A stretch of DNA of 34,384 nt from positions 1 through 34,384 of the IMG/VR virus record IMGVR_UViG_3300045922_000259. One strand, 5' to 3'. This stretch comes from a virus. This document shows, piece after piece, positions 1 through 34,384 of the stretch. Position 1 is the stretch's first letter; each line of letters opens with the position of its first letter. The notes beneath the pieces were generated by a model, which did not search any database, had not been told where the DNA came from, and saw only the letters and a program-made list of their open reading frames with translations. The translations under genes and the position numbers were made by a program.

Positions 1-1
1 G

Positions 2-346
2 CGCCACCCGATCGGCTTCATCAAGGTCGATGTCGAGCAGGTCGAGATCCCGGTGTTGCGCGGCGCGGTCAAGACCATCGCCAGGGATCGGCCGAACATC
101 ATGAGCGAGGTGACGCCGCTGCTGTATCCCGCCCCCCTGCCGGAGATGTTCCGGTTCATTCTCGAGATGGAGTATCAGGGATACGTCACGTATCGCGGGC
201 GGATCATGAGCTTCGCCGGGTTCCGCCCCGAGGTTCATGCGCGGCGGGAAGGCTTCCCGCACGACTTCATCAACAACAATGTCTTCTTCCTGCCCCGCGA
301 GGTGAACCCGCAACAGGCTTTCGGGCGGCGCTACGCGGGCGGGTGA
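2..346 (+). CDS. FkbM-family methyltransferase, C-terminal part (5' end outside window)
   Basis: The frame is open from the first bases of the window to a TGA at 344-346, giving 114 residues, so the start lies upstream. The segment GFIKVDVEQVEIPVLRGA is the characteristic FkbM SAM-methyltransferase motif, in which an acidic-rich strand is followed by E-x-x-VL-x-GA. It is followed by a P-x-I-M-x-EV strand, also typical. FkbM enzymes O-methylate sugars or lipids, often in capsule, LPS or glycolipid loci. Family membership is read directly from the motif; the substrate is unknown. It is the only clearly host-type gene on the + strand and converges on the methyltransferase gene at 393-1358. Base composition is GC-rich, unlike that neighbour. 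Confidence 0.8.
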   Translation, partial: RHPIGFIKVDVEQVEIPVLRGAVKTIARDRPNIMSEVTPLLYPAPLPEMFRFILEMEYQGYVTYRGRIMSFAGFRPEVHARREGFPHDFINNNVFFLPREVNPQQAFGRRYAGG

Positions 347-392
347 GGTTGAATACAGTAAGCATTCACAGTAAGGTAGGAAGTTATCAGAG

Positions 393-1358
393 CTAAAAGC
401 CCCCACGATAAAGCTTGATCATGTCTCGGTCAGTTATTGCATTTTCTTGTTTCTTTCCATAGAAATAGACTCCACCGGCGCTATCTATTGCCGACGGGCT
501 TCTGCGTGTGAAATAGTCGACAAACTTGAACGGCAAGCCAAAGACGAGACCGGCGAAACTTGCAACCTGCCGCCCACGTCTCGACGCCGTCACACTCACG
601 AAGAGCGATCTAATCGTCCAGGAAGCGACCGCTCCAGGGCCGAGTGCCATACCGCTCGAAATATCCGAGAAACGGCGGAAGAGACGTCGATGCCCTAGAT
701 AGGTGAAGCGGGTGAAGTCATAGGCGCCCATATGGACGGGCTGCAAGAACGGAGTTGCAGCGTAAACTCTTCCGGTCGGCTTGAGTACTCTCCAAATTTC
801 AGACACAACCCGCTGCGGGTCAGCAACATGCTCAAGAACAGCAATCACCAGCACAAAATCAAACTCCTCGTTACCAAAGGGTAGGTCGTGGGCATCAGCG
901 ATTGCACATATATCTTGGCCAAATGTGACATCTGTATATATGAAGTCGGCTGGATGTGGATAGCGTTTTGTTCCTGCGCCTATCACCAATACGCGCGGCC
1001 TCCCTATATTCTCAGAACAGAATTCCGAGAGCGCTGTCTCTGCGTATAAGTGACGGCCCTTGATAGAGAACTCTGATAATCTATGTGCAATCTTTCGATA
1101 TATACCCCTGATTCCTTTTGTTGAATCGACTTCTGACCCATAGCTTGCACCTTCATAATATTCTTTATCCATATAGTCGTTAATGGCAAATACGCTATTA
1201 TCGTCATTAATAAGCACTGGTGTTTCCTTCACTACGGGATAATTCGCACTGCATTCAGTGCATACTAAATACCCACCTGATCGATTTAGCTGTTTCATGT
1301 GGCAACGAGGGCACCAAAAGTCAGGGGGATCTTTTTCGATATCGCTTTGTGCCGTCAT
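393..1358 (-). CDS. Class I SAM-dependent methyltransferase with N-terminal zinc ribbon
   Basis: This 321-residue protein begins with a Trm112/zinc-ribbon-like segment (C16-x2-C19 and C33-x2-C36, then NYPVVKETPVLI). That is followed by a Methyltransf_11 Rossmann domain: motif I VLVIGAGT (about 123-130), ADAHDLPF (154-161) and FDFVLVIAVLEHV (166-178), then the post-motif GRVYAATPF strand. Such fusions are common in glycan, lipopolysaccharide and antigen loci. The methyl acceptor cannot be told from sequence. Its ATG overlaps the stop of a preceding open frame (ATGA at 1355-1358), suggesting it once sat inside an operon that now ends at the phage boundary. The gene is visibly more AT-rich than everything around it and uses A/T-ending codons freely, pointing to separate horizontal acquisition. 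Confidence 0.85.
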   Translation of the reverse strand: MTAQSDIEKDPPDFWCPRCHMKQLNRSGGYLVCTECSANYPVVKETPVLINDDNSVFAINDYMDKEYYEGASYGSEVDSTKGIRGIYRKIAHRLSEFSIKGRHLYAETALSEFCSENIGRPRVLVIGAGTKRYPHPADFIYTDVTFGQDICAIADAHDLPFGNEEFDFVLVIAVLEHVADPQRVVSEIWRVLKPTGRVYAATPFLQPVHMGAYDFTRFTYLGHRRLFRRFSDISSGMALGPGAVASWTIRSLFVSVTASRRGRQVASFAGLVFGLPFKFVDYFTRRSPSAIDSAGGVYFYGKKQENAITDRDMIKLYRGGF

Positions 1359-1558
1359 GGACTGCCCCCTCTTATGAGATAGCTCATGGCCTCGACATCA
1401 AAGCAGTGGATCGACTTGGCCGTCAAGAATTCTGCCCATTCTATAGGGAGCGTGGCCCCCCCGTTCGAACGGCGGGAGTTGCAGGCGACCGCGCTGCCTA
1501 GGCAGCGGGAATGAAAAGCCGCCTCGCCTTGGCCTTCCTGCGCCTCTACTTCGCGAGA
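1355..1558 (-). pseudogene. Probable 3' remnant of a truncated host gene upstream of the methyltransferase
   Basis: This - strand frame is open from about 1558 to a TGA at 1355-1357 that overlaps the methyltransferase ATG by four bases (ATGA), the arrangement of an operon neighbour. It has no start codon with a ribosome site. The last 30 or so residues look like real protein (TLPIEWAEFLTAKSIHCF followed by DVEAMSYLIRGGSP). The part upstream of about 1470 is low-complexity and does not. I read this as the C-terminal tail of a gene whose body was lost or displaced at the phage/host junction. The family is not recognised. An alternative is chance coding in a leader region. Confidence 0.4.
1461..1507. 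repeat. Two adjacent perfect palindromes at the phage/host boundary
   Basis: The bases 1461-1472 (ccgttcgaacgg) form a perfect 12-bp palindrome, and 1492-1507 (cgctgcctaggcagcg) a perfect 16-bp palindrome with no loop. They lie 20 bp apart between the last phage-like gene (ending at 1618) and the host-like methyltransferase operon. Possible roles are an attachment-site core, a bidirectional terminator for the late phage operon, or a host intergenic palindrome. No T-run follows on either strand. The other att copy would be outside the window, so this cannot be decided here. Confidence 0.4.
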
Positions 1559-1617
1559 TTAGAGTGCTCGCGCAAGAAATCCCATTCGCCACCACAAGAT
1601 TCTAAGAGGTGCGAGCG

Positions 1618-2292
1618 TCAGACCCACATCGCCCGCGCGCGTCCGACCGGAGATGGGGCCGGATCACCGCCACCGCCTGTCAGATCGTCGAGCACGAAGG
1701 CGTCGAACAGCGCCGCGTTGCCACTCAGCGCGAAGCCCAGGCCGCAGAACTCGCCGTTCGGCAGCGCCCCGAACGTATGGCTGACCTCGTCGTAGACGCT
1801 GAGGTCGTCGTTGCGCACACGGGCAGTGACCGCCAGACCGTCGATCTCCAGTTCAAGCCAGTACCACTTGCCCACATCGATGGCGGTGATCGTCTTCGTC
1901 GCGCGATCCGTGCCACCCGCCCAGGTCTGGCTCGCGCCCTCGCGCACCCGCAGGCTGGTGCCGCTCGTCGCCAGCAGCGCGTAGAGGGCGTTGGTGGCCG
2001 CGTTGTCGGCACCGTTCGTGCACAGGCTGGTGACGCAGAGATTGGAATGGCTGCCGTTCGGCGTGAAGCGGGTGCGGACCCTGTGGCTGCCAAGACCGGG
2101 GACCTGCACGCGGCCGTTGCGCGCATTGCTCGTGCCGCGCACCTGTCCGGCGCCGTTGCCGACAAGGTTCGCGCTCGAAATGCTGGCCCACGTCCGGGAG
2201 CCGGAGCCGCCGTTGCCATTGTCGAGCGTCCGGCCGGCGAGGCTGACGCCGTCGGCCAGTCCGGCGAAGCTGTCGGATGCGATCACTGCCAT
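1618..2292 (-). CDS. Putative phage concanavalin/LamG-like surface protein
   Basis: This 224-residue protein is the last gene of the late operon. The start is the ATG at 2292, one base after the TGA of the giant upstream gene (TGA-C-ATG), rather than an in-frame ATG 48 bp upstream inside that gene. The N-terminus (IASDSFAGLADGVSLAGR, then a Gly/Asn/Ser-rich stretch) and the C-terminal strand pattern (KWYWLELEIDGLAVTARV ... LSVYDEVSHTFGALPNGEF) resemble jelly-roll carbohydrate-binding domains found in phage tail and appendage proteins. It has no signal peptide or membrane segment. Its coupling to the polysaccharide-lyase-like protein suggests that the two act together on the virion surface. 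The fold assignment is by eye and moderate. Confidence 0.6.
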   Translation of the reverse strand: MAVIASDSFAGLADGVSLAGRTLDNGNGGSGSRTWASISSANLVGNGAGQVRGTSNARNGRVQVPGLGSHRVRTRFTPNGSHSNLCVTSLCTNGADNAATNALYALLATSGTSLRVREGASQTWAGGTDRATKTITAIDVGKWYWLELEIDGLAVTARVRNDDLSVYDEVSHTFGALPNGEFCGLGFALSGNAALFDAFVLDDLTGGGGDPAPSPVGRARAMWV

Positions 2293-2293
2293 G

Positions 2294-5200
2294 TCACGGA
2301 GCCCTGGTGTTCCATTGCGGCTTGCCGGCGCGCGAGGCATCGCTGATCCCCGCCGCCGCCTCCTCGTTTCGCAAGTAGGCCAGCGACACGCTGGCGGCCG
2401 GGATGCCGACCATTGCGCCGACCTCGCAGGCGCGACGGGCGAGGTTCGGGTAGGAGTGCCCGCCAGTCATCGTCTGCCCTAGGCCGCTCGACGGGCACGC
2501 GCCGCTTGAACCGCCCGTATCGGAGATCAGCTTCATCGTCTGCCCGGCGGCCTCAGCGCTGCTGTACGAGCAGTAGACCTCATCCCACGACGTCGCGTAG
2601 GGCGAAGCCGTTGTCGGCTGCGGACCGACGCGCAGGCTGCATCCGTAAAGGCCGCTGCCGCGATACGGGCAGGCATTGATGACGCCGAAGAGCTGCTTGG
2701 TGATGTGCTCGGCCACCAGCTTGTGCGAGGTGGTGATGCGGCCGCGCCAGATTGACATGCACATCGTCGGCACGAAGTAGCCGTGCGCCTGCCAGGGCCC
2801 GAAACCGAGCGGCTCCGTCGCGCCAAGACCGCCATACACCGAACCCCAGACGCCGAGATACGACTTCTCCGTGGAATACTGCGGCGCGGTTAGGAACTGC
2901 TCCGCGATGGCGAATCCGTTCTCCATCAGCTTGCCGAAATAGGCCTTGCACGGATGCGTGTCAGGCATCAGCCATTCGGCATCGCAGACGCTCTTGTGCC
3001 GCCAAGCATTCGTCCGGTGCTGATCGTGCATCATCGTGCCGCAGTCGCGCGATTGACCGTTCAACAACGGTCGGCGCGAGTAATTCACGGTGTTGGCCGG
3101 ATTCTCGCGGCCGATGCAGCCGACGCCCAGGATCACCATCATGTCTTGCCACCATTCCCAGCCCGTCACCATGGCCTGATAGGTGGCATATTGCGGCATG
3201 TGCGAGGCATCGTTGACCGCGCCTGCGAACTCGCCGCCCGTGCGCGTGATGGTCGCGGCCGAACCCCAGCCGACGCTGGTCTGCGCGGTCGTCAGGCCGT
3301 TCGCCGTATAGTCCTGGTTGACCAGCACCGGCGGGTGACCGCTCTCGTGCCGCACCAGCCAGCCCGGGAACTTCACGCCCATGGCCAGCGCGTTGACACG
3401 CGAATTGCGCAGCAGCGTGGCGCGGTCGGCGGCCGACTTCTCGGTACCGCTCGTCGCCAGCAGCACGTGCGCGTCCCAGTCCGGGATGTCGCCGATCCAG
3501 GCGCTCGCGCCGCCGCTGTTGATGCCGGAGCCACCGAACGCGCCGGCCGGACTGTTGGGGCTGTAGGACAGCGCCGCCGGCACCGGCACGTTCGCGCGCA
3601 GGGTCGCGCTATCGTAGGTGTTCCAGATCAGCTTGCGGTCGTGGAACCAGCGCCAAGTCGCGCGCGGATGGAAGTGCGCGGCATTGGCGGACCAATGCGG
3701 CTGGCCGTCGGCAGTGCACAGGAAATAGGCCGACCAGCCATACGCTGTGAAGCTGGTCGTGTGCGCGATGATCGACGTGTTGCCGTTCAGAAGCTCGAAC
3801 TCCTCCACGGTGTAGGATTGGCTGTTGGCGACGCGGCCGTTGATCGCATAGGGGAAGACGGTGATCGTGCCGTCCTCCCAGACATAGCTGTAGAAGTGTC
3901 CTTGCCACTGCCCCTGATCGGTGTCCGACGGGCCGGTGCCCTGCCGGAACACGCCCCAATGGTGCCACGCGCGCACGACGGGACCGACCCGACGCTCGCG
4001 GAACGTGCCCGCCGCGTCCAGGTTGTTGAGAACGCACCAGTAGTCGACGCCGTCGATGCGCAGGCGCATGCGGTAGTCCTGCGCCGTCAGCGTGCTGCGG
4101 CTGATCGTGCTGCTGTTGTTGAAGCTGCCGCTGACGACGTGGAACTCAACGTCGATCGTTGCGTTGTTTGCAACCGTCGCGATTGGCTTGAATGCAAACA
4201 CGGCGCGGCGAAGCGAGCCATCGCTGTTGTAGGTGAACCCGTCCGCCTGCTGCAGCGCGATCGGCGAGCCGTTGTAGCGCAGCTCGACGCGGCTGCCCGA
4301 CGGCACATCGCCTTCAACGAAGTTGCGGGCGATGCTGATATACGGATCGGTTCGCGATGCGCCCGAGAAGTTGTCCATTGTCACGGTTTCGAGCAGGCTG
4401 CTCTGCTGCGGCTCCTCGATCGTCACCGTGTTGCTGTCCGCTATCGGCGACGTTCCATTGAACGCCGCGCGCAGCGTGTAGGTGCCTTCTGCCGCAGGTG
4501 TCGTGACGGTCCCGGACCATGCACCGCCGGAGATGTTCGACATGGTGAATGGCGAGCCAACGTCAGCACCGCCCTGCCGCCAGACAACGGTGATGCTCGT
4601 TGGCGACCCTGTATAGCTGCCCGATACCACCAGCGGCGAATCTGTCGGCTGCGGACTGACAGGCGTCGTGATCGTGATGCTGCTGGCAACCTCGATTGTC
4701 ACCGACCCGCTGTCCGCAGTCGGCGTCGCGCCGTTGAACGCCGCGCGCAGCGTGTAGGTGCCCGGGCTGGCAGGCGCGTCGATCGTGCCGGACCAGTTGC
4801 CGCCGGACACGTTCGGGACGGTGACCGGCGATCCGACGTTCGCGCCGTTCTGCCGCCAGACAACGGTGATGCTCGTCGGCGAGCCTGCGTAGGTGCCGGA
4901 GACCGCCACAGACGCGCCCGCTGTCTGCGGACTGGACGGTGTGTTGATCGTGATGCCGTCGGCAACCTCGATCGTCACGGGGTCGCTCTCTGCGATCGGC
5001 GTCGTGCCGTTGAATGCCGCGCGCAGTGTGTAGACACCTGGCGTGGCTGGCGTCGTGATGTTGCCAGACCATGCACCGCCGGCGATATCCGACACGTTGA
5101 CAGGCGATCCGACGTTTGCGCCGTTCTGTCGCCACACGACGGTAATGTTCGACGGCGACCCTGTATAGGTGCCCGAAACAGGGATGGACAGATCGGCAGG

Positions 5201-5605
5201 GTATGTGTTCGACAGCGCGTTGATCGTAATCGAGTCAGACGGCGGCGGATTGTCTCCGTCGCCCGCAGGCGGCACGCGCTGCAACGTGATCCGCACGTTG
5301 GCGTCCGCGCTTGCCGCCGCACCCCACGCAATGCCGACGTGGAAGTTGCCCGCCGCGCTGGTCGTGATCCACCGGTTCGCGGCATCCCAGAACACGCGCG
5401 CGCCGTCCGCGATCGCCAAGCCGGGCTGCTTGGCGATCTGAAACACGCCGTCCACTGCGATCTCGACCGGCTGGTTGTGCGCGGCGGTCGAGAGCGCGAC
5501 GCCGAACAGCGCGCCGACAACGATGCACTGGCCTGCCACCACGCCTTCCGGATACGGCACGGGGACAGTGATCCGATTTGCGTTCGGAGTGAGGTTGTCT
5601 CGCAT
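2294..5605 (-). CDS. Modular virion surface protein: DUF2190 decoration domain + 3 Ig-like repeats + lyase-like C-terminus
   Basis: This 1103-residue protein starts at ATG 5605 behind AGGAG (ctAGGAGaccgcgATG). Residues 1-115 are a DUF2190 capsid-decoration domain. By eye about half its residues match the stand-alone decoration protein at 19917-20264, including the shared blocks GVFxxxK, GARxFWD and GNFxVxIA. A Pro/Asp linker leads into three near-identical 92-residue Ig-like units (126-217, 218-309, 310-397), each with SGxYxGSPxxITVVWRQ and YTLRAAFNG. From about 405 a beta-rich segment (VELRYNGSPIALQQADG ... GSLRRAVFAFKP) resembles the RIFT-barrel N-terminus of YetA/PcRGLX polysaccharide lyases. 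It is followed by a Trp/His/Tyr-rich region to the end that could be an alpha-toroid catalytic domain. The inferred role is a capsid- or tail-displayed glycan-binding or degrading protein. Enzyme activity is not proven by any motif I can name. Confidence 0.75.
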   Translation of the reverse strand: MRDNLTPNANRITVPVPYPEGVVAGQCIVVGALFGVALSTAAHNQPVEIAVDGVFQIAKQPGLAIADGARVFWDAANRWITTSAAGNFHVGIAWGAAASADANVRITLQRVPPAGDGDNPPPSDSITINALSNTYPADLSIPVSGTYTGSPSNITVVWRQNGANVGSPVNVSDIAGGAWSGNITTPATPGVYTLRAAFNGTTPIAESDPVTIEVADGITINTPSSPQTAGASVAVSGTYAGSPTSITVVWRQNGANVGSPVTVPNVSGGNWSGTIDAPASPGTYTLRAAFNGATPTADSGSVTIEVASSITITTPVSPQPTDSPLVVSGSYTGSPTSITVVWRQGGADVGSPFTMSNISGGAWSGTVTTPAAEGTYTLRAAFNGTSPIADSNTVTIEEPQQSSLLETVTMDNFSGASRTDPYISIARNFVEGDVPSGSRVELRYNGSPIALQQADGFTYNSDGSLRRAVFAFKPIATVANNATIDVEFHVVSGSFNNSSTISRSTLTAQDYRMRLRIDGVDYWCVLNNLDAAGTFRERRVGPVVRAWHHWGVFRQGTGPSDTDQGQWQGHFYSYVWEDGTITVFPYAINGRVANSQSYTVEEFELLNGNTSIIAHTTSFTAYGWSAYFLCTADGQPHWSANAAHFHPRATWRWFHDRKLIWNTYDSATLRANVPVPAALSYSPNSPAGAFGGSGINSGGASAWIGDIPDWDAHVLLATSGTEKSAADRATLLRNSRVNALAMGVKFPGWLVRHESGHPPVLVNQDYTANGLTTAQTSVGWGSAATITRTGGEFAGAVNDASHMPQYATYQAMVTGWEWWQDMMVILGVGCIGRENPANTVNYSRRPLLNGQSRDCGTMMHDQHRTNAWRHKSVCDAEWLMPDTHPCKAYFGKLMENGFAIAEQFLTAPQYSTEKSYLGVWGSVYGGLGATEPLGFGPWQAHGYFVPTMCMSIWRGRITTSHKLVAEHITKQLFGVINACPYRGSGLYGCSLRVGPQPTTASPYATSWDEVYCSYSSAEAAGQTMKLISDTGGSSGACPSSGLGQTMTGGHSYPNLARRACEVGAMVGIPAASVSLAYLRNEEAAAGISDASRAGKPQWNTRAP
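4415..5230 (-). repeat. Three tandem ~276-bp repeats encoding Ig-like domains
   Basis: Units at 5230-4955, 4954-4679 and 4678-4415 each encode one Ig-like/bacterial adhesin-type domain in the giant surface protein. The strands ITVVWRQNGANVGSPV and YTLRAAFNG recur at a 92-residue period. Similarity is visible at DNA level, implying recent duplication or homogenisation and a potential for copy-number change by recombination. Ig-like domains on phage particles are known to help weak binding to surface glycans. Confidence 0.9.
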
Positions 5606-5632
5606 CGCGGTCTCCTAGTTAGCGTGTGATCG

Positions 5633-5851
5633 TTACGGGCACACCGCGCGGTTGAAGGCGCGGTCTGCGGCCATGGCCTCCATCATGCGCGCGAGCGCCG
5701 GGACGGGATAGGTAGTCAGCTCCTCCGCAGCCTGCCGCTGCAGGTCGGGCGGGAACTCGGTCACACGTGGGCACGGCCGGTTCGCTACTGGTGGCGCGGC
5801 GCAGGCTGCCAGCAGCGCGGCAAGCGTCAGGGCCGTGGCGGCTCGCATCAT
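5633..5851 (-). CDS. Rz1-like outer-membrane spanin lipoprotein
   Basis: This 72-residue lipoprotein has an N-terminal signal (MMRAATALTLAALLAAC) ending in a lipobox LLAAC with Cys17, followed by a short Pro-containing mature part. This is the expected form of an o-spanin. Its ATG overlaps the stop of the preceding Rz-like gene by one base (TGATG at 5849-5853), and it is the last gene of the lysis cassette. O-spanins sit in the outer membrane and pair with the i-spanin to fuse the two membranes in the last step of lysis. The call rests on topology, size and position, since sequence conservation in this family is poor. Confidence 0.75.
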   Translation of the reverse strand: MMRAATALTLAALLAACAAPPVANRPCPRVTEFPPDLQRQAAEELTTYPVPALARMMEAMAADRAFNRAVCP

Positions 5852-6075
5852 CAGAACCGCCCGCCTTGAAGGCGATCAACCACGTCCTCGCGCTGCGCGT
5901 CGCGCTCGGCGGCCTCAGCCCGCGCGCGGGTCTGTTGCTCCTGACGCGTAGCCTCGACCTGCGCAGCGGTGCGCCCGGCGCGCCGGCCACTGAACCACAC
6001 GGTAGCCACGGCCGCGAGCACGGCACCGGCGGCTGCGAGGTAGCCCCACAGCCTGGAGAACAACACCCCGATCAT
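5851..6075 (-). CDS. Rz-like inner-membrane spanin
   Basis: This 74-residue protein has one N-terminal membrane segment (LFSRLWGYLAAAGAVLAAVA) and a charged, Gln/Glu/Arg-rich coiled-coil tail (QVEATRQEQQTRARAEAAER), the i-spanin layout. The start chosen is ATG 6075, which overlaps the endolysin stop as ATGA; a GTG seven codons upstream is the alternative. It follows the endolysin and overlaps the Rz1-like gene. It is thought to span the periplasm and bind the lipoprotein partner during lysis. Confidence 0.75.
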   Translation of the reverse strand: MIGVLFSRLWGYLAAAGAVLAAVATVWFSGRRAGRTAAQVEATRQEQQTRARAEAAERDAQREDVVDRLQGGRF

Positions 6076-6815
6076 GTCCGTTGCATCCTGATCCACGTGC
6101 TGGCGAGCCGGGCCGCGAGCACCAGCGCCACGATTCCGGCCGCGACCAAGCCCAGACTGACCCAGCGATCCAACCCGGAGAGGGCGTCGATGACCGACGA
6201 CAGGGCGGCGGCGGCGGGTGCCACGGCGGCCGCGATCCCGGTCGCCGTCTGCACCGTCGAAGTCTTCTGCGCCTCCGCCATCGTCAGCGCCGGGCGTTCC
6301 GCCCGCGCCAGCGCAGCCTCTTCGATCTCACGCACGCGGCGGGACCAGCCCTTGCTGAACGCATCCCAGTGTGGGCGCGAGCGCAGGTGGTTCAACCGCC
6401 GTTCACACAGCGCGCGGATCACCTCGGCGTGGTCGGCACGCTGGACAGCGGCGATCGTCTGCCGACCAATCGCGCCATCCACAGTGACGCCGAGCACCGT
6501 CTGCAGGTCACGCGACGCGCGGCCAACGCCACCGTGCACACTCCAATCGAACACGGCCAGATCGATCCCCGGCGGCAACTCGTCACCGCGAATGGGGTTC
6601 CAGTAGCGCGCGAGGTAGATTTCCTTGGCCTCGGCCTCGGTCATATCGCGCACGGCGTCGGCGGTCAGACTGTCGTCGCCGCGCCAGTCGCGCAGCGTGC
6701 GCAAGGTGATGCCCATGTTCGTAGCACCACCAGGGTCGCGCGGGTGATCAGCATAACCACCCTCGTGCTTCAACACGATCGCGACGCATTCGGCGAAGCG
6801 TCGGTTCTCGGTCAT
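6072..6815 (-). CDS. GH108 endolysin (N-acetylmuramidase) with C-terminal membrane segment
   Basis: This 247-residue protein starts behind GAGGAG (GAGGAGtgcgccATG). The N-terminus carries the glycosyl-hydrolase-108 signature LKHEGGYADHPRDPGGATN with catalytic Glu18. WSVHGGVGRASRDLQ and DGAIGRQT (about 117-145) mark the C-terminal half of the GH108/PG-binding_3 unit. It should cleave peptidoglycan glycan strands at lysis. An unusual hydrophobic C-terminus follows from about residue 190, with an Ala-rich stretch and then WVSLGLVAAGIVALVLAARL before a basic end. This is a membrane anchor or a fused holin-like helix. There is no separate holin gene next to it. The spanin pair follows with overlapping frames. 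Confidence 0.85.
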   Translation of the reverse strand: MTENRRFAECVAIVLKHEGGYADHPRDPGGATNMGITLRTLRDWRGDDSLTADAVRDMTEAEAKEIYLARYWNPIRGDELPPGIDLAVFDWSVHGGVGRASRDLQTVLGVTVDGAIGRQTIAAVQRADHAEVIRALCERRLNHLRSRPHWDAFSKGWSRRVREIEEAALARAERPALTMAEAQKTSTVQTATGIAAAVAPAAAALSSVIDALSGLDRWVSLGLVAAGIVALVLAARLASTWIRMQRT

Positions 6816-6825
6816 GGCGCACTCC

Positions 6826-7224
6826 TCATAGCTGGGCCGCCGCCGTGAACAACGCGTCCACCTGCTCGGCGGTAGCGAGCTGCGCGTCGATCACGGCATG
6901 GACCAGCGGATGATGACGCTCAACTTGCGTCATGGTCGCCCACGTGATCCGCGCCGCCGTCTGCTGCGCGGATGGCAGCGTAGAGAAGAACTCGTCAATC
7001 GCTTCCGGCACCGCGCCGGTCTGCGCGGCGGCGAGCGCCTCGGCTTCGGTGATCAGTCCGGCGGTTGTCAGCGCGATCAACAGTTGCCGCCGCGTGATGA
7101 CGCTCGGCACGGGTGGCGGAGCGTTGCGCAGCGCCTCGATCTCGGCGACCTCGGCGGCAGTCGCGTCGCGGACAACGGTTTCACCCGTTGCTGCGTTGAT
7201 GGACTGGATTTTGATTGCGCTCAT
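6826..7224 (-). CDS. Hypothetical phage protein between tail fibre and endolysin
   Basis: This 132-residue protein has no family I recognise. It is soluble and rich in Ala, Thr and Glu. The first 35 residues form a short beta-like segment with an alternating acidic run (VRDATAAEVAEIEALRNAPP). The rest is mostly helical (ITRRQLLIALTTAGLITEAEAL). The ATG overlaps the tail-fibre stop as ATGA. Position directly after a tail fibre suggests a fibre-assembly chaperone, but this is positional inference only. Confidence 0.6.
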   Translation of the reverse strand: MSAIKIQSINAATGETVVRDATAAEVAEIEALRNAPPPVPSVITRRQLLIALTTAGLITEAEALAAAQTGAVPEAIDEFFSTLPSAQQTAARITWATMTQVERHHPLVHAVIDAQLATAEQVDALFTAAAQL

Positions 7225-8441
7225 GGCTTGAGCCCCAGCACGACGACACGGCCGACGTTGTTTTGAAACGCGACAGGCGCAGTGATTCTAAAACCATCGA
7301 CCCAACCGCTACCAGAGGTAAGACGCCCCCCCGCGCGGCTGACTACAAAAATGGGCTGCGAGTCGTTATGCTCGTTCCGCACGCGGTAAATTGCGTCGTC
7401 GCTGCTGGTCGGTTGCGCAATGTCGATAGTCAGTAGCATAGGCGACGTGTTAGCGCCGCTGGACCAAGTCAATATCAAGTCGGCCCCGTTGGTGGTGGTG
7501 CTAGCTGCAATTCCTGTGCCCGCTGCGCCTTCGCGCACAAAAGTGTATCCTGTGTTTACCAGCGAACCGCCTCGGTACAATCGCGCTGTAATGGCGCTGG
7601 ACGAAGACGACGAGAGTCGCGCACCAAGCAACAGAACAGTCACCATCCGGTAATCCTGCAGGCTGAACCCGGTTACGTCGATAATCGTGCTGTTGGTGAC
7701 GGCAGCATCAGTAAGCTTTATCCACACATCCCCAGCATCCACATACGCCTTGCGGGCAGCGTGGTTTGGATTGGTGGGGTCCGTATTGGGCAGCGTCAGC
7801 AGGGCTTCCAATGTCACCGCGCCCGACGCCCGGTCGATCACAATCGGTGCGCCGAGCACCGCGCCGCTATTGTCGTAGCGCCGGATGATGAAGTTGCTGC
7901 CGGCGTTGCCGCCGCCTTCGGCCGTAGCGGTGCCGAGCTCGACTCCCCACCGGTTTGCTCCGCTGGTCCGGCCGAGTATCCGCGCCGACTGTCCGCTGGC
8001 CGTCTTGTCCAGGATCAGCACCGGATCGGCTTTGGCGACGATCACGTTGCCCGTAAACGTTGCGCCTGCGAGCTGGGCATACCGCCCATCCGCAGTGATG
8101 CGGTTCAGCGCGTGCCCATTCTCTGTCGCGTTCGGCACCACCACCGGGCCGGTAAACGTCGCGCCGGTCAACGGTGCGAATCCTGTAACGCCAGCCGGCG
8201 TGAACGTATTCGTCGTCGGGTTGATCGTGCCGATCAGGATATCGGTGTCGCCATCGTAGAGATGCAACCGCCATTCGGTCGAGCTGATATTCCGAATCCA
8301 TAACATTCCGGCCACGGCATAGGACGGGCGGGACGTCCCCTGATGCAGTGAGTGTAGCGCATCGCGCCAGTTACGCAGCCGGTTGTTGAGCTGCGTCCCG
8401 GTGAATGGCGATGTCGGGTTACCGTAGTCGTTCTGTGCCAT
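7221..8441 (-). CDS. Tail fibre / receptor-binding protein
   Basis: This 406-residue protein starts behind AGGA (ctgAGGAaccgATG). Repeated short units of the form PLTGATFTGPVVV and LAGATFTGNVIV (around 90-130) are the triple-helix/beta-spiral collagen-like repeats of tail fibres. The NALNRITADGRYAQ-like linker between them is also typical. The C-terminus is beta-rich and ends VGRVVVLGLKP. It follows the tail-tip gene J, the usual fibre position. It probably trimerises and contacts the host surface. The receptor is unknown. Confidence 0.75.
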   Translation of the reverse strand: MAQNDYGNPTSPFTGTQLNNRLRNWRDALHSLHQGTSRPSYAVAGMLWIRNISSTEWRLHLYDGDTDILIGTINPTTNTFTPAGVTGFAPLTGATFTGPVVVPNATENGHALNRITADGRYAQLAGATFTGNVIVAKADPVLILDKTASGQSARILGRTSGANRWGVELGTATAEGGGNAGSNFIIRRYDNSGAVLGAPIVIDRASGAVTLEALLTLPNTDPTNPNHAARKAYVDAGDVWIKLTDAAVTNSTIIDVTGFSLQDYRMVTVLLLGARLSSSSSSAITARLYRGGSLVNTGYTFVREGAAGTGIAASTTTNGADLILTWSSGANTSPMLLTIDIAQPTSSDDAIYRVRNEHNDSQPIFVVSRAGGRLTSGSGWVDGFRITAPVAFQNNVGRVVVLGLKP

Positions 8442-8448
8442 CGGTTCC

Positions 8449-11400
8449 TCAGTTCAGCTTGCGGCCGTAGCCGGACGCGATCCAGTCCATCATGCGCGCG
8501 ACGCCAGCGCCAGCGGCGTTTCTGAATCGCACGTCGAATCCAGACGCGCTCTGATTGGTGATCTCCACGTAGTCACCCGATTGCAGATTCCGGCCCGTCA
8601 CACTGATCGCGGGCGTCGCAGCGAACGGCACGTTGAACAGCACGGTCATGCCAGCCGCAGGCACATTGATCCCGTCCGCACTCTCGACACGATCCGGCAT
8701 GTCGATTTCGACCGCCAGCGTGTCCACGATCGGCCGCGTCTCGCCGCCGTCCAGCGATTCGAGCGTCATGCGGAACTGGAACGCGCGCCCGCTGTAATCC
8801 CCGACCATGAACGGCTGCCACGGTCCCCACGTCGGCGAACCTGCCGGATTGTCGTTAGTTGCGCGCAGTTCCAACGCCACGTCCCATTGATCGGACGTTG
8901 TGCCGAAGATGTCCTCCACGTCAAACACGTTTCCCCAGGCAAACACGTCATCCTGGCTGCGTAGTCCCGCCGCCGCAAGCTGTGCTGAAACGCGCGACGT
9001 ATACACGTCGCCGAGGTCTGGCGACGCGAATGAGTATGTGCCCACCGTCTGTCCGGCATTGAGCGATAGCTTGTTGTTTGCCACCGATACATTGACCTTA
9101 GTCCCGCTCCACGTCGGATGCTGCGTCAACAACGCGACCGCGTTGAACGGCTGTATCGGCGTTGCCGTGTTCACGAACAGCGCTGGCGTCGGCGACAACG
9201 CACCGCTCGGCGTCTCGGCCTTCACCAGATACGTGCCTACCATCAGCGGGAGCTCAGCGATCGGCGCTGCCAGGCGCTCCGCCAGGTCCACCGAAGACGA
9301 CCACAAAACGCCAGTGAGTGCCGCCGAGAACCGCACTCGATACGTAACGAATCCCTGCGCCGGATGCGGCTTCCACGTCAGCCGCAGCGTATTGCCGAGC
9401 ACGGTGCCGCGCACGTCCTCCACGTCAGTTGGCGGCGCGCTCAAACCGAGCAGCGCAACATCCTGCTCGGTCCAAGCCGACGCGCGACCGAACACGTCAC
9501 GTGCGCGCACACGCACGCGGCCCAAGCCTTCCCGCGTGCCGACATACTCGATACTGCTCGTCGCAGTCTCGCCGACCGGATACCATGTCGGATCGCCTGG
9601 CAGGCGTATCTCGACCTGCGCTGAACGAAGCCGCGCGTCGTTTGGCTGCTTCCACGATATCGACAGCGCGGCGCTCGCTGATCCGCCCGACACGACGATG
9701 TATTCCTGCGCCGTCAGATTCGTCGGCCTCGGCAGCGGCCCGGTCGGCAGCGCTGTGAAGCTCGGGCTCTGGACGTTCAGGCCGAGTTCCACGCGCGCGT
9801 ATTTGTTTGGGTCATGGAACAGCGCCACGACCTCGAATATCGCCGGCTCCACCTCGGTAACGCTGATCACGCGGAACTGGCGCGGCTGCACCGTGCCGGC
9901 AGCCAGCAGCCATACAGCGTTCGCCGCCGGCGCGGCTGGCAACGCTGGCGTGATCGTCAACGTCGTGTGTGTGCCAGCGCCCGTCGTGACCTGCCGCTCC
10001 AACACCTGACCTGACGGCATGGTGACGCGGACCGCGTATGTCTCGCCAGGCACCAGCGTCACGGGCGCATCGAGCGTGAGCGTCGTCGTGGTGGCGGCAG
10101 CCAGACGCCCGCCCATCCGCAACCCGGCGATCCATCGATCCGCCACCGCGATGATATCGCCCGGCCGAAGATCGGCGTGATCCAGCGCCGCGCGATACGT
10201 CACGGTTTCGGTCGCCGTCTGCTCAGTGTCGAGAAGCCACCGTCCGAGACGTCGCGCCAGGCCGCGTGACGTGCAGCCAACCGCCGCGATTTCTGTCTGT
10301 CGCACGCCCCAGCGCTGAATGCCCTCGGGATTGTCGACCCACTCAATCGACGGCTTGAAACCGTTGCTCGGATCGCTCCACGTGACCTGCGCGACGGTGT
10401 GGCGTGCCGACAGGCTCGAACCCTGGTAGGAGAACACGCCGTCGATCACGTTCGCATTCGTTACGAGTTTCACCGGATCGCCGGGACGATCCTGCGTTGC
10501 GGTGATCCGCCCAGCGCCCCAATAGATCATCCCTCGGAAGGACGCGGCGACAGTCTGCAACGCATCCCATGCGTCAGATGCGGCGACAAGCGCGCCATTG
10601 AACGTGTAGCGCGGCTCCATCCCACCAGCGCCGTCCGGCACAAGCTCGTCGCAATATTGCGCGATCTCATACAGCGCCCACTTGTCCACCCACGCAGGTT
10701 GGATGTGGCGGCCTAGCCCGTAACGCTCATTCGTTAGCAGGTCGTAGAAGACCCATGCAGGATTATCGGTGAACGCGGTCTTGAACGTGCCATTCCATAC
10801 GCCGGTGTAAGTTCGCGTCACCGGATTGTAGTTGATCGGCACCCGCAAGGTGCGACCCCTGACGTCGTATTCGCGTCGCGGGATCGTCGAGAAATACGCA
10901 GCGTCGATCGCCAACCCGATATGCGCCGTGTCGGGATAAGACAACCGCCAGTCCAGGACCTCCGTGTAGGACGACCACCATGTTTCGTTCTGCAGCGTCG
11001 TCGTTGTATCGTTATCCGGCGTGAGCCTGCGCACGCGCACTTGCCACGGCGCGCCGCCAGACGGCAGATCGATGCGATACTCGCGCTCGTAGGGCGACGT
11101 GCACTTGCCAGCGATGGTGTCCTGTCTGACCTCCGTCCACTGGCCGGTGTTGGTTTTCACGTCGATCGCGATAGCGACGGACGTGCCGTAGATGCTCCCG
11201 GATGACTGATCAACGCTTGACAGCGCAGGGATGCGAATCTTCACTCGCACCGCGCTCAGCGGCGTGCTGTTGATGGTTCGCACCACAGGCGTGTCTGCGC
11301 GGACGCGGACGCCGACCGCCACTTCGGTCTCCGCCGCGTTGGCGCCTGGAAGCGGGTGCTGGTCCGGCAGACCTGCCATGAGCGCCCATGTGACGCCCTT

Positions 11401-11613
11401 GAAATTCGGCGACCCGTCCGGATTTACGAGCGGTGTGCCATCGAAATAAATGCTCCGCGCGCCGTTTACGAGACCGACGATCGGCCCCTCGCCGAGCACG
11501 TCGATAATGCGCGCCGTTGACGTTGCGCGCAGCGTATTCGGGTCCTCGCGCGGTGTAGGCTGACTTCCACCGCCCTTGCCTCCACCGCCGCGACCACGGA
11601 TTACCGTCGTCAC
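8449..11613 (-). CDS. J: Tail tip / central fibre protein (lambda J-like)
   Basis: This 1054-residue protein starts at GTG 11613, whose bases overlap the stop of gene I (GTGA). The Gly/Lys-rich N-terminus (RGRGGGGKGGGSQPTPRE) is followed by RATSTARIIDVLGEGPIVGL and DGTPLVN, all hallmarks of J-type host-specificity proteins. PAWVFYDLLTNERYGLGRHI (about 283-302) is the conserved hub motif. Fibronectin-III-like segments (PRPTNLTAQEYIVVSGG, PPTDVEDV) follow near residues 620-740. The C-terminal part ends in a beta domain (GRNLQSGDYVEITNQSA). It forms the tail tip, closes the tube and takes part in DNA injection. Confidence 0.92.
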   Translation of the reverse strand: MTTVIRGRGGGGKGGGSQPTPREDPNTLRATSTARIIDVLGEGPIVGLVNGARSIYFDGTPLVNPDGSPNFKGVTWALMAGLPDQHPLPGANAAETEVAVGVRVRADTPVVRTINSTPLSAVRVKIRIPALSSVDQSSGSIYGTSVAIAIDVKTNTGQWTEVRQDTIAGKCTSPYEREYRIDLPSGGAPWQVRVRRLTPDNDTTTTLQNETWWSSYTEVLDWRLSYPDTAHIGLAIDAAYFSTIPRREYDVRGRTLRVPINYNPVTRTYTGVWNGTFKTAFTDNPAWVFYDLLTNERYGLGRHIQPAWVDKWALYEIAQYCDELVPDGAGGMEPRYTFNGALVAASDAWDALQTVAASFRGMIYWGAGRITATQDRPGDPVKLVTNANVIDGVFSYQGSSLSARHTVAQVTWSDPSNGFKPSIEWVDNPEGIQRWGVRQTEIAAVGCTSRGLARRLGRWLLDTEQTATETVTYRAALDHADLRPGDIIAVADRWIAGLRMGGRLAAATTTTLTLDAPVTLVPGETYAVRVTMPSGQVLERQVTTGAGTHTTLTITPALPAAPAANAVWLLAAGTVQPRQFRVISVTEVEPAIFEVVALFHDPNKYARVELGLNVQSPSFTALPTGPLPRPTNLTAQEYIVVSGGSASAALSISWKQPNDARLRSAQVEIRLPGDPTWYPVGETATSSIEYVGTREGLGRVRVRARDVFGRASAWTEQDVALLGLSAPPTDVEDVRGTVLGNTLRLTWKPHPAQGFVTYRVRFSAALTGVLWSSSVDLAERLAAPIAELPLMVGTYLVKAETPSGALSPTPALFVNTATPIQPFNAVALLTQHPTWSGTKVNVSVANNKLSLNAGQTVGTYSFASPDLGDVYTSRVSAQLAAAGLRSQDDVFAWGNVFDVEDIFGTTSDQWDVALELRATNDNPAGSPTWGPWQPFMVGDYSGRAFQFRMTLESLDGGETRPIVDTLAVEIDMPDRVESADGINVPAAGMTVLFNVPFAATPAISVTGRNLQSGDYVEITNQSASGFDVRFRNAAGAGVARMMDWIASGYGRKLN

Positions 11614-12317
11614 GTCTTACCCCACGCCAGCACGCCGAGCTTGCCGCCAGGCGGTGTCTCACCGTTACCCGCTGCGCCCCAGTCCTCGACGTCGATGCCG
11701 GCCGACGCGACCACCGAACCGACGCGGCAACGCCCGTAGATGATCGGCACAGGCACTCCCTCGGCCGTTGCGTTCGTCGGCCCGGCCAACAAATACGACT
11801 CGCGCCGTTCGATCGCACCGTAGTTCGGCGCCTTGGGCTGCGGTGACAGCAGCGTCGCGACGCCTGACAGCGCGAGCGCCAGACCGGCTTGCGCGAGGCC
11901 GCCAGCAGTAAGCAGGCCTGGCACGACTGTAGCTCCCCACGTCAGCCCGAGCGCACCTGCGCTTGATCCTGCCGCCGCGCCGAACGGTGCCGCTGCCGCG
12001 AAGCCGACTGCAACCGCGACGAGCGTGATGCCGACGATGATCTTCGCCGCGCCTCGACCTCCGCTGCCTGCCGCTACAGGCACGATGTGCAGCGGCGCGT
12101 TGCCGAGCCGAAACTCGATCTCGTCCAAACCGAGCGGCTGGCCCTTGCGACGATCGCCACGGATCAAACGCCAATGCCCGACAGACAACGCCTGGCGAAA
12201 CCCGCGATACTGCGAACAGAACGCCCGCACCGCCTCACCTGGCGTTGCCACGTCAAACCGATGATGGCGGCCGAACCGCTTACCGAGCGCGCCGTGCAGG
12301 TAGATGTCACGCAGCAT
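11610..12317 (-). CDS. I: Tail tip assembly protein (lambda I-like)
   Basis: This 235-residue protein has a ubiquitin-like N-terminal domain (MLRDIYLHGALGKRFGRHHR ... AVRAFCSQYRGFRQAL). It is followed by a Gly/Ala-rich hydrophobic stretch (about 88-160) and the conserved C-terminal SYLLAGPTNATAEGVPVPII block with YGRCRVGS. This is the standard architecture of lambda gpI. It overlaps K by 11 bp and J by a GTGA. It is needed for tail tip assembly and is not usually found in the finished virion. Confidence 0.9.
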   Translation of the reverse strand: MLRDIYLHGALGKRFGRHHRFDVATPGEAVRAFCSQYRGFRQALSVGHWRLIRGDRRKGQPLGLDEIEFRLGNAPLHIVPVAAGSGGRGAAKIIVGITLVAVAVGFAAAAPFGAAAGSSAGALGLTWGATVVPGLLTAGGLAQAGLALALSGVATLLSPQPKAPNYGAIERRESYLLAGPTNATAEGVPVPIIYGRCRVGSVVASAGIDVEDWGAAGNGETPPGGKLGVLAWGKT

Positions 12318-13038
12318 CGGGCGACCCTACATAGCGCAGCGCGTGCGTGACGTGCCGCATCCACGGACCGAGCGGTTCGGTTCGCGACAGACGATTCGTC
12401 AGGTGATGCAGCACGAGACCGTTCGGCAGCACGATGCCGCCATGGTTCGGCACGCGCGACATGACGCGCGCCAGCACAACGTCGCCGGGCTGCAGCTCCT
12501 CGATGCCGATCTCCCTAAACCCTGCCGTGGCGAAGTTGTCGAGATAGAGATTCTGCGACTGTTCCTCGTCCGACCACCAGCGATCCGCGCGCGGAAACTC
12601 CATCAGCTCGATGTTGCGCTCTTCGGCGAACCAGTCACGAATCAGCGCGTAGCAGTCTCCTCGGCCATCGCTGCCGGATGGGCCGTGCCGGAAGTCGCGG
12701 CCGATCAACGGCGGCCGTGGCACGCCTGGCCCCCACCACAACACGCTGCCCGCGCCGCCTGAACCGACGGTCAGCACACCCCATGGCAGTGCGGTCGCGA
12801 TCTGTCCGGCCATGTCCTCCGCCGATGGCCACGGATCACCGTCAGGATGTGAATGCACGATCGCTTGCACGCCTGGCTTCATCGTTTCGGCGGCCGCGAT
12901 CATGAAGTGTTCGCGCGGGTTCTCGGCGAGGTTCTCAACCGGCACATAGGCACCGTGCAGCACCAGCCCGCACGCCTCGCGTGGATACTCCGCACGCGCG
13001 TGCGCGACGATCGCAGCTTCAACTTCTGGTCCGAACAT
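12307..13038 (-). CDS. K: Tail tip assembly peptidase (lambda K-like; JAMM + NlpC/P60)
   Basis: This 243-residue protein starts at ATG 13038, overlapping the stop of gene L by one base (TGATG); a much longer in-frame extension would lie inside L and is rejected. The N-terminal JAMM/MPN metallopeptidase motif is complete: Glu21, then H62-S-H64-P65 with S72 and D75. The C-terminal NlpC/P60 domain has its Cys129 in GRGDCYALIRDW and His199 in PNHGGIVL. Lambda gpK has the same two-domain layout and is required for tail tip assembly. Both active sites look intact. Confidence 0.92.
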   Translation of the reverse strand: MFGPEVEAAIVAHARAEYPREACGLVLHGAYVPVENLAENPREHFMIAAAETMKPGVQAIVHSHPDGDPWPSAEDMAGQIATALPWGVLTVGSGGAGSVLWWGPGVPRPPLIGRDFRHGPSGSDGRGDCYALIRDWFAEERNIELMEFPRADRWWSDEEQSQNLYLDNFATAGFREIGIEELQPGDVVLARVMSRVPNHGGIVLPNGLVLHHLTNRLSRTEPLGPWMRHVTHALRYVGSPDAA

Positions 13039-13745
13039 CACCGCGCAGTCCCGATGCCAGGAAACGCGCGCGTCGGCAGGACTGCACCGACGCCAAACCG
13101 CAGACGACAGTCGCCGAGCCTCTTGCCGCAGCGATCTTTCGACGCGCTGGTCGTCGGCACGCCGGCCTCCGTGAAATAGCCAGCGCCAGTGTATGGACAC
13201 GTCGCGCGCGTATAATCGAACGCCACGCCATTCCACCGACGATAGGTGTGCGTGCAAATGCCGCGCAGCATCTGTCGGCCGGGGATGCGTTGTCCTTCCT
13301 GTTCCAGCACCGAAGCGAGTTCCCACTCGACCATCACGGGGTCTTGCCTCGTTTTGCGCTCGACGCGCCAGATGTCAGGCTCGAAGTGCGCGTTCGGATC
13401 AGCGCCCGGCTGGCCGTCCAGGAACTGCCGGAACGTGCGCAGCCGCGTCAGCTCCGCGCCGATGAGATCGCCGCCGGGACCGAGCAGACTCCCGACGATG
13501 CCGCCGATGTTCGAGATGCGCAACTTCGGGCGCGGCGGCGTTCCACGACCGGACCACGCGAAGCCCTCGGCTTCAATCGGGAATGGCTGATACTCGTAGC
13601 CTTGGAAGCTGATCGGCTGCCGTTGTTCGTCAGTGCCTTCTACAAAACGAAACACCTCGCCGACCTGTTCGGTGGCGTCGAGCGTATACAGCGCTACCAG
13701 AGAGTCCGCGTCTGGCTGCTGCGCTACGGATTGCACCGGCGGCAT
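13038..13745 (-). CDS. L: Minor tail protein L (tail tip, Fe-S type)
   Basis: This 235-residue protein starts behind GGAG inside the end of gene M. It shows the lambda gpL pattern: an N-terminal domain with RFVEGTDEQRQPISFQGYEY, then KLRISNIGG and a C-terminal domain. The C-terminal domain has four cysteines, C164, C183, C206 and C213 (RGICTHTYRRWN, TCPYTG, CGKRLGDCRLRFG). In lambda gpL the equivalent four cysteines bind a [4Fe-4S] cluster. The tip complex uses this protein to connect the tube to J. Confidence 0.9.
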   Translation of the reverse strand: MPPVQSVAQQPDADSLVALYTLDATEQVGEVFRFVEGTDEQRQPISFQGYEYQPFPIEAEGFAWSGRGTPPRPKLRISNIGGIVGSLLGPGGDLIGAELTRLRTFRQFLDGQPGADPNAHFEPDIWRVERKTRQDPVMVEWELASVLEQEGQRIPGRQMLRGICTHTYRRWNGVAFDYTRATCPYTGAGYFTEAGVPTTSASKDRCGKRLGDCRLRFGVGAVLPTRAFPGIGTAR

Positions 13746-13748
13746 CGC

Positions 13749-14105
13749 TCACGCTCCAAGGTCGAACACTTCATCAAAGCGCGCCGTCAACTCGGCAAGC
13801 GATGCACCGCGCTCAATGACCTGCCACTCCGGGCAGACGAAAACGCGCGGAGACGATTCTCGCGGCGGCGTCCAGCGGAACGGTTCCACGCCTCTGCGCG
13901 CCGCGAGAAACGACTCGATCGTGTCGATGTGCGACGCGCTCATCGGTCCCCATGTCAACGACCACACCTGCGGCTGTGTATTCAGACCCGCGCCCGTCCG
14001 CTGCGAGTATCCATCGCCGAAGGACGCCACGATCACGCGCGGCTGAATCGTCCGCGTGGCATCAATCGTCGGCGGGCGCGGTGGCGCGAACGTTACGGCA
14101 GGCAT
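13749..14105 (-). CDS. M: Minor tail protein M
   Basis: This 118-residue protein lies between the tape measure and L, exactly as in lambda. The core FGDGYSQRTGAGLNTQPQVW followed by FLAARRGVEPFRWTPP is the gpM signature (DUF2460-like/phage minor tail). It forms the first ring of the tail tip around the end of the tape measure. Confidence 0.9.
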   Translation of the reverse strand: MPAVTFAPPRPPTIDATRTIQPRVIVASFGDGYSQRTGAGLNTQPQVWSLTWGPMSASHIDTIESFLAARRGVEPFRWTPPRESSPRVFVCPEWQVIERGASLAELTARFDEVFDLGA

Positions 14106-14107
14106 CG

Positions 14108-16120
14108 CTACACCACCTGCGGGCTGGCGCGCAGCATACCGCCGGCGCGCTGCTGCTCTTGGATCGCAGCGATCACGCCAGCTCGCGTCAGCCGCCCGAT
14201 CTCGCGCGCGAGGCGCTGCTGCTCGGTCACGTCGCCTGCGCCGCCGCCAGACACGTTGACGTTGATCGTCTGGCTGATGATCGGCCCTGACTCGCGTGCG
14301 CGCACGCCAAGCCGACCCTGCGAATCGCGCGCGAGCGGCATGATCGCTTCTGGCCCGGCCTCACCCATCAGCCCAATGCCACGCGCGAACGGAAAGACTG
14401 TCGGCCGATCCACCACACCACCGCGCGCGAACGGAACCAAATCGCCGCGATCGAACACGTTGCCCTTCGCGCTGCCGAAGATGCCGCCAATGAAACTGCT
14501 GAACGTCGCGGCCAGCGGCTCCGTGATAGAGCGACGAATGAAGATGCGCGCGACGTCCATCGCCAGACCTTGCAGGACTTCCGATAGCTTGCGTCCGCGA
14601 ACGATCGCATCCTCGAACGCGCTCTGGAACGTGAAGCCGAGCTGGCGCGTCACGTCGTTTACCTTGCCTGTCTGGTTCTCAGCTTTGTTCAGAATGTCCA
14701 CCAGCGCCTCGGCACGCCGACTGATGACCTCGCTTGCACCTTCGACGCCGAAGCGCAGTTCCAGCAGCGGCCGCAGTTCGCCGAGCCGTTCCAGCGCTTC
14801 AATGTATTTTTCGAGCGGCGTGCGCGTCTCGTCGTAGAGCCGCGAGGTCTCTGTGAGCGCCTGGTTCTCCTCGCGTCGCACCTGTTGCAGATCAAACAGC
14901 GCGGCCGCGAGGCGTTCGGCTTCCTCGCGTTGCGCGCCCATGAAACCGGCTGCGCGTTCCTCGATGAACCGCGCGCGATCGTTGCCGATCATTAGCAGAT
15001 CAAGCTGACGGCGCAGCGCTTCTAGGCGGGCTTCCTCGGGGCTGGGACCTGATGGCACCGGCCGTGGCCGCGCAGCCATCGGGCGATCCGGATTGAGAAC
15101 GCGCTCGGCGCGTTCTTGCGCCGCCTGCTGCTGCTGCTCGACCCGCGCCAGCTGGCCTCTTGCTCTGTTCAGTTCCCCTTGCAGCCTTTTTAAGCCGCTG
15201 CCGAATTGTTCTATATCCGCTCGATTGCCTTGCGCCTCCGCTTTGTCGACGATTTCCTGCTGCTCGCGAATCGCGCGTTCAAGGCGCTCAATTTCACTAG
15301 TCCAGAACGCACGCAGGCTGCTCAGACTGGGCCCTCGAATGATGCGCTCAAGTGCGTTGGCAAGCGCGATCAACGGCGGTGCTGCTTCCGCCGCCACCGT
15401 CCGGCCCAGGCTTTTGAAGGCCTCGCCAAGCGCGGCTAGCTTGTCCGATGCTTCATTCGCCTGACCAATCAAGGTGGTATCGATGACCACGCCTAATGCA
15501 ATCGCCTGCTCAATGTATTCTTTCAGGCGCTCGCGGCCTTCCGCCAGAAGCGGAATCAACTTTTGACCGAACCGGTCGCCGAACGCCGCCGTTGCGATAG
15601 CCGCGCGTTCAAGCGGGTCTTTGGTCGCCGCTACCGCATCGGCCACGTCGGCCAGAACAGCTTCCGTCGCGCGCAGCCTGCCAGCCGAATCAACAACAGC
15701 GATGCCGAACCGCTGAAACTCTTTGGTGGCATCGCCTTGTCCGGCCGCCGCATCGCCAATGCGGCGTGTGAGCGCCTCAAGACCGCGCTGCATCTGCTCC
15801 GACGAAATGCCGGTCTGCCTCGCAGCGAACTGGAACGCCTGCAACGCATCCGTGCTGACGCCTGCCTGATCGGCAAGCTCGCCAAGACCGCCAACCGCAT
15901 CAATCGCGCGCTTCGTAAACGCGACTAGCGCACCGGCAGACAGCCCGCTGAGCACCGGCCCGAGTAGCGACAACGCGCGGCTAGCGCCCTGCGCACCTGA
16001 GGTGATGCGCTGGAACGCGCGATCGCCCTGCTCGCCGAGTTGGTTGATCTCGGCTTTCGCCTGCTGCGCGCCTTCAACCGATAACCGCAGCAGGAAGCGA
16101 CGCACCGCGTCACCTATCAT
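14108..16120 (-). CDS. H: Tail tape measure protein (lambda H-like)
   Basis: This 670-residue protein begins with the usual tape-measure opening (VRRFLLRLSVEGAQQAKAEI). Long Ala/Glu/Arg helices (about 190-440) include QEEVDK-type coiled coil and a Gln-rich ERA repeat. The C-terminal LGFTFQSAFEDAIVRGRKL block and GIGLMGEAGPEAIMPL motif (about 600-615) are highly typical of H-type tape measures. It sets tail length and is ejected with DNA. The start overlaps the end of the GT frameshift product by 11 bp. Confidence 0.92.
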   Translation of the reverse strand: MIGDAVRRFLLRLSVEGAQQAKAEINQLGEQGDRAFQRITSGAQGASRALSLLGPVLSGLSAGALVAFTKRAIDAVGGLGELADQAGVSTDALQAFQFAARQTGISSEQMQRGLEALTRRIGDAAAGQGDATKEFQRFGIAVVDSAGRLRATEAVLADVADAVAATKDPLERAAIATAAFGDRFGQKLIPLLAEGRERLKEYIEQAIALGVVIDTTLIGQANEASDKLAALGEAFKSLGRTVAAEAAPPLIALANALERIIRGPSLSSLRAFWTSEIERLERAIREQQEIVDKAEAQGNRADIEQFGSGLKRLQGELNRARGQLARVEQQQQAAQERAERVLNPDRPMAARPRPVPSGPSPEEARLEALRRQLDLLMIGNDRARFIEERAAGFMGAQREEAERLAAALFDLQQVRREENQALTETSRLYDETRTPLEKYIEALERLGELRPLLELRFGVEGASEVISRRAEALVDILNKAENQTGKVNDVTRQLGFTFQSAFEDAIVRGRKLSEVLQGLAMDVARIFIRRSITEPLAATFSSFIGGIFGSAKGNVFDRGDLVPFARGGVVDRPTVFPFARGIGLMGEAGPEAIMPLARDSQGRLGVRARESGPIISQTINVNVSGGGAGDVTEQQRLAREIGRLTRAGVIAAIQEQQRAGGMLRASPQVV

Positions 16121-16804
16121 CGCGCCGCTCCTTCGCTTGTTTCACCTGGGCTTCCGCCATTCCGTCCGCGATCGCGACCAGCAGCTCGCCCGTCACCTCA
16201 GGCGCGGCGCCGAGCGCCTGCGCGACCGCCAAGGCGGCGGCCATGTCGATCCGCATTCCTGTCATGTCCGATGCCAGGCACGCGAACGCTGCGCGCCAGC
16301 ACGCTGTCCCATCGACCGTTTCCGGAGCGTGCTCGACGTATGGACAGCTCAGGCCGCACTCGCGTTCGAGACTGGCGCAACCTCGGCAGTATTCCGGCCC
16401 GCCGCCGCAATGCCATGCGGCGCGGGCCTTGAGGCGTTTCCCTCGGCTTGCACCGCCTGCAACGGATTCATGACGGACTCGAAGAAGGCGAACGCCATCT
16501 CCTCATGACTGAGAAGGACCTCGATCGCTCCCGGCGTGATGGGAACCGCTGCGCCCTCTTCATCCACCACGTTCTCCCAGGCGCGGATGCACTCGCGCCC
16601 AAGCGCCTGGATGGTGAGCATGAGCGCCACGCCACGACGCAGGTTTTCCTGCTCTGGCATCTCTTCCTTGCCGAGCAGTTCGAGCACGCGTCTCCGTGCC
16701 GCCGCCTGCGCCGCCGCAACCATGATCGTGGTGATCGGCGCGACGCGCAGCCGCACGCCATGCGGCAGTTCAACCCACCGCTCCTTCTGCGCGAGTCTGA
16801 ACAT
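16110..16804 (-). CDS. GT: Tail assembly chaperone GT, made by programmed -1 frameshift
   Basis: The ribosome reads gene G for 123 codons, slips back one base on gggaaac (16442-16436), and continues in the -1 frame from 16436 to the TGA at 16110-16112. This adds 108 residues, 231 in all. The extension is clearly coding, although it has no start of its own. It contains CWRAAFACLASDMTGM and IDMAAALAVAQALG, like the gpT/DUF1799 part of other phages. In lambda the GT fusion loads the tape measure and recruits tail tube subunits. The extension is unusually cysteine-rich: seven Cys with spacing C-x6-C-x2-C-x6-C-x3-C near its start, suggesting a metal site. It overlaps H by 11 bp. Confidence 0.88.
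16349..16804 (-). CDS. G: Tail assembly chaperone G (unshifted product)
   Basis: This 151-residue protein has a compact alpha/beta N-terminus (MFRLAQKERWVELPHGVRLR) and a helical body (GVALMLTIQALGRECIRAWE), with an Ala/Pro-rich tail after the slip site. It is the short partner of the GT fusion, and the two must be made in a fixed ratio. Its ATG overlaps the tail-tube stop by one base (TGATG at 16802-16806). Position between the tail tube and tape measure matches lambda gene G. Confidence 0.85.
   Translation of the reverse strand: MFRLAQKERWVELPHGVRLRVAPITTIMVAAAQAAARRRVLELLGKEEMPEQENLRRGVALMLTIQALGRECIRAWENVVDEEGAAVPITPGAIEVLLSHEEMAFAFFESVMNPLQAVQAEGNASRPAPHGIAAAGRNTAEVAPVSNASAA
16396..16442 (-). 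promoter_or_regulatory. Programmed -1 ribosomal frameshift signal
   Basis: The heptamer gggaaac (16442-16436) lies in frame as G-GGA-AAC in gene G, the X-XXY-YYZ form; lambda uses gggaaag. A 7-nt spacer (16435-16429) separates it from a strong stem. The left arm is at 16428-16417, the 8-nt loop at 16416-16409 and the right arm at 16408-16396, making 12 base pairs with one bulged G. All three parts have the standard geometry for -1 slippage. This explains why the cysteine-rich downstream frame has no start codon. Confidence 0.92.
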
Positions 16805-17754
16805 CAGGCGTAGCTCGCTACACCGTTGCGTAGCGTTACGGTCATCATGCGGCCGACGCCAGAGTTGAAAGCGCAGCGGAAATCGAAGCTGGCTTCGATG
16901 CCCTGCGGCCCCTGGATCGGCGTCTTGGCAAGCGAGAGATAGGTCTCATGCAACGTGATGGTGAGACGACGCGTGGCGCTGATGCGGTATTCAAACTCAA
17001 GGGCAATCGCGGTGTTGTTGACCGCGTCATCCAACAGCGTGGTGTCGGCGAAGCGGCTTGTCACCTGCCCGGTGGCACGCGAGAGACCAGGATCAGCACC
17101 CTCGATCCTGAAATCGTCACGGATGGTTTGAACAATCTCGATGCCGTTCGAGAAGTTGAGCTGACCGCCCGTGATTTGCGCCAAGGGCGCGCCATTGCGG
17201 CGGATCACGCCCTGCGCCTTGTTGAAGGCGGTGTAGTCGCGCGTGGTCGGCGTGCCGGCCGACGACGTGTTCGAACGGGTCGATCCTTGCGCGATCAGGG
17301 TGACAGTGGCCGTGGCAGCGCCGGACGGCGAGAAGTCGATTTGGAACGTGTCCGCGCGCACGCCGGACGAAACAGCGTAGTTGGGCACGTCCGGCATCGC
17401 CTGCTCGATGCTGTTTGACGGCAGCGAAGAGGCGCCGGAGACGAAGACGTGCTGGAAGTCGGGCGCGCTGCCTGTGGTGGTCGGTGGTCCGAGCAACAGC
17501 CGCAGCCAGTCGCCGATGAACTCGAGATCGACCGGCACTTCTGCCCGACCCTGGACGGTGACAATGTCGCGGAACGGCGGGGCAACGTCGCGGTTGGTCG
17601 CGAGACCGATCACGTCCGCGTCGATGAAGGGCTGCTCGGCGCCGAGGTCGAACGAAAGGATCGGCATCAGTCGCCAGTTGCCGCCCGGCGGCGTGCCGTA
17701 GACGGCCTCGACCGCCATGTGGATCTTGCTGTTCGCACCGATTGCACGGGCCAT
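16804..17754 (-). CDS. V: Major tail tube protein (lambda V-like)
   Basis: This 316-residue protein uses ATG 17754, with GGAGG correctly placed (ttGGAGGtccacATG); a TTG four codons upstream lies before that site and is rejected. The protein is beta-rich throughout (VTVQGRAEVPVDLEFIGDWL, ATVTLIAQGSTRSN, RRLTITLHETYLSL) and resembles the tail-tube proteins of lambda-like phages. It stacks as hexamers to make the tail tube. The C-terminal part (IEASFDFRCAFNSG, MMTVTLRNG) closes the tube fold. Its stop overlaps the G start. Confidence 0.88.
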   Translation of the reverse strand: MARAIGANSKIHMAVEAVYGTPPGGNWRLMPILSFDLGAEQPFIDADVIGLATNRDVAPPFRDIVTVQGRAEVPVDLEFIGDWLRLLLGPPTTTGSAPDFQHVFVSGASSLPSNSIEQAMPDVPNYAVSSGVRADTFQIDFSPSGAATATVTLIAQGSTRSNTSSAGTPTTRDYTAFNKAQGVIRRNGAPLAQITGGQLNFSNGIEIVQTIRDDFRIEGADPGLSRATGQVTSRFADTTLLDDAVNNTAIALEFEYRISATRRLTITLHETYLSLAKTPIQGPQGIEASFDFRCAFNSGVGRMMTVTLRNGVASYA

Positions 17755-17769
17755 GTGGACCTCCAAAGA

Positions 17770-18216
17770 TCAGGAAAGCGGTGTCTCGCTAGCGGTGAAC
17801 CAAAGCGAGACCGGCACGGACGCGGCGCGCACGGAAGCGGCGCCGTCGAAGTCGAGGTCGTCAAAGGATGGGCTCTCGGGTTGCGCCCATTCGATCGCGC
17901 CGCCGAGCGTGCGGTCGGCGACGATCGCGTCAGCGATTTCCACCAGCAGCTCGTCAAGAAGCTGGGCGCGATCTTCTGGTGTGGAGCCGAGTGCCGCAAC
18001 CACGACCTCGGCCACATGCCGCACCTGCCAGCGTAGCGGCGAGAGGACGGCGGTTTCCTCGGCCGTCTCGCCGTCCTGGACCACGACTAGGCCACCGACC
18101 GTGATACGCTGCGGAACGGTTTCGTTGCGCAGCACCTGCGGCGCGGGCGAGCGCAAGGCGAGAGCAGTCGAGAGCGCGGCATGCAGCGCGGCGATCGCTG
18201 CTTCGCGTGTGCTCAC
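17770..18216 (-). CDS. U: Tail terminator protein (lambda U-like)
   Basis: This 148-residue protein is started at GTG 18216, which overlaps the stop of the preceding tiny gene as GTGA; no strong ribosome site is visible, so coupling decides. It has a helical N-terminus (STREAAIAALHAALSTALAL), then QRITVGGLVVVQDGE and a beta segment (LRWQVRHVAEVVVAALGS). A LDELLVEIADAIVADRTLGG helix and an acidic loop follow. This matches the small tail terminator/completion proteins at this genomic position. They cap the tube and join it to the head. The assignment is mostly positional. Confidence 0.7.
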   Translation of the reverse strand: MSTREAAIAALHAALSTALALRSPAPQVLRNETVPQRITVGGLVVVQDGETAEETAVLSPLRWQVRHVAEVVVAALGSTPEDRAQLLDELLVEIADAIVADRTLGGAIEWAQPESPSFDDLDFDGAASVRAASVPVSLWFTASETPLS

Positions 18217-18335
18217 GGCCGCACCAGATGCAACACGATCATCGCCGCCACGATAACGATCGTCCAAGACGCGATCGCGAGCACACGCCCAACAGCGATG
18301 CAGCGGCCTGTCGACATCCGTCCGTCACTGTCCAT
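18213..18335 (-). CDS. Tiny single-span membrane protein in the connector module
   Basis: This 40-residue frame is MDSDGRMSTGRCIAVGRVLA followed by a strongly hydrophobic helix (IASWTIVIVAAMIVLHLV). ATG 18335 overlaps the end of the upstream gene by 11 bp, and the stop overlaps the tail terminator start (GTGA). This tight packing argues that it is real despite its size. Function unknown; one of three small membrane proteins in this stretch. Confidence 0.6.
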   Translation of the reverse strand: MDSDGRMSTGRCIAVGRVLAIASWTIVIVAAMIVLHLVRP

Positions 18336-19035
18336 TACGCTCCTCCGTCCTCCACTCTCGCACGATCGCGGCTGGCAGCCGTGCGAGCGCCTGATTGCCG
18401 GCGCGCTGCGCATCAAGCCGCTTGGCCAGCCGCACCTCGGGCAGCAACAGAAACATCGGCACGAAGCCCTGCGCAAGCAGGGACTGCTGCCAGGCCGCCG
18501 CGCCCTTGCGCCGCCCCGTCGCCACCGCAGCGATACCACCAGCGATCAGCGGCGCACGCCTGCGGCCAACGCGCTCGCCCTGCCGCACGGGCAGGCACCA
18601 GACAAGCCCGCGCCCGTTCTTGAACGGCCGCACGAATGCCTGCTTGCTATCGACCATCTGCTGAGGAGTGACACGCGGCTTGGCACCACGCCGTCCGCCC
18701 TGGCGGTTGAAACCGGTAGGAATCGCGAGATACTTGCCGTTCCGCGCGCGGATCGTCACGCCACGCTCGAACGCGTCGATGATGTTCGGCACCTTGGTCC
18801 AGACGATGCCAGCCGCGCGCAGGCTCTCGCCGGATTGCGGGAAGACACGCGAGCGCCAGGCGTTGGCGATGCCTCGGCTGCGTTCGCCGAACGCTGCCGT
18901 CACCTGCTGGCGCAGCTCGGTCTTGAGCCGCTCGGTCTCGGCTTTGATGGCGCGCGTCACCGCACGCTCACCAGCCTGCACCTCCTCTTGCAGAATCGTG
19001 CTCAGGTCCTTGACGATGGTTGCAGCGATTTTCAT
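18325..19035 (-). CDS. Phage connector-region protein, DUF6441-like
   Basis: This 236-residue protein starts at ATG 19035, overlapping the previous stop as ATGA; the in-frame extension upstream is Arg-rich shadow sequence. The helical N-terminus (VKDLSTILQEEVQAGERAVT then RAIKAETERLKTEL) is followed by FGERSRGIANAWRSRVFPQSG and a basic C-terminus. This fits phage proteins annotated DUF6441 that occupy the gene-Z/head-tail slot. Its position between the head-tail joiner and tail terminator is the lambda Z position. The exact role is not known. Confidence 0.65.
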   Translation of the reverse strand: MKIAATIVKDLSTILQEEVQAGERAVTRAIKAETERLKTELRQQVTAAFGERSRGIANAWRSRVFPQSGESLRAAGIVWTKVPNIIDAFERGVTIRARNGKYLAIPTGFNRQGGRRGAKPRVTPQQMVDSKQAFVRPFKNGRGLVWCLPVRQGERVGRRRAPLIAGGIAAVATGRRKGAAAWQQSLLAQGFVPMFLLLPEVRLAKRLDAQRAGNQALARLPAAIVREWRTEERNGQ

Positions 19036-19268
19036 CGGCGAGCGTCGCGCAGCGCCCCAGACAGATCGCGAACAGCATCGCGCACCTGATGCAGCGCTTC
19101 CAACGTCTCGCGCTGCAACTCGATGATCATGCGATCCTTTTCCTCGATCCGTTGCTCGGCGCGCATGTAGAGACGCAACATCAGGCCGATGAACAGAAAG
19201 CACACAAGCACGATGATCGGGCTGCTCTCGATCAGCCTCGTCATCAGTGAGATGCTGTCTTCGTTCAT
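19032..19268 (-). CDS. Small membrane protein with coiled-coil tail
   Basis: This 78-residue frame starts at ATG 19268 (ATGA overlap upstream), and its stop overlaps the next start. One membrane helix (SPIIVLVCFLFIGLMLRLYM) is followed by a charged heptad region (EQRIEEKDRMIIELQRETLE). This layout is shared by i-spanins and some class-III-type holin-like or superinfection proteins. It sits directly after a small lipoprotein, so a second spanin-type pair is conceivable, but it is far from the lysis cassette. Function unknown. Confidence 0.7.
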   Translation of the reverse strand: MNEDSISLMTRLIESSPIIVLVCFLFIGLMLRLYMRAEQRIEEKDRMIIELQRETLEALHQVRDAVRDLSGALRDARR

Positions 19269-19462
19269 CGGCCGCACACTTCGCGAATCAGCGCAGCTTG
19301 CGCAGCTACCTGCCGCAGCGTGTCCTCCGTATCCGATGGACTCGGCATGATCGGCCTGATCTCATTGCAGAGATCACGCGGGAACAACACGTCCAGCGCG
19401 CAGCCTGCCATGAGGCCCACCACGAACATGAGCGCGCTGATCTTCGCGAAGACAACAGGCAT
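19265..19462 (-). CDS. Small putative lipoprotein in the connector module
   Basis: This 65-residue protein starts at ATG 19462 behind a strong AAAGGAGG site. The N-terminus (MPVVFAKISALMFVVGLMAGC) ends in a plausible lipobox, M-A-G-C. The mature part is short with one further Cys near the end. It overlaps the next gene as ATGA. The strong ribosome site makes it convincing despite no recognised family. Together with the next membrane protein it looks like an envelope pair acting late or in lysogeny. Confidence 0.7.
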   Translation of the reverse strand: MPVVFAKISALMFVVGLMAGCALDVLFPRDLCNEIRPIMPSPSDTEDTLRQVAAQAALIREVCGR

Positions 19463-19608
19463 GGCGGCCTCCTTTGGCGACGTGTGCGGGATTGCGTGCC
19501 TTGCCCCAAACGCATGCACCACGGGCGGGGTTTGACCGCGCTTTCGCACGGCAGGCACGCTTGGTGTGCTCGGTCGTCCCGCGCGACCGCCCGGAAGGCC
19601 CGTGGCAA
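19463..19608 (-). other. Intergenic gap in the late operon
   Basis: The only sizeable break in the late operon lies between the head-tail joiner and the lipoprotein. I see no gene here. It ends in the strong ribosome site of the lipoprotein gene. It could carry an internal promoter or processing site, but no clear -10/-35 pair was found. Confidence 0.4.
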
Positions 19609-19920
19609 TCAGTTGCGACGACAGAACGCAGTCGTCGAGGCGTCGAACGCCGACCGCTCGATGTGTTGAACGGTCAGCGTGTCCGAGCCGATCACGAACG
19701 TGTCGCCAGCCGCGAGCGTCGGCGCGGCAGACGTTGCGACAGTCACGACGTCCGTTGCCTGCACAATCGCGGTGTCGAATGCGCCAGCAACGCGGTCCGG
19801 CGATGATCGCACCGCGCGGATCGCAACACCAGGCCCGCTGCCACCTGGATACCAGACGACATCCGTGCCGATGTTGCGATCCGCCGCAAGCGTTGCCATC
19901 GCCGCAGCGAATGCGTTCAT
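19609..19920 (-). CDS. Head-tail joining protein (lambda FII-like)
   Basis: This 103-residue protein starts at ATG 19920, overlapping the decoration gene stop as ATGA. The block LAAGDTFVIGSDTLTVQHIE near residues 69-88 parallels the RRGDTLTIG-x-x-x-x-V-x-R-V strand pair of lambda gpFII, and the C-terminus ends CRRN. Its position, directly after the decoration protein, is the lambda order. It joins the head vertex to the tail. Similarity is local and by eye. Confidence 0.7.
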   Translation of the reverse strand: MNAFAAAMATLAADRNIGTDVVWYPGGSGPGVAIRAVRSSPDRVAGAFDTAIVQATDVVTVATSAAPTLAAGDTFVIGSDTLTVQHIERSAFDASTTAFCRRN

Positions 19921-20264
19921 GCGCCGGAAGCAGGCACGCGCATGAGCGCGACGCGCGCAGTCGCGTCGGATGTTGCCGCCGCCTGCGTTGCGATCGCCAC
20001 CTGAAAGTTGCCGGTCGCGGTCGTCGTGAGGCGACGGTTCGTGTTGTCCCAGAAGATGCGCGCGCCGGCCGTGAACGACTGCGACGTGTCCTTTGGGAGG
20101 TCGAACACGCCGCGCGTCACGATCTCGACCTGCGCATTCTGCGCCGCGTCGGACTGCGCCACGCCGAAGATGCTGCCGACCATGACGCCTTGCCCGGCGG
20201 TCACGCCGCCAGAATACGGCACCGTGACCGTCAGGATATCGCCAGACTGAAGGTAGGTCTTCAT
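19917..20264 (-). CDS. Capsid decoration/cement protein (DUF2190)
   Basis: This 115-residue protein starts behind GGAG (aacGGAGacccaacATG). It is a compact all-beta domain with GVTAGQGVMVGSIFGVAQ, GVFDLPKD, GARIFWDNTNRRL and GNFQVAIAT, the DUF2190 family that decorates HK97-fold capsids in place of lambda gpD. It follows the capsid gene. It is clearly homologous to residues 1-115 of the giant protein at 2294-5605, so one of the two was duplicated from the other. Confidence 0.88.
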   Translation of the reverse strand: MKTYLQSGDILTVTVPYSGGVTAGQGVMVGSIFGVAQSDAAQNAQVEIVTRGVFDLPKDTSQSFTAGARIFWDNTNRRLTTTATGNFQVAIATQAAATSDATARVALMRVPASGA

Positions 20265-20283
20265 GTTGGGTCTCCGTTTGCGT

Positions 20284-20307
20284 GCGGGCTGCGCTCAGGC
20301 AGCCCGC
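20284..20307 (-). terminator. Intercistronic hairpin between capsid and decoration genes
   Basis: The arms gcgggctgc (20284-20292) and gcagcccgc (20299-20307) form a perfect 9-bp stem with a 6-nt loop. It lies between the stop of the capsid fusion and the ribosome site of the decoration gene. No T-run follows, so it is more likely an mRNA-stabilising or partially terminating element that tunes the dose of the two head proteins than a full terminator. Confidence 0.55.
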
Positions 20308-20323
20308 GCCTTTCGTCAGGTCA

Positions 20324-22378
20324 TCACAGACCGGGGTTGAACCACGCGCCGCGCCAGTCAATGGCGCCGACACCGAAGTCGAACACAACGCTGACCTCGA
20401 TGCCGTCGGTGCTCTGCACCGGTCCCGTCGTGACCTGCGGTCCCTGGGCGCCGTTGAGATAGCCATACATGTAGACTGGCGCCGTCAGCGGATCGGAGAA
20501 CAGATACCACCGATTGTTCGGGATCAGCGGCTCGACAAGCGGCTGGAGCAGACCCGACCACACGTTGGCGTTGGACACCTGCGCGGCCGCGACGGGCACC
20601 GTGATCTGCCGCGCCGCGAGCTCCTGATTCGGCCCGACCAGAAGCGTCATGCGGCTACCGATGGAGATCGGCAGACCGTCGAGCGTCTTCTGCTTCATGA
20701 TCGCCGCGCGACCAGCGCCGACGTTGGTTAGGTCGATCGCCGTGCCCGACGCTGCCTTATTCGCACGCGCCGCGCCAGTCGCGAACACCGGCGCGTTGCC
20801 GGTGGTCAGCGTCGGACCATCGCCGCTCGCGCTGTTGAGCAGCGCGTAGGCCGTCGCGTTCTCGAAGTCGGCCACGCGCCGACCGATCATCGCCGCGAAG
20901 TCGGTAAAGGCGCCGAGGTCGTCATTCACCAGCATCTGTCGCGTGACGCGGATGCGCCGCGCGAACGTCTGCAGGTAGACGATCTCCTGGCTCTCGCTGA
21001 GCGTGCCGGCCACGATCTCGCCGCCCTCGCCGAGCGGGAGGAGAGTCGGGAAGTCGCCGGCGCGCAGGAAGCGGTGCGCCTTGAAGTCCCTGAAGTCCCG
21101 ACGCATGAAAATCTGCCGATAGGTCGGCTGCGCCGGTTCATACGAGGCGAGCAGCATCTTGTTTGCCGCCGCCGAAAGCAGAAGCGGGAAGTCACTTGTC
21201 GTGTGAAACGCGCGTTCGGCCAGCACGGCCGGGTTGCGCGGGATGTTGCGCTCGCCCCGCGCGCGCATGATCTCCGCGATCATGTCGGATGGACGCCAAC
21301 CCATGAACTCGACGTGACGGCCGTTGCCGCGCGGCTGGTAGCCGGGCATGGCGCGGACCGCGATCGCCTCCGCCATGGCGTCGATGATCGCCGTCGGATC
21401 GTCACCGCTGTTCGGGTCCACTACGATCGGCGGCCGTGGCTGGCTGCGCACCAGTTCGTCGAACAGCGCCTTGCGCGTGTCATCGGCCGACCAGCCGTCG
21501 GCGATCGCCTTTGCACGCACTGCGGTGACGCGATCGGCCGGCAGCATCGCGCGCGCCGCTTCGATCGCACTGTCGATCCCAGCGATGCGTTCGCGTTCGG
21601 CGCGCTGCGCCTCCGCGCGGACGACATCGATGTCGACCGTCGCGGGAACGGCGCGTTCGGTCTCTGTGGCCTGGCTCACGGTGGTCTCGTGCTGCGAGGT
21701 CGTCGGCGCGGCGGACGGCTGCGCCGACATGTTGGCGGCCGGCTCGGCCGGCGACTTCTGAGGCATCATCGTCTCCTGTTCGATCAGGGCTGGCTCAACT
21801 GCGACGGCGGGCGCGCCCTGCAACGCCTCGCCTCGCATCGCCGCGTCCCGATCCACCGGGATCGGCACGACGGAAATCTCGAATGGCTCCCAGTCCACAG
21901 CGCGATGCACCGTCTCGCCGGTCGCGCTGTCTGGCTGCTGCTCGTAGCGGTGCACGCGATACCCGACACTCACTGCGCGGAGTGTGCCGTCAGCGATACG
22001 TTGCCATACCGGCTCGACATCGCCGGCCGATGAGAACTGCAACGTCGCATAGCCGCGTCCGCCTTCGATCCGTGCAGACGTGACGCGCCCGAGCACGTCG
22101 CGTGCACCGCCCCGGCGATGGGTGTCGAGCACCGGAGCGCGGCCGGAACGCAGCGCGTCCATCCGCACCGCGTTCGGCGACATGTCAAGTTCTTCGGTGA
22201 TGATCCCAAGCGAAGGCACGTAGTTGCGCGCACGCGCGCCCGTCGACCACACGACCTCGACCGTGCGCGCTGCCTGATCAACGGTCGCCGGCGCAGTGAT
22301 CGCGCGCTGCGCTACGACCGGACCGCTTGCTTCGGTCGCCGACGCGCTGGTGTCTGCGGCCTGTTCGTTATGCTCCAT
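20324..22378 (-). CDS. Prohead protease / major capsid protein fusion
   Basis: This 684-residue protein starts at the second of two adjacent ATGs (22378), which is best spaced from GGAGG; the portal stop overlaps it. Residues about 25-190 form an HK97-type prohead protease (S78-like): RNYVPSLGIITEELDM, LDTHRRGGARDVLGRV with the candidate catalytic His, LRAVSVGYRV with the candidate Ser, and PFEISVVPIPVDRDA. An Ala/Pro/Gln-rich linker and a helical scaffold-like region (about 200-300) follow. The rest (about 330-684) is the HK97-fold capsid, including RNIPRNPAVLAERAFHTTSD, the E-loop region and PTLLPLGEGGEI. Single-chain protease-capsid fusions are known in related phages. The protease should cut itself away during maturation. 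Confidence 0.92.
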   Translation of the reverse strand: MEHNEQAADTSASATEASGPVVAQRAITAPATVDQAARTVEVVWSTGARARNYVPSLGIITEELDMSPNAVRMDALRSGRAPVLDTHRRGGARDVLGRVTSARIEGGRGYATLQFSSAGDVEPVWQRIADGTLRAVSVGYRVHRYEQQPDSATGETVHRAVDWEPFEISVVPIPVDRDAAMRGEALQGAPAVAVEPALIEQETMMPQKSPAEPAANMSAQPSAAPTTSQHETTVSQATETERAVPATVDIDVVRAEAQRAERERIAGIDSAIEAARAMLPADRVTAVRAKAIADGWSADDTRKALFDELVRSQPRPPIVVDPNSGDDPTAIIDAMAEAIAVRAMPGYQPRGNGRHVEFMGWRPSDMIAEIMRARGERNIPRNPAVLAERAFHTTSDFPLLLSAAANKMLLASYEPAQPTYRQIFMRRDFRDFKAHRFLRAGDFPTLLPLGEGGEIVAGTLSESQEIVYLQTFARRIRVTRQMLVNDDLGAFTDFAAMIGRRVADFENATAYALLNSASGDGPTLTTGNAPVFATGAARANKAASGTAIDLTNVGAGRAAIMKQKTLDGLPISIGSRMTLLVGPNQELAARQITVPVAAAQVSNANVWSGLLQPLVEPLIPNNRWYLFSDPLTAPVYMYGYLNGAQGPQVTTGPVQSTDGIEVSVVFDFGVGAIDWRGAWFNPGL
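21764..21777 (-). promoter_or_regulatory. Possible internal ribosome site and start for a protease-free capsid product
   Basis: Inside the fusion gene, AGGAG (21777-21773) precedes twin ATGs at 21769 and 21766, with 3 and 6 nt spacing. The 6-nt spacing to 21766 is ideal. Initiation here would make a product lacking the protease domain but keeping the helical scaffold and capsid, as lambda gene C makes Nu3 from an internal start. Confidence 0.5.
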
Positions 22379-23850
22379 CATGGCCTCCGAGCAGCGATCT
22401 CGTCCGATGCCGCGCTTGTCGCCGCGATCTCGATCGCCGCCATCTGCGACGGGTCTTGCGCCGCACCGGACTTCGTTACACGGCGCGGGTCCGTATCGAG
22501 CGAAATGCCCGCGTCATCGAGCAGCGCGTTGATCTGACGGATCGACGCGATCATCTCGCGGAAGTCGTAACCAAACGACGCCACCGCGTCCGCCCAGGAC
22601 ACATACCCGGCGCGCACTTGCATGATCAGCGCCGTCGTATCCTTGAGCGGATCGATCATCTCATGCGTCGGCGGGACGTGCGAGACGCCCTCCGGCATCG
22701 CCGCGTCCCACAGTCCGAGCAACGCGCCCTGCGCGTGGAATCGATCCGCCACGCGCTGCACCAGCATCGGGATCAACATCCCGTATTGCACCTGCTCACA
22801 CAAACGCCTGAACTCGATCTTGCCTGCGCGCAGCGACGAATAGTTCGCTTGCGTCAGGTCTCCCGACACCTGGTCGTATGTGAGGCCCGCGCCAACGGCA
22901 GTTGCTTCAAGGGCGCGTCGTGCGAACTCTTGATGCGCACCACCGCCCGACGGATTCACGACGTCGACACTGCCCGCGCCGCGCCGATACAGGATCATGC
23001 CAGGCTCGAAGCTTTCGACGGCACGACCGTGCGCGTCGCGCAGCAAGCTCGCCGCCTGGCCTGTCAGCGTGTCGTCGCCCTCCTCGGTTACGACTGCTGC
23101 CAGGCAAGCCTCGATCTTTGCCTTCATCAGCAGCGCCGTCTCGTAGTCGCCGAGATCGCGCAGCCTCAACAGCACCGGCGCGAGCCAAGATACGTCTCGC
23201 AACTGCCCGGGCCGACGCTTCCGATAGACGTGCAATACCTCCGACGCCGGAATGAATTCGCTGGTCATTCCAACGCCTGGCAGCATCCATCCGCCTGGAT
23301 GCGCGCGATACATCCAGTAGCCCGTTGGACGCCCGGCCTCGCCAAGCACGATTCCCTGCACCGTCGGCGCGCCGTCCACCATGCCATTGCGCGAGGTGTC
23401 GAGATAATCGCTCTCCATGACCTGCAACTGCAGGCCGATCGGATTCGCAGGCGACGGCTGCACGACGCGAAAACGCACAAAGCACTCGCCGCTCTCTACC
23501 ACGGCACGCATCACCAGCGCTTGGATGCCGGCGAAGTTCAGATGCCCCTCCGCGTCGCACTCCGCACTTGCCGACCAGCGCGACCACACGTGCGAGTGCA
23601 TCTCGTCCGGCCAGCTCGTCTTGATCCCGTCGCCGACCGCGTTGCCGGTCCACAAATCCACAATCCGGCTGGCGTAGGGATCGTTGCGCACCGCGTCGCG
23701 CGCACGCCGAGCAATCGTCGCCGCAGCAATCCCTACCTCTGTCGTGGCGCTATTGCCTGACGGTGCCCAGGTGGACGACCGCTGATCCAGCGCCGCGTCA
23801 TACCCACGAAACACCTTCAGTGCGCGCCGGAATCGATCAACGATGCCCAT
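22378..23850 (-). CDS. B: Portal protein (lambda B-like)
   Basis: This 490-residue protein starts at ATG 23850, overlapping the gpW-like stop (TGATG). It has the lambda-type portal features: RNDPYASRIVDLWTGNAVGDG near the N-terminus, SGECFVRFRV, IQGIVLGE-type strand, ASEVLHVYRKRRPGQLRDVS and YDQVSGDLTQANYSSLRAGK (about 340-360). It forms the dodecameric ring through which DNA is packaged and leaves. Size and neighbours fit exactly. Confidence 0.93.
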   Translation of the reverse strand: MGIVDRFRRALKVFRGYDAALDQRSSTWAPSGNSATTEVGIAAATIARRARDAVRNDPYASRIVDLWTGNAVGDGIKTSWPDEMHSHVWSRWSASAECDAEGHLNFAGIQALVMRAVVESGECFVRFRVVQPSPANPIGLQLQVMESDYLDTSRNGMVDGAPTVQGIVLGEAGRPTGYWMYRAHPGGWMLPGVGMTSEFIPASEVLHVYRKRRPGQLRDVSWLAPVLLRLRDLGDYETALLMKAKIEACLAAVVTEEGDDTLTGQAASLLRDAHGRAVESFEPGMILYRRGAGSVDVVNPSGGGAHQEFARRALEATAVGAGLTYDQVSGDLTQANYSSLRAGKIEFRRLCEQVQYGMLIPMLVQRVADRFHAQGALLGLWDAAMPEGVSHVPPTHEMIDPLKDTTALIMQVRAGYVSWADAVASFGYDFREMIASIRQINALLDDAGISLDTDPRRVTKSGAAQDPSQMAAIEIAATSAASDEIAARRP

Positions 23851-24086
23851 CACGCCGCACCACCGCGAGAGAACGTCGCCAACGTCATCGACACCCGCGA
23901 TGTCGTGGCGTTCTCGGCCGCATAGCCAGCTTCCAGCAGGCGGGCCAGGTCGGCCACGCTGCGATATTCGACGGTGCGACCATCGAACGACACGCGCGTT
24001 GTCCCGGCCACCAGCGCGTCAGCCAGCGCGCGCCATCGATCCTGCGGAGGTCGCGCAAGCGCCCACGCGAGAATTGTCCCGTCCAT
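23850..24086 (-). CDS. W: Head-tail connector W-like protein
   Basis: This 78-residue protein lies between the large terminase and portal genes, the lambda W slot, and matches gpW in size. It has an N-terminal helix (PPQDRWRALADALVAGTTRV), a beta hairpin (VSFDGRTVEYRSVADL) and a C-terminal tail. GpW stabilises the packaged head and prepares it for the joiner. The stop overlaps the portal start. Confidence 0.8.
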   Translation of the reverse strand: MDGTILAWALARPPQDRWRALADALVAGTTRVSFDGRTVEYRSVADLARLLEAGYAAENATTSRVSMTLATFSRGGAA

Positions 24087-24097
24087 GGCATGTTTCC

Positions 24098-25999
24098 TTA
24101 GCGCAACCAGCCGCCACGCGGTTTAAGCCACGAGCTCGGTCGGAGCGTAGCAGGAGGCGGCACGGGCAGCGCGGAAGCGTTGCTCACCGTCAGCGTCTCG
24201 CTACGCTTCGGCGGCAGCACATCGAGCTGTTCGCGCATCTGCTGCCAGAACCGCTCCCCGTAGCGATCCGCGCCAAGCAGCCACAACGCCGCACGTGCCA
24301 ACACCGCGCAGTCCAGTGCCTCATTGCGCTCGCGCAGCTTCTGCCATTCCTGCCGCACGAAACCGCGCCGATCGCGCACAGAATGCAGTTGCTCGGCGAC
24401 AAGCTGCTTCACCCACTCCACCTCGATGCCGCGTGGCAGATGAACCCAACCAGGCGGATACTCCGCAGCGTCACCGCGCCCGATCCACAGACGCCGATAC
24501 AGGTCGGCCTTCCACGTCGACACCGCGACAGTCCACAACTTCAAGCCGCGCCGCATCTTGCGGCCGTCCACAAGAGCGTCCACCGGCGTCGGACCTTGCA
24601 CAGGCTGAGCGCGATTCCAGCCCTCAACGCCTTTCGTCGGCGCAATCCTCGGATCGTGCAGCCGCCGAAGCTGACCATACACCGCCGTCGTGTCACGCCC
24701 GCCAGTATCAACGCACGCCTTCGCGATGCGCATCGCGCCGCCGTCCTCGCGCGGCCAATCCTTGTCAAGAACCGCAGCCAGCTCGTCCCACGTCTCACGC
24801 TCACGCGGGCTGCCGCGAATCACAACGTGATCCACCAGCCACGACGTGTAGCCGTCTGCCCAACCCCAGACGTCGCACTCCAAGCGATCGTCCTGCACGT
24901 CCACGCCAGCGGTGAGACACAACGCACCATCCGGCACGACGCCAATCTGAAAATCCTCGCGCCGTTCAACCAGCCGTTCCCAATCCGGCGCTTCACCACG
25001 ATCCTGCCAAGTCTCTCCGAGCGCCGTCATAACCCAGACCTTCAATCGTTCCGGGTGACGCTTCGCGTCAAGGAAGTCCCGCGCCGTCTCTTCGAGACGA
25101 CGGAACGGGCTGTAAATCTCATTCAGGTGAAACCCGGCCGCGCGCCCAGGTTCACCCTCCGCCTTCCACTTCCCGCGCGACACTGCCGCGTAACGTTCCG
25201 CATCCGTCCATCCAGCGTCGCACGACTCGCAGTGATAACGCGCCGTCTCGGGCTTACCCTCGTCCCATTTCACCTGCGGCCACCGCAACAACTGCTCATG
25301 GCCACAGTGCGGACACGGGACCCAATACCGACGCCGATCACTCGCCAGATACGCAGCCTCGATCCGTGACGATCCAGCAAACGTCGGCGTGCTGCTCAGC
25401 ACGATCTTCCGGTTCCACACCGTCGCCGTGCGCTTCTCGGCCAACGTAACCGGATCGCCCTCCTCGCCCGCACTCGCGGGATACCGATCCACCTCGTCCA
25501 TCACGACAACGCGGATTGTCTTCTGCGCCAAACCGCTGGGCACATTCGCGCCGACCGCGTGAAGCCGCCCATTAGGAAACTGCCGATGCAACCGCCGATG
25601 TTTCGCCGACCGTGACTTCCGATCGCCCATGATCTCCCGCAACACAGGCGTGTCGCGAATCATCGGGTCGAACTCGTCGTCCGCCCACTCCTCCGCGCGT
25701 TCAACCGTCGGCCAAACCACCAGGATCGGCGCAGGATCAAGGTGAATGTGAAACCCAATCAGGTTGTTTAGCGTCTGCGTCTTCCCAACGCGCGCACATG
25801 TCATCAACACAACGCGCTCGATTCGCGGATCGGTCATCGCATCCATGATGCCGCGCAAATATTCCGCGCGCGACGTATTCCACCGCCCCGGTTCGGCGCT
25901 GCTCTCCGGCGACAACCGCCGATATTCGTCCGCCCACTCCGACAGCGACAGCCTAGGCGGCGGCGCCAGCCTCCTCGCCAGCCTCGTCCACATCCTCAT
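24098..25999 (-). CDS. A: Terminase large subunit (lambda A / GpA-like)
   Basis: This 633-residue protein is given from ATG 25999; an ATG 39 bp further upstream is possible, and neither has a good ribosome site. It shows SLSEWADEYRRLSPESSAEP (the conserved GpA opening), a Walker A variant CARVGKTQ (about 68-75) and a Walker B VVVMDEVDRYP (about 165-175). STPTFAGSSRIEAAYLASDR follows, then a zinc-ribbon pair (CPHCG, CESC) typical of GpA. The C-terminal nuclease part has AGVDVQDDRLECDVWG and GSPRERETWDELAAVL. It pumps DNA into the prohead and cuts genome ends. It overlaps the small subunit by about 47 bp. Confidence 0.92.
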   Translation of the reverse strand: MRMWTRLARRLAPPPRLSLSEWADEYRRLSPESSAEPGRWNTSRAEYLRGIMDAMTDPRIERVVLMTCARVGKTQTLNNLIGFHIHLDPAPILVVWPTVERAEEWADDEFDPMIRDTPVLREIMGDRKSRSAKHRRLHRQFPNGRLHAVGANVPSGLAQKTIRVVVMDEVDRYPASAGEEGDPVTLAEKRTATVWNRKIVLSSTPTFAGSSRIEAAYLASDRRRYWVPCPHCGHEQLLRWPQVKWDEGKPETARYHCESCDAGWTDAERYAAVSRGKWKAEGEPGRAAGFHLNEIYSPFRRLEETARDFLDAKRHPERLKVWVMTALGETWQDRGEAPDWERLVERREDFQIGVVPDGALCLTAGVDVQDDRLECDVWGWADGYTSWLVDHVVIRGSPRERETWDELAAVLDKDWPREDGGAMRIAKACVDTGGRDTTAVYGQLRRLHDPRIAPTKGVEGWNRAQPVQGPTPVDALVDGRKMRRGLKLWTVAVSTWKADLYRRLWIGRGDAAEYPPGWVHLPRGIEVEWVKQLVAEQLHSVRDRRGFVRQEWQKLRERNEALDCAVLARAALWLLGADRYGERFWQQMREQLDVLPPKRSETLTVSNASALPVPPPATLRPSSWLKPRGGWLR

Positions 26000-26534
26000 T
26001 GCGGCGGACGAGTCGGCGCGCCCGTTCCTTGATCGCATCGATGACTTCGTTCTCTGCCAGATCGTTCAGCGCGTCGTGCACGGCTCTCGTCAGCAGCTCG
26101 CGCGTTTGCACCGGATCAGTCATCAGCGCCAACCGAGGAGCGCAGGCCGCAGGGATCGCCAGCACCTTCTGGCGCACCGCGCCAAACGCTGCGCCGACCT
26201 GATCCTCAATCACGTCCGCAGCGATCAAATCCGCGCTGAGCTGATCGACCAGCAACTGCAGCCTATCGCCCCGCAGCTTGATCTCGCGCGCCTTGACCGC
26301 GTCTAGACTGACCGCATCCACCACAACACCGCGCCCGTTAGCGGCCTGCGCAGCCGCCAGCGCCTTCACCCCAGCCTGCACGACCGCGCGCAGGTCAATC
26401 ATGCCCTCCATCGTGACCGGCAGACGCCCGTCTGACTTACGTCCAGTTATGACGCGCTCAGACACACCAAGCAGCCTTGCGAGCTGGCCTGCCGTGCAAG
26501 CGCTAGGTATGTCTGGTGAGGCTACTCTTGGCAT
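25953..26534 (-). CDS. Terminase small subunit (Nu1-like)
   Basis: This 193-residue protein has an N-terminal winged-HTH (TAGQLARLLGVSERVITGRK), which in Nu1 binds the cos site. A helical middle (DAVKAREIKLRGDRLQLLVD) and a C-terminal large-subunit-binding tail rich in Glu/Arg follow. The order small then large terminase is standard. The start is ATG 26534 with a weak AGG site. It is the first gene of the late operon, so the upstream 26535-26719 probably holds the late promoter and perhaps cos. Confidence 0.85.
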   Translation of the reverse strand: MPRVASPDIPSACTAGQLARLLGVSERVITGRKSDGRLPVTMEGMIDLRAVVQAGVKALAAAQAANGRGVVVDAVSLDAVKAREIKLRGDRLQLLVDQLSADLIAADVIEDQVGAAFGAVRQKVLAIPAACAPRLALMTDPVQTRELLTRAVHDALNDLAENEVIDAIKERARRLVRRNEDVDEAGEEAGAAA

Positions 26535-26602
26535 GGTTCTTGCCTAGCCGCATTTTGCGCTTTGCCCGCCCGCATAGGTTGTGGCCCAGGAAGGACCCGC
26601 GC

Positions 26603-26616
26603 TCACGAAATCGTGA
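26603..26616. promoter_or_regulatory. Palindromic operator-like site in divergent promoter region
   Basis: The sequence tcacga-aa-tcgtga is a 6+2+6 palindrome between the divergent small terminase gene and the 68-residue + strand gene. Its placement fits a regulator site controlling one or both transcripts. No matching copy was noted at 33279-33318, so a different regulator would be involved. Confidence 0.4.
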
Positions 26617-26639
26617 ACGTGGCATACAAGCGGAAGAGC

Positions 26640-26670
26640 TTGCGTGCGGGATCGATGCGCGCCATATAAC
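26640..26670 (+). promoter_or_regulatory. Candidate promoter for the 68-residue + strand gene
   Basis: A good -10 match tataac (26665-26670) sits 50 bp before the ATG at 26720. A weak -35, ttgcgt (26640-26645), lies 19 bp before it. The AT-rich -10 stands out in this GC-rich stretch. Confidence 0.4.
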
Positions 26671-26719
26671 ACACATCGGATGGCGAGCGGCGCCGCCGAG
26701 ACAGAGAGGAGACAGGACG

Positions 26720-26926
26720 ATGGCCAACTACACCGTATATGCAAACGTCGAGCAGCGGGACACCAGCGAGGTCAGCCGCCATCGCACGCTCGCCGCCGCT
26801 GGGCGCAGCTACCAAGCAGCGAACACCGGAAACCTGCGCCGCGTGCTCGACAACAAGGGCCGCGACGTGACGCAGGCCGCGTGTGACGCCGCGAATGAGG
26901 CCCTGTCGCGTTCGTGTGGGCGATAG
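26720..26926 (+). CDS. Small phage protein on an isolated + strand island
   Basis: This 68-residue protein (MANYTVYANVEQRDTSEVSR, then HRTLAAAGRSYQAANTGNLR) starts behind AGGAG (agAGGAGacaggacgATG). It is small, basic and not recognised. It has no membrane segment. It is the only + strand gene between 1618 and 33240, lying between the divergent late operon and the convergent early operon. It has its own candidate promoter and a strong hairpin just after it, so it is a separate transcription unit. Such 'moron'-like islands are often expressed from the prophage. Confidence 0.7.
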   Translation: MANYTVYANVEQRDTSEVSRHRTLAAAGRSYQAANTGNLRRVLDNKGRDVTQAACDAANEALSRSCGR

Positions 26927-26942
26927 CTGCAGTAGTCGCGTG

Positions 26943-26977
26943 GCCTCGGCGGCGGATCAGCGATCCGCCGCCGAGGC
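26943..26977. terminator. Strong hairpin between convergent genes, likely bidirectional terminator
   Basis: Left arm 26943-26958 and right arm 26962-26977 form a perfect 16-bp GC-rich stem with a 3-nt loop. It begins 16 bp after the stop of the + strand small gene and also lies downstream of the - strand gene at 27222-27779. No T-run follows on the + side, so it may act as a bidirectional or Rho-assisted terminator. Confidence 0.75.
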
Positions 26978-27221
26978 TGGACGACATGCGCGCCGTTGGC
27001 CCTGCGGGCGCCGCACATCGGCCTGCGCCTCTGGCCGCTAGGTGGGTAGCGGCGGGGCGCGTGAGGCCGCTCTACGGGCTTCCTACGGGCGGCGGAGGGC
27101 ATGTCTGTCCGCGTTGCTGCCGGTCAGAACAGCGCCGGCTGCTGAAGCGTGGCGAGTCATGTGAGACGCCAGCGCGCAGTTCGGCACGCTAGTCGCGCGC
27201 TAGCGGATTCGGAGTCCAGTG
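26978..27221. other. Non-coding gap after the hairpin
   Basis: About 240 GC-rich bases between the hairpin and the stop of the DUF6456-like gene. I see no convincing gene, RNA or repeat here. Open frames in it are short, lack ribosome sites and are compositionally driven. A cos or packaging site is possible, as the small terminase gene is nearby. Confidence 0.4.
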
Positions 27222-27779
27222 TCAAGATTTTTCGACACGGCGGGCGCGCGGGGAGCCGTCCAGCCCGTAGTGCCGAGCCAGGACGCCGAGCGCGGCGACT
27301 AGGACTCCCTGAGCGCGAGCGTGAGTCATCGGGCGGCCGTTCCAGCCGCACCGCGCGGCCCACTCGCGGATCGACGTCTCGCAGCCGATCACGTGCCAGA
27401 CGCATGACCCGGCCGGGCTGTCGTGCCCGCCCAGGGCCGTCATGGCGAGGGCGACGCGGTGCCGTGCTGCGGCCTGGCGTTCGGTGAGGTTGTCGCCGGT
27501 GGTGGCCGGCACGCGGAGATACGACTGCGCCCGCAGCGGATCGAGCGCGGCCAGGCGGAAGGCGTTGTGGAACTGCTCGGCGGCCGCAGCCATCACGGCG
27601 GTGATCGAGCCCGATCGCAGCATGAGGTCGACCAGCGACAGCGCGCGGCGGACGGTGACGTGTCGTCCTGTTTCCGGGTCGCGCACGCGAATAGGGCCAC
27701 TTAGCGGGCGATGTTGAGACGACCACGCGTCTGGTGCTGGTGGTGTCTTCGGTCTGGAAGCCGCTTTTTTCATAGGCAT
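27222..27779 (-). CDS. DUF6456-like phage/alphaproteobacterial protein
   Basis: This 185-residue protein is placed at ATG 27779, after an AAAGGA 12 bp away; ATGs at 27773 and 27818 are alternatives. The basic N-terminus (KKAASRPKTPPAP) is followed by a helical body. The body includes EQFHNAFRLAALDPLRAQSY, ERQAAARHRVALAMTALGG and a C-terminal segment GSCVWHVIGCETSIREWAAR, then LVAALGVLARHYG. This pattern resembles the DUF6456 domain common in alphaproteobacteria, which may be DNA-binding. As the last gene of the early operon, just after the probable origin, it could be a late regulator. Function is inferred only. Confidence 0.65.
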   Translation of the reverse strand: MPMKKAASRPKTPPAPDAWSSQHRPLSGPIRVRDPETGRHVTVRRALSLVDLMLRSGSITAVMAAAAEQFHNAFRLAALDPLRAQSYLRVPATTGDNLTERQAAARHRVALAMTALGGHDSPAGSCVWHVIGCETSIREWAARCGWNGRPMTHARAQGVLVAALGVLARHYGLDGSPRARRVEKS

Positions 27780-27809
27780 GGTGTCGGTTTTTCCTTTACT
27801 ATCAATGAT

Positions 27810-28129
27810 GTTACGCATGTTACGTTTCGTTTGCGCATCGTGTAACACCTAACCCATTGATCCAACGGGGATGTTACGCTTGTTACGTATGTTACAGAGA
27901 TATATATACCCATACGCGTGCGCGTACGCGTGCGTGCGTGCGTGCGTACGCGCACGCGTGTGCGTGCGTGTATGGGTGTGTGTTTCGGCGTAACACGCGT
28001 AACAGCGTAACACGCGTTCAATATCAATGGGTTAGGTGTTACGCTCGTCACGGCCCAGTGTAACACCCATGGAAAAACCATTTTTGATCAAGGTGTTAGG
28101 TGTTACACCCGGCGCGGGCCGGCTGTAAC
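27810..28129. other. Probable replication origin: gttac iterons and nested inverted repeats
   Basis: This non-coding stretch, between the primase-helicase and the DUF6456-like gene, holds 13 copies of gttac/gtaac. They fall in clusters with 8-9-bp steps: 27810/27819; 27873/27882/27891; and, on the other strand, 27990/27999/28007. Further copies are at 27842, 28038, 28060, 28102 and 28125. A 20-bp perfect inverted repeat (27842-27861 and 28023-28042) brackets an alternating purine-pyrimidine core. Part of the repeat (gttaggtgttac) recurs at 28095-28106. The whole 27780-28150 region lacks genes. AT-rich segments lie within it. Iterons plus an AT-rich or easily melted core beside a primase gene are the usual marks of a phage origin. 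Confidence 0.65.
27911..27974. repeat. 64-bp perfect purine-pyrimidine alternation (Z-DNA/cruciform prone)
   Basis: Every base from 27911 to 27974 alternates pyrimidine-purine, mostly cg, tg and ta steps. It is preceded by a tatatata run. It contains a perfect 16-bp inverted repeat (27914-27929 and 27944-27959) around a 14-nt gtgc-repeat loop, and a further 8-bp pair (acccatac 27908-27915; gtatgggt 27970-27977) outside it. Under negative supercoiling this should flip readily to Z-DNA or extrude a cruciform. Confidence 0.85.
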
Positions 28130-28150
28130 GCTGAGGCCGACCGAGGCATC

Positions 28151-30805
28151 CTAGCAGAACGCGTCAGCAGGCACAATCACGGCTCGTGAGACGAACGGCC
28201 CGAACCGTGTTACCGCGCTCGGGTGCCGTGCTGCACCAGGCACGCGGAGCAGCGCGGCGAACCAAGCCGACTCCCATGGCGTGCCAGCGAAGCCGCGCCG
28301 GATCGTTTCGCTCTGCTTGGCCACCACCACGTATTCACGGCCGCCGATGGTTTCGATCTTCGCCCCTGCGCGTAGGAGGGCTTTGCGCATTTCATCTCGC
28401 GCCAACGTCACCTCGTCCGATGCACCGGTGAGCACCGCGACGATCTCGCCGAGGCTGACGGGTTCGACGCGGCCGCTGTTGACGCTCGCGACGCGAATCT
28501 CGATCTGTGCCAGGTGTGCGAGCGCGCGTGACCAATCAGGCTCGGCCGTGTGACGTTCGGCCGTCGTGCGGACCCATTCCCGTTTGGCGACGATCTCGTC
28601 TGCCTCATCGACTGACACCAGCCGTGACGATCGCAGGGACCACGCGCCGGCCATGACTGCGCCGAGAGTGTCGCCGAGGCGACGCGATCCGTAGTGTCGT
28701 GCGATCGCGGTCGCGAACGTCTCGGCGTTCGCGCGCAGCGTAGGCAGCAGTTTCAGCGTGCGCGCGAGCAGGCGCGCGGAGAAGTCCGGCGTGATCACGT
28801 CGGTGACGAGCGCTTTCAGCTCGGCGAAACGTTCGTTGCGCGCGTCCGGCTCGGACGGCGGTGCGATCGACAGGACGATTGTGCGGCTTTCGTCGGCGGC
28901 TTGCGCAAGCGCTACGTTGATGGAGCTGAATGCGAAACATGAGTTGATGCGGTATCGCTTGACGCCGCCCGTTTGTGTTCCCTTCAAAATGACCGCGCCG
29001 GTTTCGCTGGATGCTTGCCTGGCGAGGTCCAATATTTGCTGCAACCGGTCCCTGTCGCGTGTGTTCTGGCTTTCGGCTTCGTCGAATACTATCGGCCTAG
29101 CATCCAATCCGAGCTCTCCGCGCAGTCCTGCTTCGGTCGTCTTGCTCTGCACTTGCAGCGCGATCGCGCCGAGTGTGGGCTTGACGATGTTGTCAAGCAC
29201 CCACGTCTTGCCAGCGCCGTGTTCGCTGGTGATCCAGATGTGTGGACGCCACGCCAGCGCACCGCAGACCGGTGCGATCACCAGCCAGCCGGCGAGCAGG
29301 CGGCCCATGGCTTCGGGTTCTTCCCATGACACATGCGCGCAGACATCGATCAGGCGCGCCGCCTCACTGGTTGTCAGCGGTTCGCCGAGCGGCAGCGCGA
29401 GCGGCCGCGCGCGCTCATAGATGTTCGCGCTTGGAAACGTTGCCACCTCGTGTTCGGCGTCGTCCACCAGCAGCCGGTCGCCGAGGTGCAGGACAACGCG
29501 GCCCTGATCAAGCCACGCGCCACGACCGCGAACGCGCGCTGGATCAAATACGCCGACGCGGTGGCAAGACTGCATGAGATCGTTCGCGGCGGCGCGCGTG
29601 GCGACGCCATCGCGCGACGGGTAGAAGGCTTCCCACCAGCTCAGCGGCGCGAGCTGCAGCAAACAGCCCATCCGATCGAGGTCGCGCGGGCCGAGCTCGA
29701 CAACCTGTTGCGCGGCGGCGGGCAGAAAAAAATACCGTCCGCGATCGTATCCGAGCGCGCGGAATGGCGCGTCGGCCGGTTGCAGCGGCTGTTGCACGTC
29801 GTCAGGGGATGGCGGCGGCACGTCCGGCAACGGATCGTCGGCTGGCGGCGATGCCTGCGGTGCGTCCCGCCGCGCGGTGTGGTCGCGGACGTGCGCGAGC
29901 ACGCGCTCGCCCGTCCATCCCTCGCGCTCAGCGTCTGCGAGGTCCCAGCCGTCAGCCACGCCAGCGGGCGGCGTGACGACGCCGACCTTGAGCGCGCCTA
30001 GCCTGATCAGGCGGCCAGCAATCCAGTCGGCAGCGGCGAGGCCTGGTTGATCCGCGTCCGGCCAGATCGCCACCGGGCGGCCTGCCAGGGGCGACCAGTC
30101 AACGTGCTTGACTGCCTGCGCACCGCCTGGCCACGCGAGCACGATAACGCGGTCGCCGATGAGGCGGCGAGCCGCATCGCACTTCGGCTCGCCCTCGACG
30201 ATCAGCACGGGATCGGCTGGGCGCGCGGCGAGCAGGTCGAGGCCATAGAGCGGGCGGGGCTTCGGCAGCGCCTGCCAGCGCCAGTCGGCGCGCGTGCCGT
30301 TGGTGCAGTAGGTGAGCGGCAGAATCTGCTTGCGCTGGCCCGGAGGCTCGTAGCGGTGGATCACGCAGAGGAGGCGGCCTGCAGCGTCTCGATACTCGGC
30401 GACGTGCGCTGGTTCGCCGAGCTTGTGGTGCCGTGTCGGAGGAGGAGGAGCGTCATCGGGCACTGGCACGATCGCGCGCCACGCTCCGGTGTCGTGCGCG
30501 TGGCCGTTGACCGTCTCGATGCCGAGTTCGGCGGCGATCGCGCGCGCAGCGTCGAATTGCGACGTGCTGTCGAGCCACGCGCGCAGGGATATCAGGTCGC
30601 CGCCACGTTCGTTCGTGGCGAAGTCAGCCCACACGCCGGTCCGCACGTTGACCTTGAACGATCCGGGCTGATGGTCCGCCCGTTTCGGGTTGCGCACAAC
30701 GTATTCTGCGCCGATGCATCGTCCGCCTGGCAGCCAGCGGTGAAGCAGGCTGTCGGCTGCGTTCAAGGCGGCGCGTGCGATAGCGTCGAAGTCGATGTTG
30801 TGCAT
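28151..30805 (-). CDS. Toprim primase / DUF927-like helicase
   Basis: This 884-residue protein starts at ATG 30805. The N-terminus (about 30-95) is a primase-type zinc-less module (SFKVNVRTGVWADFATNERG then GDLISLRAWL). The Toprim core has IVEGEPKCDAA (202-212) and WPDADQPG (248-255) with the catalytic Glu and Asp-x-Asp. A Pro/Asp-rich linker (310-345) leads to a helicase-like AAA domain with Walker A SEHGAGKT (527-534), Walker B IVFDEAES (572-579) and a KGTQTGG loop. This is the self-contained primase-helicase layout of phage and plasmid replication. It should unwind and prime the phage origin, which lies immediately after it. Confidence 0.9.
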   Translation of the reverse strand: MHNIDFDAIARAALNAADSLLHRWLPGGRCIGAEYVVRNPKRADHQPGSFKVNVRTGVWADFATNERGGDLISLRAWLDSTSQFDAARAIAAELGIETVNGHAHDTGAWRAIVPVPDDAPPPPTRHHKLGEPAHVAEYRDAAGRLLCVIHRYEPPGQRKQILPLTYCTNGTRADWRWQALPKPRPLYGLDLLAARPADPVLIVEGEPKCDAARRLIGDRVIVLAWPGGAQAVKHVDWSPLAGRPVAIWPDADQPGLAAADWIAGRLIRLGALKVGVVTPPAGVADGWDLADAEREGWTGERVLAHVRDHTARRDAPQASPPADDPLPDVPPPSPDDVQQPLQPADAPFRALGYDRGRYFFLPAAAQQVVELGPRDLDRMGCLLQLAPLSWWEAFYPSRDGVATRAAANDLMQSCHRVGVFDPARVRGRGAWLDQGRVVLHLGDRLLVDDAEHEVATFPSANIYERARPLALPLGEPLTTSEAARLIDVCAHVSWEEPEAMGRLLAGWLVIAPVCGALAWRPHIWITSEHGAGKTWVLDNIVKPTLGAIALQVQSKTTEAGLRGELGLDARPIVFDEAESQNTRDRDRLQQILDLARQASSETGAVILKGTQTGGVKRYRINSCFAFSSINVALAQAADESRTIVLSIAPPSEPDARNERFAELKALVTDVITPDFSARLLARTLKLLPTLRANAETFATAIARHYGSRRLGDTLGAVMAGAWSLRSSRLVSVDEADEIVAKREWVRTTAERHTAEPDWSRALAHLAQIEIRVASVNSGRVEPVSLGEIVAVLTGASDEVTLARDEMRKALLRAGAKIETIGGREYVVVAKQSETIRRGFAGTPWESAWFAALLRVPGAARHPSAVTRFGPFVSRAVIVPADAFC

Positions 30806-30818
30806 GACGCGCGCCCGG

Positions 30819-31040
30819 TTAGTGTTTGCGGCGTATTGCGTTCAGCCGCTCCACAAGCAGATCTAGAGCGCACTTCGCGGCGCGGTCAGGCTTGCCGTGC
30901 TGTTCAAGCGCGGCCTCGATGCACGCTGCCAGCGCCGCTGTCAGCGCGATCAGGGCGTCTGCGGCGGTTGCTTCCCGCAGCTCGATCTCGATCAGGATTG
31001 CCTTGAGCAGTTCGGTTTGCAGCGCGCGTCTGTCATTCAT
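30819..31040 (-). CDS. Small helical early protein
   Basis: This 73-residue frame (MNDRRALQTELLKAILIEIE ...) starts at ATG 31040 and overlaps the next upstream stop by 8 bp. It is almost entirely helical and Ala/Leu/Glu-rich (ALIALTAALAACIEAALEQH), ending RRKH. No family recognised. It may be an accessory to the primase-helicase that follows. Confidence 0.6.
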   Translation of the reverse strand: MNDRRALQTELLKAILIEIELREATAADALIALTAALAACIEAALEQHGKPDRAAKCALDLLVERLNAIRRKH

Positions 31041-31212
31041 GGCGCTGGTCCTCCCGTTCGGCGGCGCGCTTCAGGGCGTGCGCGACGTGCGAGCAGATGA
31101 TTGATGTTTCCAGTTCGATCAGCCGGACGCGTTCGGTGCGCGGTTTCGTGCTCGCGAGGTGCCAGAGAATGTTGAGGCGGCGGCGGATCAGTTGTTCGAG
31201 TTCCTCAGTCAT
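31033..31212 (-). CDS. Small early protein with helical hairpin
   Basis: This 59-residue frame uses ATG 31212 behind GGAGGG (tGGAGGGacgacATG). It is helical and charged (EELEQLIRRRLNILWHLAST ... ELETSIICSHVAHALKRAAE). It overlaps genes on both sides. Function unknown. The good ribosome site and overlaps support reality. Confidence 0.6.
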   Translation of the reverse strand: MTEELEQLIRRRLNILWHLASTKPRTERVRLIELETSIICSHVAHALKRAAEREDQRHE

Positions 31213-31603
31213 GTCGTCCCTCCAGGATTGTCGTTGCGTCCTCAACCGATCGTGCGACGCCCGCAAGCGCGCCCATTCGCTTGGCTGTTTCGATGAAGGC
31301 GCGTTGCTCAGGTGTCAGGCGGCCGTGCGGTGACTTGGTTTCGATGGCAACGAACACCGCCACGCGTTTCCCGACCATGTCTGGCGTGATCTCGATTGAT
31401 CGCCAGCCGATCAGGTCGGAGGAGCCCGGCGCGAGACCGAACGTGCAGCGCTGTGCGTCGGATAGCATGACGAGGCTGCCGCACGATGACGTGACTGCAC
31501 GTCCGGTCCATCCGGCGCCGACGTGGTTCCTGAACAGCCGGACGTCTGGCCGCGAGCCGAGGGCGGCAAGCGTCATACGTAACAGGTCAGATTCGGACGT
31601 CAT
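31205..31603 (-). CDS. VRR-NUC domain nuclease
   Basis: This 132-residue protein starts at ATG 31603, ATGA-coupled to the helicase stop. It has the VRR-NUC/PD-(D/E)xK core: VRLFRNHVGAGW (21-32), CTFGLAPGSSDLIGW with Asp63, FVAIETKS with Glu88-x-Lys90, and RLTPEQRAFIETAKRMGALA with Gln100. Virus-type VRR-NUC proteins are stand-alone Holliday-junction or flap nucleases. Beside an SF2 helicase and a primase it is expected to act in phage replication or recombination. The active-site residues appear intact. Confidence 0.9.
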   Translation of the reverse strand: MTSESDLLRMTLAALGSRPDVRLFRNHVGAGWTGRAVTSSCGSLVMLSDAQRCTFGLAPGSSDLIGWRSIEITPDMVGKRVAVFVAIETKSPHGRLTPEQRAFIETAKRMGALAGVARSVEDATTILEGRHD

Positions 31604-32997
31604 GCGCGTTGTCTCCGCATCTGTTTGATGTGCCACACCCAGCCGGGCTTGTAACCGCGCGCCTCAGCGATCGCGCGCAGATCGGCGTCTGTGCGTGCGG
31701 TGCGCAACAGTGTTCGCAGCGGCGCGGTTCGCAACGCCGCGACGCGTGTCGGATCGAGCTTCTCAAGTTCGCCGGACACCTGGCGCACCTGCCGCGCCTC
31801 GGATTCGTAGACGTGGCCGCAAGCGGGACAACGTGGCGCGGGCTTGTGGATGGCGAAACACGCCGGGCAGCGTTTCAACGCTGGCACCGCGCGCGTTGCG
31901 TTGGCTTTTCGCGCCTTCGCGCCGTCCAGTGACCACGCGCGCGGCTCGTCTGGCAGACCGTGGCGCAGCACGTTGCCGGCGTGATCAAGCACGATCAACG
32001 ATTGCTTGCCGTCGGCCGGCCGCATACCGCGCCCGATCTGCTGCATGTGCAGGACGAGGCTCATCGTCGGCCGGAGCAGGATCACGGCGCTGACGGCAGG
32101 CACGTCGAGGCCCTCGGAGATCAGCTCGCACGACGTCAACACGTGCACCGATCCGTCCGCCAGGCCGGCGATGGCACGATCGCGCTCGGCGGTGCCCATG
32201 GTGCCGTCAACGGCCGCTGCACGCCAACCGGCCGAACGGAATCCGGCGGCGACGTCGTGCGCGTGGCGCACGGACACGCAGAACGCGATCGCTGGCTGCC
32301 CAGGGCACAGTCGGCCGTAGTGCTCGACGGCGCAGCCGACGATCTGCGGGCGGTCAAGCAGGTGTTCGAGATCGTCGCGCGCCCAGTCGCCAGCGCGCAC
32401 GCGAGTCCGCGAGAGGTCCGGGGCTTCGGAGGGGGCGTATATCTCGGTCGGCACCAGGTAGCCACCGCGCACCAGGTCAGCGATGGATGGCCCCTCGACA
32501 AGCGCGTCGAAGCAGCCGCCAGTGTGTTTGCCTAGGCCCTTGCCGTCCAGCCGTTCGGGCGTCGCGGTGACGCCAAGCAGGCGCGCGTTTGGAAACGCGG
32601 CGATGATCCGATGCCACGATCCGGCGCTGGCGTGGTGCGCCTCGTCGATCACGATCAGATCGACGTGCTGCAGTGGCAGATGCGCGAGACGCCGCTGCAG
32701 CGTCTGGACTGACGCGACCTGGATCGGATCGCGCGTCGGTGTGAACCCTGGCGCGATGATGCCGTGTGCGACGCCAGCCGCGTGGAGCTTCGCGGCGGCC
32801 TGGCGGATCAGCTCGCGGCGATGCACCAGGACAAAGGCGGTGCGGCCGCGTGCGAGGATCGACGCGCAGACGTGCGCGAACACGACGGTCTTGCCGGCCC
32901 CGGTCGGCATGACAAGCAGTGGCGCGCGTGCGCCTGCAGCGTAAGCCGCGCGTAAGCGTGCGATCGCGTCCTGCTGATAGGGCCGGAGGGTGGTCAT
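31600..32997 (-). CDS. SF2 DEAH helicase with C-terminal zinc ribbon
   Basis: This 465-residue protein starts at ATG 32997 (ATGA overlap). It shows motif I PTGAGKT (31-37), II DEAH (118-121), III TAT (144-146), V/VI-type GLDVP and QQIGRGMR (319-326), and a C-terminal zinc ribbon C377-x2-C380 ... C390-x2-C393. It is the RapA/RecQ-like 'phage DEAD-box helicase' commonly paired with VRR-NUC in phages. It probably unwinds branched DNA for the neighbouring nuclease. Confidence 0.92.
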   Translation of the reverse strand: MTTLRPYQQDAIARLRAAYAAGARAPLLVMPTGAGKTVVFAHVCASILARGRTAFVLVHRRELIRQAAAKLHAAGVAHGIIAPGFTPTRDPIQVASVQTLQRRLAHLPLQHVDLIVIDEAHHASAGSWHRIIAAFPNARLLGVTATPERLDGKGLGKHTGGCFDALVEGPSIADLVRGGYLVPTEIYAPSEAPDLSRTRVRAGDWARDDLEHLLDRPQIVGCAVEHYGRLCPGQPAIAFCVSVRHAHDVAAGFRSAGWRAAAVDGTMGTAERDRAIAGLADGSVHVLTSCELISEGLDVPAVSAVILLRPTMSLVLHMQQIGRGMRPADGKQSLIVLDHAGNVLRHGLPDEPRAWSLDGAKARKANATRAVPALKRCPACFAIHKPAPRCPACGHVYESEARQVRQVSGELEKLDPTRVAALRTAPLRTLLRTARTDADLRAIAEARGYKPGWVWHIKQMRRQRA

Positions 32998-33239
32998 GTG
33001 TGCCAGTCTGGCACTAGGTCTGCGGGTGTCAGCGTGATCCCGCGCTTACGTGCGGCGGCGAGCAGGATAGGTTGATATCGGGACGGGATCAGCCCGTCTG
33101 TGCCGCCGCGCGATCGAGGCCGCGTCCAGCGATAGACGCGCGAGACGCTGAGGCCGACGATGGATGCGACGGCTTCGGTGCCGCCGAATCGTTCGATGAT
33201 GCGTGCTGCTGGTGTGGTCGCGCCGCCATTGCGCCGCAT
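32994..33239 (-). CDS. Cro/YdaS-like HTH transcriptional regulator
   Basis: This 81-residue protein starts at ATG 33239 behind GAGGGT. FGGTEAVASIVGLSVSRVYR forms a clear helix-turn-helix, with WTRPRSRGGTDGLIPSRYQP and a C-terminal helix, as in YdaS/Cro-type phage regulators. It is the first gene of the - strand early operon and faces the twin operators at 33279-33318, so it probably controls both divergent promoters. No CI partner is seen in the window. Confidence 0.85.
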   Translation of the reverse strand: MRRNGGATTPAARIIERFGGTEAVASIVGLSVSRVYRWTRPRSRGGTDGLIPSRYQPILLAAARKRGITLTPADLVPDWHT

Positions 33240-33263
33240 ATTGCGTCACCCTCACGTTAAGCT

Positions 33264-33318
33264 GTTGACGCGTAGAATGTGCGATTTTCGCGTTGACAAG
33301 CAAGCGCGAATTTCGCAC
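33264..33318. promoter_or_regulatory. Divergent early promoter region with twin operators
   Basis: Two palindromes, gcgattttcgc (33281-33291) and gcgaatttcgc (33306-33316), have centres 25 bp apart, about 2.4 helical turns. They also form the two arms of a larger inverted repeat (33279-33292 and 33305-33318). A perfect -35 ttgaca (33293-33298) lies between them on the + strand; ttgacg (33264-33269) is another. A - strand pair ttgtca/ttctac is possible. A dimeric regulator bound to both sites would block RNA polymerase both ways. Confidence 0.7.
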
Positions 33319-33365
33319 TCTGGCGCTGGCGCGTCACGGTGACGCGATGATCGGATGGAGGACGC

Positions 33366-33617
33366 ATGCTGGAAGCGCCGGAGGTGCTGACGTCGGTGCA
33401 CAACGCGCACGAGGTAACTGCGCGAGTGTATCGCCGCGAGGACGACACGGGCCGTTTCGAGGACGTTGTCTGGTTGACGATCGTCGTCAACGGCCGCGAC
33501 GTGCTGAGCGTGTTCGCCCGCACCAAGCAATGCGAGGAGCAGTTCATGGCGCTCACGCGCATGATCAACAGCTCATGCACAGAGGCGCGGATTCACGCGG
33601 CCGCGCGCGAGCTGTGA
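33366..33617 (+). CDS. First gene of the rightward early operon, unknown
   Basis: This 83-residue protein (MLEAPEVLTSVHNAHEVTAR ...) starts behind GGAGG (gatGGAGGacgcATG). It is a small alpha/beta protein (VVWLTIVVNGRDVLSVFART) with a helical C-terminus. It has no membrane segment and no family I recognise. As the first gene under the divergent early promoter it should be among the first products made after infection or induction. Confidence 0.7.
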   Translation: MLEAPEVLTSVHNAHEVTARVYRREDDTGRFEDVVWLTIVVNGRDVLSVFARTKQCEEQFMALTRMINSSCTEARIHAAAREL

Positions 33618-33920
33618 TAGCAAGCATGCGTCCGCTCGGGATACCATCGCACCGCGCCGCAACGCTCCGCTGCGCACCGCCACGCCGCGCATCGCAGCGC
33701 AGCGCTCCGCATCTCAACGCAACGGCCAGCCCTTCGGGGCTGGCACCCCCGACCGCCTGGCACGCAGACGGTTCGGGGTGCCAAGCGGCACCAAACGGTG
33801 CCACGCTACGCGCCGCCCCGCCCCGCCCCGCATCGCTTCGCATCGCGTCGCCCCACGGCGCGACTCTGCGCATCGCAACGCCGCGCAACGCAACGTCCTA
33901 ACAACGCACGGAGGTAAACC
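33618..33920 (+). ncRNA. Structured untranslated region between two early genes
   Basis: About 300 non-coding bases. Two blocks of degenerate cgcatcgc/gcaacgc repeats (about 33640-33720 and 33815-33897) flank hairpins. One is a gccagccc-ttcg-gggctggc stem with a ttcg tetraloop (33725-33744). Another is ggcacc segment B (33787-33792), which can pair with either A (33777-33782) or C (33797-33802). A longer stem 33742-33749/33775-33782 competes. A GGAGG site at 33910-33914 then starts the next gene. It reads like a transcribed leader with alternative folds, such as an attenuator, antiterminator or small RNA. No protein is credible here. Confidence 0.45.
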
Positions 33921-34384
33921 ATGAGGTTCACCCAAGCTCGCCTGACGCTCGAAAGCCTGAGCCCGTATTCGCAATCGCGCCAGCACGACGAGCCGATGTT
34001 GGAGGGCGAAAGCCGCGACGCGTACGACGCGCGCACCTGGCGCGCGAAGATGAACGTCTCTGATCGTAACGGCCGCCCGGTTGTCGTGATCCCTGCGCAC
34101 GGACTGCACCAGGCAATCGCGGCGGCGGCCAAATACAGCAAGCGGCAGATTCCGGGTCAGGGCAAGGCAACGTGGACGGCGAAGTTCACGGCGGGTCTGA
34201 TGATCCCCGAAGACCCCGCGCTGAATGTCAGCCCGGATGAGGTTCAGTGTGTGACCATCAGTGCGAACGCGGACGGCGTGCGCGGTAGCGGCAAGCGCGT
34301 GCCGCGTCGTTTCCCGATCATTCCGTCGTGGGAAACGACGTTCGACGTGTTCATCCTTGATCCGATCATCACGGAGGATGTGTT
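33921..34384 (+). CDS. Uncharacterised phage early protein, 3' end outside window
   Basis: The frame opens at ATG 33921 behind GGAGG (cGGAGGtaaaccATG) and runs to the window edge, 154 residues seen. It has ESLSPYSQSRQHDEP, YDARTWRAKMNV, an AHGLHQAIAAAAKYSKRQIP helix and GVRGSGKRVPRRFPIIPSW. This set recurs in phages and integrative elements, where it is usually 'hypothetical'. The conserved GSGKRV block is not a Walker A. A role in early DNA metabolism is only guessed from position. Start is secure. Confidence 0.75.
   Translation, partial: MRFTQARLTLESLSPYSQSRQHDEPMLEGESRDAYDARTWRAKMNVSDRNGRPVVVIPAHGLHQAIAAAAKYSKRQIPGQGKATWTAKFTAGLMIPEDPALNVSPDEVQCVTISANADGVRGSGKRVPRRFPIIPSWETTFDVFILDPIITEDV

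Follow-up and report, generated by a model that had tools for sequence, protein, structure and literature searches.

The 1103-aa protein described here is probably a second, elongated capsid decoration protein, forming a head-mounted arm that binds glycans and possibly cuts them. It is encoded in the window, the whole stretch of 34,384 nucleotides of viral DNA that was analyzed (IMG/VR record IMGVR_UViG_3300045922_000259), and it joins a capsid cement domain to three Ig-like domains and a PL26-like module. The head-mounted reading draws on the homology and conservation of the anchor, the existence of a trimeric relative that decorates capsids (phiCD508 gp48), the occurrence of the C-terminal domain family in phage virion modules (L148, L144), the independent recurrence of the arrangement in a Mu-like prophage (G950), and the existence in other particles of cell- or glycan-binding arms anchored on the capsid. 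From these data, we infer a location in the virion.

Table 1. Features of the window, with coordinates as window positions
Feature	Coordinates	Strand	Basis or remark
Fusion protein, 1103 aa: cement + three Ig-like domains + PL26-like three-domain module	2294..5605	-	RBS AGGAG upstream
DUF2190 / Phage_cement_2 domain, residues 1-115, proposed capsid anchor	5261..5605	-	profile and conservation
Three tandem bacterial Ig-like domains, residues 125-400, proposed spacer or glycan-binding stalk	4406..5233	-	
RIFT-type beta-barrel + beta-sandwich + alpha/alpha-toroid module, PL26/PcRGLX-like, residues 404-1103	2297..4396	-	
224-aa protein, probably beta-sandwich by eye	1618..2292	-	kept downstream of PL26-like gene in Elioraea
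Stand-alone DUF2190 capsid cement, 115 aa	19917..20264	-	PF09956, phrog_122, 9gay_C
Fused protease / major capsid protein, immediately 5′ of cement gene	20324..22381	-	phrog_4523, E 4e-162
Tail tip / central fiber protein J	8449..11613	-	phrog_31, E 7e-276
phrog_6034 gene, after fiber gene	6826..7224	-	family also precedes fusion gene in Mu-like prophage
Endolysin, GH108	6072..6815	-	

The minus strand encodes nearly all of the window's structural genes. The long ORF and the stand-alone cement gene named in the original prediction are both present, with 1103 and 115 codons, and both are on this strand. The fusion ORF is unbroken throughout, has the top coding score among the ORFs of the window, and carries its AGGAG ribosome-binding site immediately 5′ of the ATG. 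The protein sequence shows no apparent signal peptide or membrane segment, so the product should stay intracellular up to lysis, within reach of assembling particles. The window record consists of one linear IMG/VR contig; a second, independent assembly of the cement–Ig junction was not found. The operon has the fusion gene at its tail/lysis end, away from the capsid genes, and we count both this position and the single assembly against the head-mounted reading. The phage's own cement gene occupies the usual place for a cement, just downstream of the fused protease/major capsid gene, whose product in this phage is a single 685-aa protein. Adjacency to these genes as a stand-alone gene, which is usual for DUF2190 cements but not strictly defining, is found for the 115-aa cement and not for the fusion. 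At the left edge of the window, the 3′ end of a coding-looking gene (2-346, plus strand) is cut by the contig edge; it is FkbM-type methyltransferase-like by eye, so this edge may be host DNA. Near the phage end lies a SAM-dependent methyltransferase gene (393-1358, minus strand) with a G+C of 0.48 versus 0.65 for the element, possibly lysogenic-conversion cargo or host flank.

The N-terminal 115 residues of the fusion protein are homologous to the phage's own cement, and about half of them are identical, as had been predicted by eye (BLASTP 55/104, 53%, ungapped, E 3e-33). Both proteins pass the Pfam cut-off of 24 for Phage_cement_2 (PF09956), with 83.2 bits for the fusion and 105.9 bits for the stand-alone protein, and both match phrog_122, annotated as head decoration. 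By PDB sequence search, the nearest solved relative of the stand-alone cement is phiCD508 gp48 (9gay_C, E 3e-7), which decorates a T=7 capsid with 420 copies arranged as trimers, each trimer contacting nine capsid proteins (PMC11948020). Where positions are classed as conserved or variable among diverse cements, the fusion anchor retains 27 of the 35 conserved and 39 of the 80 variable ones (Fisher p 0.004). Several observations count against the head-mounted reading: the eight conserved positions that were lost include two glycines and four threonines, the anchor evolves fast (a long branch of 1.33 changes per column in the tree), and residues 53-121 are modeled with low confidence in the monomer. 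The preferential retention of conserved positions nonetheless indicates that the fold of the anchor is constrained, despite the long branch. It is certain that the anchor is a second cement copy in this phage.

How this copy arose is a separate matter. The original prediction described the domain as duplicated and its gene as a later acquisition. Identity to the anchor over the full alignment is 50% for the phage's own cement and up to 57% for cements of other phages. The tree leaves the anchor unplaced, and a joint clade of anchor and own cement was neither recovered nor rejected (AU test, p-AU 0.339). The own cement is thus not a closer relative of the anchor than the cements of other phages are, and the second copy need not stem from duplication within this phage. 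Later acquisition finds no compositional support, as the G+C of 0.65-0.69 equals that of the rest of the phage.

The expected three Ig-like domains are present between residues 125 and 400 as tandem repeats of ~92 aa that are 63-66% identical in protein sequence. When scanned alone, this region scores 27.6 bits against the bacterial Ig-like profile Big_13 (cut-off 27), and the repeats are modeled as beta-sandwiches with pLDDT mostly 80-90. Chance does not account for the cement homology and these repeats. A Hoc capsid-binding domain was absent from the fusion in the profile scan, the anchor being PF09956 instead.

With its own sequence as the query, the C-terminal module (residues 404-1103) finds no match in Pfam, PHROGs, NCBIfam, or the PDB, and profiles of the domain found nothing useful among PDB sequences. 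Its family is large, with members in Alphaproteobacteria and in phages, and has an N-terminal barrel like that of the PL26 rhamnogalacturonan lyase PcRGLX. Several relatives match the PcRGLX RIFT-barrel profile PF19501, including phage relatives L141 and L145 (22.9 and 25.9 bits; cut-off 22.1) and, with an E of 0.028, the copy from Elioraea; the window protein itself does not match. The AlphaFold2 model of the module (mean pLDDT 52, pTM 0.60) contains a barrel, a beta-sandwich, and then helices, and this order agrees with the RIFT barrel, beta-sandwich, and alpha/alpha toroid of PL26. The only significant PDB matches of this low-confidence model in Foldseek are PL26 exo-rhamnogalacturonan lyases (E 7e-5; TM 0.19 over 269 columns), and its best BFVD match is an unnamed viral protein of 738 aa, aligned end to end. 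The low pLDDT and TM values weigh against the head-mounted, glycan-active reading. The family alignment contains invariant H, R, W, and D positions. Because homologues match the PcRGLX barrel and the top PDB matches are PL26 lyases, the earlier description of the region as lyase-like holds at the level of remote fold similarity, whereas catalysis, and with it the cutting of glycans, is what we infer. We conclude from sequence and predicted structure that the module is likely remotely PL26-like and carbohydrate-directed.

Profile searches recovered more than a dozen distant relatives of the module in Alphaproteobacteria, many of which have signal-like N-termini or RTX/cadherin-type repeats. Exact peptide patterns found no close relatives in viral contigs; a deeper alignment revealed nine IMG/VR contigs with divergent stand-alone copies. 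The phage homologue in L148 follows a virion structural gene and lies near terminase, protease-capsid, and portal genes, that in L144 lies between tail-fiber and lysis genes, and those in L140, L141, and L146 are solitary, outside the tail operon. Two PL26-like copies (L144:8995-12678 and L147:8986-12675) have an extra C-terminal region that is alpha/beta hydrolase-like by eye (GGSMGGWG motif). Near the L148 homologue, a gene matching the PHROG "alpha-2,3-sialyltransferase" (L148:13815-14474) is a further glycan gene in the same module.

The sole close homologue of the C-terminal module, 77% identical over 700 aa, is found in Elioraea tepidiphila DSM 17972. It has no cement or Ig domains and starts with a glycine-rich leader of ~35 aa. 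Its gene is preceded by one with phage tail repeats (PF12789) and followed, as in the window, by the gene for the 224-aa protein, which is 75% identical between the two. The dN/dS values of 0.28 for the module and 0.23 for its neighbor indicate purifying selection on both genes after their divergence from the Elioraea copies. The 224-aa protein is likely a partner of the fusion protein, and the enzyme-like module is interchangeable, given an Elioraea copy that lacks cement and Ig domains and keeps the same neighbor. In Elioraea, these genes belong to a five-gene tail-fiber-like cassette (L003:7443-12776), with no other phage structural genes recognized in the 22-kb sequence. Its flanks are host-type by eye, for example with an ABC-transporter cluster on the upstream side and a gene resembling cysteine synthase on the downstream side. 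The cassette may represent the remains of a phage or, alternatively, a gene transfer agent's unlinked fiber locus.

Extensions downstream of a cement domain are rare. Base-by-base reading of 151 distinct DUF2190 loci showed at least 25 residues after the domain at the window locus alone, and 22 of 22 related records have one cement each. At DUF2190 matches in 397 genomes of the order, long stop-to-stop frames all extend upstream only. Frames of up to 666 aa at other matches were rejected as fusions since their extra length is upstream; a 3254-aa "giant DUF2190 frame" (G1066:C19) is an N-run artifact, and a 470-aa frame in G1185 is a cement followed by a capsid gene. No fusion was found in published phage records, where the sole phage-collection match covers the cement part, and the literature searched yielded no publications that describe fusions of DUF2190 or capsid decoration proteins with an enzyme attached. 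A DUF2190-like 316-aa protein in G855 (L232:962-1930), with ~200 extra residues, is encoded just upstream of a probable capsid gene; it is uncertain, being above the cut-off in the genome search and not in hmmscan. A phylum-wide scan, part of genome searches that sampled databases rather than exhausting them, found only one other long cement fusion, and we count this scarcity against the head-mounted reading.

This second fusion lies in the G950 prophage, which is also IMGVR_UViG_2693429863_000004 and has an identical sequence in the two collections. The designation Mu-like rests on the similarity of the prophage's cement and capsid genes to their RcapMu counterparts and on the order of these genes. 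Its own cement (112 aa, PF09956 37.1 bits) is encoded between the head maturation protease and the major head protein. Approximately 15.7 kb downstream, after J-like tail fiber and phrog_6034 genes, is the gene for a protein of 621 aa. Over its first ~115 residues, this protein shares 51% identity with that cement (E 3e-26), and it scores 29.6 bits against PF09956, above the cut-off. The gene of the 621-aa protein overlaps the stop codon of the preceding one, suggesting translational coupling from its TTG start. The ~500 residues after the cement domain contain motifs that are SGNH-hydrolase-like by eye only (HSGHSLTDAY ... DDIHP) and have no Pfam or PDB assignment. Cements of the G950 type are fused at none of 30 or so other loci; in the relative RcapMu, the cement stands alone, and J is followed by a "tail protein" with a SASA-esterase domain and a different N-terminus. 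The window phage and the G950 prophage represent two cement lineages, and in both a second cement domain is joined to a large module and encoded where the tail operon ends. We read this recurrence in two unrelated phages as a probable convergent design, not a coincidence.

The strongest competing explanation, which we consider unlikely, is a tail-associated receptor-binding protein or depolymerase that has borrowed DUF2190 for trimerization or attachment and carries its arm at the tail tip. Gene order is consistent with this arrangement, as both fusions are located after J, the fiber gene, and the phrog_6034 gene. Homologous or merely analogous proteins with glycan-directed modules at this position, namely the Elioraea copy behind its tail-repeat gene and the SASA-domain protein of RcapMu behind J, have different, tail-type N-termini. 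The fusions, however, use a head-decoration family specifically, and do so twice, from two cement lineages, whereas a tail use of DUF2190 was never met in over 150 loci. The fusion N-terminus is a cement domain rather than a tail-attachment type, and a beta-helix spike architecture is not seen in the model of the C-terminal domain.

Less probable still is a soluble enzyme outside the virion that is produced late, escapes when the cell lyses, and loosens the slime of the host, its cement domain serving for oligomerization only. A capsid-cement domain would be an improbable choice for that role, and its conserved core is still present. The location of the fusion gene beside the lysis genes (6072-6815) fits such an enzyme, as do the export of bacterial relatives and the solitary phage relatives in L140, L141, and L146. 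Finally, a functionless ORF, arising by chance or as a recent chimera from recombination or assembly, is highly improbable: although the fusion is unique in the databases searched and its anchor is fast-evolving, the intact frame with its coding score and ribosome-binding site, the purifying selection on the C-terminal domain and the 224-aa neighbor, and the independent G950 parallel, identical in two collections, all argue against it.

On the head-mounted reading, the fusion protein would be made late, with no apparent export, and would join heads via its cement domain. The anchor would fill a minority of the decoration sites in competition with the 115-aa cement, either alone or in mixed trimers, and a mixed capsid of ordinary and arm-bearing cements would be a reasonable outcome; two decoration proteins are present simultaneously on the head of Sf14 (PMC11821841). 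The Ig stalk would hold the PL26-like module off the shell, allowing it to bind, and perhaps cleave, host or environmental surface polysaccharide. The arm may thereby help the particle adhere to, or traverse, host exopolysaccharide.

Polysaccharide-degrading enzymes of tailed phages are regarded as tail parts. Tentatively, and with slightly less than even confidence, we suggest that phages repeatedly make head-mounted enzymes by fusing a glycan-active module from the tail-fiber region to a second cement domain of their own type; in the resulting mixed capsids, arms of 500-1000 residues would project from a few sites. If true, this would be a route by which the head takes over receptor or polysaccharide functions from the tail; head surfaces too would carry enzymatic or lectin arms, cement lattices could be mixed, and the cement domain would be a natural display anchor for modules of this size.

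Multidomain head decorations are already known, including Hoc, phi29 gp8.5, and the RcGTA head spikes. Among them, Hoc, N4 gp17, and phi29 gp8.5 are capsid-anchored arms that bind cells or glycans, and Hoc-type Ig arms aid adhesion (PMC7602432). T4 Hoc, N4 gp17, and T5 pb10 resemble the fusion in being elongated, with Ig-like domains and a capsid-binding domain, and a role in adhesion has been proposed for them (PMC7602432). Hoc, however, has neither a cement-type anchor nor an enzyme-like module, whereas the fusion uses the main cement fold a second time, as its anchor, and continues into the ~700-aa PL26-like module. Phi29 gp8.5 likewise combines an N-terminal cement-like (beta-tulip) capsid base with a long projection (PMC7602432), but it projects a helical supercoil, and its base is cement-like rather than an established DUF2190 member. 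The RcGTA spikes are head-mounted on an alphaproteobacterial phage-like particle and bind capsular polysaccharide; they are pentameric and composed of two proteins, for which no DUF2190 or PL26-like domain is reported (PMC10218006). Tail-spike depolymerases would share with the fusion the character of phage-borne glycan-active proteins, but they differ in their anchor and in the beta-helix, which the C-terminal model lacks. The PL26 exo-rhamnogalacturonan lyase PcRGLX (5xqj) has the RIFT barrel that relatives of the C-terminal module match, and PL26 lyases are the best Foldseek matches of the module, although the relationship is remote, with no PDB sequence match. Closest to the anchor are phiCD508 gp48 and the other PF09956 cements, which belong to its sequence family and form capsid decoration trimers; these proteins are stand-alone, about 115 aa long, and armless, whereas the fusion extends the same domain into an arm.
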